Assembly (NCBI GenBank): GCA_945870785.1
Contig: CAMBTK010000003.1
Location: 1-64,000, forward strand
Direction of reading: 5' to 3'
DNA from: Sulfurimonas crateris
Lineage (GTDB): Bacteria; Campylobacterota; Campylobacteria; Campylobacterales; Sulfurimonadaceae
DNA: 64,000 nt
In this document: one piece after another, positions 1-64,000 of the stretch
Numbering within the stretch: the stretch's first letter is position 1
Layout: the number at the start of each line of letters is the position of its first letter
Made by a program: the position numbers and the translations under genes
The notes under the pieces: generated by a model
Told to the model about the DNA's origin: nothing
Databases searched by the model: none
Seen by the model: only the letters and a program-made list of their open reading frames with translations

Positions 1-351
1 GTTATTTTAGTTGCCCCGCCTCAGTTTTTGCCTCAGAGTGATTTGAGAACAACACACTATTTAGAAGATATTATTGATGAAGTAGATGCTATCATGAGCC
101 TTAGAACACAAACAGAGAGACATTCTTCTCAAACTTATGCTTCACTAAAAGATTATGCGAGTGATTTTTGTATAACAAGTGAAGTTGTTGGCGATAGAGA
201 TATAATCATTCTTCATCCAGGTCCTGTTCATAGAAATATAGATATTTGTGACGCGCTCTTAGCGGATAAAAGATGTAAGGTTTTAGAGCAGGTAGCAAAT
301 GGTGTTGCAATAAGAATGGCAGTACTAAAAAAATTAATTTATGACGTTTGA
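1..351 (+). CDS. pyrB: Aspartate carbamoyltransferase, C-terminal part (5' truncated by window edge)
   Basis: Frame is open from base 1. Residues LRTQTER and [13 protein letters not shown] match the ATCase C-terminal half. Confidence 0.9.
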
Positions 352-1279
352 GGATATAAACTCTCTTGGGGCTAAAAGAGAACCTTTTCTATTTATAGTT
401 GATTTTAAAGCTCAAAATATAGCTCTTTTGCCTCTAGATAAACTTAAACAAAACGATGTAGAGTTTGAGATAAATGAAGAGTATAAACTAAAAGTTCACG
501 AAGATTTTTTACAAAAAGATGGTGTATCTTTTGAGACATACAAAGAGAAGTTTGATTTTGTAATAAAGAAGATAAAAGATGGAGAGACATATCTTTTAAA
601 CCTCACCCAGCCTACATATATAAAAACACCATTAACACTACAAGAGATATATAGTTCAGCAAATGCTCCCTATAAATTAAGATACAAAGATGAGTTTGTC
701 TGCTTTTCTCCTGAAAAATTTATCTCTATACAAGACTCTAAAATCTCAACATTTCCTATGAAAGGCACAATTGACGCTTCAATCTTAAATGCAAAAGAGA
801 TAATTTTAGAAGATAAAAAAGAGATGGCGGAGCATGTTATGGTTGTTGATTTGCTTAGAAACGACCTCTCTATGGTTGCCAAAAATGTAAAAGTTGAAAA
901 GTTTAGATATATAACAAAGATAGAAGCTGGAGAGAAAAAACTTCTACATGTAAGCTCACATATAAGCGGTAATGTTGGGGATGATTGGCATAGCAAAATA
1001 GGGGATATTTTAAAATCACTTCTTCCAGCGGGAAGCATAAGCGGAGCACCAAAGAAGAGCACTCTTGAGATAATCAAGCTAGTTGAAGGGTATGAGAGAG
1101 GTTATTTTAGCGGTGTTTTTGGAGTATATGATGGAGAGGCGCTTAATAGCGCTGTTATGATTCGTTTTGTGCAAAAAACCAAAGATGGCTATATCTATAA
1201 AAGTGGTGGCGGAATTACGCTTGATAGTAATGCAAAGAGCGAGTACGCTGAATTGCTAGACAAAGTTTATTTGCCATAA
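341..1279 (+). CDS. pabB: Chorismate-binding enzyme, aminodeoxychorismate synthase component I-like
   Basis: GTIDA, LLRNDL and [13 protein letters not shown] motifs of the chorismate-binding family. Overlaps the pyrB end by 11 bp. Confidence 0.85.
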
Positions 1280-1293
1280 AAAAGGAGCTGTAA

Positions 1294-2691
1294 ATGTTTA
1301 AAATCGATGGATTTTTTACAAGCGGATGGGTGTTTGATGAGTATGAGCATGAATTAAAAAACAGATACCAGATGATAAACATCGGTATTTTGCTCTCAAC
1401 AGCAGGATTGGTTTATGGAATCATAGGAAACTATCTACGTGGTCTTCATATATTAATACCTTTAGAGTTAGTAATCTTATGTATGAATTTTATAATGTTT
1501 TTTGCCCTTAGAAAATACCGTAATTTTTTTGAATTTTTTGCTATTATAATTACTATTCAATATACATTTTTATTTTTGTTTCTTATTTATGTGAGTGATC
1601 CTCATGATTTAAAACATCTTTGGATATTTACATATCCTATCATACTTCTATATTTTCAAAAGACACTGAAGGCCCTATATTGGCTATTGTTTATTCTTCT
1701 TATGCTTATAATCGCGCCATTTCAGACATTTATAGAAATACAGTATTCAATATTTCAAATCTCGTATCTCTCTTTTGTTTTAATAATAATTAGCATCATT
1801 ATCTATTTTTATAAGAAGAAGATAGATGAAGCGAAGGTTACGATACTTGAGCAACAAAATATGCTTAAAAACTTTAATTCAGAACTTGAGAGACAAGTAA
1901 AAGATAAAACAACACAGCTAATAAAGCTAAATGAATCACTGGAAATTAAAGTTGAGCAAAAGCTAGAAGAACTTAGAAAAAAAGACCAGATACTAGAGAT
2001 GCAGTCAAAACAAGCTGTTATGGGCGAGATGATAAGTATGATAGCACATCAGTGGAGGCAACCGCTCTCTACAATAACGCTTCAAATTGCAAATTTACAG
2101 CTAAAACATATGCTTGAGAAAGAGAGAAGATGTAGGGATGTTGATGAAGCATTAACCAATATCAGCAATACGATAATTTATCTCTCTGATACTGTTGATG
2201 ATTTTCAAACATATTTTCGTCCAAATAAAGAGATGGTCAGTATTGAGATTCATGAGCTATTTCAGAGGGCGCTTAATTTTGCGCAATCAAGACTGCAAGA
2301 CAGTAAAATAAAAATATCAATAAAAAGAGATAAAGATATAGTTCTTAAAATTTATATCAATGAACTTATTCAGGTTATTCTTAATATTTTAAATAACGCA
2401 ATAGATGCTCACAATGAAGTAAAGCCAAGTAATCCTACAATTGTTATGGATGTGACTGATGATGATGAGTATGTTTTTATCTCTATAACGGATAATGCTG
2501 GAGGTATAAGTGATGAGCATCTACTACATCTTTTTACGCCATACTACAGCACTAAGGGCAAAAACGGAACAGGGCTAGGGCTTTATATGAGTAAAATGAT
2601 TATTGAAAAGCAGTTTGGAGGGGAGATAGAAGTTAGAACATCAACTCTTGGCTCGACGTTTATTATCAAAATCAAAAAAAACAGTAACTGA
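1294..2691 (+). CDS. Membrane-bound sensor histidine kinase
   Basis: N-terminal hydrophobic helices, coiled coil, H-box AHQWRQPLS, N-box NILNNAIDAH, and G-boxes (ITDNAGGI, GTGLGLYMSK). Confidence 0.9.
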   Translation: MFKIDGFFTSGWVFDEYEHELKNRYQMINIGILLSTAGLVYGIIGNYLRGLHILIPLELVILCMNFIMFFALRKYRNFFEFFAIIITIQYTFLFLFLIYVSDPHDLKHLWIFTYPIILLYFQKTLKALYWLLFILLMLIIAPFQTFIEIQYSIFQISYLSFVLIIISIIIYFYKKKIDEAKVTILEQQNMLKNFNSELERQVKDKTTQLIKLNESLEIKVEQKLEELRKKDQILEMQSKQAVMGEMISMIAHQWRQPLSTITLQIANLQLKHMLEKERRCRDVDEALTNISNTIIYLSDTVDDFQTYFRPNKEMVSIEIHELFQRALNFAQSRLQDSKIKISIKRDKDIVLKIYINELIQVILNILNNAIDAHNEVKPSNPTIVMDVTDDDEYVFISITDNAGGISDEHLLHLFTPYYSTKGKNGTGLGLYMSKMIIEKQFGGEIEVRTSTLGSTFIIKIKKNSN

Positions 2692-2740
2692 TAAAAAAAT
2701 TGAGAAATTTTGAGATATAATTTACCGAAATAAGAAAGGT

Positions 2741-3727
2741 TTGCATATGTATTTAAAAGATTTAAAGTTCTCGCTGTGGGCGGATTTTATAGAAAGAGAC
2801 TATTTAGATAATGAGTTTAAAGAGTTAATAGATAAAAAAATAATCAATGGAGCTACTTCAAATCCTGCAATATTTAAAAATGCGATACTTAGTTCAAATG
2901 CTTATAAAGAGCAACTTCTTACTCTTAAGTCGCTTAGCCCAAAAGAAAAATATGAAGCAGTTGCTATCTATGATATACAAAAAGCAGCAGATATATTAAA
3001 ACCTCTTTATGATGTAGGCGATGATGGTTATGTAAGTATAGAAGTAGACCCTTTTCTTTGTGATGACGCTGATGCAACGATAAAAGAGGGAGAGAGACTC
3101 TATAAAAGCATAGGCAGAGCAAACGTGATGATAAAAATTCCAGCGACTAAGGCTGGATATATTGCGATGCAAACTCTTACATCAAAAGGCATACCAGTAA
3201 ATGCAACGCTTATCTTTAAGAAAGAACAAGCTATTTTATGTGCAAAAGCTTTTAGAGATGGAACAAAAGAGTTTGGAGCAACCGTTGATACAGTAATAAG
3301 CGTGTTTGTAAGCAGAATCGACAGAGCTTTAGATGATATGCTTGAAAAAGCTAAAATCAAAAAAGCTCTAAGTGGCATATATAACAGTGCAAGTATATAT
3401 GAAGCTGTTGAGAGCATGAGAGTTGATAGATGCCGAGTTCTTTTTGCAAGTACAGGAGTAAAAGATGATTCACTGCCTCCTCACTACTACATTGATGGAC
3501 TTTTAGCGTATAACAGCGTAAATACAGCGCCAGTAGATACTATAAAAGCGTATGATGCAAATGGATCTAAAACAGCTTCGCTTCCAATTTCACAAGAGAA
3601 AATAAGAGAACATTTCGAAGCGATAAAATTTTTAGGTATCGATTTTGATATGATTTTAGACAAGCAGATAGAAGATGGATTACAATCTTTTAAAGATGCA
3701 TTTAAAGATATATTGGAGTCATTATGA
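2741..3727 (+). CDS. tal: Transaldolase
   Basis: GATSNPAIFKNAI and MIKIPATKAG motifs. A second ATG lies 6 bp downstream. Confidence 0.92.
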   Translation: MHMYLKDLKFSLWADFIERDYLDNEFKELIDKKIINGATSNPAIFKNAILSSNAYKEQLLTLKSLSPKEKYEAVAIYDIQKAADILKPLYDVGDDGYVSIEVDPFLCDDADATIKEGERLYKSIGRANVMIKIPATKAGYIAMQTLTSKGIPVNATLIFKKEQAILCAKAFRDGTKEFGATVDTVISVFVSRIDRALDDMLEKAKIKKALSGIYNSASIYEAVESMRVDRCRVLFASTGVKDDSLPPHYYIDGLLAYNSVNTAPVDTIKAYDANGSKTASLPISQEKIREHFEAIKFLGIDFDMILDKQIEDGLQSFKDAFKDILESL

Positions 3728-4920
3728 TTAAACATAACAATGAAATAGATATAAGTCTTTTAACGTTTGAACAGATAAAAAAGATTAGAGGGTATCTTAA
3801 AAAACTTATTGAAAATGGTGGAAGCGACTTACATGTAAAGTCAAACGGGGCAATAAGAGCTAGAATAAATGGGGCGATAATCCCTTTTTCTGGAAGCATC
3901 TTCTCTTATGAAGATGGAATGACTTTGGCAAAAGAGATACTTAGAGGAAGATTCTCAGAGTTGATAGAGCATAAAGAGGTGGATTTAGTTTATCAATTTG
4001 ATGAACGCAACCGCTTTCGTGTAAACATTTTTTTTCAAACTGACGGACCATCTTTTGTTTTTCGTGTAATTCCTATGAAAATTCCAACAATTGATGAGAT
4101 GAAATATCCTGAGATGATAAGAACATTTACAAAAGAGTCACGCGGATTGATACTAGTAACTGGAACAACAGGAAGTGGAAAATCAACAACTCTAGCAGCA
4201 ATGATTCATGAGATAAATATGTGTGATAAAAAACACATCATAACGATAGAAGATCCAATTGAATTTGTTCATAAAGATAGAGGATGTATCATAAATCAAC
4301 GCTCAGTTGGGCAAGATACACTCTCATTTGATAGAGCGCTTAGAGCTGCTCTTCGTGAAGACCCAGATATTATATTAGTTGGAGAGATGAGAGATAGAGA
4401 GACGATAGAGTTGGCACTGCATGCGGCAGATACAGGGCATTTGGTTTTTTCAACACTGCATACGGTTGATGCAAAAGAGACTATAAATCGTATAATTGCT
4501 ATTTTTCCAAACGAAGAGCAAAATCGTGTTAGGCTCTCTCTTGCTGGAGTATTAAAAGGTGTTATATCTCAAAGACTGATTCCAACAAAAGATGATAAAC
4601 GTGTAGCGGCTATGGAGATACTTGTAAAGACTCCTATGGTTGAGAAGTTAATTTTAGAAAATAGAGATTATGAAATTCGCGAAACAATCGAAAAAGGTAG
4701 AGAACACTACAAATCACAAAGTTTTGACCAACATATCTTGGATATATACAATAACGGAATTATCACAAAACAAAAAGCAAAAGATTACGCTACAAGCGCA
4801 TCCGATTTAGAGCTAAAAATGAGTGGCTTAAACAGTGGCAAGGCTTCAGAGAGTATACACAAAGCTGAAAGTGTTGATAAGAACGGCTTTGGCGAAGATG
4901 ATATCTTTAATTTAAAATAG
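3724..4920 (+). CDS. pilT: Type IV pilus retraction ATPase PilT
   Basis: Walker A GTTGSGKSTT, IEDPIEFVH, Asp box LREDPDIILVGEMRD, and His box HTVDAKETINRI. Confidence 0.92.
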   Translation: MIKHNNEIDISLLTFEQIKKIRGYLKKLIENGGSDLHVKSNGAIRARINGAIIPFSGSIFSYEDGMTLAKEILRGRFSELIEHKEVDLVYQFDERNRFRVNIFFQTDGPSFVFRVIPMKIPTIDEMKYPEMIRTFTKESRGLILVTGTTGSGKSTTLAAMIHEINMCDKKHIITIEDPIEFVHKDRGCIINQRSVGQDTLSFDRALRAALREDPDIILVGEMRDRETIELALHAADTGHLVFSTLHTVDAKETINRIIAIFPNEEQNRVRLSLAGVLKGVISQRLIPTKDDKRVAAMEILVKTPMVEKLILENRDYEIRETIEKGREHYKSQSFDQHILDIYNNGIITKQKAKDYATSASDLELKMSGLNSGKASESIHKAESVDKNGFGEDDIFNLK

Positions 4921-4986
4921 ACCTATTTAACTGCAATTAAAGCTTAAAGAGATATAATTGCGGACATTTTTTATTAAGGATTTAAT

Positions 4987-5523
4987 ATGTTAGAAGGCAT
5001 AATTAGAGAGAGTATTGGCAAAATAGGCACGAAAGCGCTTCGCCGCGATGGATATCTAATTGCAAACATTTATGGAAAAGGGTTAGAAAACCTACATGCT
5101 GCATTCAAAGAGAATGAGTATATCCGTACTGTTCGTAATAAAGAGACTCTGGCATTTCCTATCAAAGTAGCATCAAAAGAGATGAATGTTGTTGTTCAAT
5201 CTTATGAGGCACACCCAGTTACGGGTAAGCTATTACACGTAGATTTAATGGTAGCACAACCAAATGTTGTGACACACTATAATGTACCTGTTGTTACAGT
5301 TGGTGATGCAATTGGTCTTAAAAATAAAGGTCTTGTGCATATTTCAAAACCTCGTTTAAGAGTAAAAGCTACTATTGAAAATACTCCAAACGCTATCATT
5401 GTAGATGTTGCTAAAATGGATGTAGGTGACGCAAAAATGGTACGTGACATTGCAAAAATAGCTAATGTGACGTTCACAGATTCTGATCGTGTATCTGTAC
5501 TAAGCGTAATCAAAGCGAAATAA
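4987..5523 (+). CDS. rplY: 50S ribosomal protein L25/Ctc
   Basis: TL5/CTC-like sequence ([17 protein letters not shown]). Immediately upstream of pth, a common arrangement. Confidence 0.92.
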
Positions 5524-5525
5524 TT

Positions 5526-6080
5526 ATGTTAATAGTCGGTCTGGGTAACCCTGGCCCGAACTATGAGCATACCCGCCATAATATAGGCTTTATGGTTATA
5601 AATGAGCTAGTCAAACGAAAAAATGCTCAAAAACTATCTTCATCATTTGACTCTATCCTTTTTAAGTTTTCAAATCATTTTTTATTAAAACCACTTACTT
5701 TTATGAACTTGTCAGGCTTAGCGATTGGCGCTGTAAAGAAGTTTTATAAAATTGATGAAGTTGTTGTAATACATGATGATTTAGACCTTCCATTTGGCGC
5801 ACTTCGCTTTAAAAAAGGCGGTGGACATGGTGGACACAATGGACTTAAATCAACAGATGAACATATTTCAAAAGAGTATATAAGAGTACGAATGGGTATA
5901 GGCAAACCAGAGCATAAAGGTGAAGTAGCTTCTTATGTTTTAAGTAATTTTACTAAAGATGAGCAAGAACATTTAGCGGAGTTTATTGCTTCTGCTTCTG
6001 ATGCACTCGAGTGTCTCTTAAGTAACTCTCTTGAAGATGTTAGCACTAAATATACAATTAAAAAAATTCCGCTAAAATAG
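5526..6080 (+). CDS. pth: Peptidyl-tRNA hydrolase
   Basis: VGLGNPGPNYEHTRHNIGF and HDDLDLPFG...KKGGGHGGHNGLKS motifs. Confidence 0.95.
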   Translation: MLIVGLGNPGPNYEHTRHNIGFMVINELVKRKNAQKLSSSFDSILFKFSNHFLLKPLTFMNLSGLAIGAVKKFYKIDEVVVIHDDLDLPFGALRFKKGGGHGGHNGLKSTDEHISKEYIRVRMGIGKPEHKGEVASYVLSNFTKDEQEHLAEFIASASDALECLLSNSLEDVSTKYTIKKIPLK

Positions 6081-6105
6081 CACTAAACTTCTCTATTGGA
6101 CCTAA

Positions 6106-7185
6106 ATGCTGGCTTTTAAATATATCTCTTTTCATTACATTAGATACTTTATTGTTATATTATTGGCTTTAGTACTTTTTTTAGTCGGTTTTGACTATAT
6201 GGGAAGCTCTGAGAAACTTGATATTTCTGCCAATTTACTTCTTATTTATATTGTTTATAAAACATTTTATGCCATCGATATGCTTCTTCCTCTTTCGCTT
6301 ATATTTGCAATGATAAGCACAAAGATTTTTTTAATCCGATCAAATGCACTAGTCTCGTTCTACTCTCTTGGATATTCTAGAATAGATATATTAAAACCTT
6401 TTGTAGTTGTTTCTACTGTTGTAATTACTCTTTTTATCTCTCTTCATTCAATTTCAAATTTTGCAAGAGCGGATGAGTTTGCAAAAAATATCCGTAAAAA
6501 TGCACAATACTTAAGCCCAACAAGAGACCTTTTTTTTACATATAAAGATAAATTTGTATATTTTTCAAGATTATTGCCTCTTCAAGAGAGCGCAGAGAAT
6601 ATACGTGTATTTAGCTTTGTAGATAACTCTTTAAAAGAGGTTTTAGTAGCCAAAAAAGCTAGTTATAGAAATGATGCATGGCTTATTAACAAGGCTGATA
6701 TTATTACAAAGCCAGACAACATTAGCTTTGACTCTTTGGGGATAAAAGTAAGAGAGAAGCAAAACTTAGAGATTCTTCAAGGGTTTCGCCCAAAAATGCT
6801 TGATCAAGTTTATGAGGGCAAAGTTAATTTTTCAATCAAAGATGCAATTGACGCTTATTTGCTCTTACGTGATCAAAATATCAATACAAATACAGTAAAG
6901 AGTGCTCTTTATAAGATATTTGTATATCCATTTTTTGTTCCCTCTTTAGTTGTTATCATATTCTTTTTTGTTCCAATTAGTGTTAGATTTTTAAATGTTT
7001 CTCTATTTAGTTTTGTGGCAATTATCTCTTCTTTGATGATTTGGGCATTTTTATTTTCATTAGTAGAGTTATCAAACCATAAAACGATACCAAGTGAACT
7101 TGGAATAATTTTGCCAAATTTATTGCTTTTATTGTTTGCAATAAGACAGTGGATAAAATATCGTACATCCAGAGTTAGCAACTAA
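6106..7185 (+). CDS. LptF/LptG (YjgP/YjgQ) family LPS export permease
   Basis: Six-TM permease layout with N-terminal FKYISFHYIRYF and LLPLSLIFA. YjgP/YjgQ-like. Confidence 0.8.
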   Translation: MLAFKYISFHYIRYFIVILLALVLFLVGFDYMGSSEKLDISANLLLIYIVYKTFYAIDMLLPLSLIFAMISTKIFLIRSNALVSFYSLGYSRIDILKPFVVVSTVVITLFISLHSISNFARADEFAKNIRKNAQYLSPTRDLFFTYKDKFVYFSRLLPLQESAENIRVFSFVDNSLKEVLVAKKASYRNDAWLINKADIITKPDNISFDSLGIKVREKQNLEILQGFRPKMLDQVYEGKVNFSIKDAIDAYLLLRDQNINTNTVKSALYKIFVYPFFVPSLVVIIFFFVPISVRFLNVSLFSFVAIISSLMIWAFLFSLVELSNHKTIPSELGIILPNLLLLLFAIRQWIKYRTSRVSN

Positions 7186-7276
7186 AGTCGCATAATTTTT
7201 TACTCCTCATACTTTTTCATAACAAAAATATAAGTACTTTTTAGATAGAATCCACTTAAAAATATTTGGGATTTTT

Positions 7277-8488
7277 ATGATAAATTTTAAAGAACTAGCA
7301 GCTACTTATAAAACACCGTTATATATATATGATTTAGACTACATGAGCGCACAATATGAGGAGTTGAAAGCCGCTTTTAAAGGCAGAAAATCTATTATGG
7401 CATTTGCTATAAAATCAAACTCAAATCTTAGTGTTATTAAACATTTTGCTACTTTAGGAAGTGGAGCTGATTGTGTCTCTATTGGTGAGGTACATCGTGC
7501 AGTTTTAGCGGGAGTACCTAACTACAAAATCATTTTCTCTGGAGTTGGAAAGAGTGATGATGAGATTACTCAAGCTATTAAGTTAGATATTTTATATATT
7601 AACGTAGAGAGCGAAGCAGAGCTTGGTCGTGTAGAGCTCATAGCAAAAGAACTTGGTGCAAAATGTAGAATAAGCATCAGAGTAAATCCAAACATAGACC
7701 CACAAACTCACCCTTATATATCAACAGGGCTTCACGACAACAAGTTTGGAGTAGAGATAGATGCTGCTAAGAGAATGTACATAAAGGCAAACAACTCTGA
7801 GTATTTAGACCCTGTAGGTATCCACTTTCATATAGGTTCACAACTTACAGAACTAAAGCCTATATATGAGTCAGCAGAGATTGTGGCTGATTTAGTAAGA
7901 ACACTTCAAAATATAAAAATAGAGCTAAAGTTTTTTGATATAGGCGGAGGTCTTGGAGTAAAATACAAAGATGAGACAACGATAACTCCATATGATTATG
8001 CACAAGCTATTTTATCAACTCTAAAAGGTTTAGATTTAACAGTTATTTGTGAACCAGGAAGATTTTTAACTGCAAATGGCGGTTATTTTTTAACTAAAGT
8101 TCTTTATGAAAAAAGAAATGGCGATAAAAGATTTGTTGTGGTTGATGGCGGGATGAATGATTTGCTCAGACCAAGCTTATATAAGGCATATCATAGAATA
8201 GAAGCATTAACAGATAGCTCAAGTGAACTTAGCGAAGCAGATGTTGTCGGGCCAGTTTGTGAAAGTGGAGATTTCTTTGCAAAGGGATATATGCTTCCAG
8301 TTTTAGAGCATAACGACCTTTTGGTTATTCATAGTGCTGGAGCATATGGCTTTGGTATGGGCAGTAACTACAATACAAGAGGTAGAAGCGCTGAGGTTGC
8401 TATAAGCGGTAATAAGGTAAAACTTATCCGTAAGCGTGAAGAGTTTGAGGACCTTATAGCTTTAGAGAAAGAGTATTTGGAGAACTAA
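7277..8488 (+). CDS. lysA: Diaminopimelate decarboxylase
   Basis: AIKSNSNL PLP-Lys region, HIGSQ, CEPGRF and GPVCESGD motifs. Confidence 0.94.
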   Translation: MINFKELAATYKTPLYIYDLDYMSAQYEELKAAFKGRKSIMAFAIKSNSNLSVIKHFATLGSGADCVSIGEVHRAVLAGVPNYKIIFSGVGKSDDEITQAIKLDILYINVESEAELGRVELIAKELGAKCRISIRVNPNIDPQTHPYISTGLHDNKFGVEIDAAKRMYIKANNSEYLDPVGIHFHIGSQLTELKPIYESAEIVADLVRTLQNIKIELKFFDIGGGLGVKYKDETTITPYDYAQAILSTLKGLDLTVICEPGRFLTANGGYFLTKVLYEKRNGDKRFVVVDGGMNDLLRPSLYKAYHRIEALTDSSSELSEADVVGPVCESGDFFAKGYMLPVLEHNDLLVIHSAGAYGFGMGSNYNTRGRSAEVAISGNKVKLIRKREEFEDLIALEKEYLEN

Positions 8489-8489
8489 G

Positions 8490-9266
8490 ATGTATTTTAT
8501 TGATGTGCAAGGCACACTAATTAGCGATAGCGATAAATCCCCAATACGTGGAAGCAGAGAATTTATTGATGCGCTAAATGAAAAAAAAATACCCTATATG
8601 ATTATCACAAACAGCACAAAAAAAGCTTCAATTGATTTTTTTGATTTTTTGAAATCTAAAGGTTTTAATATAGAGTTTTCTTCATATCTTGACCCACTTA
8701 TGCTTTTAGAATCACATGTAGAAAAAAGTTCTGTTGCTCCTTATGGCGCAGATGAGTTCTTGGTTGTACTAAAAAAAATGGGATATATATTTAATTATAA
8801 AAATCCAAAAACAGTACTAATATCAATAAAAGAGAATTACACATCTGAAGAGTTTGCTCAAATCATCGATTTTTTATTGGCAGGTGCTTCTTTGGTGGGT
8901 ATGCATGAGACATCTATATATGCAAAAAACTCTAAAAGATACCCTGGGGTTGGCGCAATTTTAAAACTGCTAGAGTTTGCAACGTCATGCTCATATGAAG
9001 TTGTAGGAAAACCGAGTCGAGCATTTTATAATGAGGCTTTGATAATGCTTCGTAAGCAAAAAAATGATGCAAAATTTAGTGATGTGACAATTATTAGTGA
9101 TGATGTTAAGGGAGATTTAGGAGGCGCGAAAGAGCTTGGTATGAAGACTCTCTTCGTAACAAGTGGAAAATATAAAAGTGCAGATGAGATAGTCCCTTTT
9201 TTAAAACCTGAATTAAAACCTGATTACGTCTATGCTGATATGCAAGAGATTTTGGAGAAAATATGA
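8490..9266 (+). CDS. HAD superfamily (class IIA, NagD-like) hydrolase-like protein
   Basis: Motif I DVQGTL, motif II TNST, motif III VGKPS, motif IV ISDDVKGDLGGAKELGM. Confidence 0.82.
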   Translation: MYFIDVQGTLISDSDKSPIRGSREFIDALNEKKIPYMIITNSTKKASIDFFDFLKSKGFNIEFSSYLDPLMLLESHVEKSSVAPYGADEFLVVLKKMGYIFNYKNPKTVLISIKENYTSEEFAQIIDFLLAGASLVGMHETSIYAKNSKRYPGVGAILKLLEFATSCSYEVVGKPSRAFYNEALIMLRKQKNDAKFSDVTIISDDVKGDLGGAKELGMKTLFVTSGKYKSADEIVPFLKPELKPDYVYADMQEILEKI

Positions 9267-10354
9267 AAACTTTAGAAGATTGTAGAGATAGAATTGATAC
9301 GATTGATGACAAAATATTAGAGCTTTTAAATGAGAGAATGGTTGTTGTTAAACGTGTTGGAGAGATAAAAAAAGGCACCGACGCTGCTATATACAGACCA
9401 GAGAGAGAAAAAGCTATAATCGAGCGTTTAGCACAACATAGCACAAAAGAGAATGGACTTTTAAATCAAGATGCGATAGAGGCTATATTTTTAGAAATAT
9501 TTGCAGTTTCTAGAAACTTAGAACTACCAGAACGCATAGCATACCTAGGGCCAGAAGGTAGTTTTACGCATCAAGCAGCAGAGAGCCGTTTTGGGGCAAT
9601 GAGTGACTATATGTCTATGAGATCTATCTCAAATGTTTTTAAAGAGCTAGAGACTAAAAGAGCAAAATTTGGAGTAGTTCCAATTGAGAACTCAAGAGAT
9701 GGAGTTGTCGGTGAGACACTTGACCTTTTGGCAAAGAGCTCCGTAAAAATAGTAGCAGAGCTGTATATGCCGATTCACATGTCGTTTGTAACAAAAGCAA
9801 AAAAAATATCAGATATTAATAAAATCTACTCAAGAGACAAGGGGTTTGGGCAGTGTAGAGAATTTTTGCAAGAGCATAACCTCTCTAATGTTGAACTTAT
9901 CCCCGTTGAATCTACCGCAAAAGCAGCAATACTAGCTTCAAAAGATGAGAGCGCGGCTGCTATATGTAGTCATATAGCAGCAAAGTTATATAGTGTTCCA
10001 ACAATGTTTGACCATGTTGAAGATAGCATAGGCTCCCAAACAAGATTTGTGATACTAAGTGACTTTAAAAATGCAAAGAGTCAAGATGATAAAACTTCTA
10101 TATTGGTAAGATTAAAAGACTCTGTAAAGGCTGGCTCACTTGTGCATTTCTTGCAAGATTTTGAGCACGAGAGTATAAATCTCTCTAAAATAGAGTCTCG
10201 CCCATCAAAAGAGAAGGGCGGATTTGAGTACTGGTTTTTTATAGATTTTTATGGCCATGTTGATGATGAGAAGTTCCAAAAAGTGTTACAAAAACATAAA
10301 GAAGAGGTTACATGGCTTGGAAGCTATGTAAAAGGAGAAGAGATTGAAATTTAA
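9263..10354 (+). CDS. pheA: Bifunctional chorismate mutase/prephenate dehydratase
   Basis: N-terminal chorismate mutase ([20 protein letters not shown]); dehydratase [34 protein letters not shown]. Confidence 0.94.
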
Positions 10355-11438
10355 TAAACATTTAGAAGATATAAAAACGTATGAAGCGGGAAAGCCCATA
10401 GAGCTTGTTGTGAGAGAACATGGGATTGAGCCAAAAGATATAGTAAAACTAGCATCTAATGAGAATCCGCTTGGATGTTCGCCTAAAGTAATTGATGCAG
10501 TTGGCAAAATCTTAACAAAGATGTCGTTATATCCAGATGACTCTATGATAAACCTAAAAAATGCACTTGCTAAGAGATATGATGTTAATAGTGAAAATAT
10601 AATCATTGGCTCAGGAAGTGATCAGGTAATAGAGTTCTTAATCCACGCAAAAGCACATAGTGGTTCAAAGATTTTGATGAATAGTATCACGTTTGCTATG
10701 TATGAAATTTACTCTAAGCATGTAGGTGCAAATGTTATAAGAACATCTTCACAAGAGCATGATTTAGATGAGTTTTATAAACTATACAAGCAAGAAAAGC
10801 CAGAGATTATATTTATTTGTACGCCAAACAACCCAACGGGCGATGCTCTTGATGCGCAAAATATATATGACTTCTTAGAAAAAATAGACAATGATACTTT
10901 AGTTGTGGTAGATGCAGCCTACATGGAGTATGCAATTATAAAAGATGCAAAAAAAGAGATAAAAGTTAAAGAACTTATAGAAAAACACTCAAATGTTATC
11001 TATCTTGGAACATTTTCAAAAGCGTATGGACTTGGCGGAATGAGAGTTGGTTATGGTATAGCAGATACTAAAATAATCAAAGAGCTTTATAAACTAAGAC
11101 CACCATTTAACATAACTACATTATCACTAGAAGCAGCAACAGTAGCCCTTAGCGATAATGATTTTGTACAAAAAAGTATAGCTCTTAATTTAGAGCAGAT
11201 GAAACGCTATGAGCAGTTTGCAAAAGAGCAAAAAATAGATATAATAAACAGTTATACAAATTTTGTTACATTGTCGCTTGGTGCTGAGAGAAATTCTACA
11301 AAAATAGCAAATCAGCTCCTACAAAAGGGTATGATAGTAAGAGACTTAAGCAGTTATAACATGAATGCTATCAGAGTTACAATTGGTACTGATGAGCAAA
11401 ATAGTCGTTTTTTTAAATTAGTAATACAATTTTTATAA
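10344..11438 (+). CDS. hisC: Histidinol-phosphate aminotransferase
   Basis: [10 protein letters not shown] and [17 protein letters not shown] motifs. TTG start overlapping the pheA end, RBS AAAGGAGAA upstream. Confidence 0.92.
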
Positions 11439-11456
11439 TGTTAAAATGGGAAGTCA

Positions 11457-13157
11457 ATGGATTTTAAGGTACTTTTTTCACAACTAGTTACTCTCTACGA
11501 TAAGCTTACAAAACAGCAGAAGTTTATCATAGGTGTGGCTATTGTTGGTATTGTTGCATTTGTGATTTTTCTCGTAGTGTATACAGAAAAAAAAGATGCT
11601 CTAAGTAAATATGAGACTCTTTTTGATTCCCTAAGTTCGGAAGATGCTGCAAAAGTTGTAGAGCAACTAGAAAAAGACAATATCCCTTATGAAATACTAG
11701 ATAAAAATGTTATAAAAGTACCAAAAAATGTAGTATATAAAGAGCGTATTGCAATTGCTTCACTTGGAATTCCAAAAAATAACGGTGTTGGATTTGAACT
11801 TTTTGATAAACAAGAATTTGGAGCAACAAGTTTTGACCAAAATGTAAAATATCTTCGTGCTATTGAGGGTGAACTCTCAAGAACAATCAACTCTCTTGCT
11901 CCAATAGAAAATGCGAGTGTAAGTTTAGCCCTCCCAAAAGAGACGCTTTTTGTTGAGAAAAAAGGTGAGCCAACCGCTTCCGTTATGGTTACATTGGTTG
12001 AGGGAAGAAAGCTATCTTCTAAGCAGATTAGGGGTATTAAAAATCTTGTTTCCGCAGCAGTGCCACATCTGACATCTGCAAATGTAATGCTTATAGATAA
12101 TGATGGCGAAACATTAGGCGATGATGATGAGATGGCTCAAATGGGTGAGCTCTCTACGGTTCAGCAGAATTTTAAGACAAAAGAAGAAAAGAAAAAACAG
12201 AGAAAAATTATAGAAGTAGTTTCTCCTTTTGTTGGTGGAGAGCAAAAAGTTGTTGCACAAGTAACAATTGAATTTGATTTTTCTATAAAAAATTCAACTT
12301 CAGAGAGTTATGACCCAGAAAACGTTGTAAGAAGTGAACAAGTTAGTGAAGAAAAAAGAGATGGCTCTACCCCTGCTGAAGTCGGTGGAGTTCCTGGTAC
12401 TGTTAGTAATATAGGCCCAGTTGAGGGTCTAGCTAGTAACAAAACAAGTGAAAAATATGAAAAAAATACAGGAACTACAAACTATGAAGTTGGTAAAACT
12501 GTCTCAACAACAAAGAGTGAATTTGCACGTATAAAGAGAGTGACAGCGGCTGTTGTTGTTGATGGAAAATATAATTATAAAAATGATGCAGATGGAAAAG
12601 CAACAGAAGAGTTGGTATATGAAGCACTCTCAGAGAGTGACTTAGAGGCTCTTAGCGCACTTGTTAGCCGTTCAATTGGAATCAGCGAAGAGCGAGGAGA
12701 CCAAATTAGCGTTCAAAACTTACAGTTTAAAAGAGCGCAGCTTGATCCTTCAAAAGAGAGAGTTAGTCAAGTTGTTTTATTTTCACAAACATATTTGGCA
12801 CCATTTTCTGAACTGTTTAAGTATATGTTTGTGCTTATTCTGCTTCTTGTTCTTTATAAAAAAGTTATCTCTCCATTTGCACAAAGAATGCTTGAAATAT
12901 CTAAAGAAGAAGATGAAATTGGCAGACCTGTTTTAGACATCAAAGATGATGAAGATGAAGATTTGGTAGAAAAAGTTCAATCAATGCGTAAAAAAGTTGA
13001 AGAACAGCTAGGTGTTGGAAATTCGTTTAATGAGGATGAACTCAAATATGATGTTCTTCTTGAGAAGATAAAAAATATGGCTGATGAGTCTCCTGAAGCA
13101 GTTGCGCTAGTTTTACAAGCACTTCTTACCGAAGAGACTGAGTCACCAACAAGATAA
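11457..13157 (+). CDS. fliF: Flagellar M-ring protein FliF
   Basis: Two TM segments; SVSLALPKETLFVEKKGEPTASVMV. Followed by fliG and fliH. Confidence 0.95.
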   Translation: MDFKVLFSQLVTLYDKLTKQQKFIIGVAIVGIVAFVIFLVVYTEKKDALSKYETLFDSLSSEDAAKVVEQLEKDNIPYEILDKNVIKVPKNVVYKERIAIASLGIPKNNGVGFELFDKQEFGATSFDQNVKYLRAIEGELSRTINSLAPIENASVSLALPKETLFVEKKGEPTASVMVTLVEGRKLSSKQIRGIKNLVSAAVPHLTSANVMLIDNDGETLGDDDEMAQMGELSTVQQNFKTKEEKKKQRKIIEVVSPFVGGEQKVVAQVTIEFDFSIKNSTSESYDPENVVRSEQVSEEKRDGSTPAEVGGVPGTVSNIGPVEGLASNKTSEKYEKNTGTTNYEVGKTVSTTKSEFARIKRVTAAVVVDGKYNYKNDADGKATEELVYEALSESDLEALSALVSRSIGISEERGDQISVQNLQFKRAQLDPSKERVSQVVLFSQTYLAPFSELFKYMFVLILLLVLYKKVISPFAQRMLEISKEEDEIGRPVLDIKDDEDEDLVEKVQSMRKKVEEQLGVGNSFNEDELKYDVLLEKIKNMADESPEAVALVLQALLTEETESPTR

Positions 13158-13175
13158 AGCAGAAGGAGAATCTAT

Positions 13176-14204
13176 ATGACTTTAAGTCCTACGCAACAAG
13201 CAAAATTTGATGAGATGAGCATGGGGCAAAAGATTGCAATATTGCTTATGCAGATGGGCGAAGATGTAACGGCCGCTATATTTTCCAATATGAGTGTTGA
13301 TGCTATTACAGAAGTTTCAAAACATATTGCAACAAACAAGAGTGTAGAGAAGAGTGTTGCAACTGCGATTTTGGAAGAGTTTTATGCGATATTTCAGTCT
13401 GGGCAGTTTATTACTTCTGGTGGTTTAGAGTATGCGCGCGAGCTTTTATACAGAACATTAGGACCAGAAGAGGCTAAAAAAGTTCTTGAGAAACTATCAA
13501 AAAGTATGCAAGAAACTCAAAACTTCTCTTATCTATCTAAAATTAAACCACAGCAGTTATCAGACTTTATCATCAATGAGCATCCTCAAACAATTGCGCT
13601 TATTTTAGCTCATATGGACGCAACCGAAGCTGCTGATACGCTTCAGTATTTTCCTGATGACCTTAGAAGTGAAGTCTCGATGAGAATGGCAAAGCTAGGA
13701 GATATTTCTCCTTCAGTTATCAAAAGAGTATCTGCTGTTCTTGAGTCTAAGCTTGAATCTCTTGCTTCATATAAAGTTGAAGTCGGTGGTCCTCGTGCTG
13801 TTGCGGATATATTTAACAGACTTGGTGCAAAAGCTTCAAAAGAGACACTTGCTAAGATTGAAGAGCGTGATGAAGAGATGTCAAATCTAATCAAAGAGAT
13901 GATGTTTACATTTGAAGATATTGCAAAACTAGATAAAAATGCAATTGCTGAGATATTAAAATCTATTGATAAACCAGACTTGATGTTAGGTTTAAAAAGT
14001 GCTCCTGAAGATCTAAAACAGAAATTCTTTAGCGCAATGAGTGAGAGAGCAAAAGAGGCATTTGAAGAAGAGATGCAGTTTATGGGCGCTGTAAAAATGA
14101 AAGATGTTGAGGGTGCTCAAAGAAGAATTGTTGAGATAGTAAATGGCCTTGCAGAAACGGGAACAATTCAGTTAGGAACTTCATCTGAAGAGATGGTGGA
14201 ATAG
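13176..14204 (+). CDS. fliG: Flagellar motor switch protein FliG
   Basis: EHPQTIALILAHM, MMFTFEDIAKLD and charged C-terminal domain. Confidence 0.96.
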   Translation: MTLSPTQQAKFDEMSMGQKIAILLMQMGEDVTAAIFSNMSVDAITEVSKHIATNKSVEKSVATAILEEFYAIFQSGQFITSGGLEYARELLYRTLGPEEAKKVLEKLSKSMQETQNFSYLSKIKPQQLSDFIINEHPQTIALILAHMDATEAADTLQYFPDDLRSEVSMRMAKLGDISPSVIKRVSAVLESKLESLASYKVEVGGPRAVADIFNRLGAKASKETLAKIEERDEEMSNLIKEMMFTFEDIAKLDKNAIAEILKSIDKPDLMLGLKSAPEDLKQKFFSAMSERAKEAFEEEMQFMGAVKMKDVEGAQRRIVEIVNGLAETGTIQLGTSSEEMVE

Positions 14205-14205
14205 A

Positions 14206-15000
14206 GTGGCAAGTATAATTAGTAACGATAAAATTAATCGACATAAAGTTGATAAATATAACTTTAAATTTCTCTCAATAGAAGATGAGATAAGTGAAGA
14301 TGTTGCTGAGAACTCTTTTTTTGCAAATAACTCTTTGATTGAGAGCCAAGAGCCCATTAAAGAGCGTGAAGTTGATTCAAGTGCTATAAGTCAAAGCTCT
14401 AAAGACTCATTAATAGAGTCTCTTTTAAACAAAACAGACGAAATGTCCTCAAACTTTATAAAACTTCAGATGAAACTCGAGAGCATGGCAACAGAGCACA
14501 AAGAGGAGCTTCAAAAGGTTAAAGATGATTCATTTGAGCTAGGTGTAGAGAGTGGCCGTGAGAAAGCTTTAAAAGAAGATAAAAACAATATCTCTAGTGT
14601 AATTTCTCAATATAACGCTTCTATACAAAAATTAGAAAAAAATGCAACAGAATTTGAGAGCGCATTAGAGAAGATAAAAGATGAGTTGATAGGTGCTGCT
14701 ATTGATATTTCAAAAGAAGTTATCAAAATAGAGTTGGGCGAAAACTCAAATAAAGTGGCAATACTCTTAGCAAAAGAGTTGATAAAAGAGTTACAAGGCT
14801 CGTCAAAGATAACATTAAAGGTAAATCCAAAAGACCATGGAGAAATATCGCAGGTGCTTGGTACACTAGCACATGTAGAAATTATCTCAGATAGCGCGGT
14901 TAACTTAGGCGGTGTAATAGCTATAAGTGAAGCTGGAAACATAGATGCGCAGATTAGTAAAAGATTTGAACGTGTAAAAAGAGCAGCATTAAGTGAGTAA
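14206..15000 (+). CDS. fliH: Flagellar assembly protein FliH
   Basis: GTG start one base after fliG. C-terminal FliH-like domain (AAIDISKEVIKIELGENS). Confidence 0.88.
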   Translation: MASIISNDKINRHKVDKYNFKFLSIEDEISEDVAENSFFANNSLIESQEPIKEREVDSSAISQSSKDSLIESLLNKTDEMSSNFIKLQMKLESMATEHKEELQKVKDDSFELGVESGREKALKEDKNNISSVISQYNASIQKLEKNATEFESALEKIKDELIGAAIDISKEVIKIELGENSNKVAILLAKELIKELQGSSKITLKVNPKDHGEISQVLGTLAHVEIISDSAVNLGGVIAISEAGNIDAQISKRFERVKRAALSE

Positions 15001-15009
15001 GCAGTATAG

Positions 15010-16836
15010 ATGAATATAAAGCCAAGTAGAATAAAAGAGTTAGAGATTGTTTGTAAAAATATAAGAGAAGAGATACTTAGAGTTGTTAGTAAAAATGGTG
15101 GACATCTAAGTTCAACACTAGGCGCAACAGAGATTATTGTTGCGATGCATGAGGTTTTTGACTCAAAGAAAGACCCTTTTATATTTGATGTATCGCACCA
15201 ATCTTACGCACATAAGCTCTTAACTGGAAGATGGAATGAGTTTGATACATTAAGACAGTTTAATGGTTTATGCGGTTACACAAAGCCAAGCGAGAGTGAG
15301 CACGACTATTTTGTTGCAGGACATAGTTCTACTTCTATATCTTTAGGTGTTGGCGCTGCAAAGGCGATAGCTCTAAAGGGTGAGCAAGATAGCAGAATCC
15401 CTGTTGTTATGATTGGCGATGGTTCTATGACCGCTGGAATGGTCTATGAAGCACTTAATGAGCTTGGCGAGAGAAAATACCCAATGGTAATCATTTTAAA
15501 TGACAACGAGATGAGTATATCTAAGCCAATAGGTGCAATTAGTAGAATTTTAAGCTCAGCTATGGCATCTCCTTTTTATCAAAATTTTAAAAAACATACA
15601 GAAAGTTTTGTAGATAATTTTGGAGAGGGTGCTAGATATATAGCAAAAAGAATGGAAGAGTCGCTAAAACTCATAACTCCAGGAATTATGTTTGAAGAGA
15701 TGGGCATAGACTATATCGGCCCAGTTGATGGACATAATTTAGTCTCATTGATAGAGATACTTCAAAAAGCAAAAGAGCTAAAAAAACCAGTTATCGTTCA
15801 TGCACAAACACTAAAGGGTAAAGGTTATCAGATAGCTGAAGGGCATGAAGAGAAATGGCATGGTGTTGGACCTTTTGATTTGAATAGCGGAGCTGCATCT
15901 AAAAAAAGTTCTGCAAAAAGTGCTACTCAAATTTATGCAGAGGCTCTTCTTCATCTTGCAAAACATAACGATAAGATAGTAGGCGCAACTGCTGCAATGC
16001 CGAGTGGAACAGGTTTAAGTGATCTTATAGAGTTATATCCAAATAGATTTTGGGATGTTGCAATTGCAGAACAGCATGCAGTTACGTCTATGTCAGCGTT
16101 AGCAAAAGAGGGATTTAAACCGTTTTGTACAATTTACTCGACGTTTTTACAGCGTGGATATGATCAAGTGATTCATGATACATGTTTGATGAACTTGCCT
16201 GTTGTTTTTGCGCTTGATCGTGCTGGAATAGTTGGAGAAGATGGAGAGACGCATCAGGGTGTTTTTGATATAAGTTTTTTAAGAGCGATACCAAATATGA
16301 CTCTTTTTGCTCCAAGAGATGAGAAGAGTTTTCATCAGGCCATGGCGTTTGCTGCACAGTATCCTTCTCCATGCTCACTGCGCTATCCAAGAGGCTCATT
16401 TACAGAGACCTCTTTGCCAGAGTCTAAATATTTTGAGCTTGCAAAATCGCAACTTCTTCGCTCAAGCAATAGTGATACTCTTTTTATCGGTTATGGTAAT
16501 GGTGTTGGACGTGCTTATGAGACATCGAAATTTTTAGAAGATGAGGTTAGTATTTTAGACCTTAGATTTGTCAAGCCACTTGATGAAGATATGCTTCGTG
16601 AAATGGCAAAAACACATAACAAATGGTTTGTATTTAGTGACAGTGCAAAGATGGGCGGAGTAGGCTCTGCAATCTTAGAATTTTTTGCACGGGAAAAAAT
16701 CTTACATGTTGAGTTAGAGAGTTTTGAGTATGAAGATGAGTTTATAACTCACGGTAAAACAAAAGATGTTGAAGAGTCACTTAGACTTTTACCTGTACAA
16801 CTTGCCCTTAGAGTTAAAGAGTTTATTCTACGCTAG
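15010..16836 (+). CDS. dxs: 1-deoxy-D-xylulose-5-phosphate synthase
   Basis: GHLSSTLGATEI, IGDGSMTAGM...LNDNEMSIS, GPVDGHN and DVAIAEQHAVT motifs. Confidence 0.95.
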   Translation: MNIKPSRIKELEIVCKNIREEILRVVSKNGGHLSSTLGATEIIVAMHEVFDSKKDPFIFDVSHQSYAHKLLTGRWNEFDTLRQFNGLCGYTKPSESEHDYFVAGHSSTSISLGVGAAKAIALKGEQDSRIPVVMIGDGSMTAGMVYEALNELGERKYPMVIILNDNEMSISKPIGAISRILSSAMASPFYQNFKKHTESFVDNFGEGARYIAKRMEESLKLITPGIMFEEMGIDYIGPVDGHNLVSLIEILQKAKELKKPVIVHAQTLKGKGYQIAEGHEEKWHGVGPFDLNSGAASKKSSAKSATQIYAEALLHLAKHNDKIVGATAAMPSGTGLSDLIELYPNRFWDVAIAEQHAVTSMSALAKEGFKPFCTIYSTFLQRGYDQVIHDTCLMNLPVVFALDRAGIVGEDGETHQGVFDISFLRAIPNMTLFAPRDEKSFHQAMAFAAQYPSPCSLRYPRGSFTETSLPESKYFELAKSQLLRSSNSDTLFIGYGNGVGRAYETSKFLEDEVSILDLRFVKPLDEDMLREMAKTHNKWFVFSDSAKMGGVGSAILEFFAREKILHVELESFEYEDEFITHGKTKDVEESLRLLPVQLALRVKEFILR

Positions 16837-16872
16837 AATAATGCATAAATTATATAGCAAGGAAGATGTAAA

Positions 16873-17502
16873 ATGAAAATAAGTGTAGCAGGTATTTTTT
16901 TAACACTCTCAATAAGCTCTTCAATGTTTGCGGCAGATTTTGATATAGGTCTCTCTGGAACAGAAAAAGGAGTTGATTCATTCTCTTTTTCTATAGGAGA
17001 TTATTACAGGGTTCCTCAAAGAGAAGTTGTAATCGCCACAGAAGAGTTGTCTGCGAGTGATATTAGTGTTGCTTACTTCTTGGCAGAAAAAGTAAGAAGA
17101 AGCCCAAAATATATAGCAAAACTTCGTATGGCTGGCAGTAGTTGGTGGGATATAAGTATCAATCTTGGACTTAATCCAGAAGTTATATATGTTGTAGAGA
17201 CAGATAGAAGATATGGTCCTCCATATGGCAGAGCTTACGGGCATAAAAAAAGTAGAAAAAAATTATATTTAGATGATGATGCTATAGCTGAGCTTGTAAA
17301 TGTACGTTTTTTATCCTCATACCACAGAGTTAGCATAGATGAGGTAATAGAACGAAGACGTGCAGGGGAAGATTTTAGAAACATTGATAGAGGTTATCAT
17401 GAGACAAAATCAAAAAACAAGCACAAAGCTGAGTATCGTGAAGATAAGAAAAAGAATAAAAGTGAAAAAAGAGAAGATGGCAGAGGTAAAAATAGGGATT
17501 AA
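16873..17502 (+). CDS. Exported hypothetical protein with basic, low-complexity C-terminus
   Basis: Signal peptide-like N-terminus (MKISVAGIFLTLSISSSMFAA). Ends KSKNKHKAEYREDKKKNKSEKREDGRGKNRD. RBS GGAAG. Confidence 0.65.
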   Translation: MKISVAGIFLTLSISSSMFAADFDIGLSGTEKGVDSFSFSIGDYYRVPQREVVIATEELSASDISVAYFLAEKVRRSPKYIAKLRMAGSSWWDISINLGLNPEVIYVVETDRRYGPPYGRAYGHKKSRKKLYLDDDAIAELVNVRFLSSYHRVSIDEVIERRRAGEDFRNIDRGYHETKSKNKHKAEYREDKKKNKSEKREDGRGKNRD

Positions 17503-17508
17503 CAGTTT

Positions 17509-17536
17509 TTATAATGCTACTTTTGTAGCATTATAA
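17509..17536. terminator. Perfect 12-bp stem-loop between convergent genes
   Basis: ttataatgctac-tttt-gtagcattataa. Overlaps the last codons of the minus-strand gene at 17517. Confidence 0.7.
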
Positions 17537-18242
17537 TTGCCCCAAATCTTCCAGTTTTTTGCTCGGCTCTATATGAAAAATAGTCTTTAGTGTTACAGCA
17601 TGTACATTCATTTGAAAATTCTATATTTTCCTCTTTGATGCCACACACTAGAAGTTGAGATTTTAGGATTTTATTTACATCAAGATAATATTTTTCATCT
17701 TTTATATCAATAGCGTACTCTAAGTCTAATGCTTTTGCTTCATTGTAAATTTCCACTCCAACTTCATAACAACAAACCCCAATACCAGCACCAATAGCCA
17801 CATATAAATCTTTTGCTTCACTTTGAAAATTGTCTATAAAGCTATCAACTGTCTTTTTTATTATGTTTTTAAATGCTCCAGCTCTTCCAGCATGAACGGC
17901 TGCTATTGCTTTTTTCTCACAATCATAAAAGAGTATCGGCGAGCAGTCCGCTACCATAACCATAAGTGGAGTGTTTGGCTTGTTTGTTATAAGAGCGTCA
18001 CATGTTGGAGGTGAGTTAAAATCTTCATCAGTTACCAGATGTACTAAACTAGAGTGAACTTGTTTCATATGAATAAGAGATTTTTTTTCATATCCTAACT
18101 CTTTGGCTAGTTTAAGGTGGTTGCTTTGCACATTTGCTTCATTGTCATCTACGTGAAATGCAAGATTACCGCTAGACTTTGTGGTAAAAGCGTGAGTCAG
18201 ATTTAGCGATTGTGCTAATTTTTTACTATAATAAAATTTCAT
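17517..18242 (-). CDS. pgeF: Multicopper polyphenol oxidase/laccase-domain (YfiH, PgeF) family protein
   Basis: HMKQVHSS, DALITNKPNTPLMVMVADCSPILFYD and AAVHAGRAG motifs. Confidence 0.87.
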   Translation of the reverse strand: MKFYYSKKLAQSLNLTHAFTTKSSGNLAFHVDDNEANVQSNHLKLAKELGYEKKSLIHMKQVHSSLVHLVTDEDFNSPPTCDALITNKPNTPLMVMVADCSPILFYDCEKKAIAAVHAGRAGAFKNIIKKTVDSFIDNFQSEAKDLYVAIGAGIGVCCYEVGVEIYNEAKALDLEYAIDIKDEKYYLDVNKILKSQLLVCGIKEENIEFSNECTCCNTKDYFSYRAEQKTGRFGAIIMLQK

Positions 18243-18270
18243 AGAAAAATTATATCCTAAAGGTACTATT

Positions 18271-20370
18271 TTGAGTAGATTAAGTCTATATCCAGTTACG
18301 TTAGAGGGCGCAAATGAGCAGAAGAAGCGCCAAGAGATACGAGAGTATTTTCACAATACATTTTCACTTTTTGAGAAGATTTTTGAGCTACTAAAAGATG
18401 ATGATGTTTTTTACAACAAATCAGAGATTACAAGACATCCGATGATATTTTATTTTGGACATACCGCTACTTTTTTTATAAATAAACTTATAAATATGAA
18501 GATAATAAAAGAGAGAGTAAATCCAGAGTTTGAGTCAATATTTGCAGTTGGTGTTGATGAGATGGATTGGGATGATATGAATAGTGGCAACTATAAGTGG
18601 CCAATAGTTAGCGAGGTTAGGGAGTATAGAAACATTGTAAGAGAGATAGTTGATGGGCTTATAACTACACTTCCTATGCCTTTGCCGATAGATGATAAAT
18701 CTCCTATGTGGATAATCCTTATGGCAATTGAGCATGAGCGGATACATATAGAGACTTCACTTGTTCTTCATCGTCAAATGCCAATAGAGCTTGTAAAAGA
18801 GGTAAAAGAGTTTAATATCTGCGCACATACTTCACTAGCTCCACAAAATAGCATGATTGATATAAATGGCAAAAATATTAAACTTGGCAAAAATAAAGGA
18901 CATAATCTTTACGGTTGGGACAATGAATATGGAAAATACGAAGAGAGAGTAGAGGATTTTAAAGTTTCAAAGTTTCTTGTGAGTAACGGTGAATTTATGG
19001 AGTTTGTACAAGATGGTGGCTACACAAATAAGGAGTTTTGGGATGAAGAAGGATGGAAATTTTTAGAGATAAGCGGTGCAAAATATCCTACTTTTTGGGT
19101 TAGAGAGAGTGATATTTATAAGTATAGAACTCTGAGCAAAATCATAGATATGCCCCTTGATTGGCCAGTTGATGTAAATGCTCTCGAAGCAGAAGCGTTT
19201 TGTCGATATAAGAGCAGAAAAGATGGAGTGACTTACTCGCTGCCTAGCGAGGCGGAGTATAGAGTGATTTATGAGTATGTAAAGCTTGAAGATATTCCAG
19301 ATTTTCATGAGAGTAGGGCAAATTTGAATTTTTATCACTACTCTAGTTCATGTCCTGTAAATGAGTTTAGTTTTAACGGGATTTATGATGTCGTTGGAAA
19401 TGTTTGGCAGTGGAGCAGAACCCCAATATTTGGCTTTGATGGTTTTGAGGTACATCCTGCGTATGATGACTTTTCAACTCCTACATTTGATAATAAACAT
19501 GCGCTCATACTTGGCTCATCATGGGCTAGTAGCGGAAATCTTATAATGAAGCACTCTCGTTACGCTTTTCGCAGACACTTCTTTCAAAATGCTGGATTTA
19601 GATATGTAATCTCTAGCTCAGATATAGAAAAACAGAGCGATATTTATGAAAGTGATGAACTGGTTTCGCAATACTGTGAGTTTCAGTACGGAGATAGCTT
19701 TTTTGGAGTAAAAAACTTTGCACTAGAGTGTGTAAAGATAGCAACTAAATTTGTTAAAAACAGGACAAAAGCGCTTGATTTGGGTTGTGCGACTGGACGA
19801 GCTACATTTGAGTTGGCGCATAGTTTTGATGAGGTTGATGGGATTGATTTTTCTGCAAGATTTATCGGTGTTGGAGTAAAGCTTAAAAATGATGGCTATG
19901 TAGCGTATAGAACCAAAACAGAGGGCGATTTAAGCGAGGAGAGAAGAGCCTCCATTGAAGAGTTGGGATATGAGAAGATAAAAGATAAAGTCTCTTTTTG
20001 GCAAGGCGATGCATGTAATCTAAAGCAAAATTTCAACTCATATAATTTGATTTTAGCAAAAAATATAATAGACAGACTATATAACCCAAGACTTTTTTTA
20101 GATAGCGTTCATGAGCGGCTAGAGCGTGATGGTATTTTAGTTCTAACTTCTCCCTACACATGGCAAGAGAGCTCAACAAAAAAAGAGTTTTGGCTTGGTG
20201 GGTACAAAGATGAGAATAACAAAGAAGTTAAAACCATAGATACACTAAAAGAGATTCTAGGTAAACATTTTGAGCTTATACATGTAGAAAATGTTGAGTT
20301 TGTTATAAAAGAGACACAGAGAAAATATCAACATAGCGTTGCTGAGGTTAGTGTGTGGAGGAAAATATGA
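18271..20370 (+). CDS. ovoA: 5-histidylcysteine sulfoxide synthase/methyltransferase (OvoA-like)
   Basis: TTG start. N-terminal DinB_2-like domain with HERIHIE (HX3HXE), FGE-sulfatase domain (VGNVWQWSRTPI...LILGSSWASSG...FRRHFFQNAGFRYV), C-terminal SAM methyltransferase (ALDLGCATGRATFELA). Confidence 0.85.
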   Translation: MSRLSLYPVTLEGANEQKKRQEIREYFHNTFSLFEKIFELLKDDDVFYNKSEITRHPMIFYFGHTATFFINKLINMKIIKERVNPEFESIFAVGVDEMDWDDMNSGNYKWPIVSEVREYRNIVREIVDGLITTLPMPLPIDDKSPMWIILMAIEHERIHIETSLVLHRQMPIELVKEVKEFNICAHTSLAPQNSMIDINGKNIKLGKNKGHNLYGWDNEYGKYEERVEDFKVSKFLVSNGEFMEFVQDGGYTNKEFWDEEGWKFLEISGAKYPTFWVRESDIYKYRTLSKIIDMPLDWPVDVNALEAEAFCRYKSRKDGVTYSLPSEAEYRVIYEYVKLEDIPDFHESRANLNFYHYSSSCPVNEFSFNGIYDVVGNVWQWSRTPIFGFDGFEVHPAYDDFSTPTFDNKHALILGSSWASSGNLIMKHSRYAFRRHFFQNAGFRYVISSSDIEKQSDIYESDELVSQYCEFQYGDSFFGVKNFALECVKIATKFVKNRTKALDLGCATGRATFELAHSFDEVDGIDFSARFIGVGVKLKNDGYVAYRTKTEGDLSEERRASIEELGYEKIKDKVSFWQGDACNLKQNFNSYNLILAKNIIDRLYNPRLFLDSVHERLERDGILVLTSPYTWQESSTKKEFWLGGYKDENNKEVKTIDTLKEILGKHFELIHVENVEFVIKETQRKYQHSVAEVSVWRKI

Positions 20371-21554
20371 CTTATGACTTCTCAACCTCCGCATCAAGAG
20401 AAGATACAAACGCTGAGAAATACGCACTAAGAGAGAAGCTTTTTGGTACAAAAAATGTAGAACCTCTTTGGGTGGCGGATATGGATATAGATACACCTAA
20501 ATTTGTGCTTGAAGCCGTAAAAAAGCGCCTTGAGCATCCTATCGTTGGATATGAAGAGGTGCCTCATAGCGCTTTTTTGGCTCAGATAAAGTGGATGAAG
20601 GATGTGCATGGGGTAGAATTTGAGTTAGAAGATATGTTCTACTCGCACTCTGTGGTTGCGAGTATGAACGCTGCAATAGAAGCATTTAGCAACAAAGGCG
20701 ATAAAGTCATAGTTCAAACACCCGTCTATCCACCATTTTTTCATAGTGTGAGAGAGCACGAGAGAGAGCTTTTAAAAAATCCTCTTAAACAAGAAGATGA
20801 TGGAAGTTACATATTTGATGTAGAAGATTTACTCTCAAAAATAGATGAAAAAACTAAACTTCTGCTTCTTTGTTCTCCGCATAATCCAGTAGGGCGTGTT
20901 TGGAGGAGGGAAGAGCTAGAACGTATTTTAGAGGTTTGCCTAAAATATAACATAGTAGTTTTTAGCGATGAAATCCACTCTGATTTGGTTTATGCACCAA
21001 ATACTCATACAGTATTTGCATCTCTAAGCCAAGCTGCTAGAGATATTACCATCACTGCAATTGGGGTTGGAAAAACTTTTAATATGGCTGGATTTTCGAT
21101 GAGTAGTGTTGCTATACCAAATATTGAGTTAAGAGAGAAGTTTTTAAAAGTATATAATCGTATTCATTTTGCTGCTGGAAATGCTCTCTCACATGTAGCT
21201 TTTGAATCGGCATATGTAGAGGGCAGAGAGTGGCTTGAAGAGCTAAAGACACATCTTTTTAAAAATTACAGTATGCTAAAAGAGTTATGTGCAAACTATC
21301 CTTATCTAATAAAAGTAACCCCAATTGAGGGAACTTACCTCGCGTGGCTTGATTGTAGGGGGCTGGCTCTTAGGGATAAGGAGTTAAGAGAGTTTTTTAT
21401 AAAAGAGGCAGGTCTTGGGCTTAGTGCAGGGATAAGTTTTGGTAGAGAGGGAAGCGGTTTTATGAGGTTGAATTTTGCAATCTCATCTGCTAAAATGTCT
21501 CAAGTAGTAAATAAACTTCAAATAGCACTTGAAAAACATAGGAGTAGAGATTGA
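20367..21554 (+). CDS. PatB/MalY-type PLP-dependent aminotransferase/beta C-S lyase; candidate OvoB
   Basis: LWVADMDIDTPKFV, CSPHNPVGRVW, SDEIHSDLVY, GKTFNMAGF. ATGA overlap with ovoA; RBS GGAGG just upstream of ATG 20367 (track start 20355 is a GTG). Confidence 0.85.
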   Translation: MTYDFSTSASREDTNAEKYALREKLFGTKNVEPLWVADMDIDTPKFVLEAVKKRLEHPIVGYEEVPHSAFLAQIKWMKDVHGVEFELEDMFYSHSVVASMNAAIEAFSNKGDKVIVQTPVYPPFFHSVREHERELLKNPLKQEDDGSYIFDVEDLLSKIDEKTKLLLLCSPHNPVGRVWRREELERILEVCLKYNIVVFSDEIHSDLVYAPNTHTVFASLSQAARDITITAIGVGKTFNMAGFSMSSVAIPNIELREKFLKVYNRIHFAAGNALSHVAFESAYVEGREWLEELKTHLFKNYSMLKELCANYPYLIKVTPIEGTYLAWLDCRGLALRDKELREFFIKEAGLGLSAGISFGREGSGFMRLNFAISSAKMSQVVNKLQIALEKHRSRD

Positions 21555-21787
21555 TGGGGATAAATTGGGATGAGTTTAAATTTTTTAAGCAGTATAGTGA
21601 TAAAAAAAATGACAACTTTGAAATCTTGCTAGACTTTCTAAAAAGCCACTATAAAATGACCTCTCCAAAAGAGATGTATGAAATAATGGTAAATGATGAT
21701 ACAGCACAATTGATGTTAAAAAAGCGAGAGATGCATACGTTAGAGGATTTAGAACGACATCTTTATAAAGATTTTAATGCAGAATAA
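21554..21787 (+). CDS. Small conserved hypothetical protein
   Basis: ATG at 21554 overlaps the stop of the preceding CDS. 77 aa, no recognised domain. Confidence 0.6.
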   Translation: MGINWDEFKFFKQYSDKKNDNFEILLDFLKSHYKMTSPKEMYEIMVNDDTAQLMLKKREMHTLEDLERHLYKDFNAE

Positions 21788-22205
21788 TCTCTTAAAAATA
21801 GACTCTTTTTTACAAAAACATCATGTATTATCATTATGTACAACAGACGGACTAGATGTAAGTGCTTGTAACCTTTTCTATGCTTTTGATTCAGCATACA
21901 ACTCTTTTGTAGTAGCAAGCAGTGAAGAGACAACACATATAAAAAATATTTTCAAAAATAAAAAAGTTGCAGGAACTGTTGTTTTAGAGACAAAGGTAGT
22001 TGGTAAAATAGAGGGAGTTCAGTTTAGAGGAGAGTTTTTACAACTACAAGACGAAGGGCTTAAAAAGCTCTATTTTAGGCACTTTCCTTATGCCTTTGCC
22101 ATGAGTCCAAAACTTTGGCAGATAAAAATCAACTATTTTAAATTAACTGATAATAGGCTTGGTTTTGGAAAAAAGATTATTTGGACGACGAACTCTGCTG
22201 AGTAG
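21777..22205 (+). CDS. Pyridoxamine 5'-phosphate oxidase-like/YhbP-type split-barrel protein
   Basis: HHVLSLCTTDGLDVSACNLFYAFD and HIKNIFKNKKVAGTVV resemble the split-barrel FMN-binding fold. Confidence 0.65.
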   Translation: MQNNLLKIDSFLQKHHVLSLCTTDGLDVSACNLFYAFDSAYNSFVVASSEETTHIKNIFKNKKVAGTVVLETKVVGKIEGVQFRGEFLQLQDEGLKKLYFRHFPYAFAMSPKLWQIKINYFKLTDNRLGFGKKIIWTTNSAE

Positions 22206-22365
22206 ATTTTTCTCTAAACATAGTACAGTCACTCCCACTGCTTTGAAACACTACTAATGATGGTATTTGAGGTGATTTAAAACCATAGGCTCTACACCCA
22301 TGAGGTCTCTGCGCCTCCCATGTAACAAAATAGTATTCACATCTTCTACAATTAATTCTCTTCAT
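22177..22365 (-). CDS. Small cysteine-containing conserved protein (possible metal-binding)
   Basis: MKRINCRRCEYYFVTWEAQRPHGCRAYGFKSPQIPS...GSDCTMF, with CxxC plus further Cys. Convergently overlaps the preceding CDS by 29 bp. Confidence 0.6.
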   Translation of the reverse strand: MKRINCRRCEYYFVTWEAQRPHGCRAYGFKSPQIPSLVVFQSSGSDCTMFREKSTQQSSSSK

Positions 22366-22481
22366 TTGGCTCTCTTTTAAGTGTGCTATTTTAGCATATT
22401 TGGTACAATGCTTAGATAAAAAATATCTCTAAAATGCTTAAGTGTTTGTTTGCATTGCAGGAAAGAATTAAAGGAAATTAA

Positions 22482-23174
22482 GTGGATAAAATACTACTTA
22501 TGCTACAGCTTCAATCTAGTCTAAATGAGGCAACCAACGGAGAAGAGTGGACAAAGGGAGTTACAAAAAACAATAAGATTATCAATTGGAAGCGTTGTGT
22601 ATACATGGAATGCGCTGAGATGATTGACAGCTTTTCTTGGAAACACTGGAAAAATATAGATAAAGAAGCTGACTGGGCTAATTTGCAGATAGAGGTAGTT
22701 GATGTCTGGCACTTTATCATGAGTTTGGCAATACAGAACTATGCAAATGCTTATAAAGGCGGTGTTGATGAACTGGCACTTGATATATCAGCACTCTCAA
22801 ACTTTAACAAGATAGATACTAAAAATGAACTTTTTTCCACTCAGGACATAATCATAGAGACGATTGAGTCTATAATGTTTGATGTTTTAAATAGAGATAA
22901 TCTTGAATTAGAAAAATTGATAAGCGAGTTTTTTGATTTGGTTGTTATGAGCGGACTTGATTTAGATACTCTTTACAAACTTTATGTTGGTAAAAATATT
23001 TTAAATCAATTTAGACAAGACAATGGATACAAAGATGGCTCATATATAAAAGTTTGGGCAGGTGAAGAGGATAATGTTGTTATGAAAAGAGTTTTAGATA
23101 AGGGCAGTGACATATCTCCTAGTGAATTATACAAAGAGCTTACAAAGCTTTATATATCGCTAAATAAGAGCTAA
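22482..23174 (+). CDS. dut: Dimeric (all-alpha) dUTPase
   Basis: GTG start. EEWTKGVTKNNKIINWKRCVYMECAEMIDSFSWKHWKN and VEVVDVWHF-type motifs of dimeric dUTPases. Confidence 0.85.
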   Translation: MDKILLMLQLQSSLNEATNGEEWTKGVTKNNKIINWKRCVYMECAEMIDSFSWKHWKNIDKEADWANLQIEVVDVWHFIMSLAIQNYANAYKGGVDELALDISALSNFNKIDTKNELFSTQDIIIETIESIMFDVLNRDNLELEKLISEFFDLVVMSGLDLDTLYKLYVGKNILNQFRQDNGYKDGSYIKVWAGEEDNVVMKRVLDKGSDISPSELYKELTKLYISLNKS

Positions 23175-23175
23175 A

Positions 23176-23745
23176 TTGGGTAGTGTATTGGAGGTTGAGA
23201 ATCTCTCTTTTGGATACCAGAGAGATTTTTTACTTTTTGAAAATCTCTCATTTAGTTTAAAAAAAGGGGAGATAAAAGCAATAGTTGGAGCAAGTGGAGC
23301 TGGAAAAAGCACACTTTTTGAGCTTATATTAAAAAATCTTCGTCCACAAAGTGGAACCATAAAAAGCTCTTTTTGCTCAGAAGTTTTTCAAGATCCATAT
23401 AGCTCTTTTCATCCAAGCTATACACTTTTAAATCAGATAAGTGAAGTTGCAAAAACAGATGAGCTTGAGATACATATCAAAAAGTTAAATCTTGATTATG
23501 AGCTTCTTTTAAAACTCCCACATGAACTCTCAGGTGGACAGCTCCAACGTGCTTCTATCCTTCGTGCGATGCTTATGAAACCAGATTTGCTTCTTTTAGA
23601 TGAGCCGACATCAGCGCTTGATAATGTTATTCAGTTAGAAGTTATGAGAATGTTTTTAGATAACCTAGAAAATATGGGGATGCTTCTTATAACGCATGAT
23701 TTGGATTTGGCTAAATGGTGCGCAGATGAGATTATTATGCTCTAA
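23176..23745 (+). CDS. ABC transporter ATP-binding protein (NikE/DppF-like), orphan
   Basis: TTG start. Walker A GASGAGKST, signature LSGGQLQRASI, Walker B LLLLDEPTSALD, H-loop THD. No permease gene adjacent. Confidence 0.85.
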   Translation: MGSVLEVENLSFGYQRDFLLFENLSFSLKKGEIKAIVGASGAGKSTLFELILKNLRPQSGTIKSSFCSEVFQDPYSSFHPSYTLLNQISEVAKTDELEIHIKKLNLDYELLLKLPHELSGGQLQRASILRAMLMKPDLLLLDEPTSALDNVIQLEVMRMFLDNLENMGMLLITHDLDLAKWCADEIIML

Positions 23746-24130
23746 GATAGAGCTTTGCGATATAAAACCCGCCACCTGCCATAAAGATAGAACCAAAAGC
23801 ATTTAGAGATATATTTGCAAGTGCCATGGCAACTTGACCACTGTTTAGAAGTAAAAAACTCTCAATGGCAAATGTTGAATAAGTTGTTAGAGCACCTAAA
23901 ATACCAGTGCTTAAAAATGATTTCATATGAAGTGAGAAAATTGTGCTGTACATAAAATAGGCTATAAGTAGTCCCATAATAAAACTGCCCGCAAGATTTA
24001 CACCAAGAGTTCCAAAAGGAATATCATGAGGCATTTTATGTGATATAACACCGTTTAGATAGGCTCTAAGAACCGCTCCTATAAAGCCTCCGCTACCTAT
24101 TGCTAGAATTGTTTGCCAACTCATCATCAT
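23735..24130 (-). CDS. crcB: Fluoride channel CrcB/Fluc
   Basis: GGFIGAVLRAYL, PFGTLGVNLAGSFIMG and GALTTYSTFAIE motifs. Confidence 0.93.
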   Translation of the reverse strand: MMMSWQTILAIGSGGFIGAVLRAYLNGVISHKMPHDIPFGTLGVNLAGSFIMGLLIAYFMYSTIFSLHMKSFLSTGILGALTTYSTFAIESFLLLNSGQVAMALANISLNAFGSIFMAGGGFYIAKLYLRA

Positions 24131-24791
24131 AAACCTTTTGCATCTTTATTCGTAAATCACTCAACCATTCACTGTCATTTTTATCAGCAACAAATGAGTC
24201 TAAATATATAACTTTTATAGAACCAGATTTATAAAAAAACTCTTTTATATTGTAATGTTTTGCAGTCTCTATAAATACAACAGGCTGAACAACAAGAGAG
24301 TTCGAATCCGCTAAAAGCTTTGCACCTGATTTGAAAGGTAACATAATGCCTTTTGCGGAGCGCGTACCTTCTGGAAACATTGCAATAGCTCTGTTTGTGC
24401 TTAATACTTTTTTTGCATCTTTTAAAAGTTTTATAAGAGATGTTTTACTCTCTCTATGAACTGCTATATCTTTTGGAAGTCTAAGTGCCAAACCAAAAAA
24501 TGGAATGTCAAAAAGCTCTTTTTTTGCAACCCACGCAATGTCTCTTTTTGAGATAGTTTCCATAACTACAATATCTAAATCGCTTTGATGATTTATCAAA
24601 AAAAGTTGAGCATTTGGATCCTCTTTTCCAGTGATAGAAGTTCTAAGAAAGATGCTTAGTCTAATTAGCCAAGCAGCTAATTTTCGGCTATACGGCTTTG
24701 GTAAAATATAAAAGGTTATTATCATTATGGAGAGAGAAGATAGAATTATTATTGTTGCAAAAAGCCAACTAACGTGAGCAAATATCTTCAT
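24093..24791 (-). CDS. plsC: 1-acyl-sn-glycerol-3-phosphate acyltransferase
   Basis: NHQSDLD (NHxxxxD-type) and MFPEGTRSAKG motifs. Confidence 0.9.
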   Translation of the reverse strand: MKIFAHVSWLFATIIILSSLSIMIITFYILPKPYSRKLAAWLIRLSIFLRTSITGKEDPNAQLFLINHQSDLDIVVMETISKRDIAWVAKKELFDIPFFGLALRLPKDIAVHRESKTSLIKLLKDAKKVLSTNRAIAMFPEGTRSAKGIMLPFKSGAKLLADSNSLVVQPVVFIETAKHYNIKEFFYKSGSIKVIYLDSFVADKNDSEWLSDLRIKMQKVYDDELANNSSNR

Positions 24792-25905
24792 TTTTTACCC
24801 AACCTATTTTTTCGTTACTTAATTGTACTTTTACCCAGCCTTCTACTTCTGCTTCTTTTTGTAGGTTGTACTGAGTTGTCGTCTTTTCAAAAATCGTTCC
24901 ATTACTCATTGGAAGAAGGTATATTCCTGCTCCCTCTTTTATACAAACTTCTTTAGAAGGAAGAGCGATAGATAAGATATAAGCAAGAGGAGCAAAAATA
25001 AAAATTAGATATATGTATCTTTTTCTCCATAAAACTACTAAAAAAGCCAAGAAAGCAACTATGGCAGCAACTCCCATTTTAATTATCTCGTTTGATTGAT
25101 CAGTTGGTTTTAAATCACTCTGCGTGGTAACACTGTCATCACTGACAATAAGTGGAATATTGACAAAAATAAATCTATTTTTTAAAACATTAAAGTATGA
25201 AAAAGATAGATTGCTCATGCTTTTACCAACAATAGCATAGTATGTAATTTTATAGTCATTATTTGAGTGCGTTACAGATTCTATACCTTGCTTGAAGACA
25301 CCATTTAACTTGAGTGCAGAAAGGTCTGAATTTGTAGCAGTAGCTACAAAAACTACTATATTATGCGTTGCGTCATAAGTAGTTGTTTTGTATTCTAAAA
25401 TATCAAAAGAGTTTGCAATAATATTTGAAAAATCATTTTTAGGATTTAGGGCGATTACGTTTAGCTTCTCTCCCTCTAAAAAAGTTGTTTGATACGCTTT
25501 TTCATTAGCATCAATTAGCGATGCTTCAAAGTCAGGAAGTCTTGAGTTTTGAGATGTTGCTATAAAGTGAAATGTATCATAGAAGTATTTTGAATCTTTA
25601 TCTCTTAAAGGAACAGGGTTTAGTATTTTCAACCCCTCTTCATTTGACAATTTATAAGAAATATCTACAAAATCTTTAACTACGCACAGAGCTTTTATCG
25701 TTACTGAAAATATCTCTCCATTTAATACTCTTTGAGGGATTTTCTCGTAGTTTAAATATATGACTTTGGAAAGAGTATCTATGTTCTCTTCATAAGGAAC
25801 ATCGACACCGCTAAGTTCTTGTTTTTCTTGCGTAGAGCTAGCATCATCTGGATTAGCAAATAGAGTAGCACAAAAAAAGAGCAATGCCAATAAAAATTTC
25901 ATCAC
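24769..25905 (-). CDS. Membrane protein with extracytoplasmic region and C-terminal SH3-like domain
   Basis: Signal peptide, large periplasmic-like region, TM segments, SH3-like C-terminus (AGIYLLPMSNGTIFEKT...GWVKVQLSNEKIGWVKNEDI). Confidence 0.7.
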   Translation of the reverse strand: MMKFLLALLFFCATLFANPDDASSTQEKQELSGVDVPYEENIDTLSKVIYLNYEKIPQRVLNGEIFSVTIKALCVVKDFVDISYKLSNEEGLKILNPVPLRDKDSKYFYDTFHFIATSQNSRLPDFEASLIDANEKAYQTTFLEGEKLNVIALNPKNDFSNIIANSFDILEYKTTTYDATHNIVVFVATATNSDLSALKLNGVFKQGIESVTHSNNDYKITYYAIVGKSMSNLSFSYFNVLKNRFIFVNIPLIVSDDSVTTQSDLKPTDQSNEIIKMGVAAIVAFLAFLVVLWRKRYIYLIFIFAPLAYILSIALPSKEVCIKEGAGIYLLPMSNGTIFEKTTTQYNLQKEAEVEGWVKVQLSNEKIGWVKNEDICSR

Positions 25906-26576
25906 GCGTTCAAAAATCCTTGAAGCATTTTTATACCATCGTCACTACCTAAAATAGCCTCCATAGCACGTTCAGGATGAGGCATGAGACCAAAAACATT
26001 TCTCTCTTTATTGCATACTCCAGCAATTGAGTCGATACTGCCATTTGGATTTTTCTCATTCCCTTCTTCATCACAATATTTTAAAAGAACTTGGTTGTTT
26101 TCATAGAGCTCTTTTAAACCATTTTCATCAATGTAGTAGTTTCCATCATGATGGGCAATAGGAATATTTACAATATCACCATTGTTGAGTTTTTCCAAAA
26201 ATATATTCTCATTGTTGATAACTTTTAGATGATGGTGTTTTGAGATAAAGTGCAAAGTCTCGTTTCTCTTTAATGCCCCTGGAAGAAGACCAGACTCTGT
26301 TAGAACTTGAAAACCATTACAGATTCCTAAAACTTTTCCACCATCCTTGGCATATTTTTTAACAGCAAGCATAACAGGACTAAATTTTGCAATAGCACCA
26401 CTTCTTAAGTAGTCGCCATAACTAAAACCACCAGCAACAACTAATAAGTCGGTATCAGATGGAACAGTCTCAGATTTGTGCCAAAGTATTTCAGTATCGG
26501 CACCTAGAGATTTAAATGCATGTTGTGCATCATACTCACAATTTGTACCTGGAAACTGTAGTATTGTTACTTTCAT
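25902..26576 (-). CDS. purQ: Phosphoribosylformylglycinamidine synthase subunit PurQ
   Basis: LQFPGTNCEYD, GGFSYGDYLRSGAIA, GICNGFQVLTE and MPHPERAME. Confidence 0.96.
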   Translation of the reverse strand: MKVTILQFPGTNCEYDAQHAFKSLGADTEILWHKSETVPSDTDLLVVAGGFSYGDYLRSGAIAKFSPVMLAVKKYAKDGGKVLGICNGFQVLTESGLLPGALKRNETLHFISKHHHLKVINNENIFLEKLNNGDIVNIPIAHHDGNYYIDENGLKELYENNQVLLKYCDEEGNEKNPNGSIDSIAGVCNKERNVFGLMPHPERAMEAILGSDDGIKMLQGFLNA

Positions 26577-26815
26577 TTCACTATCTCGATTGTGTAGTCT
26601 TCAATAACAGTATTTGCTAAAAGGTCTTCACACATTCTAGTAGCATCTTCCATTGCTTTTTTCTCATCACTCTCATTTAGATTAAGAATAATCTGTTTTC
26701 CAACTCTAACATCGCTAACATTGTCAAAGTGTATAGACTTTAATGCGTGATGAACAGCCTTTCCTTGAGAATCAAGTACACCAGCTTTTAAAAAAACATT
26801 TACAACTACTTTCAT
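26573..26815 (-). CDS. purS: Phosphoribosylformylglycinamidine synthase subunit PurS
   Basis: LKAGVLDSQGKAVHHAL...VRVGKQI; overlaps purQ. Confidence 0.93.
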   Translation of the reverse strand: MKVVVNVFLKAGVLDSQGKAVHHALKSIHFDNVSDVRVGKQIILNLNESDEKKAMEDATRMCEDLLANTVIEDYTIEIVK

Positions 26816-26843
26816 TACTATTCCTTGAATTTATTTTAATTAA

Positions 26844-27557
26844 CTATTTAGCCAAAATACGGCTTAAAACTTGCTCGTAAGCCACTTTAAGACCGCCTAA
26901 ACCTTGACGAAATCTATCTTTATCCATCTTCTCGCCACTATCCATATCCCAAAAACGACAATTATCAGGGCTAATCTCATCTATGAGAATGATATTTCCA
27001 CTGCTGTCTTTACCAAACTCAAGTTTAAAATCAACTAGATTTAGCCCCTTTTGAGCAAAATAAGGCTTTAGTATATCATTTATCTGTCTAGCCATTCTAC
27101 GAAGTTTATCAAGCTCATCTTGATACTCAACAAGCCCTAAAATAAGCGCATGTTGATCATTTAGTTTTGGGTCTCCAAGCGCATCATCTTTATAATCAAA
27201 CTCAACTAAAGTAAAAGGAAGAACTGTTCCGTCTTTTATCCCAAGGTTGCGAGTTAGACTTCCAGTGGCAATATTTCTAACGATTACTTCAATAAGGATA
27301 ACTTTTGTTTTTTTGTGAAGCAGATGATTGTCATCTAGCATCTTTACAAAGTGAGTTTTTATACCATGATTTTCTAGGAGTTTAAAAAGTTCCGTAGATA
27401 TTTTGTTATTTAGTGCACCTTTTCCAGCTTCACTAGATTTTTTCTCTCCGTTGAATGCAGTCAAATCATCTTTAAACTCTGAAATAAGCAAATTTGCATC
27501 ATCAGTACTAAATAACTTCTTTGCCTTACCCTCATAAATCAGTTCTCTTTTTTCCAT
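26844..27557 (-). CDS. purC: Phosphoribosylaminoimidazole-succinocarboxamide synthase
   Basis: [26 protein letters not shown] and [12 protein letters not shown]. Confidence 0.96.
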
Positions 27558-27558
27558 A

Positions 27559-28878
27559 CTATTCTCCTTTTGTGATTATTAATGCTTTTAAGATGTCTAT
27601 TGCAGTTTTGAGTTGAAGGTCTTTGTTTATCATCTCGTTACTTATAACTAACTTTGAGTCTGGCTCTGGCAGTTGTGTCTCTTGTTCGCCATCAACTTTT
27701 TCAAGCTCTTCTTCTAGGTGCTTCTTTAAATCAGCCTCTTTTAGTGCAAACTCATTTTTAGTTGTTTTTACTTCTCCTGGAAAAACTTCAACATCTGGTT
27801 TTACTCCAACTGCTTGAATGGTTCTTCCACTTGGAAGGTAGTATCTTGCGATTGTAAGTTTGATTGCTTCTTCATCAGTTATAGGAAGTACAACTTGAAC
27901 GCTTCCTTTTCCAAAACTGTTTTGACCAACTATAATTCCGCGTTTATGATCTTGAAGCGCTCCACTTACAATCTCGCTAGCACTAGCACTTCCGCCATTT
28001 ACAAGAACAACAAGAGGCACTTTTGTAAGAGTATTGCTTGATTTTGCACTGTAGCTCTCATCGTCTGCTTTGTTTCTGCCTTTTTGTGAAACTATATCTC
28101 CACTGTCAACAAAAATATCTACAAGTCCAACAGCTTGATCAAGTAGTCCGCCAGGGTTATTTCTCAAATCAAGAACAATTCCCTTTGTTGTAGCTTTTTT
28201 CTCTTTTATCGCTTTTGCAACATCGCTTACAACTTTTTTATCAAAACTTGTAACTCTTATATACTGGATGTCAGTTCCAACTGATTTTGCATAAACAGAC
28301 TCAATTGTGATTATTCCTCTTGTTATAGAGATTGCAAGAGGTTTTGTCTCGCTCTCTCTAACAATTGTAAGTTCGATTTTTGTTCCAACTTTGCCACGCA
28401 TAATTGATACAGCTTCATCAATAGTCATGCTAAGAGTTGATTTTTCATTAATTTTTAAAATAATATCACCAGCTTTTATACCAGCTTTGTCTGCAGGAGT
28501 TCCCTCGATAGGAGCGATTACCGTAAGTGCCCCATCTTTTACGCCGACAGTGATTCCAAGTCCGCCAAACTCGCCGTTTGTTTGAACCTTTAAGTTTTTA
28601 TAATCTTTTTGTGTTAGATAGTTTGAGTGCGCATCTAGGTTGCTCATCATACCTTCAAGAGCCTTGTCCATTAGCTCCTCAATTGTTACGTTATCAACAT
28701 TGTATTGTTCAACTATACTTATGACTTTTGTAAACTTAGCCAGAGCTTCGAGTCTTGAAGCCTCTTTACTCTTCTCTTTTTTATCTGTACTTGAAGCAAA
28801 AAGATTTGTAGAAAATAAAAGGGCAAGAGCAACTGTTACTGAGGCAAAACCAAGAGTAATTAGTTTTTTGTTTTTCAT
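27559..28878 (-). CDS. ctpA: S41 family C-terminal processing peptidase
   Basis: Signal sequence; PDZ domain; [31 protein letters not shown] (catalytic Ser) and [11 protein letters not shown] (catalytic Lys). Confidence 0.93.
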
Positions 28879-29020
28879 TATTTATCCTGTGAAATTTAAA
28901 AGAGATATTATAGTAAAAAGCTGTTTAAATAACAATTAGAATTGAGTATTGATACGTGGTAATTTCTATTTAAATTATTTTTAATATAATACGAAAATAT
29001 TAATTATTAGGGGTATATAA

Positions 29021-29461
29021 ATGAGTTCTATAAAAGAATTTTTAGCTGAAGATCATGGTCGTTGTGATGAGCTTTTTGCAAATATGGAAGATGCTGTTGC
29101 AAACTCAATTGAGAGCGCAAAAGATGCTTATGAAGAGTTTGCTAAAAATACAGAGAAGCACTTTCAGATGGAAGAGCGTGTAATGTTTTTAGAGTTTGAG
29201 AATAAAACTGGTATGACACAAGGGCCAACGGCGATTATGAGACATGAGCATACACAAATGAGAGGCTTGCTTGAAGAGATGCGCAAAGCGATTGAGGCTA
29301 AAGATAAAGATAAATTTTTTGGAAACAGTGAAACTTTGATGATTTTAATGCAACAGCACAACATGAAAGAGGAGCAGATGCTATATCCAATGGCACAGCA
29401 ACACTTAAGTGCTGATGCAGAGCGCATTATAGATATGATGAACTCAATGGTTATTGAGTAG
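29021..29461 (+). CDS. Hemerythrin/HHE cation-binding domain protein
   Basis: His/Glu pattern DHGRCDELF, HFQMEE, HEHTQMRGLLEEM, HNMKEEQMLYP. Confidence 0.88.
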   Translation: MSSIKEFLAEDHGRCDELFANMEDAVANSIESAKDAYEEFAKNTEKHFQMEERVMFLEFENKTGMTQGPTAIMRHEHTQMRGLLEEMRKAIEAKDKDKFFGNSETLMILMQQHNMKEEQMLYPMAQQHLSADAERIIDMMNSMVIE

Positions 29462-29473
29462 AGAAGAGAAGAT

Positions 29474-30772
29474 ATGGATTTTGATGGATTGTCAGTAGAC
29501 CAAGCACCGCCTATATCTGCGCCACTTAGGTTTTTTCTAACTGCGCCGTTATTCGCTATTTTAGCAGGGATATTGATTCTATTTAGCGATGCAGTAACTC
29601 TCTCTAGCAGGTACTCTGTTGAAACGATTGTCATTACACATGCCATAACCATAGGCTTTTTAGGCTTTGTGATGCTTGGTGCGCTTGTTCAAATGTTGCC
29701 AGTATTAGCAGGTGTTAGAATAGCAAAAGTGGGTATTGTCTCTAAAATCTCATACGTATTTTTGCTTTTTGGAACTCTTTTTATGATTTTTGGCTTATGG
29801 TTTGATATTTCAAAAATCACACTCTTGGCATCATTTTTTCTCCTATGCGGGTTTCTTATACTAATCATCTCAATGCTTCTTGCTTTTAGAGGAGTTGTTC
29901 ATGTGACTGCTAGTATAAGAGCTATGATAACTGGCCTCTTTTTTGCTCTTATCATAACGCTTATGGGTGCACATCTGTTGGCATCTTATGGAGTTGGAAA
30001 ATTTTCTGCACTGCACCATGTTTTTGCAAATGTTCATAGCGTATGGGCTATTTTTGGCTTTGCTGGGATTTTAATTATTGGAGTTGCCTTCCATATTTTA
30101 CCTATGTTTTATGTAGCTCCACGGTTTAAGAGATTTTGTAAAAAAAGTGTTGTTATGCTTATAACAACTGGACTTATTCTTTGGCTATTTTTAAATCTTT
30201 TCTTTGACTTTTATTCAACTATCGCCAAAATATGGATAGCGCTCTTTTTTTGGGCATTTGCAACAACTGTGTATCTGAAGTTAAATGCTAGAAGACGAAA
30301 AGTCAGTGATGTGACTGTTTGGTACTGGAGAAGTGCTGCTATATTTATGACACTTGGAACCTTTGCGTGGAGCATAAACGATTTTTTAGATGAAAAATAT
30401 ATTGTAATAGTCTCTATCTTAATAGGAGGCGGATTTATATTTTCTATAATGTCTGGGATGCTATATAAAATAGTTCCATTTTTAGTATGGTTCCATCTTA
30501 ACGCTAAAGGATATATGAGTATACCTACAATGAATGATATGATTGATAAGAGGCTCTCAAAGAGTCAATTTATACTCTTTATACTCTCTTTAATTGGTTT
30601 TATTTTATCATTTTTTATACCCTCACTTCTGAGTGTTTTTGCCATTACCTTTATTTTAAGTATGGCTGTTTTAGAGTACAATATCGTATCTGCAGTGCTG
30701 ATATATTATAAAACACTAAAGAGAAAACCAGACTTTGATATGAGTATGTTTACAATGAAAGCAGAGAATTAA
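29474..30772 (+). CDS. Polytopic membrane protein, heme-copper oxidase subunit I/NnrS-like
   Basis: About 12 TM helices. Conserved His in THAITIGFLGFVMLGALVQMLPVLAGV and HVFANVHSVWAIFGF...AFHILPMFYV. Confidence 0.65.
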   Translation: MDFDGLSVDQAPPISAPLRFFLTAPLFAILAGILILFSDAVTLSSRYSVETIVITHAITIGFLGFVMLGALVQMLPVLAGVRIAKVGIVSKISYVFLLFGTLFMIFGLWFDISKITLLASFFLLCGFLILIISMLLAFRGVVHVTASIRAMITGLFFALIITLMGAHLLASYGVGKFSALHHVFANVHSVWAIFGFAGILIIGVAFHILPMFYVAPRFKRFCKKSVVMLITTGLILWLFLNLFFDFYSTIAKIWIALFFWAFATTVYLKLNARRRKVSDVTVWYWRSAAIFMTLGTFAWSINDFLDEKYIVIVSILIGGGFIFSIMSGMLYKIVPFLVWFHLNAKGYMSIPTMNDMIDKRLSKSQFILFILSLIGFILSFFIPSLLSVFAITFILSMAVLEYNIVSAVLIYYKTLKRKPDFDMSMFTMKAEN

Positions 30773-30774
30773 AA

Positions 30775-31290
30775 GTGAAAAATATAATACTTATAGGTTT
30801 TATGGGTGTAGGCAAGGGAAGTATTGCAAGGGAAGTTATAAAACTCTCTGATTATATATCAATAGATACTGATGATTTGATAGAGAGTATGGAAAACAGA
30901 GTTGTTAAAAAGATTTTTGAGCAGAGCGGAGAGGCATATTTTCGTAATTTAGAAAAGAAGCTATCTGTATGGCTTGAGAAAAATGTAACAAATACTCTAA
31001 TCTCAACAGGTGGCGGATTTTTTAAACAAGAGAACCTAAAAGACATAGGTTTAGTTGTTTTTTTAAATTCTCCGTTTGATAAGATAATAAAAAGAATAAA
31101 AAATCATCCAAATGCGGTCAAGAAACTTAAAAAAAGACCTCTCTTAAATGATATAAAAAAGGCAAAAGAGCTATACAATGAGCGTTTGCCACAATACGCG
31201 GCAGTTGCAGACATAACCATCGATGTGACAGATAAAAGTGCGCTTGATTGCGCAAAAGAACTTCTACAAAAGGTAAAACAGTATGCATAA
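30775..31290 (+). CDS. aroK: Shikimate kinase with atypical P-loop
   Basis: GTG start. LIGFMGVGKGS, DTDDLIE, GEAYFRNLE, STGGGFF and KRPLLND. Confidence 0.88.
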   Translation: MKNIILIGFMGVGKGSIAREVIKLSDYISIDTDDLIESMENRVVKKIFEQSGEAYFRNLEKKLSVWLEKNVTNTLISTGGGFFKQENLKDIGLVVFLNSPFDKIIKRIKNHPNAVKKLKKRPLLNDIKKAKELYNERLPQYAAVADITIDVTDKSALDCAKELLQKVKQYA

Positions 31291-31699
31291 ATTTTTTATT
31301 TTTCTTCTGATGGGATTTTTAGTAAATCTTATGGGCTCTGAAATAAAGTGGGCAAAAGATTATAATGAGGGCATAAAAAGCGCACAAGCAGCTTCAAAGC
31401 CAGTACTTTTTGTATCATCAAGACACACATGCAAATATTGTGTCGTTTTAGATGAAACAACATTTAAAGATAAGAGAGTTATAGAAGAGCTTAACAAGAA
31501 CTTTGTCTCAATAATATCTTATAGTGATGAGAATGATTATATGCCTAAAGAGTTATGGCAACCAGGAACACCTGCTATTTGGTTTTTGTACTCAGACTCT
31601 GAGCCTATATTTCAGCCACTTATGGGTGCAGTTGATCCAGAAAACTTTTTAAAAGCGTTGGCAATAGTTAGAGAAGAGTTTGCAAAAGGGAAAAAATAA
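31283..31699 (+). CDS. Secreted thioredoxin-fold protein
   Basis: Signal peptide. SSRHTCKYCVVLDETTFKDKRVIEELNKNFV (CxxC) resembles thioredoxin_7/DUF255-like proteins. Confidence 0.8.
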   Translation: MHKFFIFLLMGFLVNLMGSEIKWAKDYNEGIKSAQAASKPVLFVSSRHTCKYCVVLDETTFKDKRVIEELNKNFVSIISYSDENDYMPKELWQPGTPAIWFLYSDSEPIFQPLMGAVDPENFLKALAIVREEFAKGKK

Positions 31700-31702
31700 A
31701 GC

Positions 31703-32995
31703 ATGATTTTTACAACCTCAAAAAGCAATAGTTTTAAAGCAGAGTTCCAAGAGCTTCTAGGGCGTGGAAAAATGGATATAGCACATGTAAGTGCTACTGT
31801 TGGTTCAATTATTGATGATATTAAAAAAAATAAAAACCAAGCATTAAAAGAGCATATTGCTAAGTTTGATAAGTGGACGCCAAAGAGTGATGATGATCTT
31901 AAAATATCAACAGACTCAATGAGTAAGGCTTATGATAATCTTGATAAAAATCTAAAGGCTGCTCTGCATCTTTCATACGATAGAATAAAAATTTACCACG
32001 AAAAACAAAAACCAAGATCTTGGTTTGATGATGAGCCAAATGGAACAATCCTTGGACAAAGAGTAACCCCAGTTGATAGCGCTGGTTTATATATTCCTGG
32101 TGGAAAAGCTGCTTACCCATCTTCTTTGCTTATGAACGTTATCCCCGCTCAAGTAGCTGGTGTAGAAAATATAGTTATCTGTACACCAACGCCAAACAAC
32201 GAGCCAAATGAGCTTCTTCTTGCTGCTTGTCATCTATGTGGAGTAAGTGAAGTTTATAAAGTTGGTGGGGCTAGTGCGATAGCAGCAATGGCATATGGAA
32301 CAGAGACTATACCAAAAGTTGATGTTATAACAGGTCCTGGAAATATCTTTGTTGCAACAGCAAAAAAGATGGTTTTTGGTGATGTAAATATAGACATGAT
32401 AGCAGGACCTAGCGAGATAGGAATTTTAGCAGATGACAGTGCAAATCCTTCGCATATGGCAATTGATATGCTCTCTCAGGCAGAACATGACGAGATGGCA
32501 AGTTCTATACTTATAACTCCTTCGCAAAAGTTGGCAGATGCGGTAAAAATAGAACTTGAAAATTGGCTTAAAAAACTCCCTAGAGAAGAGATAGCAAGAG
32601 AATCTATAGAAAAGAGAGGGGCAATTATAGTAACATCAGATATGCAAGAAGCTATTGATCTTATGAATGAGATAGCGCCAGAACATCTAGAAGTTGCGAC
32701 ATCTTCCCCTTTTGAATTACTGCCACTTATAAAACATGCAGGAGCAATATTTTTAGGACATAACACACCAGAAGCGATAGGTGATTATATGGCAGGACCA
32801 AACCATACACTTCCAACTGGAGGTACAGCTAAGTTTTATTCTCCTCTTGGAGTTGAAAATTTTATGAAAAAAACTTCCATAATCTCATTTAGTGCAAAAG
32901 CTATAAAAGAGATTGGAGAAGAGTGCGCATTGATAGCAAATATTGAGGGTTTAAGCGCACATGAACAATCAGTTAGAGTTAGGCTTGGAAAATAA
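31703..32995 (+). CDS. hisD: Histidinol dehydrogenase
   Basis: GLYIPGGKAAYPSSLLMNVIPAQVAGV, DVITGPGNIFVATAKK, MIAGPSEIG and QAEHDEMA. Confidence 0.96.
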   Translation: MIFTTSKSNSFKAEFQELLGRGKMDIAHVSATVGSIIDDIKKNKNQALKEHIAKFDKWTPKSDDDLKISTDSMSKAYDNLDKNLKAALHLSYDRIKIYHEKQKPRSWFDDEPNGTILGQRVTPVDSAGLYIPGGKAAYPSSLLMNVIPAQVAGVENIVICTPTPNNEPNELLLAACHLCGVSEVYKVGGASAIAAMAYGTETIPKVDVITGPGNIFVATAKKMVFGDVNIDMIAGPSEIGILADDSANPSHMAIDMLSQAEHDEMASSILITPSQKLADAVKIELENWLKKLPREEIARESIEKRGAIIVTSDMQEAIDLMNEIAPEHLEVATSSPFELLPLIKHAGAIFLGHNTPEAIGDYMAGPNHTLPTGGTAKFYSPLGVENFMKKTSIISFSAKAIKEIGEECALIANIEGLSAHEQSVRVRLGK

Positions 32996-33077
32996 AATTT
33001 TCAAAAATTCACAAAAGAGAAAATTATTATAAAATTATCACATTTTTATAACTAATTTAAGCTTTTTATAGATAGTA

Positions 33078-33110
33078 TTCTTACAATAAGAGTTCTTGTG
33101 TGTGTAAGAA
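33078..33110. promoter_or_regulatory. Inverted repeat upstream of the molybdoenzyme operon
   Basis: ttcttaca-N17-tgtaagaa, perfect 8-bp arms (33078-33085 and 33103-33110) in the 190-bp hisD/ferredoxin-subunit gap. Confidence 0.4.
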
Positions 33111-33186
33111 ATAGGGACTTTTTTTTAAAAGATGGGCTATAACAAAATCTTAAAATCTGCCTGCAAATAGGCTATAAGGAGAATAT

Positions 33187-33825
33187 ATGCAATTAGGCTT
33201 CCTAGTTGATTTACATCTGTGTATGGGATGTAAAGGGTGTGAAATCGCATGTAAAGTGGAAAATGAAGTTCCACTAAGTACATGGAGACTTCGTGTTAAA
33301 TATGTAGATGTTGGGACTTTTCCAGAGACGAAAAGAACATTTACACCATTAAGATGTAACCATTGTGAGAATGCACCATGTGAGAGAATCTGCCCAGTAA
33401 GTGCGCTTCATTATCTTGAAAATGGCATTGTAAATATTGATAAAGAGCGCTGTATTGGTTGTGCAGGTTGTGTAATGGCATGTCCTTATGGAGCTATATA
33501 TATAGATCCTCAAACACAAACTGCAGATAAGTGTACATATTGTGCTCACCGTGTTGCTTCAAGTATGATGCCTGCATGTGTTGTTGCTTGTCCTGTTCAA
33601 GCAAATATTTTTGGAGATTTAGAAGATCCTACTTCAAATATTTCAAAATATATTCAAGTTCACCAAGGTGGAGTTCAAGTTCGTAAACCTGAAAAAGGTA
33701 CCAACCCTCACCATTACTATGTAGGTGGCGGAAATGTTACGCTTAATCCTCTTGCTTCTCATAGAGTTGATGGACATTCACTATTTAATAATATTACAAC
33801 ACTTCCAGTAGGAGGACACCACTAA
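33187..33825 (+). CDS. 4Fe-4S dicluster electron-transfer subunit (PsrB/NrfC/PhsB-like)
   Basis: Multiple Cys clusters: CMGCKGCEIACK, CNHCENAPCERICP, CIGCAGCVMACPYGA, CTYCAHRV...CVVACP. Confidence 0.93.
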   Translation: MQLGFLVDLHLCMGCKGCEIACKVENEVPLSTWRLRVKYVDVGTFPETKRTFTPLRCNHCENAPCERICPVSALHYLENGIVNIDKERCIGCAGCVMACPYGAIYIDPQTQTADKCTYCAHRVASSMMPACVVACPVQANIFGDLEDPTSNISKYIQVHQGGVQVRKPEKGTNPHHYYVGGGNVTLNPLASHRVDGHSLFNNITTLPVGGHH

Positions 33826-34727
33826 TGGCGGCGCATGAAATCTTAGCAGCAACTAATGCTGTAGTTACATTAGACGTAGCATTACCAGGTATTGTTTGGC
33901 CTTGGCTAGTAACAGTAAATATGTGGGCAAAAAGTATAGGTACTGGTGTTATTTTTATGCTATTTATGCTTCTTAGAATGCATCCAGAGTCAGCTAAGAA
34001 TTTAAGACTTACAACTGCATTGGTTGCTTTTGTATTTATTAATATTTTCTTACTCTTTACGTTGGCTGACTTGCATCAACCATTTAGAATGTGGCATATT
34101 TTTGTATACCCACACTGGAGTTCTGCTATAGCGGTTGGTTCATTTATGGCTTCAATGTTCCTTGGTCTTTTAACTCTTCTTTCATTCTTGGCTTTCAAGA
34201 AAAATGATGTTTTATTTGACAAAGTTCTTCTTTGGACAACAGTTCTTGCTATTCCAGTTACGCTTTATACAGCATCTTTAATGGCTCAATCTACAGCACG
34301 TGAATTATGGCAAATGCCAGCTGAATCTGCTCAGATGATTTTAGCTGCACTTCTTGCAGGTTCTGCAGCCATGATTCTTCTTGGCGGTAATAAGCTATCA
34401 AATGAAGCTAGAAACACTCTAGGAGTAGTTTTGGGACTTAGTGCTTTAATGGCATTCATAATCTATATGTCAGAGTATATTTTTGGACCAATGAAAGCAG
34501 AAGAAATAGCCGCTACAATCGCTTACATTAAAGGTGATGGACCGTACGCTGTTATGTTCTGGATAGGTCAATGGATGACTTTTATCTTACCGATGCTCTT
34601 TATTGTGTTAAGTAGAGTTAGTAAGTCTGATGCTATTTTAAAATTAGCAGCAATTTTGGCATTAGTTGGTTTAGCAATTGTTAAACATGTATGGCTAATG
34701 ATTCCACAATTATTACCAATGAGTTAG
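33825..34727 (+). CDS. NrfD/PsrC-like polysulfide-reductase-type membrane subunit
   Basis: Polytopic protein between the Fe-S and Mo subunits, NrfD-like. Start overlaps the preceding stop by 1 bp (TAATG). Confidence 0.88.
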   Translation: MAAHEILAATNAVVTLDVALPGIVWPWLVTVNMWAKSIGTGVIFMLFMLLRMHPESAKNLRLTTALVAFVFINIFLLFTLADLHQPFRMWHIFVYPHWSSAIAVGSFMASMFLGLLTLLSFLAFKKNDVLFDKVLLWTTVLAIPVTLYTASLMAQSTARELWQMPAESAQMILAALLAGSAAMILLGGNKLSNEARNTLGVVLGLSALMAFIIYMSEYIFGPMKAEEIAATIAYIKGDGPYAVMFWIGQWMTFILPMLFIVLSRVSKSDAILKLAAILALVGLAIVKHVWLMIPQLLPMS

Positions 34728-34739
34728 GGAGAATATTGA

Positions 34740-37700
34740 ATGTATTTAGAAAGTAGAAGAACATTTTTAAAAGGCGCTGCATTTACTGTAGCGGGTGCAA
34801 CAATAGCAAAGGGTGTATTTACAACTGATGTTCTTGCTGAATCGGTCAGTAACAGTAAGTTTACAAATACTCCAGACACAATATCATTTTATCCTCCAAT
34901 GAGTGAATGGAATGATTTTAAAGAGTTAGATGGCGACGACTGGAAAAGAGGCGGTATTGACCGTCATGGTGTAAGAAGTGAGTCAAACCCTGAAGGTATA
35001 GAAGTTAATGATTACATGATAATACCTACTGCATGTTCAAACTGTGAGGCTTCTTGTGGTTTGACTGCATGGATTGACAAAAAAACATTTACTGTTAAAA
35101 AGTATATGGGTAATCCTTTACATCCAGCTTCACGTGGCCGTAACTGTGCAAAAGGTTATGCTGCCCAGTCACAAATGTATGATCCAGATCGTATAGCATT
35201 CCCATTGAAACGTGCTCCAGGTTCTGCACGTGGTGAAGGTAAATGGATTCGTACTACTTGGGACGAAGCTATGACTACTATCGGTAAAAAAATGAGTGAT
35301 ACTATCAAAATAGGCGATGAAGTATCTAAAAAATCTGTAATGTACCATGTTGGTCGTCCAAATGAGAATGGATTTGTTCCAGCTATTTGGCATACACTAG
35401 GTTTAGATTCTTACAACTCACATACAAATATATGTTCAGCGAATGGTCGTACACCAACTATTCAATGGGCTAATGATGATAGAACATCGCCAGATTGGGC
35501 AAATGCTAAGTTAATTTTTCTAAACTCTTCACATGCTGCTGATGCAGGACACTATTTTCAACAATCTGCATCTTTTATAGCAGATGCAAGACAAAAGGGA
35601 GCTAAGCTTGTAGTTATGGATCCTCGTATGTCAAACTCTGCTGGTATGGCAGACCTTTGGATTGCTGCATGGCCAGGAACAGAGCCAGCTGTTTATCTAT
35701 ACCTTACACAGAGAATTCTAAATGAAAATAAAGTCGATAAAGAATTTGTAAAGAAATGGATTAACTGGGAAGTATTTTTAGATAATAAAAAATATTTAGA
35801 CTTTATGGTTAGCAAAGGATATATCTCTAAGCTTCCAAAAGGTGATCAATTTGAAGACTTTATTGAGGTATTAAAAGAGTTATACTCTCCATATACACTT
35901 GATTTTGCAGTTAAAGAGACGCACGTTCCTGGATATAAACTTGAAGCACTTTATGATATGTTTATATGGGCTGGTACAGCAATATCTTCATATTTCTGGA
36001 GAGCTGCTGCTGCTGGAAATCGTGGTGGATGGATGAGCGGTCGTACAGGTTATTTACCACTTGCTCTTCGTGGTGCTATTGGACCAGAAGGTGGTACATT
36101 CTTCCATCACTGGCACGTAATTTCTGTTGCAGGTAAAGGCGGAAGCTCAACTATAGGACAAGGAAAACGTGGAGTAGATATTCCTAAGATAGATGTATAT
36201 AATGAGTTGACATGGCCGCCAGAATGGCCAATATCTTCATATGAGTTATCATTCTTATTGCCACATCTTTTAACAGATACAAAATGGCAAAAAAAATGGA
36301 TAGACAGAGGCTTTAGTGTACCTCAAAAACTATCAGTATATATTCCTCGTATGTATAATCCAGTATGGATTAATCCAGATGGTTTCAGATGGATAGAAGT
36401 TCTTAAAGATGAATCTAAAATGGAACTTACAATGAATCTTTCTCCTGTATGGTCTGAGACTAACTGGTATATGGATTACATCCTGCCAGTTGGACTAGCA
36501 GGTGAGAGACATGACCAACATTCAGAGGCAACAATGCCGGCTCGTTGGACATCTTTCCGTCAGCCAGTTATGAGAGTAGCTCTAGAGAAAATGGGATGGA
36601 AGCCTAAAAATCCAAACCGTGCTACACTTGAAGCACATATCAAAGCTGGTCTTGGAGAAGTTTGGGAAGAGAATGAGTTCTGGTTTGATTTATGTGTGAA
36701 TTATATAGATCCAACTGGTGAGCTTGGCATTAAAAAGATGTGGGAATCAAAGAAAAATCCTGGCAAGCCTGTAACTATATCTGAGTGGTATGATGCAGCA
36801 TTTGGAGATAATCTACCAAATCTTAAATCAACTGCAATGTCAGATGATAGATATAAAAATGCAGAATACCCTGTGTATGAGTACATGAGAGACCATGGTG
36901 CATGGATGGAAGAGAATAATATCTACTCTCCACAAGAGAGAGTGATAAAAGATGACGGTGAAAATTATATTTCACATGGTCATAAGTATGACAAAAAACA
37001 TGTTCATATAGACAAGAGAACAGGCGTTATGACAGTTGAACATGATGGTAAAAAAACATCAATGGGAATTGAAACTGACGGTGTAAAAATGGAAGGTTTC
37101 GCTACAATGGATAAGAAGCTTGACTTCTTCTGTGAGTGGTTGGCAGATGATTGGAAATGGCCAGAATATGCTATTCCATTCTATCCAAGAAATGATCAAG
37201 AGAAAAAAGATATGCTTCATATCGTATCGCATGTAAATCACTCTTATATGACTGAGAAAAACTCGTATGCACTAAATACAGTTTTCCGTCTGCCGTATAA
37301 TATCCATACACGTTCTGCTAACTCAAAGCACCTTATGGAAATTTCTCAAAATCACGATCCAATATGGATTTCAACAGGAGATGCTGCACGTCAAGGATTT
37401 AAGCGTGGAGATGCTATCCGTGTTAGAATTGTAGATAGTGTAACTGGATTAGAATCTGGATATTTTGTTGCAATGGCTGTACCGACAGAGGGTGTTCTTC
37501 CTGGTACATTAGCGTGTTCACACCATGGTGGTCGATGGAAGTTAATTAACTCAGTAACTATTCCAAATGGTGTAACAGATGGAAAAGTTGATTCTCAGCC
37601 AGTATTAAGAAATATGAATGATCCTAAATTTATGGCACACTCTCCTGAAAATGTAGGTAGAGATGGCGCTCAAATTAAAATTGAAGATTACAGCGGAAAG

Positions 37701-38132
37701 GGTGGTATAAATAGTTTTGGTGTACCAACTGCTGAACTTCAAATGGATGGAAAAGAGGGCAAATTAAAGTATATTGAGGGCATTAAGCCATTTAAAGCTG
37801 AAAGATTTGCTGAGTACAATAAAGATAGTGGAAATATCTGGTGGGATGGGCTTAGTGGTTCATGGCAAAATGCTGTTGCTGCTCCACATCCAGACCCTAT
37901 TTCAGGTATGCATTGTTGGCACCAAAAAGTTATTTTAGAGCCATCACAAGCAGGCGATAAGATAGGCGATATCTATGTTAATTATGATAACAACTTCAAG
38001 ATATACGAAGGCTGGAGAGATCAACTAACACGTGGGTTAGATGAAAATTCTACACTTCGTCGTCCAGAGCATATTAAGCGTCCTTGGGTACCTTTATCTC
38101 ATAAAGCATACGTTGTTAAAATAAATAAATAA
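34740..38132 (+). CDS. Tat-exported molybdopterin oxidoreductase catalytic subunit (CISM family; Psr/Phs/Soe/Arr-like, substrate unknown)
   Basis: Tat motif SRRTFLKG; Fe-S ligands CSNCEASC...NCAKG; HTNICSANGRTP; C-terminal Mo-pterin dinucleotide-binding domain (HTRSANSKHLMEISQNHDPIWI). Confidence 0.88.
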   Translation: MYLESRRTFLKGAAFTVAGATIAKGVFTTDVLAESVSNSKFTNTPDTISFYPPMSEWNDFKELDGDDWKRGGIDRHGVRSESNPEGIEVNDYMIIPTACSNCEASCGLTAWIDKKTFTVKKYMGNPLHPASRGRNCAKGYAAQSQMYDPDRIAFPLKRAPGSARGEGKWIRTTWDEAMTTIGKKMSDTIKIGDEVSKKSVMYHVGRPNENGFVPAIWHTLGLDSYNSHTNICSANGRTPTIQWANDDRTSPDWANAKLIFLNSSHAADAGHYFQQSASFIADARQKGAKLVVMDPRMSNSAGMADLWIAAWPGTEPAVYLYLTQRILNENKVDKEFVKKWINWEVFLDNKKYLDFMVSKGYISKLPKGDQFEDFIEVLKELYSPYTLDFAVKETHVPGYKLEALYDMFIWAGTAISSYFWRAAAAGNRGGWMSGRTGYLPLALRGAIGPEGGTFFHHWHVISVAGKGGSSTIGQGKRGVDIPKIDVYNELTWPPEWPISSYELSFLLPHLLTDTKWQKKWIDRGFSVPQKLSVYIPRMYNPVWINPDGFRWIEVLKDESKMELTMNLSPVWSETNWYMDYILPVGLAGERHDQHSEATMPARWTSFRQPVMRVALEKMGWKPKNPNRATLEAHIKAGLGEVWEENEFWFDLCVNYIDPTGELGIKKMWESKKNPGKPVTISEWYDAAFGDNLPNLKSTAMSDDRYKNAEYPVYEYMRDHGAWMEENNIYSPQERVIKDDGENYISHGHKYDKKHVHIDKRTGVMTVEHDGKKTSMGIETDGVKMEGFATMDKKLDFFCEWLADDWKWPEYAIPFYPRNDQEKKDMLHIVSHVNHSYMTEKNSYALNTVFRLPYNIHTRSANSKHLMEISQNHDPIWISTGDAARQGFKRGDAIRVRIVDSVTGLESGYFVAMAVPTEGVLPGTLACSHHGGRWKLINSVTIPNGVTDGKVDSQPVLRNMNDPKFMAHSPENVGRDGAQIKIEDYSGKGGINSFGVPTAELQMDGKEGKLKYIEGIKPFKAERFAEYNKDSGNIWWDGLSGSWQNAVAAPHPDPISGMHCWHQKVILEPSQAGDKIGDIYVNYDNNFKIYEGWRDQLTRGLDENSTLRRPEHIKRPWVPLSHKAYVVKINK

Positions 38133-38141
38133 CATCTAGTA

Positions 38142-38171
38142 GTTATAAAATAGGAGTTCCTATTTTATAAC
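38142..38171. terminator. Bidirectional hairpin between convergent genes
   Basis: gttataaaatagga-gt-tcctattttataac, perfect 14-bp inverted repeat just after the molybdoenzyme stop. Confidence 0.85.
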
Positions 38172-38179
38172 ATATTGGT

Positions 38180-38674
38180 TTATTTAGCTAACCACATCCT
38201 AATCCACAATCCAAAAGTACTTGTATATCCTACATCACTATAAAATATCGCTCTATCTTTATCATAAATAATTGTTGTTGGAAAAATTGATATATTAAAC
38301 ATTTTTGCCAAAGAGCCTTCCTCATCACTTACAACTTTAAATGTCAAATTACGATTATCTAGATATTTTTTAATATCTTTATTATCCCCAGAATTAGTAG
38401 CAATAGTGATTACATTAAAGTATTTAGAAATAGTTTCTATATTAGCAGCTTCTGCCTTGCAAGTAGGGCACCATGTAGCCCAAAAATGCACTAAAATAGG
38501 CTTGTTGTTCTCTGGTACATAAGTAGTCCCGTCTATTAAATGAAAGCTGCTTACACTCATTGGCTCTTGATTTAAGTTATTGCTTCTATATAAACTCAAA
38601 GCATTAGCAAAAATAGTGATAAATATTAAAAAAATAAAAATTTCTTTCATGTAATGCGCTATCTTTTTTTTCAT
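38180..38674 (-). CDS. TlpA/CcmG-like membrane-anchored thiol-disulfide oxidoreductase
   Basis: N-terminal TM; HFWATWCPTCKAEAANI active site; FPTTIIYD cis-Pro region. Confidence 0.88.
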   Translation of the reverse strand: MKKKIAHYMKEIFIFLIFITIFANALSLYRSNNLNQEPMSVSSFHLIDGTTYVPENNKPILVHFWATWCPTCKAEAANIETISKYFNVITIATNSGDNKDIKKYLDNRNLTFKVVSDEEGSLAKMFNISIFPTTIIYDKDRAIFYSDVGYTSTFGLWIRMWLAK

Positions 38675-38751
38675 AGTAAACCAACTTTTTATTTATTTTA
38701 ACACTAAAGTAACCATTAATTGATAATATTTTAAAAATAGAGGAGTTTAAA

Positions 38752-39252
38752 ATGAGTAAAATAATTTTTTCAATAGTATTTGGAGTGTTATTAATTGGAT
38801 GTAGTTCTCAAAAAGAGGTGGTGTCTAAATCTAGTATGTTTCAAAGTGTTTCAAGCGATGAAGTAGTTCATCTTAGTAAAGAAAAAGATAAGAATTCTTG
38901 CCCACGTTGTGGGATGGATTTAACAAAATACTATAAAACAAGTCATGCAGCATATCTTGATGACAAAGTGTATCAATATTGTTCAATTCACTGTTTACAG
39001 GATCACTTACATGAGGGTATATCATTAAAAAATCCTCAGGTTGTAGATATAAAAAGTTTAAAATTTATTGGTGTTGATAAGGCTTATTATGTTGTAGGTA
39101 GTAGCGTTAAGGGAACAATGAGCAGAGTTAGTAAATATGCTTTCTCAAATAAGGAAGATGCAGAAAATTTTCAAAAAAAATATGGCGGAGAGATTATGGA
39201 TTTTTATAAAGCTTTGGAAGTAGCAGCAAAAGATTTTAAAGAGCGAAGATAA
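38752..39252 (+). CDS. NosL-family lipoprotein
   Basis: Lipobox LLIGCSS; CPRCGMDLTKYYKTSHAAYLDDKVYQYCSIHCLQDHL is NosL-like. Confidence 0.82.
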   Translation: MSKIIFSIVFGVLLIGCSSQKEVVSKSSMFQSVSSDEVVHLSKEKDKNSCPRCGMDLTKYYKTSHAAYLDDKVYQYCSIHCLQDHLHEGISLKNPQVVDIKSLKFIGVDKAYYVVGSSVKGTMSRVSKYAFSNKEDAENFQKKYGGEIMDFYKALEVAAKDFKERR

Positions 39253-39275
39253 AAAACTCTTCTCTCTTGTATGCT

Positions 39276-40925
39276 TTAAATCATAATACCTTTAATTGTA
39301 AAAAATAACATACCAGCTAAAATAGCAGCAACAGGAACTGTAATTAGCCAAGCCGCAACAATTTTTTTGATTGCGTCTCTGCGAACATATTGAACTTTCT
39401 TAGCTTTTTTAATATTTTTCTTTGTTGATTTTATAATCTTTTTTTCATTCTCGATAAGTTTATAAAGATCTACTATTCTTGTATAGTCAGACTGCGCTTT
39501 ATCATCTTTGTCTTGTAATACTTTGAGCTCATGCTTGTATGCATTTTTATTCAGTTCTTCATCTTTAATTATTAGTGTATCTTCTTCTATTGTATGATTA
39601 TTTTCATCTTTTATATGTAACCACTCTCTTAAAAATCCGACACCAAATATCCCACCTATTGCAATGTGTGTTGAGCTAACAGGAAGCCCTAATTGGGAAG
39701 CTAAAATAACAGTCAGTGAAGCAGACATTGCTATTGAAAATGCTCTTATTTGATCTAGGTCCGTTATCTCACTACCAACTGTTTTAATCAGCTTAGGACC
39801 ATAAAGCGCAAGGCCAATTGCTATACCAAACGCACCAACACCCATAACCCAAAGAGGAATTGAAGCGCTAGAAGATACACCACCGTTTACTACAGCATCA
39901 TTAATAGCAGCTAATGGACCAATTGCATTTGCTACATCATTAGCGCCATGAGCAAAACTAAGTAGAGCTGCAGCAAAAATAAGTGGTATTGTAAATAAGG
40001 TATTTACAGACGCTTTTGTATTTTCTAAAGCTGTTACACCAGAATATAGCCTTTTTTTAACAAAAATATATACAAATATTGCAATAATAAAACCGATAAC
40101 TAGTGCAGTTGAAAAAGCTGGTTTCTTTGTAACCTCTAAAGAAATAAAAGGAAGAATATTTAATAGCTCAATTATTTTAGGCCATATATGCTTTACTCCT
40201 TTGAGTATTATATATGTAACAAATGCTAATGACATGATTGATACAAATAGTGGAACATATTTTTTAGCAGCTTCAACTTTGTCATCTTTAAAAACAATTG
40301 ATTTTTTTATTGCAAAAAGAAAAGCAGCTGCAATAATTCCACCAAGAACTGGTGAAACGATCCATGAAGCAACTATGCTGAGCATAGTTGTCCAATTTAC
40401 TACATCAAAGCCTGCTGCAGCAATTCCAGCGCCCATTACGCCACCAACAATTGAGTGTGTTGTTGAGACGGGGGCTCTCATCATAGTTGCAAAGTTAAGC
40501 CAAAGGGCTGCCGCTAGAAGAGCTGCCATCATAGCCCAAATAAATTGATCATGATTGCCATTAAAAGCAGATATATCTATAATTCCATTTTTAATTGTTT
40601 TAACAACTTCTCCACCAGCAATTAACGCACCAGAAGCTTCAAAAACTGCAGCAATAATAATTGCTGCAGTAAGTGTTAACGCTTTAGAGCCAACTGCTGG
40701 TCCTACATTGTTAGCAACATCATTGGCTCCTATATTCATAGCCATATAGGCACCAATTAGCGCTGCAACTGCAAGAAACATACTGTTTGAAATTCCACCG
40801 TTGCTTAAAAACGTAAATGTCAAAACACCAATCATAAAAAATATAGCAAACCCAAGTCTTGTAAAATCAGTTGCACTTCTTTTTAACGCTTTTTTTTGAA
40901 GCCTATCGATAGTCTTAAATTCCAT
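39276..40925 (-). CDS. PiT-family inorganic phosphate transporter
   Basis: Duplicated GANDVANxxGP signatures (NIGANDVANNVGPAVG, HGANDVANAIGPLAA) and PVSTTHSIVGG/PVSSTHIAIGG. Confidence 0.94.
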   Translation of the reverse strand: MEFKTIDRLQKKALKRSATDFTRLGFAIFFMIGVLTFTFLSNGGISNSMFLAVAALIGAYMAMNIGANDVANNVGPAVGSKALTLTAAIIIAAVFEASGALIAGGEVVKTIKNGIIDISAFNGNHDQFIWAMMAALLAAALWLNFATMMRAPVSTTHSIVGGVMGAGIAAAGFDVVNWTTMLSIVASWIVSPVLGGIIAAAFLFAIKKSIVFKDDKVEAAKKYVPLFVSIMSLAFVTYIILKGVKHIWPKIIELLNILPFISLEVTKKPAFSTALVIGFIIAIFVYIFVKKRLYSGVTALENTKASVNTLFTIPLIFAAALLSFAHGANDVANAIGPLAAINDAVVNGGVSSSASIPLWVMGVGAFGIAIGLALYGPKLIKTVGSEITDLDQIRAFSIAMSASLTVILASQLGLPVSSTHIAIGGIFGVGFLREWLHIKDENNHTIEEDTLIIKDEELNKNAYKHELKVLQDKDDKAQSDYTRIVDLYKLIENEKKIIKSTKKNIKKAKKVQYVRRDAIKKIVAAWLITVPVAAILAGMLFFTIKGIMI

Positions 40926-40997
40926 TTAACGCCTTTAGTTGTATTGGCATGATTGTATTCAAATAATAATTATAGATTGATTATAGGTTTTATATTC

Positions 40998-41543
40998 TCA
41001 ATCTTTTTTTATGTAAGCTTTTATAATTTTTTGAGTTTCTATTGGTCTGTCAGCACCCATTTGACCAAGTGTTGCTACGTTTTCAAGCTTTTTTACAACA
41101 AGAAGGCTCTGTTGTGTCACTTGCCCAAATATAGTATGTCTGCCATTTAGAAAAGGAGTTGGTACTGTGGTTATAAAAAATTGGCTACCATTAGTATGAG
41201 GACCAGCATTTGCCATCGCAAGAATTCCACTTTTATCAAAGAGTTTACCTTTATACTCATCTTTAAAAGGTTTTCCCCATATACTTTCTCCGCCTCTTCC
41301 AGTTCCAGTTGGGTCTCCACCTTGAATCATAAAGTTTTTTATAATTCTATGAAAGGTAATTCCATCATAATAACCATTTTTTACATGGGTTGTGAAATTC
41401 TCAACAGCTAGAGGAGCAACATCTTGAAATAATTCAATTTCGATAATACCTTGAGTAGTCTCTAGTATTATATGAGTATTTTTCTCATTAGCAAATATAT
41501 TTATTGAAAGTATCATCAATAAGGCTATAACTATTTTTCTCAT
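40998..41543 (-). CDS. Cyclophilin-type peptidyl-prolyl cis-trans isomerase (exported)
   Basis: Signal peptide; FHRIIKNFMIQGGDPTGTGRGGESIWG; MANAGPHTNGSQFFIT. Confidence 0.95.
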   Translation of the reverse strand: MRKIVIALLMILSINIFANEKNTHIILETTQGIIEIELFQDVAPLAVENFTTHVKNGYYDGITFHRIIKNFMIQGGDPTGTGRGGESIWGKPFKDEYKGKLFDKSGILAMANAGPHTNGSQFFITTVPTPFLNGRHTIFGQVTQQSLLVVKKLENVATLGQMGADRPIETQKIIKAYIKKD

Positions 41544-41639
41544 TTTCTCTCCGATAAGTAAGTTTATTTGCAGTATTGTATCTGTATTTTATAAAAAATT
41601 AAAATTAGGAAAAAATAAATGAAGAGCTATCTATGTAAG

Positions 41640-41667
41640 ATTTGTCGCAAATAAAATTGCGACAAAT
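41640..41667 (-). terminator. Hairpin downstream of the HU gene
   Basis: atttgtcgcaa-ataaaa-ttgcgacaaat, perfect 11-bp stem, 6-nt loop, 8 bp past the HU stop. Confidence 0.8.
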
Positions 41668-41674
41668 AGAGGAA

Positions 41675-41959
41675 TTATTTACCTGCTGCTACGCGGTCTT
41701 TTAGACCTTTACCAGCTTTAAATTTTGGAACCATTTTATCTTTAGTAGTATAAGTTTTGCTAGTTCCAGGAACTTTACCACTTTTACCTTTTTGTAATGA
41801 AGCACTAAAGCTTCCAAATCCTACAAGAGAAACATCTTCTTTTTTTACTAGAGCAGATGCAACTGCTTCTGTAAAAGCTTTGATAGCTGCTTCAGCTTCA
41901 ACTTTAGTTTTGTAATTACCACTTGCTTGCACTAGTTCAACGAATTGAGCTTTATTCAT
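41675..41959 (-). CDS. HU-family DNA-binding protein
   Basis: MNKAQFVELVQ...VGFGSFSASLQKGKSGKVPGTSKTYTTKDKMVPKFKAGKGLKDRV. Confidence 0.94.
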   Translation of the reverse strand: MNKAQFVELVQASGNYKTKVEAEAAIKAFTEAVASALVKKEDVSLVGFGSFSASLQKGKSGKVPGTSKTYTTKDKMVPKFKAGKGLKDRVAAGK

Positions 41960-42054
41960 AAATCGACCCTTGAATTTATAAAGATTTTCCGAAACTACAA
42001 AACTTTAAAATAGAATTTAATAGTTAAGTAATTCAGCTACAGACACTTTATAGT

Positions 42055-42288
42055 TTATTTGCTTAAAGATTTCTTCTTTTTATTAAAAAAAGAGAAAAAA
42101 TAGAAAGATTTCTTCTTTTTTAGTCCGATTTTAGCTTGTTTGAGTAGTTTTGCTGCAACACTACTTATATTAGTATCTATTATTAAAGAGGTAAGTCCTC
42201 TTATTTTATTATATTTATTTTTATTTGTATGTATGGATAAAAATACATCTTCTAAACCATCTCTTTCTTGTTGCGTAAGTGCATTCAT
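42055..42288 (-). CDS. Small hypothetical protein with lysine/phenylalanine-rich C-terminus
   Basis: Directly downstream of the HTH gene (3-bp gap). Tail KKKKSFYFFSFFNKKKKS. Confidence 0.5.
   Translation of the reverse strand: MNALTQQERDGLEDVFLSIHTNKNKYNKIRGLTSLIIDTNISSVAAKLLKQAKIGLKKKKSFYFFSFFNKKKKSLSK
42065..42120. repeat. 17-bp direct repeat aaagatttcttcttttt (two copies, 39-bp period)
   Basis: Copies at 42065-42081 and 42104-42120. The 39-bp period keeps frame within the CDS at 42055-42288. Confidence 0.8.
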
Positions 42289-42291
42289 AAA

Positions 42292-42531
42292 TTAATCCTT
42301 GAGCTTATTTATTTTTCTTACAGTTCTAATGATTTCTTCATCTTCAAGTCTTCCAAGCATCTGCATTACGGTAATTGCTGCTTGAGGCTTTGCGCGTGCA
42401 AGTTTCCAATCTTGATAAGTTCTCATTGGTATTCCCAATGAATAAGCCATATCTTTTAGGGAAATCTTTTTCCCATTATTTTTTGCCTCTATGGAGTTAT
42501 GAAGAATATTGAAGAGATCATTAATTTGCAT
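42292..42531 (-). CDS. Small helix-turn-helix-like protein
   Basis: KKISLKDMAYSLGIPMRTYQDWKLARAKPQAAI resembles an HTH (XRE-like) region. Confidence 0.6.
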   Translation of the reverse strand: MQINDLFNILHNSIEAKNNGKKISLKDMAYSLGIPMRTYQDWKLARAKPQAAITVMQMLGRLEDEEIIRTVRKINKLKD

Positions 42532-42534
42532 AAG

Positions 42535-42660
42535 ATATTATACGTAATAAATACTTAAACATACATTTTAAATATTTATTTATATATTAAAACATATATT
42601 AGATACTTAAAATATTATGTAAACGTATATAATAATATCATATTATACGATATTACGTAT
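42535..42660. promoter_or_regulatory. AT-rich region with repeated ATATTATAyG/TACGTAATA-type elements
   Basis: atattatacg at 42535-42544 and 42640-42649, related atattatgt at 42612-42620. tacgtaata (42541-42549) and its reverse complement tattacgta (42651-42659). Confidence 0.5.
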
Positions 42661-42742
42661 TTTAAATACAAAAAATAGTTAATAAAAATAAGAAAATTTT
42701 AGGTAGATGATGTTTTGAGGTTAATTTATGTTTGTGATGTGG

Positions 42743-44413
42743 TTAGCTTTTTGCTATTTTTTTATTTGTTGGATGCAGGGTTAAGTACTCTTGTGATTCT
42801 ATGATATAAAATGGTTCATAAGCAGAAGCTTCTGTTTTAAATATAAATTCTTCACCGTTATTTAGCGTAAATACAATTGTATTTAAACCTCTAAAAGGGT
42901 TTTGAATTGTAATTCTAGCACTCATCGTACTATTTATGATTTTTTCTTGCGCTGAATTTAGCTCATCTAACTTTTCTTTTAAAATTGGTATTTGCGATAA
43001 AGTATGTTTTTTAGCCCCTTCAAGCTTATATTTAATATCTTCTATTTCCTGTGTTAAGTAGTTGTATTTGCTCTTTAGAGTAGCTACATCTTTATAATTA
43101 ATTTTAAATAGGTTGTCTTCACCACTAACAAGTTTTATTGTTATGGAGTTTGATGCATAAATTTTAAGGTTATTTTTTACTTGACCAATAGTTACATTTT
43201 CTGCATAAATTGTGCCACTAAGTGAGTTTTCTATATCCACATTTGTAGCATGAACTTCACCGCCTTCTAAGAGTTTTATATTTGCATTATGACATCTTAG
43301 GTGGCCTTTATGTCTATTTATATGAGCAAATTTAGCTTCCTGATAAGAGTCTTGATGTGTTGCACCCTCTATTGTGAGATTTACTGCTCTTAGAGTTGAT
43401 TTTGCTCCTACATGTCCATTGATATGTATTGTTTCAGATGTAAGCTCAACGCCCTCTCCAAGGCTATCTAACGAAGTGTCGTGTTGAGAGATGATTACTT
43501 CAATATTGTTGCTCTCTTCTTTTGCTATCTTGCTTTGAACGCGGGAGAGAGATTGTATTTTTATTTTATTATCAATATAAAAATTATTTTCATCTAAATG
43601 GACGTACCCTTTTACTTTGCTTTTATAAATTTTTCGATCACTATTTTCTAAAATTTCAATACTAATCGCATCTATACTACATTTTAAATCGTCGTTGTTT
43701 TTTAAATAAGTGTTATCGATTATTTCACCGAGTGCATTGAAGCCATTTTTTCCAAAAATAGGCTTTATATATTCAACCAAAATTTCTGCTTTATCAACTT
43801 CTATCACTTGATGATTTGACTCTTTTTCTAAAAAGTGAAATAGAAGTTTACTCTCTCTTGTAATCTCTGGCTCAATACCAATAAAAAGAGGTATCTTTAT
43901 TTTTTTAATAAATTTTCCAGCATATAGATATTTGACAAACTGCTTTAGCTTCTCTTTCATCTCTTTGTCAAAAATATTAATCAAAACATTATTTAGAGCT
44001 TTTATGTTGTTGAACTCTTTTAGAAGAAGAAGGTAGATCTCTTTAGGCTGATATGTTTTATAAGGAATTTGAGACTCTGGGTGTAAAATGATATTGACCA
44101 TAGATTTTGTAGGCGAAAACTCTATACTGTAATCAAGTTTTATAATATGCTTTTGCATTTGTTTTAGTGTTATTAAGAGTAGTTGCTTTATTTCTACATG
44201 CTCATTAACCATTTTTTGATTATTATCGTAATACTTAAATATATCCTCTTCATATGGTAAAAACTCTTTTTGAGAGATTGTTTTCATATAAGTTTCAATG
44301 CCATTGATATTAAAAGTAAACTCAAGTGGAGAACAGTCGTTTTCAATAGCAAATTTATTTATAGTAGCACTAATATTTTTAGTTTTAAATCTTTTAGTAA
44401 GCAAGCAAATCAC
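42743..44413 (-). CDS. FapA/DUF342-family protein
   Basis: Repetitive beta-rich core (GEGVELTSETIHINGHVGAKSTLRAVNLTIEGATHQDSYQEAKFAHINRHKGHLRCHNANIKLLEGGEVHATNVDIENSLSGTIYAENVTIG) followed by a coiled coil. Confidence 0.75.
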   Translation of the reverse strand: MICLLTKRFKTKNISATINKFAIENDCSPLEFTFNINGIETYMKTISQKEFLPYEEDIFKYYDNNQKMVNEHVEIKQLLLITLKQMQKHIIKLDYSIEFSPTKSMVNIILHPESQIPYKTYQPKEIYLLLLKEFNNIKALNNVLINIFDKEMKEKLKQFVKYLYAGKFIKKIKIPLFIGIEPEITRESKLLFHFLEKESNHQVIEVDKAEILVEYIKPIFGKNGFNALGEIIDNTYLKNNDDLKCSIDAISIEILENSDRKIYKSKVKGYVHLDENNFYIDNKIKIQSLSRVQSKIAKEESNNIEVIISQHDTSLDSLGEGVELTSETIHINGHVGAKSTLRAVNLTIEGATHQDSYQEAKFAHINRHKGHLRCHNANIKLLEGGEVHATNVDIENSLSGTIYAENVTIGQVKNNLKIYASNSITIKLVSGEDNLFKINYKDVATLKSKYNYLTQEIEDIKYKLEGAKKHTLSQIPILKEKLDELNSAQEKIINSTMSARITIQNPFRGLNTIVFTLNNGEEFIFKTEASAYEPFYIIESQEYLTLHPTNKKIAKS

Positions 44414-45068
44414 TATAATCGTATTTTGAAAAATCTAGATAAAGTTTTCCATCTCTATGGATGACTCTTGAGTCATTATCGTATGCATCTAAGAAGTGTT
44501 TTTTTATTATTTTTCTTTGAGATGATTTTATATTTAATGATTTAAGATACTCTTTGAGTTCAACAAGCTTTAAATCATGAATCAGCTCAGCTTCGCCATG
44601 GTGTTTAAAGTCTTCAAGGTCGTTTGCACTATCTAAAGAATCTTTTTCCCTTTCAAAGCGCATCTTTTTATTTACAAGAGTTAATATATTTTTTAGTTGT
44701 TCATCTTTTGAGCTATATATTTGCTCTATCTTATCTCTCTCATCACGTAACATCTTCTCTTTATCATCTATAAGTTTATCTATTTTATTTTCTAGTTTGG
44801 TGATTTTGTTTTTTAGAAACGTATTTTCTTTTTGAAAGAGTGTAAGAACAGTTGCAATAGTTATCTTAGGTTTTGATATTTGAGTTGTGCTATTTTTTTC
44901 TTCTAAGTTTTTTTCACTTTTTTCAATGATAGCAGGAGTATTTGTTACAATAATATATGTTTTTGAATCTTCAATGATGTAATTTAATTTTTTCGCTCTA
45001 ATCTTGGAGTTAAGCATCTCTTTTGACATCTTAAAGTGTTTGCAATATTCATCTATCGTTAATCTCAT
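44394..45068 (-). CDS. Hypothetical protein with coiled coil, possible N-terminal HTH
   Basis: MRLTIDEYCKHFKMSKEMLNSKIRAKKLNYI N-terminus; long coiled coil. Overlaps the downstream DUF342 gene by 20 bp. Confidence 0.6.
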   Translation of the reverse strand: MRLTIDEYCKHFKMSKEMLNSKIRAKKLNYIIEDSKTYIIVTNTPAIIEKSEKNLEEKNSTTQISKPKITIATVLTLFQKENTFLKNKITKLENKIDKLIDDKEKMLRDERDKIEQIYSSKDEQLKNILTLVNKKMRFEREKDSLDSANDLEDFKHHGEAELIHDLKLVELKEYLKSLNIKSSQRKIIKKHFLDAYDNDSRVIHRDGKLYLDFSKYDYSDLLAY

Positions 45069-45182
45069 GTAAAATCCAGAATATTTTTTTTGTTATTCTA
45101 GCATAATTATGATTTTTCAAAAGTTATTTTAAATGAAGCCTATAATATAATTCGGGATAAAATTTATAAAAAGAGTTTAATA

Positions 45183-46256
45183 ATGGGTATTTTGGATATT
45201 GTAAAAGCTGGTGTGTTGTTTGGTGATGATGTTAGAAAAGTTTATCAACATGCCAAAGAGAATGGATTTGCTATACCAGCAATAAATGTTGTTGGAACAG
45301 ACTCTATAAATGCAATACTTGAAGCTGCCGCAAAGGTTAAATCGCCAGTTATTATACAATTTAGTAACGGCGGAGCATCGTTTTATGCAGGAAAAGGCTT
45401 AAGTAATGAGAATGAAAAAGCAGCAATTGCTGGAGCTGTCAGTGGTGCTATACATGTACATATGATGGCCGTTAGTTATGGTGTAGCAGTTATTCTTCAT
45501 ACAGACCATGCTGCTAAAAAACTTCTTCCATGGATAGATGCTCTTCTTGATGAGAGCGAGAAGTACTACAAAACTAACGCAAGACCTCTCTACTCATCAC
45601 ATATGCTTGACTTATCTGAAGAGAGCTTGGAAGAAAATATTGCTATATCTAAAAAATATCTACAAAGAATGAGTAAAATTGGCATAAGTATAGAGATAGA
45701 GTTAGGTGTAACGGGCGGAGAAGAGGATGGCGTTGATAATTCAAGCGTTGATAATTCACTGTTGTACACTCAACCAGAAGATGTTGCTTATGCTTACAAA
45801 GAGTTAAGTGAAGTATCTCCAAATTTTACAATCGCTGCATCTTTTGGAAACGTACATGGTGTTTACAAACCTGGCAATGTTATTCTTACTCCAAAAATTT
45901 TAGATAACTCTCAAAAATATATACAAGAGAAATTATCTACAACAGATAAACCAGTCAACTTTGTGTTTCATGGTGGATCTGGTTCATCATTACAAGAGAT
46001 TCGTGAAGCAATTGGCTATGGTGTGGTAAAGATGAATATCGACACAGACACTCAGTGGGCGACATGGATTGGTGTAAAAGATTACTATGAGAAAAATAGA
46101 GACTATCTTCAAGGTCAAATCGGAAATCCTGAGGGTGAAGATAAGCCAAACAAGAACTATTACGATCCAAGAAAATGGCTTAGAGATGGGCAAAAAACAC
46201 TTATCAAAAGGGTAGAAGAGGCATTTAATGACTTAAATGCGATAGATAGAAATTAA
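45183..46256 (+). CDS. fba: Class II fructose-bisphosphate aldolase
   Basis: AVILHTDHAAKKLLPW, FVFHGGSGSS and MNIDTDTQWATW motifs. Confidence 0.95.
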   Translation: MGILDIVKAGVLFGDDVRKVYQHAKENGFAIPAINVVGTDSINAILEAAAKVKSPVIIQFSNGGASFYAGKGLSNENEKAAIAGAVSGAIHVHMMAVSYGVAVILHTDHAAKKLLPWIDALLDESEKYYKTNARPLYSSHMLDLSEESLEENIAISKKYLQRMSKIGISIEIELGVTGGEEDGVDNSSVDNSLLYTQPEDVAYAYKELSEVSPNFTIAASFGNVHGVYKPGNVILTPKILDNSQKYIQEKLSTTDKPVNFVFHGGSGSSLQEIREAIGYGVVKMNIDTDTQWATWIGVKDYYEKNRDYLQGQIGNPEGEDKPNKNYYDPRKWLRDGQKTLIKRVEEAFNDLNAIDRN

Positions 46257-46263
46257 CTTTTTT

Positions 46264-46566
46264 CTATCTTTGAGTCTCTTGTCGATAGTTTGACAAGAGA
46301 TGATTTAGTTTATTTTGATTAAATCTCCAAAATCTTTCTTTATTAAATTCTGCATCATTTATCATTAATTCAAAAAGCTCTCTGTTTTCAACATGGTTAC
46401 CATTCTCTTTCATAACTTTTATCATAAGAGCTCTAAGAGTCTCTTGTGACTCTTTTGTTGTGTCATCATCTTCAAGTTGCCTGTTTGGTAAAAAAGCATA
46501 TATTTTCCAGATACTTACAATAAGAAGTAAAATAAAAAATATCACCATTACGATTGAAGTCTGCAT
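46264..46566 (-). CDS. Small membrane-anchored hypothetical protein
   Basis: Single N-terminal TM helix. Convergent with fba; ATG start plausible. Confidence 0.55.
   Translation of the reverse strand: MQTSIVMVIFFILLLIVSIWKIYAFLPNRQLEDDDTTKESQETLRALMIKVMKENGNHVENRELFELMINDAEFNKERFWRFNQNKLNHLLSNYRQETQR
46275..46300. terminator. Stem-loop inside the 3' end of the convergent small gene
   Basis: tctcttgtc-gatagttt-gacaagaga, perfect 9-bp arms. 19 bp after the fba stop. Confidence 0.55.
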
Positions 46567-46650
46567 TGTTAATCTTTTAGTTTAAGTTTTGTAAATTATA
46601 TGGATTCTATCATAAGATTTTGGTTAAAATTCTGCCAATAGGAAAACAAG

Positions 46651-47358
46651 ATGAATGATAAAGTATTTACAAAAGCGATAAAAAAACAGTTTGAATTTGA
46701 TGAAGAGGTAGCAGCAGTTTTTGATGATATGCTACAAAGAAGCGTACCTTTTTATAAAGAGTCATTAAAAATAAGTGAGTTTTTTGCACTTAAAGCTTTA
46801 ATTGATGGTGGAAGAGCGTATGATTTGGGCTGCTCTACAGCAACACTTCTGATAAATATAAGCAGAAAATTACAGACAAAAGCAACGCTTATAGGGCTCG
46901 ATAACTCAGAAGCTATGCTGGAGAGAGCCAGAAAGAAGTGTGAAGCTTTTAAAGCGGATATAGAGCTTGAGAATGCCGATATACTTGAATATGATTATAA
47001 AGAAGCAAATCTTTTTATAAGTAATTACACACTTCAGTTTGTGCGTCCCCTTATAAGAGAAGAACTTGTAAAAAAGATAGCTTCTTCACTAAAAAAAGAT
47101 GGTATGTTTATATTTAGTGAAAAAGTGATTAGCCATCACTCAAAGCTTCATAAAGATTTAATTGAGTGCTACTATGACTTTAAAAAAGAGCAGGGCTATT
47201 CAGAGTATGAGATAGTTCAAAAAAGAGAAGCGTTAGAGAATGTTTTGATTCCATATAGCGAAGAGGAAAATATAAAGATGGCAAAAAATTGCGGTTTTTC
47301 CCACTGTGAAGTAGTTTTTAGATGGGCAAACTTCGCTACTTTTATAGCTATAAAATAG
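46651..47358 (+). CDS. cmoA: tRNA (cmo5U34) carboxy-S-adenosyl-L-methionine synthase CmoA
   Basis: [29 protein letters not shown] and SNYTLQFV. Confidence 0.92.
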
Positions 47359-47377
47359 AGCTTTATTATATAAATAA

Positions 47378-47407
47378 AAATAGTAAAAACTAGATTTTTT
47401 ACTATTT
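47378..47407. terminator. Bidirectional hairpin between cmoA and the convergent lipoprotein gene
   Basis: aaatagtaaaaa-ctagat-tttttactattt, perfect 12-bp stem with T-run in the 3' arm. Confidence 0.8.
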
Positions 47408-47427
47408 AAAATTTGGAATCTCAAATT

Positions 47428-47682
47428 TTACCAAACATTTCCTTTGGGTTTTTCTTCCTCTGCTCCTACTACATAATCATAAGCTTCTTCTGCTTTTTGG
47501 CGTATCTCTTTGTGTGAGACAATATCATCCTCTCCACACTCTTTATGGTAATACCCCTGAAGGTCATAATACTCTTTGCATTCACTATAGTATTGCAACG
47601 ATATTCCATGTTTGTTTACACAAGCTGAGAATAAAAATAGAGTGGATATAAGAAGTAAATATTTTATCATAAAATTCTTCAA
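47428..47682 (-). CDS. Small hypothetical lipoprotein
   Basis: Signal/lipobox LFLFSACVNKHG. Confidence 0.6.
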   Translation of the reverse strand: MKNFMIKYLLLISTLFLFSACVNKHGISLQYYSECKEYYDLQGYYHKECGEDDIVSHKEIRQKAEEAYDYVVGAEEEKPKGNVW

Positions 47683-47704
47683 GCAAATACTAATCCAGTT
47701 TTAC

Positions 47705-48346
47705 TCAAACTTTAAAACTTTCTTTTGTTTTACAGTAAGATGTTAAAAAGCACTCATCACATTTAGGATTTTTTGCTTTGCAGATGTAGCGTCCAAAGAG
47801 TACCATTCCTTGATGAAGTGTGCGGAGGTTGTTTTTAAATTTTTTAACAAGTGTTGCTTCAGTTTTTGATGCAGTTGCATCACTGCTAAGACCTAATCTG
47901 TGAGAGACTCTAAAGACATGAGTATCAACAGCCATCAAATTTGCCCCAGTGTACTCTATCATAACAACGTTAGTTGTCTTTTGTCCAACACCGCCAAGAG
48001 TAATTAGCTCTTTTTCATTCATTGGAATGTTGCCACCATAGACATCTTCTACGCGTTTTGCCATATCAATTATATTTTTTGCTTTATTGTTAAAAAATGA
48101 ACAACTATTAATTAGATTTTTTACATCGTCTATATCTGCATTTGCTAATGATTTTGTATCAGGATACGCTTTAAACAGATGGGGAGTTATAAGGTTTACT
48201 CTTTTATCTGTACATTGTGCCGATAGTGAAACGGCTACAACTAATTCGTAAGCGTTTTTATAATCAAGCTCTGTTACAGCGTCACTATAATTATCGATAA
48301 AGAGTTGATGAATCTCTTTAATTTCTTCTTTTGTAGCTTTTTTCAT
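47705..48346 (-). CDS. nth: Endonuclease III
   Basis: LSAQCTDKRVN, ELITLGGVGQKTTNVV, DTHVFRVSHRLGL; Cys cluster CKAKNPKCDECFLTSYC. MKKATKEE start is at 48346; the track extends to 48421. Confidence 0.94.
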   Translation of the reverse strand: MKKATKEEIKEIHQLFIDNYSDAVTELDYKNAYELVVAVSLSAQCTDKRVNLITPHLFKAYPDTKSLANADIDDVKNLINSCSFFNNKAKNIIDMAKRVEDVYGGNIPMNEKELITLGGVGQKTTNVVMIEYTGANLMAVDTHVFRVSHRLGLSSDATASKTEATLVKKFKNNLRTLHQGMVLFGRYICKAKNPKCDECFLTSYCKTKESFKV

Positions 48347-48430
48347 AAAAGAATTATATATAAAATAGACTTGTTTAATAATCATTAGTATTAACAAACT
48401 AAAATTTTTCCAATTTATCAAGGAAGTGCA

Positions 48431-49264
48431 ATGAAATCAGTAACAAAATTAGTATCGTCTTTAGCTCTTTTATCAACAATGTCGTTTGCAGCGCAAACAC
48501 TAGTAAGCGTAAATGGCACAGTAATCACGCAACAAGATGTCGATAGAGAGCTTATGGCAGCAACACAAGGGAGATTCAACCAAGTTCCAGCAGAGAAGCA
48601 GGCTGAATTTAGAAAACAGGTATTAGAGCAGTTAGTAGCTAAAGAGTTAGTTTATGATGATGCAAAAAAAACAGGTGTATTAACATCTCCAGAGTATAAA
48701 GAGAAGTACGAAGAGGTAACAAAAAGAATCCAAAAAGAGATAGCTATTCAAGTTTGGCAAAAAAGAGAGATTGATAAAATCGCTATTTCAAATGATGAGT
48801 TGAAAAAATATTATGATGCAAACAAAGAAGAGTTTGTTGAGAATGAAAGTGTTAATGCACGTCATATTCTTGTTGAAAAAGAAGCAGACGCAAAAGCTGT
48901 TATTGCTGAATTGAAGCCACTAAAGGATGATGCTCTAAAAAACAAATTTATTGAACTTGCAAAATCAAAATCAACATGTGCTAGTGCTTCTGAGGGTGGT
49001 GATTTAGGTTATTTTACAGCAGGGCAAATGGTACCTGAGTTTAATGATAAAGCGTTTTCTATGAAAGCTAAAGAGATGACAATGGAACCAGTAAAAACAC
49101 AATTTGGTTATCATGTAATCTATATAGAAGATAAAAAAGCAAAAGCAACAAAGAATTTTGCTGAAGTAAAACCTTTTATAGAACAAAGATTAAAAATGGA
49201 AAAAGCTAAAACTATAATGCTTGCAAAAATGAAAGAGTTAGAGAAAAAAGCTACTATAAAATAG
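48431..49264 (+). CDS. PpiC/parvulin-type periplasmic peptidyl-prolyl isomerase (PEB4/Cbf2-like)
   Basis: Signal peptide; SurA-like N-domain; VNARHILVEKEADAKAV...EGGDLGYFTAGQMVPEFNDKAFS...QFGYHVIYIEDKKA. Confidence 0.93.
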   Translation: MKSVTKLVSSLALLSTMSFAAQTLVSVNGTVITQQDVDRELMAATQGRFNQVPAEKQAEFRKQVLEQLVAKELVYDDAKKTGVLTSPEYKEKYEEVTKRIQKEIAIQVWQKREIDKIAISNDELKKYYDANKEEFVENESVNARHILVEKEADAKAVIAELKPLKDDALKNKFIELAKSKSTCASASEGGDLGYFTAGQMVPEFNDKAFSMKAKEMTMEPVKTQFGYHVIYIEDKKAKATKNFAEVKPFIEQRLKMEKAKTIMLAKMKELEKKATIK

Positions 49265-49267
49265 TCC

Positions 49268-50119
49268 ATGAACTCTCCTATCTCTAAAATAATTGTAGAT
49301 GGGAGAGATTTTTATGTTAAAAGGGATGATTTAATAGATCCTTATTTAGCAGGAAATAAATACCGCAAACTATATACACTTCTTAAAACACCATCAAATG
49401 AATTAAAAACTATCATCTCTTATGGCGGAACGCAATCAAATGCGATGCTTGCAATTTCTGCAATGTGCCAAAAAAAGGGATGGGAGTTTATCTACTATAC
49501 TAAAACTCTAAGTATCGCTATGCAACAAGAGAAATCTGGCAATTTTTATCACGCCACAAGGCTTGGAATGAAACATATCGAGATTGAAAATGAGTATTAC
49601 AGAGATTTTATAGCTTCACTGCGCTTAAACTTAGACAAAGAGACTTTTATAATAGACCAAGGCGGTGCAGTAGAAGAAGCAAGACTTGGGTTAAAAGTTT
49701 TAGCGGATGAGATAAGAGAGAGTTCTTTAGATGTAAAGTCTTTAGCAACTCCTTCAGGCACAGGTACAACTGCCCTTTTTTTGGCTCTTTGTTTGCCTGA
49801 GTATAAAGTCTATACTACACCTTGTGTTGGAGACACTGAGTACCTTAAGTGTCAAATGAGAGCGTTATGTGAACTTCCATCAAACCTTATTATATTAGAG
49901 CCAAATAGAAAATATCACTTCGCTAAACCATACAAAGAGTTTTTAGAAATATGGCAAAAACTGTTAGCTGCTAAAGTAGAGTTTGATTTAATTTATGCGC
50001 CATCTATGTGGATGACGCTTTTAGAACATACTAAAGAAGATGTGTTATATGTTCACAGTGGAGGCGTAAGTGGAAATGAGAGTATGTTGGAGCGATATAA
50101 GCAAAAAGGCTTTATATAA
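49268..50119 (+). CDS. ACC deaminase/D-cysteine desulfhydrase family PLP enzyme
   Basis: VKRDDLIDPYLAGNKYRKL, SYGGTQSNAMLAI and PSGTGTTALFLAL. Confidence 0.82.
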   Translation: MNSPISKIIVDGRDFYVKRDDLIDPYLAGNKYRKLYTLLKTPSNELKTIISYGGTQSNAMLAISAMCQKKGWEFIYYTKTLSIAMQQEKSGNFYHATRLGMKHIEIENEYYRDFIASLRLNLDKETFIIDQGGAVEEARLGLKVLADEIRESSLDVKSLATPSGTGTTALFLALCLPEYKVYTTPCVGDTEYLKCQMRALCELPSNLIILEPNRKYHFAKPYKEFLEIWQKLLAAKVEFDLIYAPSMWMTLLEHTKEDVLYVHSGGVSGNESMLERYKQKGFI

Positions 50120-50789
50120 AGATAACGGTTTCACTAATATCTGCTCTTTGTGGTCTATAACTGTTTATTTTTGCTTCTTTGTCCTCATAGCCGATAACAA
50201 CGCTATAAAGAAGTGCTAGATTGTCTGGTGCGTCTAATACTTTAGCTACAACTCTTCCAAACTCGGTAGTTGAGCCTTGAGGACAACTCTCTAATCCAAA
50301 ATCTCTTGCACAAAGCATGATACTTTGCATATATGCACCACAATCTATAAGTGCTCCAACTGCACCATCAATCATCGCTTTATCTGTAAAGACAAAAAAC
50401 ACACACTGAGCATTAAACCATCGAAAGTTGTCATGCCACATTTTTGTTCTTGTTTCAACGTCTTTTCTATCTACTCCCATGTGTGCATACAGACCTATGC
50501 CAGTTTCAAATCTTCTCTTTTTATATATAGGTTTCCACTCTAGAGGATAGTATTGGATAAATTGGTCATGTTCTGCGCCGCTGTTCATCTTTTGGATGAT
50601 AGCGTCACCTATATTTTTTAAAACTTCTTTGTCGCTGATTGCATACGTAATCCATGGTTGCATATTTGCTCCACTTGGCGTCATGGCAGCTGCTTTTAAA
50701 ATTTCTTCTTGTATCTCCCTTGTTACAGGCTTTTGTAAAAAGGCTCTTTTTGAAGAGCGCTCTATTATAGCATTAGTGATAGTAGGCAT
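50112..50789 (-). CDS. Nitroreductase-family flavoprotein
   Basis: RSSKRAFLQKPV, AAAMTPSGANMQPW, CGAYMQSIMLCARDFGLESCPQGS. Confidence 0.88.
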   Translation of the reverse strand: MPTITNAIIERSSKRAFLQKPVTREIQEEILKAAAMTPSGANMQPWITYAISDKEVLKNIGDAIIQKMNSGAEHDQFIQYYPLEWKPIYKKRRFETGIGLYAHMGVDRKDVETRTKMWHDNFRWFNAQCVFFVFTDKAMIDGAVGALIDCGAYMQSIMLCARDFGLESCPQGSTTEFGRVVAKVLDAPDNLALLYSVVIGYEDKEAKINSYRPQRADISETVIFI

Positions 50790-50869
50790 TTGTTCCCCTA
50801 TAAAACTTTTTTTGAAATTATATTACAAATTAAATTAAAAGAAAGTTTTACAGATAAAGACTAAAAAGA

Positions 50870-50890
50870 CTTGACAAGAAGTCACTCAAC
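50870..50890 (+). promoter_or_regulatory. HAIR-like inverted repeat (candidate HspR operator) upstream of clpB
   Basis: CTTGACA-N7-ACTCAAC versus consensus CTTGAGT-N7-ACTCAAG (11/14 positions). Confidence 0.55.
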
Positions 50891-50900
50891 TAGATATAAT
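50871..50900 (+). promoter_or_regulatory. Predicted sigma70 promoter of clpB
   Basis: TTGACA (50871-50876) - 18 bp - TATAAT (50895-50900). RBS GGAG precedes ATG 50933. Confidence 0.75.
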
Positions 50901-50932
50901 TATTTTCATAAATTTAAAGTTTGGAGATAAGT

Positions 50933-53509
50933 ATGAATAATATATTTGAGAAATTAACAAACAACATGACAGAGTCTATTGAATCGGCTGTATCGTTGGC
51001 TCTATACAATAAAAACCAAGAGGTTGAACCTATCCACTTCTTATGGTCGCAACTAACTAACTCAAACTCTGTACTAAACCAGATGTTCAATAAAATGAGC
51101 ATAGATAAAGTGGCGATAGAGCTTGATGTAAAGAGTTTTAGCGAGAAGTTGCCAAAGTCATCGAGTGTAACAAAAGAGAGTATTAAATTATCAAGAAACT
51201 TTGTTCAGTCATTAGAAAATGGTGTCGGAGTTATGACGAAAAATGGAGACTCTTTTTTAGCTGTTGATACGTATCTATTGGCAAATATGAAAAATGAGCC
51301 CTTCTTTAGCATACTTAAAAAATATATAGATATATCAGAACTAATCAAAAATATTGAATCCTCAAGAGGCACTTCAAAGATTGACTCGCAAAGCTCAGAT
51401 GAGACGATGGAGTCGCTTAAAAAGTATGGTATAGATTTAACAAAAGAGGCAAAAGATGGCAAACTTGCTCCTGTTATAGGGCGAGATGAAGAGATTACTA
51501 GGATGATGCAGATACTCATCCGTAAAACAAAAAACAACCCAATGCTTCTTGGTGAACCAGGGGTTGGTAAAACAGCCCTAGTTGAAGGACTTGCACAAAG
51601 AATTAGCGATAATAATGTCCCAACTTCACTTCAAAACAAAAAGTTAATTGCTCTTGATATGAGTGCCCTAATCGCTGGTGCAAAGTACAGAGGAGAGTTT
51701 GAAGATAGATTAAAGGCCGTCATTGATGAGGTAAAGAAGAGTGGAAATATCATCTTATTTATAGATGAGATTCATACAATTGTTGGAGCGGGTGCCAGTG
51801 AGGGAAGTATGGACGCTGCAAACATCTTAAAACCTGCTCTTGCTCGTGGAGAGCTCCACACAATAGGTGCAACAACTTTAAAAGAGTATAGAAAGTATTT
51901 TGAAAAAGATATGGCTCTTCAGAGACGTTTTTTACCTATAAACCTTGATGAACCAAGTGTTAATCAAACTCTTCAAATACTTCGCGGTATAAAAGAGAGA
52001 CTTGAGACGCATCATAATGTAACGATTACAGATAGTGCCCTAGTCGCTGCTGCAAAACTATCAGATAGATATATAGCAGATAGATTTTTACCAGATAAGG
52101 CAATCGACCTTATAGATGAGGCTGCGGCTGAGCTTAAGATGCAGATAGAGACAGAGCCAAACGTCCTAAAGAGTGCAAAGATTAAAATATCAGAGCTTAG
52201 TGTAGAGCAAGAAGCACTAAAGATGGAAGAGTCGCCATCAAATACTAAGCGCCTCGTTGATATACAAAAAGAGTTAGCTGATGAGCAAGAGAGAGTTAGA
52301 ACGCTTGAAGCTCAGTTTAGCAATGAAAAAGAGGTCTTTGGAAAAATATCTAGTATTAAAAATGAGATTGAAGCAAAAAGAAGAGAAGCTCATGTGGCTA
52401 AGAGCACATCTGAATTTAATCGTGCTGCTGAAATAGAGTATGGAGAAATCCCAGCATTAATAGCTAGAGAAAAAGAGATTGCACAAAATTGGGAAAATCT
52501 TCAAAAAGAGGGAACTCTTCTAAAGAACAGTGTAGATGAAGAGGCGATTGCTTCTATAATTTCAAGATGGACTGGAATTCCAGTTAAAAAAATGCTTCAA
52601 GCTGATAAAGATAAAATACTTAATGTTGAAGAAGAATTAAATAGAGAGGTAGTTGGACAGAGTAAAGCTACACATGCAGTTGCGCGTGCTATTAAAAGAA
52701 ACAAAGCTGGGCTCTCAAGCGGTAATTCGCCAATTGGTAGCTTCTTATTTTTAGGTCCAACTGGTGTTGGTAAAACGCAAACTGCTAAGACATTGGCTAA
52801 GTTTTTGTTTGATTCGCAAGATGCAATGATAAGAATAGATATGAGTGAATATATGGAAAAACACTCAGTATCTCGCCTTGTTGGGGCTGCTCCAGGGTAT
52901 GTTGGCTATGAAGAGGGCGGACAGTTGACTGAAGCCGTTAGAAGAAAACCATATAGTGTAATCTTATTTGATGAGGTAGAAAAAGCTCATCCTGATGTAT
53001 TTAATATATTGCTTCAAGTCTTGGATGATGGAAGATTGACAGATAATAAAGGGGTGACAGTTGATTTTACAAACACAATAATCATCCTTACTTCAAATAT
53101 AGCAAGTGATAAAATCATCAATAACCCAAACTCTGAGGCACTTCAAGAGATGGTAATGAGTGAACTAAAGAGTGCATTTAAACCAGAATTTTTAAATCGC
53201 TTGGATGATATTGTAATATTTAACGCACTTGGGCGTGAACAGATTGTCGGAATTGTAGATATATTCTTTAGTGAAATTGCTAAAAAAGTTGCTTCAAGAG
53301 ATATAACACTCACACTAAGCAAAGAGGCAAAAGCTTATATTGCAGAGGCTGGATTTGATCCAGTTTATGGAGCAAGACCTCTAAAACGTGCGTTATACGA
53401 GATTGTTGAAGATAGATTGGCTGAGTTGATACTTGAGGGTAAAGTAGTCGAAGGCTCTCATGTTGAATTTGATTTTATAGATGATGAAATAAGCGTAAAA
53501 ATATCCTAA
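50933..53509 (+). CDS. clpB: ClpB disaggregase (AAA+)
   Basis: Two Walker A motifs ([18 protein letters not shown]), middle coiled-coil domain, [12 protein letters not shown] at 50933 fits the RBS better than the track's TTG at 50921. Confidence 0.95.
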
Positions 53510-53533
53510 GAGTAAGTCGAAGAAGTTACAAAA

Positions 53534-53557
53534 GTGCCTCTTGTTGCCTAGAGGCAC
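53534..53557 (+). terminator. GC-rich stem-loop downstream of clpB
   Basis: gtgcctct-tgttgcct-agaggcac, perfect 8-bp stem. Confidence 0.7.
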
Positions 53558-53625
53558 AAATCTTAACCGCACTTTAAGTAACTTTCATATATGATTTCGG
53601 ACTTAATTTTAAAGAAGGATATGTC

Positions 53626-53760
53626 ATGAAAAGAACATACCAGCCTCACGGTAAACCGAGAAAATCAACTCACGGTTTTAGAGCAAGAATGGCAACGAAA
53701 AACGGTCGTAATGTAATTAACCGTCGTCGTGCAAAAGGTCGTAAAAAATTGTCAGTTTAG
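53626..53760 (+). CDS. rpmH: 50S ribosomal protein L34 (absent from the ORF track, 44 aa)
   Basis: [52 protein letters not shown] upstream. Confidence 0.97.
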
Positions 53761-54116
53761 GAAATTTCTATACACTAAAACTCCATAAAGAGTTTCAGTA
53801 TGTTTATAGAAAAGGGAAAGATTCGCACTCAAATAGTGTTGTGCTATTTTTTCTACCCGCGAACAACGTTAAAAAAGTGGGATTTACGGCTACTAAAAAA
53901 ATTGGTAATGCTGTAAAGAGAAACAGAGCAAAAAGAAGACTTAGAGCTCTGTTTGTTACTTACTCATCGCTTCTTAAGCATGGCACATATATTTTTGTAG
54001 CCAAGCAAACAATCTCAGAAACATCACATCAAAAACTACAAAATGACTTTGAAAAAGTTTTAAGTCGTTTAGGCACACTTGAAAAAAAAACAGATGATCA
54101 AAACATTACTGCTTAA
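53748..54116 (+). CDS. rnpA: Ribonuclease P protein component (start uncertain, no canonical start for full length)
   Basis: Upstream of the track GTG (53841) the frame reads [30 protein letters not shown], then [26 protein letters not shown]. Frame opens at 53745; ATT at 53748 is the earliest near-cognate start. Confidence 0.8.
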
Positions 54117-54438
54117 GCTTTTATGGCTTTATCAGAAGTTTTTTACACTTATTGGATATGGTAGTTGCAGATATTACCCATCTTGTAGCGAATATGCAAG
54201 AATTCACTTTGAAAATAACTCCATTTCAAGTGCTTTTTACCACACTTTTACTAGAATACTGCGTTGTAATCAATTATTTGAGGGCGGTATAGAGTATCCA
54301 CTTCTTGATAAACTCTCATTAAAACCCAAAAAAATAGGGATTGATTCTATAAAATATTGGTTGGTTCCAAATAAAAAAAACCGTTTTTATATCATAAAAA
54401 ATTTTTTATACAAAGGGCGAACGTGTTCGACAAAATGA
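54094..54438 (+). CDS. yidD: Membrane protein insertion efficiency factor YidD
   Basis: LIGYGSCRYYPSCSEYA...ILRCNQLFEGG. ATG 54094 preferred over the track TTG 54079. Confidence 0.93.
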   Translation: MIKTLLLKLLWLYQKFFTLIGYGSCRYYPSCSEYARIHFENNSISSAFYHTFTRILRCNQLFEGGIEYPLLDKLSLKPKKIGIDSIKYWLVPNKKNRFYIIKNFLYKGRTCSTK

Positions 54439-56033
54439 CACCAAATCAGAGACTTATAATAGCGGTATTGTTATCGTTTGTATTTTTCATAGCATATACA
54501 GCAATTTATCCAGCGGAACAGCCAGCAGAAGTGGCACAAAAAGAGAGTAGCAAAGAGCAAAAAGTAGAGCTAAAAAAAGCTCCAAAAGTAGAAGATATTG
54601 TTGGACATGAAATATCTGCACAAGAGGCAGTTGCTGCAAATGATTTAAGCATACTAACAACAGTAAAAAATAGTGATTTTATACTAAAAATAGACACTCT
54701 AGGACGTATCTCTTCAAAAGTACTTTTACAAGAGATGTATAACACAAATGAAGATGCACATGCACAGCTTATTCCTCAAAGCGGAACAAAACCTCTCTTT
54801 ATTAGATTTTTAGATCCATCTATAAATGAAGAAGCTGCGAAAACTCCTTATAGTGCAGATGTTTCAGAGATTAACCTTCAAGATAACGCTAGTAAAGTTG
54901 TTTTAACTCAAAAATTATCTAACCTAACAATCACAAAAGTGGTAACTTTTTATGCTGATGGGCATTATGATGTTGATATTTCACTCTCTGATGATAAAAG
55001 ATACTTCATTTACCTAGGACAAAGACCAAGAGTTAATGAAAAAGAGCAGATGATGGCTGCTGTTGGTGCTCTTATTTATAATGATGAAGAGCTTCTTACG
55101 ATTATCGAAGATGGCGATTCTAAAGAGAGAAAAAGTTTTAGCCATATCGAACTAGCTGCAGCGTTTGATCAATACTCAGCATCAATTATGTATGGTTTTG
55201 GCAAAGATACAAATATTATTATAGATAGAGACAGAGATAACAATCCGATAGTCTATTTTGAAGCACTACAAAATATGAAATTTAGTGGTTATATCGGTCA
55301 AAAAAGATATAAAACACTAGATGCAATAAATCCAATTTTGACAAATGCTGTTGAGTATGGCTGGTTTACTTTTGCTTCAAAGCCTCTGTTTCAGCTTCTT
55401 ATGTGGTTACATGGTTTGATTGGAAATTGGGGTTGGTCGATTGTTGCACTTACAATTCTTATAAGAGTAATTCTTTATCCTTTGACATACAAAGGTATGG
55501 TTTCTATGCAAAAGATGAAAGATATTGCGCCTCAAGTTAAAGCACTTCAGGCAAAATACAAGGGTGATCCACAACGAATGAATGCTGCTGTTATGGATAT
55601 GTATAAAAAACATGGAGCAAACCCTCTTGGCGGATGTCTTCCTATGTTGCTTCAAATACCAGTATTTTTTGCAATTTATCGTGTACTTTTAAATGCTGTT
55701 GAGCTTCAAGGTGCACCTTGGATGTTATGGGTAAATGACCTCTCAAGAATGGACTCAACTTTTGTTCTTCCAATTCTTATGGGTGCTTCGATGTACTATC
55801 AGCAAAAACTTACACCTAGTAATTTCACTGATCCACTTCAAGAGAAGATATTTAAGTTCTTACCTATAATATTTACATTCTTCTTTATAACATTCCCTTC
55901 AGGTCTAGTTCTTTACTGGTTCATAAACAATATGTTCTCAATCGGGCAACAATTTATCGTTAATCAGCAGTTTAAAAATGCAAAAGATGCTCAAATAGCT
56001 GCACACAAACATGTGGAGAACAAAGATGATTAA
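54423..56033 (+). CDS. yidC: Membrane protein insertase YidC
   Basis: GTG start; N-terminal TM, periplasmic domain, GNWGWSIVALTILIRVILYPLTYKGMVSMQKM. Confidence 0.96.
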   Translation: MFDKMTPNQRLIIAVLLSFVFFIAYTAIYPAEQPAEVAQKESSKEQKVELKKAPKVEDIVGHEISAQEAVAANDLSILTTVKNSDFILKIDTLGRISSKVLLQEMYNTNEDAHAQLIPQSGTKPLFIRFLDPSINEEAAKTPYSADVSEINLQDNASKVVLTQKLSNLTITKVVTFYADGHYDVDISLSDDKRYFIYLGQRPRVNEKEQMMAAVGALIYNDEELLTIIEDGDSKERKSFSHIELAAAFDQYSASIMYGFGKDTNIIIDRDRDNNPIVYFEALQNMKFSGYIGQKRYKTLDAINPILTNAVEYGWFTFASKPLFQLLMWLHGLIGNWGWSIVALTILIRVILYPLTYKGMVSMQKMKDIAPQVKALQAKYKGDPQRMNAAVMDMYKKHGANPLGGCLPMLLQIPVFFAIYRVLLNAVELQGAPWMLWVNDLSRMDSTFVLPILMGASMYYQQKLTPSNFTDPLQEKIFKFLPIIFTFFFITFPSGLVLYWFINNMFSIGQQFIVNQQFKNAKDAQIAAHKHVENKDD

Positions 56034-57006
56034 GATTGAGTCGGCAACTTTAGAGCAAGCATGTAAAGATGCCGCTTCGGCGCTAGGGTGCTCTGCTAGT
56101 GAGTTGGCAATAGAGATCGTCCAATCTCCAAGCAATGGCTTTATGGGACTTTTTAAAAAAAGTGCCATTATAGTAGCGGCAAAAAAGACAAAAGAGAAAA
56201 GTTATCAAGAGGATAAAGATGTTCAAAAAACTCTAACAGAGACAAAGCCAACTCCAGTAGTTCAAAAAGAGAGATACACTGAAGAGAAAGTTGAATTAAA
56301 ACCAGAAGTAAGAAAAGAGCTCAAGCAAGAGCGAAAAAAAGAGTTTAAGCCAGAACCTAAACCAGAACCAAAGCCTAAAAAAGAGCTTCCAAAACACAAT
56401 CACAACATTGTAAATGACACTATCATGCCACAATCTTTTGTGAGCATGCAAGATGATGATGACTATGATATGGAAGATATTAATTATACTGCAGATTATG
56501 ATGATGAAAATGAAGATCTTCCTGAAAAAGTAAAAATAAAAATAAGTGCATATCAAGTTTCTAAAAGTGTTGAAAAAGAGATAAATGAACTCTTTAAATC
56601 AATATGCTTTAATATTGAGAAAATTGAAGTAACGCCGTATGATGAAAATACTCTTCTTGTTGAGTTCAAAGGTGAAGATGCTGCCCTGCTTATCGGTAAA
56701 GAGGGTTATAGATATAAAGCACTGTCATATATGATTTTTAACTGGATAAACACAAAATACCAGCTTCAACTTCGCCTAGAAATAGCAGAGTTTTTAAAAA
56801 ATCAAGAAGAGTCAGTTACAAGATATTTAGTTACTGTTTGTGAAAATATTGACAGAGACGGTCGTGCGCAAACAAAAATTCTTGATGGTGTTTTAATTCA
56901 AATTGCACTAAAAGAGCTTAGAGAGAAATATCCAAATAAATATGTAGCAGTTCGTTCTACAAGAGATGGACTAAAGTTTATAATCATAAACGATTACCAC
57001 AACTAA
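56026..57006 (+). CDS. jag: Jag/KhpB-type RNA-binding protein (Jag_N, KH, R3H)
   Basis: Jag_N-like N-terminus, charged linker, KH motif LIGKEGYRYKALSYM, R3H-like C-terminus. ATG 56026 preferred over 56011. Confidence 0.87.
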   Translation: MIKIESATLEQACKDAASALGCSASELAIEIVQSPSNGFMGLFKKSAIIVAAKKTKEKSYQEDKDVQKTLTETKPTPVVQKERYTEEKVELKPEVRKELKQERKKEFKPEPKPEPKPKKELPKHNHNIVNDTIMPQSFVSMQDDDDYDMEDINYTADYDDENEDLPEKVKIKISAYQVSKSVEKEINELFKSICFNIEKIEVTPYDENTLLVEFKGEDAALLIGKEGYRYKALSYMIFNWINTKYQLQLRLEIAEFLKNQEESVTRYLVTVCENIDRDGRAQTKILDGVLIQIALKELREKYPNKYVAVRSTRDGLKFIIINDYHN

Positions 57007-57050
57007 TGAATTTCTTTGGAAACTCGTTTTCAAAGAGAGGAGATTGATTA

Positions 57051-58391
57051 ATGAGTCAAGATACAATAAGTGCCATTGCAACAGCCAATGGCATAGGTTC
57101 AATAGCGATAATTCGTATAAGCGGAGATAGCGCTTTAGAGATTGCTTCAAAACTTACCCACAAAGAAAATTTCACTCCTAGATATGCTTCACTCTCAAAC
57201 ATATATAATTTTAATGGCGAATTAATTGATGAAGCTATAGTTATCTATTTTAGGGCTCCTTTTTCTTTTACTGCTGAAGATGTTGTAGAGATTCAGTGTC
57301 ATGGCGGTTTTATCGTTGCGCAAAGCATCCTAAAGGCTACGCTCGCTTATGGTGCAAGGTTGGCAACTGCTGGAGAGTTTTCAAAACGTGCTTTTTTTAA
57401 CGGTCGCATTGATTTAAGTAAAGCCGAGGCGATAGCACAACTAATCGAAGCAAAAAGCGAAGATGCAGCAAAAATATTAGCACAGCAGATGAAGGGTTCA
57501 CTTCAAGGCTATATAGAAAAAATCAGAGATGATCTTATCCATATACTCGCTTATTCTGAGGTGAGCATAGATTATGCAGAAGAGGATTTGCCAGAGGATT
57601 TGGTTATGCAAATAGAAGCAAATCTCAAAGAACTCAAAGCTTCACTTCTAAAAACCCTCAAAGCAAGTAAGGCTAGAGAAGGCCTAATGCAGGGCTTTAA
57701 AGTGGCAATTATAGGAAAACCAAATGTTGGAAAAAGCTCACTGTTAAACGCTCTTCTTAATTACAACAGAGCTATTGTAAGCGACATAGCAGGAACTACA
57801 AGAGACACGATAGAAGAGCAGGTTAAAATCGGCACACATCTTATACGCATAGTTGATACTGCTGGAATAAGAGAAGCTAGTGATGAGATAGAAAAGATAG
57901 GGATACAACGCTCACTTGAGGCGATAAATGAGAGCGATATAGTTGTAGCACTCTTTGATGCTTCAAGAGCAGCGGATGATGAAGATGAGCAGATTATATC
58001 TCTTATAAAATCTAAAGCTGTTGGCAAGAGCGTTTTTTATGTAAAAAATAAGATAGATTTAGAGCAAAAATTTTATAGAGCAGAGTTAAATTTTGATATG
58101 GAGATAAACTCTAAAGATAGTGTTGAAGAGCTGATTTTAGCACTTGAAAATATAATGAACATAGCAAACTCTTCAGATGAGATGATGCTAATCTCACAAA
58201 GACAAATCGGTGCAGTTCAAAACGCTCTTAACTATATAGATGAGGCATTTGAGCCACTTCACGATCAAGAGCTTGAGATATTTTCATTTAATCTAAATGA
58301 AGCTATAAAAGAGATGGCATCTATCACTAGGCCATTTGAAAACGATGAGATGCTAGATAAGATGTTTGGCTCTTTTTGTCTAGGAAAATAG
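57051..58391 (+). CDS. mnmE: tRNA uridine-5-carboxymethylaminomethyl modification GTPase MnmE
   Basis: GEFSKRAFFNGRIDLSKAEAIAQLI, GKPNVGKSSLLNALL, DTAGIREA, C-terminal FGSFCLGK. Confidence 0.96.
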   Translation: MSQDTISAIATANGIGSIAIIRISGDSALEIASKLTHKENFTPRYASLSNIYNFNGELIDEAIVIYFRAPFSFTAEDVVEIQCHGGFIVAQSILKATLAYGARLATAGEFSKRAFFNGRIDLSKAEAIAQLIEAKSEDAAKILAQQMKGSLQGYIEKIRDDLIHILAYSEVSIDYAEEDLPEDLVMQIEANLKELKASLLKTLKASKAREGLMQGFKVAIIGKPNVGKSSLLNALLNYNRAIVSDIAGTTRDTIEEQVKIGTHLIRIVDTAGIREASDEIEKIGIQRSLEAINESDIVVALFDASRAADDEDEQIISLIKSKAVGKSVFYVKNKIDLEQKFYRAELNFDMEINSKDSVEELILALENIMNIANSSDEMMLISQRQIGAVQNALNYIDEAFEPLHDQELEIFSFNLNEAIKEMASITRPFENDEMLDKMFGSFCLGK

Positions 58392-58783
58392 TGAAATACA
58401 TTGCAATAGATTTAGGACTCAAGCGCATAGGACTTGCATACTCTGCGCATAAAGATTTGGTAACCCCGCTCAAAGCGGTAGAGAGAAAAAACAGAGACCA
58501 AGCAGCAAGAGATGTTAAAAAAGTACTTATTGAGTGGGAAGTTGATGCTGTTGTAGTTGGTATTCCTCTTGGCGGTAGCAGTGAAGATGAGATGAGACGC
58601 AGAGTCGCTCATTTTATGAATCTAGTTGCATTTGAGGGTGATGTTTTCTACCAAGATGAGAGTAACTCATCAATAGAAGCAGAGTCAATGATGAGAGGCG
58701 AGATAAAATATATCAGAGATGGTCGTATAGACTCTATCTCTGCTATGATAATTTTGCAGAGATACCTAAGACAAAAACGCTAA
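58391..58783 (+). CDS. ruvX: YqgF/RuvX pre-16S rRNA nuclease
   Basis: GTG at 58391 overlaps the mnmE stop by one base. IAIDLGLKRIGLA, VVGIPLGG, YQDESNSSIEAE. Confidence 0.9.
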   Translation: MKYIAIDLGLKRIGLAYSAHKDLVTPLKAVERKNRDQAARDVKKVLIEWEVDAVVVGIPLGGSSEDEMRRRVAHFMNLVAFEGDVFYQDESNSSIEAESMMRGEIKYIRDGRIDSISAMIILQRYLRQKR

Positions 58784-60892
58784 CAAATCATCTAGCGATA
58801 GAGGTCTGCTATATAGATAGCCCTGTGTCATATCGCAATTTAGCCCATCTAATATAAGCTTTTGCTCCTCATTTTCAACGCCCTCAGCTACTGTAGTTAG
58901 TTTAAAAGATTTGGCGAGTGCGATAATTGCGTTAACGATACTTTTTGAATCTTCATCAATCTCTAGCTCTTTGACAAATTCTCTATCTATCTTTAATGTG
59001 TCAATTGGAAGTTTTTTTAGATACGACATAGAGGAGTAGCCAGTACCAAAATCATCTATTGATATTTTTACACCTAATTTTTTTATCTTCTTAAGTATAT
59101 CTACGACACTCTCGATATTTTGCATGATAGAGGTCTCTGTTACCTCAAACTCTACTAAAGATGGCTCAACTCCACTCTCTAGTAAAAGTGATTTTGCTTC
59201 ATCATAAAAAGAAGCTTCATCTAGCTGTTTTCCAGAAACATTTATGGAGATGCTAATAGGAGTTGCAAGTTTTGAGTTGATGATTTTTAAGTCACTTAGA
59301 GCTTGTTTTATAACCCATCTTCCTATTTCGTTTATATAGTTTGACTCTTCTGCTATGGGTATAAATTTATCTGGTGGGATAAAGCCTAAATCTTTATCTA
59401 TCCATCTGATTAAAGCCTCTACTCCGATAGTTCTTCTCTCTACAAATGAGTACTTTGGTTGATAGTTTAAGAAAAAGCTCTTGTTTGCTATGGCATGTCT
59501 TAATTTTGTATCTAATTCTAGGCGATACAAGGCATCTTTATTCATCATATCATTGAAGTATCTAAAACTGTTTTTACCACTATTTTTTGCTTCATACATA
59601 GCCGTATCTGCATTTTTTAGCAAATCGCTATGATTGTCCCCATTTTGAGGATAGAGGCTTATCCCGATACTCCACCCAACATTTACTTCCCTGTTTTGTA
59701 TAGTTATTGGCTCTTTTACGCTGGATAAAATAGTGTCTGCTAATTGAGAGATACTAAGGAGATTTTCATACGGAGTTAAGATGACAAACTCATCTCCTCC
59801 AAGTCTAGATAGTATGCCATCTTCTGAGATGATATTTTGTAGTTTGGCTGCTATCTCAATAAGTAAAAGGTCTCCAGCATGGTGTCCTAGTGAGTCGTTT
59901 ATCCATTTGAAATTATCTAAATCCAAAAATAAAATAGCAAAAGTTTCACTGTTATAGTGAGCAGATTTTATATAGGTTTCTACCTCTTGTTTAAATAGTT
60001 TTGCGTTTGGGAGTTTTGTCAAAAAGTCATAAAATGCCAGTTGATGAATTTTCTCTTGAGAGTTTTTTTCTTCAGTTATATCACGAGACATCCCAATATA
60101 GTTTAGGACCTCTTGGTTTTTATCTCTTACGCAGATAACAGTCTGCTCAACAGCATAGAGTGAACCATCTTTTTTTCTGTCCCAAAGCTCATCGTTCCAT
60201 AAATCATAGTTAGCTAAACTACTCCACATTTTTTTGTAAAATTCTTCATTTCCCCAACCAGAGCTTAGAAATTTTGGGTCTTTACCTAGAACTTCTTCTT
60301 TAGAGTATCCTGTAAGTTTCTCAAACGAGCTATTTACAGAGACAATATGGTTGTTTTTATCTGTTATGACAATGCCATCTGAGGCGTATTTAAAAACATT
60401 TGACGCAATCTCTAGCTCTTTTTCGCGCTCTATCCTCTCTGTTATATCGTGAACAGTTCCAATAGATTTTATAACATTGCCATCGACATCGAGCTTGTGA
60501 ATACATCTCTCTTCGACATATTTTAGTTTTTTGTCTTTTGTTGTTATGCGATGTACAATGCAGTATGATTTTTTATCTTCAAGTGACTTCATATAAGCAT
60601 CATGCACAGTGGCACGGTCTTCTTCATGTACAAAGCTAAAAAACTTTTCATAAGATGGTTCAATCTCATTAGGAATTAAACCAAATATTCTATAAGTCTC
60701 ATCTGACCAAAAAAGTTCATTTGTGCTTATAACTAGCTTCCAATGCCCTGTTTTTGATATCTCTTGAGCTTCGTTTAGATTTCTTATGAGACTTTTTATA
60801 GTTGCCATGTCCATATCAGCACCACTATATTCCATTAACACGTCATTGTTGTTGTAAAGTGGAAAGCTACTGTTATTGTGATTGTTTGACAA
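58766..60892 (-). CDS. Cytoplasmic PAS-PAS-GGDEF-EAL protein
   Basis: Two PAS domains, LGGDEFVIL and EALIRW...DDFGTGYSSMSYLKKLPIDTLKID. No clear TM segment. Confidence 0.92.
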   Translation of the reverse strand: MSNNHNNSSFPLYNNNDVLMEYSGADMDMATIKSLIRNLNEAQEISKTGHWKLVISTNELFWSDETYRIFGLIPNEIEPSYEKFFSFVHEEDRATVHDAYMKSLEDKKSYCIVHRITTKDKKLKYVEERCIHKLDVDGNVIKSIGTVHDITERIEREKELEIASNVFKYASDGIVITDKNNHIVSVNSSFEKLTGYSKEEVLGKDPKFLSSGWGNEEFYKKMWSSLANYDLWNDELWDRKKDGSLYAVEQTVICVRDKNQEVLNYIGMSRDITEEKNSQEKIHQLAFYDFLTKLPNAKLFKQEVETYIKSAHYNSETFAILFLDLDNFKWINDSLGHHAGDLLLIEIAAKLQNIISEDGILSRLGGDEFVILTPYENLLSISQLADTILSSVKEPITIQNREVNVGWSIGISLYPQNGDNHSDLLKNADTAMYEAKNSGKNSFRYFNDMMNKDALYRLELDTKLRHAIANKSFFLNYQPKYSFVERRTIGVEALIRWIDKDLGFIPPDKFIPIAEESNYINEIGRWVIKQALSDLKIINSKLATPISISINVSGKQLDEASFYDEAKSLLLESGVEPSLVEFEVTETSIMQNIESVVDILKKIKKLGVKISIDDFGTGYSSMSYLKKLPIDTLKIDREFVKELEIDEDSKSIVNAIIALAKSFKLTTVAEGVENEEQKLILDGLNCDMTQGYLYSRPLSLDDLLAFLS

Positions 60893-60977
60893 AAAAATGC
60901 CTTAGAATAAATTTGTGGAGTTTTACAAGATAACTCATAATAAGGAAATTAATAAATAGTTGTAAAAATTATCAAAA

Positions 60978-61631
60978 CTACATTAAAACTCTTTTGCTTA
61001 ATGCTTCTATGTTGTTGCTGTTGCCAAGAACTACTAAAATGTCACCTGCTTCGAGAATATCGTTCTTATCAAATGAAGTACGCCACTCCCCTTGATGTTT
61101 ATATGCGATAGGCTTAACTTCAAACTCATCTTGAAATCTTGGCGACAAGATGGAAGTTCCAACCCACAAAGAGCTAACAGCCATTTTAGCAATTTTCATG
61201 GTTATGGATAAATCAATAGTTTCATAATTCATATTTTCAACTATTGTTTTTACTAGTTTTTTTGCTGATTCCATCTCTGGATATATAACTTTAGCAGCAC
61301 CTAGTTTTGATAATATTTGACCATGAACCTGTGTGATAGCCTTTGCCACTACTGTTTTAATGCCGAGTTCTTTGAGCGCCATCACTGTGAGAATACTCGC
61401 TTCAATATTTTCTCCTATGCTGACGATTGCAACCTCTGCATCAGCTATTCCAGCTTCATAAAGTGCTTTTGGGTCTGATGAATCAAGCGCGATTGCATCT
61501 TGAACAAACTCGCTTATATCTCTAGCTTTCTCTTCATCGTTATCTATGGCGATAACTGCTTCTCCTTGTTGTGCCAACCCTTTGGCTACGTGGTATCCAA
61601 ATCTTCCTAGTCCAATAACAACGTATGTCAT
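60978..61631 (-). CDS. TrkA/KtrA-type K+ uptake regulatory (RCK) subunit
   Basis: VIGLGRFGYHVAKGLAQQGEAVIAID Rossmann motif with TrkA-C domain. Confidence 0.92.
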   Translation of the reverse strand: MTYVVIGLGRFGYHVAKGLAQQGEAVIAIDNDEEKARDISEFVQDAIALDSSDPKALYEAGIADAEVAIVSIGENIEASILTVMALKELGIKTVVAKAITQVHGQILSKLGAAKVIYPEMESAKKLVKTIVENMNYETIDLSITMKIAKMAVSSLWVGTSILSPRFQDEFEVKPIAYKHQGEWRTSFDKNDILEAGDILVVLGNSNNIEALSKRVLM

Positions 61632-62956
61632 ATAATAACCTTTGCTTCTGCGAATTTGATACGGGTTTTAACCGCTTTTCCTACGATTACCACAGTAAAT
61701 GCAAAAACCCCGATTCTGCCCATTAACATAAGCAGTATTATGTTGAGTTTGCCAATATCACTAAAGAGTGCACTATAACTAAGTGACCCACCATCTCCAG
61801 TTGATACGCCTACTGTCGCGAATGCTGAGCATGTTTCAAAAAGTGTTCTAACAAAGTGCAGATTTTCACTCTCATTTAAAATAACGGTTGAAACTAAGAT
61901 ATAAAAAGAGGCTATAAAAATAATCGCATAAGCTTTGTTTATCTGATATGGAGCTAAACTTCTGTTGAAGATGTGCGGATTGTTTTGACCACGCAAAGTA
62001 AACCATACACCAATAACAGAGAGTGCTAAAACTGTGGTTTTGATACCACCTGCTGTTCCGCCAGGACTACCGCCAGTAATCATAAAAAAAGTTCCAAAAA
62101 AGAGATCAGAATCGTTTAGTGTAGAAAAATCAATAGTGTTAAAACCAGCAGTACGGTAGTTCACAGAAGCAAACCATGCAGCAACAATTTTTTCCAAAAT
62201 TGGTAAGTTTCCAAGTGAGTTTGGATTGTTCCACTCTAAAGAGAGGATGATTGCCATCCCCGCAAAAATCAAAATAGCTGATGTCCATAAAACTAGTTTA
62301 GTGTGTGTTGATAGGCGGGTTAGGGATTTTTTACGGTAGTTGTATAGCTCTAAGAGTACAAGGTAGCCAAGTCCGCCTATGATTATAAGCAGAGGGATTG
62401 TGATATTTATGATTAAATCATCTCTAAAGCCCATCATATTATCGCTAAAGAGAGAAAATCCAGCATTGTTAAAAGCTGAGATTGAGTGAAAAATACCAAA
62501 CCATAATGCATCTGCAAATGACATATCTGTAAAAAATCTAAGAGTGAGTATAGCTGCACCGCTTAGTTCTATTACAACTATCGAGGTAAATACTATTTTT
62601 AAAAAACGAAAAACTCCACTCATACCTGGGTAGTTTAGAGACTCTCTTAAGATAAGTCTATCTCTGTATCCAAGTTTTTTTCCACGCATAATAGCCAAAA
62701 ATGTGACTGCTGTCATATATCCCAATCCGCCGATTTGAATAAGAAGAAGAATGATAGTGTGACCAAAAGTAGTAAAATCAACAGGAGTGTCCTTGACAAT
62801 AAGCCCCGTCACACAAATCGCAGATGTTGAAGTAAATAGAGCGTCAATGATAGTAAGTTCTCCGTTATGTGCAAAAGGAAGCATTAGTAAAAAAGCACCT
62901 ATCCCAATAAGAATAACAAAGCTCATAAAGATTATCTTAACATCGTGCGTTTGCAT
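61628..62956 (-). CDS. TrkH/KtrB-type K+ transporter
   Basis: Pore-loop regions STSAICVTGL, FNNAGFSLFS, NYRTAGFNT and FATVGVSTGDGG. Overlaps the TrkA-like gene by 4 bp. Confidence 0.93.
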   Translation of the reverse strand: MQTHDVKIIFMSFVILIGIGAFLLMLPFAHNGELTIIDALFTSTSAICVTGLIVKDTPVDFTTFGHTIILLLIQIGGLGYMTAVTFLAIMRGKKLGYRDRLILRESLNYPGMSGVFRFLKIVFTSIVVIELSGAAILTLRFFTDMSFADALWFGIFHSISAFNNAGFSLFSDNMMGFRDDLIINITIPLLIIIGGLGYLVLLELYNYRKKSLTRLSTHTKLVLWTSAILIFAGMAIILSLEWNNPNSLGNLPILEKIVAAWFASVNYRTAGFNTIDFSTLNDSDLFFGTFFMITGGSPGGTAGGIKTTVLALSVIGVWFTLRGQNNPHIFNRSLAPYQINKAYAIIFIASFYILVSTVILNESENLHFVRTLFETCSAFATVGVSTGDGGSLSYSALFSDIGKLNIILLMLMGRIGVFAFTVVIVGKAVKTRIKFAEAKVII

Positions 62957-62967
62957 AAATATCTCTT

Positions 62968-63657
62968 TTAGTTATTGCAACAAAATCTATAACCGATACC
63001 AGACTCTGTTTTTATGTATTTTGGTCTTGTACTGTTTTGTTCTATCTTTTTTCTAAGTGTGTTAACGTATGTTCTAAGGTACTGCATCTCATTTTGATAC
63101 CCGACTCCCCAAACCTCTTTGAGTATCTGTTTATGAGTAAGTGTTTTGTTTGCGTTTAGTAAAAAATACTTAAGAAGTTCAAACTCAATTGGTGTGAGTT
63201 TAAGTTGTTCATTTCTAAAAAATATATCTCTTGAGGCTATATCCAGCTCTAATTCAGCACAAGTGATTTTGCTAGATATATTTTCTCCACTAATACTGCG
63301 TCTAAGATTTGCTCTGATTCTAGCTAAGAGTTCATTGACTGAAAATGGTTTTGTTATGTAGTCATCCGCTCCTGCATCAAGAGCCGCAACAATCTCTTTT
63401 TCATCATCTCTTGCGCTAAGAACGACTATTGTAACTTTTGAAATCTCTCTTACTTCTCTTATAAACTCTTTTCCATCACCATCGGGCAACCCCAAATCTA
63501 CTAGAAGCAGGTCGGGAGAGTGTGTTAAAAAAAGCATCATGGCATTTTTTTTGTTATCACAAGAGATATGGTTTAGATTATGTTCTCTAAATGTAATCTC
63601 TAAGAGTTTTTTTACAGATGAATCATCTTCTATAATTTGGATAAGATAGTTTTTCAT
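62968..63657 (-). CDS. OmpR/KdpE-type response regulator
   Basis: Receiver (IIEDD, LLVDLGLPDGDG, TKPF) and winged-helix domain (LTPIEFELLKYFL...YLRTYVNTLRKKIE). Confidence 0.93.
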   Translation of the reverse strand: MKNYLIQIIEDDSSVKKLLEITFREHNLNHISCDNKKNAMMLFLTHSPDLLLVDLGLPDGDGKEFIREVREISKVTIVVLSARDDEKEIVAALDAGADDYITKPFSVNELLARIRANLRRSISGENISSKITCAELELDIASRDIFFRNEQLKLTPIEFELLKYFLLNANKTLTHKQILKEVWGVGYQNEMQYLRTYVNTLRKKIEQNSTRPKYIKTESGIGYRFCCNN

Positions 63658-64000
63658 ACTAAATTTGCCTTTTTTAAAATAGGTAATTTTGCCTCAATAA
63701 GTACGCCATTGTTGATGGCACTAGCTTTTATCTCTCCGCCATGAAGAGTGACTATGCTTTTACAGATTGCCAGACCTATGCCACTTCCTGAGATGTCGTT
63801 TGAATCTTCAAGGCGATAAAATTTATCAAATATATTTTTTAGTTTTTTCTCTTCAATATAACTGCTTTGGTTAAAAACCTCTATTTTGAGGCTATTTTTA
63901 GAGTCTATGATATGTAAAGAAACTTTTGTGTTATTTACAGAGTATTTAAAAGCATTGTCGAGTAAGTTTACAAGGAGCTGTTTTAGTAAAATATTGTCAC
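63654..64000 (-). CDS. Sensor histidine kinase, C-terminal ATPase part (truncated by window edge)
   Basis: Reverse strand reads LLVNLLDNAFKYS...FDKFYRLEDSNDISGSGIGLAICKSIVTLHGGEI...; TGA overlaps the RR ATG. Confidence 0.88.
   Translation of the reverse strand, partial: DNILLKQLLVNLLDNAFKYSVNNTKVSLHIIDSKNSLKIEVFNQSSYIEEKKLKNIFDKFYRLEDSNDISGSGIGLAICKSIVTLHGGEIKASAINNGVLIEAKLPILKKANLV

Follow-up and report, generated by a model that had tools for sequence, protein, structure and literature searches.

The window, by which we mean the whole stretch of 64,000 nt analysed here, carries a three-gene operon for a molybdoenzyme complex that is near-universal in Sulfurimonas-type sulfur bacteria and has apparently never been characterised. 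The complex is placed outside every named family with which it was compared by sequence, and it is likened to SoeA by description alone. We put at about even the probability that it faces the periplasm of chemolithotrophic Campylobacterota and, in the manner of SoeABC, oxidises a sulfur oxyanion (most likely sulfite) with menaquinone as the acceptor, its substrate, direction of electron flow and type of quinone being those that we infer. More tentatively, it may belong to a separate, undescribed family of molybdenum quinone oxidoreductases in Campylobacterota, Actinomycetota, Thermomicrobia and haloarchaea. This family would occur in two mirror-image forms, one with a Tat signal and an N-out NrfD facing the periplasm and the other with a fused, inverted NrfD facing the cytoplasm, and the periplasmic form would be an overlooked, near-universal sulfite/sulfur oxidase of Sulfurimonas. 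No experimental study of the complex was found in the papers searched, which left subscription journals mostly outside; Psr enzymes, cytoplasmic or periplasmic, and SorAB are described in these bacteria in the same papers.

According to the ORF calls, the three genes are contiguous and co-directional on the + strand of the window (33187-38132), in the order B-C-A. Subunit B (33187..33825, 212 aa) is a TtrB/PsrB-like Fe-S protein with a Pfam Fer4_11 match, and its 16 cysteines correspond in number to four 4Fe-4S-type clusters; its best NCBIfam model is TtrB, at 200 bits against a cut-off of 416. Subunit C (33825..34727, 300 aa), whose ATG overlaps the stop codon of B, is a membrane protein of the NrfD family (Pfam NrfD, 64 bits) with TtrC as nearest NCBIfam model. 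It is predicted to have eight core transmembrane helices and, by charge bias, an N-out topology, and it was the sole NrfD match in a search of the whole window genome, which is Sulfurimonas-like, 1.73 Mb in size and 88.6% complete. Subunit A (34740..38132, 1130 aa) is the catalytic subunit, as assigned by the Pfam domains Molybdopterin, Molybdop_Fe4S4 and Molydop_binding and by the tree described below. The order of Fe-S, NrfD and Tat-signal catalytic subunit of 1130 aa given in the earlier note is thus borne out by the ORFs and Pfam domains, and one operon encodes a Mo-bisPGD/4Fe-4S catalytic subunit, a four-cluster subunit and a membrane anchor, as expected of a CISM enzyme. A terminator-like hairpin of 13 pairs lies directly 3' of the A stop codon (38142..38171, + strand), in a region where 6 such hairpins were found and 3.2 were expected from shuffles. 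Promoter predictions were at chance level.

Some other genes of the window were recorded as well. Encoded at 29021-30772 are a hemerythrin-like protein and, after it, a membrane protein of 432 aa that matches no Pfam family, and the two families recur near the operon at 21 and 23 loci, respectively, of the set examined. Downstream of the operon, at 38752-40925, are genes for a lipoprotein resembling NosL and for an anion transporter of the PiT type (549 aa); PiT-type transporters are also found near the haloarchaeal relatives of the operon. Ovothiol synthesis-like genes, judged by eye only, are located at 18271-21554 and comprise an OvoA-like protein of 699 aa with a C-terminal methyltransferase, followed by a PLP enzyme.

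Subunit A begins with a twin-arginine motif, RRTFLK (residues 6-11, 34755..34772, + strand as for all the following features), which predicts export to the periplasm. The motif is kept in the Campylobacterota relatives and absent from a branch made up of Rhodococcus, Thermomicrobium and haloarchaeal proteins. Four cysteines form a 4Fe-4S motif, C99-x2-C102-x3-C106-x29-C136 (35034..35147), recognised from the match to Pfam PF04879 and from the alignment of these cysteines, and Cys232 in HTNICS (35433..35435), invariant in the alignment sets A1, A3 and A4, is the predicted molybdenum ligand. The segment suspected of holding the Mo-ligand cysteine in the earlier note was correctly chosen, because Cys232 of HTNIC aligns with the ligand cysteines of PhsA, TtrA and ArxA. 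The unusual size pointed out in the same note is real, since the 1130 aa of A compare with 758-839 aa for the PhsA and PsrA-type proteins (TtrA, 999-1010 aa); it is, however, a trait of the whole clade, and all full-length Campylobacterota relatives examined have 1082-1152 aa. These fall into two size classes, one of about 1130-1150 aa and the other, lacking residues 943-985, of about 1082-1100 aa. The extra length is made up of an N-terminal linker (about residues 57-84), a 40-residue insert confined to the Sulfurimonas/Sulfuricurvum sub-branch (residues 945-984, 37572..37691) and a C-terminal extension of ~105 residues (residues 1023-1130, 37806..38129). This extension, with its PISGMHCWHQKV motif, is conserved in every member of the clade, including the ~960-residue actinobacterial proteins, and is the hallmark of the clade. 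The charged stretch (residues 726-780, 36915..37079), singled out earlier as a notable source of length, turned out to be among the least conserved parts of A, with a mean column agreement of 0.63 and 0.40 compared with 0.84 and 0.68 for the FeS/Mo core, and was rejected as a defining feature of the enzyme. An AlphaFold2 model of A made with 26 relatives had a mean pLDDT of 48.5 and was discarded.

To place A among the molybdoenzymes, it was scored against the NCBIfam models and included in maximum-likelihood trees. The scores were far below the cut-offs for PhsA (128 of 694 bits), DmsA (120 of 778), ArrA (60 of 1600) and TtrA (49 of 1750), the last cut-off being strict if taken alone, as Campylobacterota TtrA proteins themselves reach 887-982 bits. 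In the trees the Campylobacterota proteins and their Rhodococcus, Thermomicrobium and haloarchaeal relatives formed a clade of their own, of 13 members, with support of 100/100, outside the PhsA-PsrA clade (97/99), the TtrA clade (100/100) and the DmsA/YnfE and type II references; in both trees ArxA was outside as well, as was NapA, the positions of these two being unsure because of their long branches. We therefore rejected the identification of A as PhsA/PsrA, TtrA, ArrA/ArxA, DmsA or NapA, and on the evidence of the catalytic subunit we also rejected the tetrathionate reductase suggested by gene order. A is thus not nested within the characterised PhsA/PsrA, TtrA or ArxA clades, and the proposal of a respiratory CISM-type complex other than PsrA, with the substrate left undecided, is upheld. 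The nearest solved relative in a single-sequence search was the Thermus Psr (2vpw), and the best PDB match of the clade profile was ArrA (6cz7). No SoeA or Aquifex SreA reference was found in the plasmids, the Campylobacterota genomes or the PDB, and NCBIfam has no SoeA model. Suspected SoeA matches proved to be arx clusters (L183, L210), DMSO-type II enzymes (L153-L155), PsrA types, a fused Fe-S/molybdopterin protein (L170) and CGYCGVGC proteins mostly without a Tat signal.

Nearer to the clade than any named reference were a protein of Azoarcus sp. KH32C and Campylobacterota proteins of ~850 aa. The latter (L158 and L159, about 850 aa) represent a molybdopterin family that is uncurated, is exported by Tat and carries an SVCLNC motif. 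The former, a member of none of the curated families, is encoded on plasmid pAZKH (L147, 6245-14136) in a B-C-A-TorD-polyferredoxin operon; a set of PhnD/sensor kinase/sigma-54 regulators accompanies it, and genes for arsenic efflux are close by. A B-C-A-TorD-Mrp cluster was also observed on a Halorientalis marina plasmid (L187, 2277-9669), and its 1084-aa catalytic subunit groups with the Campylobacterota TtrA.

The relatives outside the Campylobacterota were obtained by tblastn of plasmids and were full-length matches, with 95-98% coverage and 35-37% identity, from Thermomicrobium roseum, Rhodococcus jostii RHA1 (pRHL3), Natrinema, Halomarina and Halomicrococcus. Between the Rhodococcus protein and its Thermomicrobium counterpart the identity is 59%, and with the haloarchaeal ones it is 50-54%. 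The clade consists of a Campylobacterota branch with a Tat signal and a sister branch that lacks the signal and has a single fused protein in place of separate Fe-S and NrfD subunits. An orientation score was calculated by summing the loop charges of NrfD on aligned helices, odd minus even loops. It ranged from +7 to +14 in 77/77 Campylobacterota sequences, corresponding to N-out, the orientation to be expected for a periplasmic A, and from -2 to -7 in 5/5 fused proteins, corresponding to N-in; the haloarchaeal proteins are acidic overall, so that the sign counts there and not the size. With its Tat signal and N-out NrfD the window complex therefore should face the periplasm, and the sister branch appears to face the cytoplasm. 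An inverted NrfD is likewise expected for the cytoplasmic SoeABC (PMC8076601). The genes in Rhodococcus follow one another in a single run in the order DsrE2, TusA, fused BC, A and Mrp, with divergent rhodanese-MBL genes and further rhodaneses beside them, and the haloarchaeal context consists of rhodanese-MBL, TauE, BC and A, joined in one case by Mrp and a CysP-like PiT transporter. The rhodanese-MBL neighbours resemble persulfide dioxygenases and hence would form sulfite; they were assigned by architecture because the curated Blh model scores low (53-57 bits compared with 625).

The system extends beyond the three-gene operon, as a TorD chaperone and a polyferredoxin are encoded elsewhere in the genome. 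In Sulfuricurvum and others, genes for a TorD chaperone, a polyferredoxin of ~370 aa and further small proteins are directly downstream of A. The orthologues in the window genome are located on contig C32, beside ATP sulfurylase (L212, G000:C32:11000-18859, at 2942-5987), and encode proteins of 168 and 274 aa, both without Pfam match, a 370-aa polyferredoxin and a 205-aa TorD protein; the chaperone and the ferredoxin show 54-69% identity to the orthologues of the adjacent type. The chaperone (>190 bits) was detected in 25/25 genomes carrying the complex and 0/12 without it; one of these 12, of the same genus (G007), has neither chaperone nor complex. This co-occurrence, and the adjacency in many relatives, agree with the system-specific TorD/NarJ-type chaperone of CISM enzymes. 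The module adjoins ATP sulfurylase also in S. mangrovi, which may be ordinary synteny.

Among 36 genomes of the same genus, 33 have strong relatives of A, which in a few cases are in fragments. In a sample of 249 genomes of the phylum, the complex was present in 19/19 Sulfurimonadaceae and in five other families, one of which has it partially; the families to which most of the remaining genomes belong lack it. The GTDB genome contigs yielded 407 loci. An identity of 60-94% is kept across hundreds of loci, and the operon is therefore no chance arrangement. Of the 249 genomes, 42 have genes of true TtrA type (887-982 bits), and the complex is present in 0/42 of these. SoxB or SoxC was present in 27/37 carriers and 20/212 non-carriers, raw counts that are confounded by shared ancestry. 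The association is visible in these counts but not exclusive, as ten carriers lack both SoxB and SoxC, Arcobacter-like Sox-positive genomes lack the complex, and G007 has SoxB and SoxC without it; SoxB and SoxC were thus rejected as strict partners. The window genome itself has SoxC and no detectable SoxB. Scans of viral contigs gave one short, distant match, and a second scan gave none. On the 'plasmid' NZ_CP087125.1 of Sulfurovum mangrovi (L141) the catalytic gene lacks an annotation, and there is a break in its reading frame around 13080-13150; as housekeeping genes are present on this record, it may be part of the chromosome.

In the mechanism that we propose, subunit A, with Mo-bisPGD, a cysteine ligand and one 4Fe-4S cluster, would fold and acquire its cofactor in the cytoplasm, assisted by the dedicated TorD-type chaperone encoded on C32. 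The folded protein would then be exported by Tat and dock on B, with its four Fe-S clusters, and on C, the NrfD subunit. There A would draw two electrons from a sulfur oxyanion, at best guess oxidising sulfite to sulfate, and B would relay these to the menaquinone bound in C, so that the complex would work like SoeABC, on the outer face of the membrane. Sulfite oxidation is favoured because of the gene context of the relatives, and because the complex is distributed among chemolithotrophs that oxidise sulfur and its family occurs on both membrane faces. DsrE2, TusA, rhodanese-MBL, TauE and a CysP-like permease beside the sister operons speak for an oxidative role. Against sulfite, SorAB already serves this substrate in many Sulfurimonas, the nearest models of B and C (TtrB and TtrC) are subunits of a reductase, and S. 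hydrogeniphila NW10, known here by physiology alone, does not grow on sulfite (PMC7952632).

The same two models would also be consistent with a periplasmic polysulfide/sulfur, thiosulfate or tetrathionate reductase fed by menaquinol in H2-dependent sulfur respiration, for which the Thermus Psr as nearest solved relative argues too. Sulfur reduction is moreover reported for a Sulfurimonas isolate (PMC10045233). We consider this reading rather unlikely, since the scores of A against PhsA and TtrA are far too low, the family is missing from the Campylobacterota families with true TtrA, and some of the same genomes have separate PsrA-type enzymes (L162, L190, L191). The gene order B-C-A is that of Salmonella ttrBCA; the sister-branch context, with its persulfide-dioxygenase-like proteins and TauE, is nevertheless oxidative, and the hosts Rhodococcus, Thermomicrobium and Natrinema are mainly aerobes. 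An oxidative role on thiosulfate, tetrathionate, persulfide or a sulfane carrier in place of free sulfite would suit the TusA, DsrE2 and rhodanese by the Rhodococcus operon, which handle sulfane sulfur, and the SoxC without SoxB of the window genome, which leaves SoxYZ-bound sulfur. TauE and the sulfite-forming dioxygenase-like neighbours point more simply to sulfite, and a carrier-binding site was not identified, so that we regard such a role as improbable.

Oxyanions of arsenic, antimony or selenium, as for an ArxA/ArrA/SrdA-like enzyme, are very improbable substrates. The PDB match to ArrA and the distant Azoarcus homologue, which lies near ars genes with a PhnD/sensor/sigma-54 set like that of arx loci, fit this reading; against it stand the score of A with the ArrA model, the position of the ArxA reference, on a long branch, outside the clade, and the recurring neighbour families at 80 Campylobacterota loci, which include no arsenic genes. 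A stronger contender, though we hold it short of even, is that the complex is a divergent SoeABC of the bSreA/SoeA lineage whose Campylobacterota branch is exported; the function would be the one that we favour, and the difference would concern novelty. The sister branch has no signal peptide, about 955-1010 aa, an inverted NrfD and a sulfite context, as SoeABC has, and Wells et al. describe a large bSreA/SoeA radiation with a few archaeal members (PMC10100899), whereas the window branch is predicted to be periplasmic and SoeABC as published is located in the cytoplasm (PMC8076601). Our confidences in the two accounts overlap, since both would hold for an exported SoeABC.

Sulfurimonas and related bacteria are the dominant sulfur oxidisers at vents, in redoxclines and in groundwater, and according to recent studies the enzymes with which they disproportionate sulfur have yet to be identified (PMC9948710, PMC12998232). 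A core molybdenum complex, near-universal in these bacteria and missed because annotation cannot tell CISM enzymes apart, offers a concrete candidate for a step in their sulfur metabolism that has been overlooked. If both branches carry out the same chemistry, one on each face of the membrane, they would offer a natural comparison of NrfD energy conservation and of a flip in orientation.

Among the known systems, TtrBCA shares with the window complex the gene order, the best models of B and C and a large Tat-exported A, but A differs in score (49 bits against 1750), belongs to a separate, fully supported clade and shares no genomes with true TtrA. PsrABC/PhsABC has the same domain architecture and Mo-cysteine ligand, the NrfD anchor (Psr) and the nearest solved structure; the window A is about 300 aa longer, far under the PhsA cut-off and in a separate clade, and PsrA-type paralogues coexist with the complex in some sister genomes. 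ArrAB/ArxABCD are likewise Cys-ligated CISM enzymes with a TorD partner, and the clade profile matches the ArrA structure, but A is under the cut-off, the Arx order is B'-A-B-C-D, and no arsenic context was seen at the Campylobacterota loci. SoeABC of Allochromatium vinosum and Aquifex aeolicus is a three-subunit CISM with Cys-ligated molybdenum (PMC10100899) and Fe-S and NrfD subunits, as is the window complex, and bacterial SreA and SoeA are grouped as one large lineage in published surveys (PMC10100899). The cytoplasmic sister branch is like it in subunit size, inverted NrfD and sulfite-type gene context. A cytoplasmic A without signal peptide and an inverted NrfD, both characteristic of SoeABC, are seen in the sister branch and not in the window; compared with the known SoeABC, as described, the window complex, with its Tat signal and N-out NrfD, is predicted to face the periplasm.
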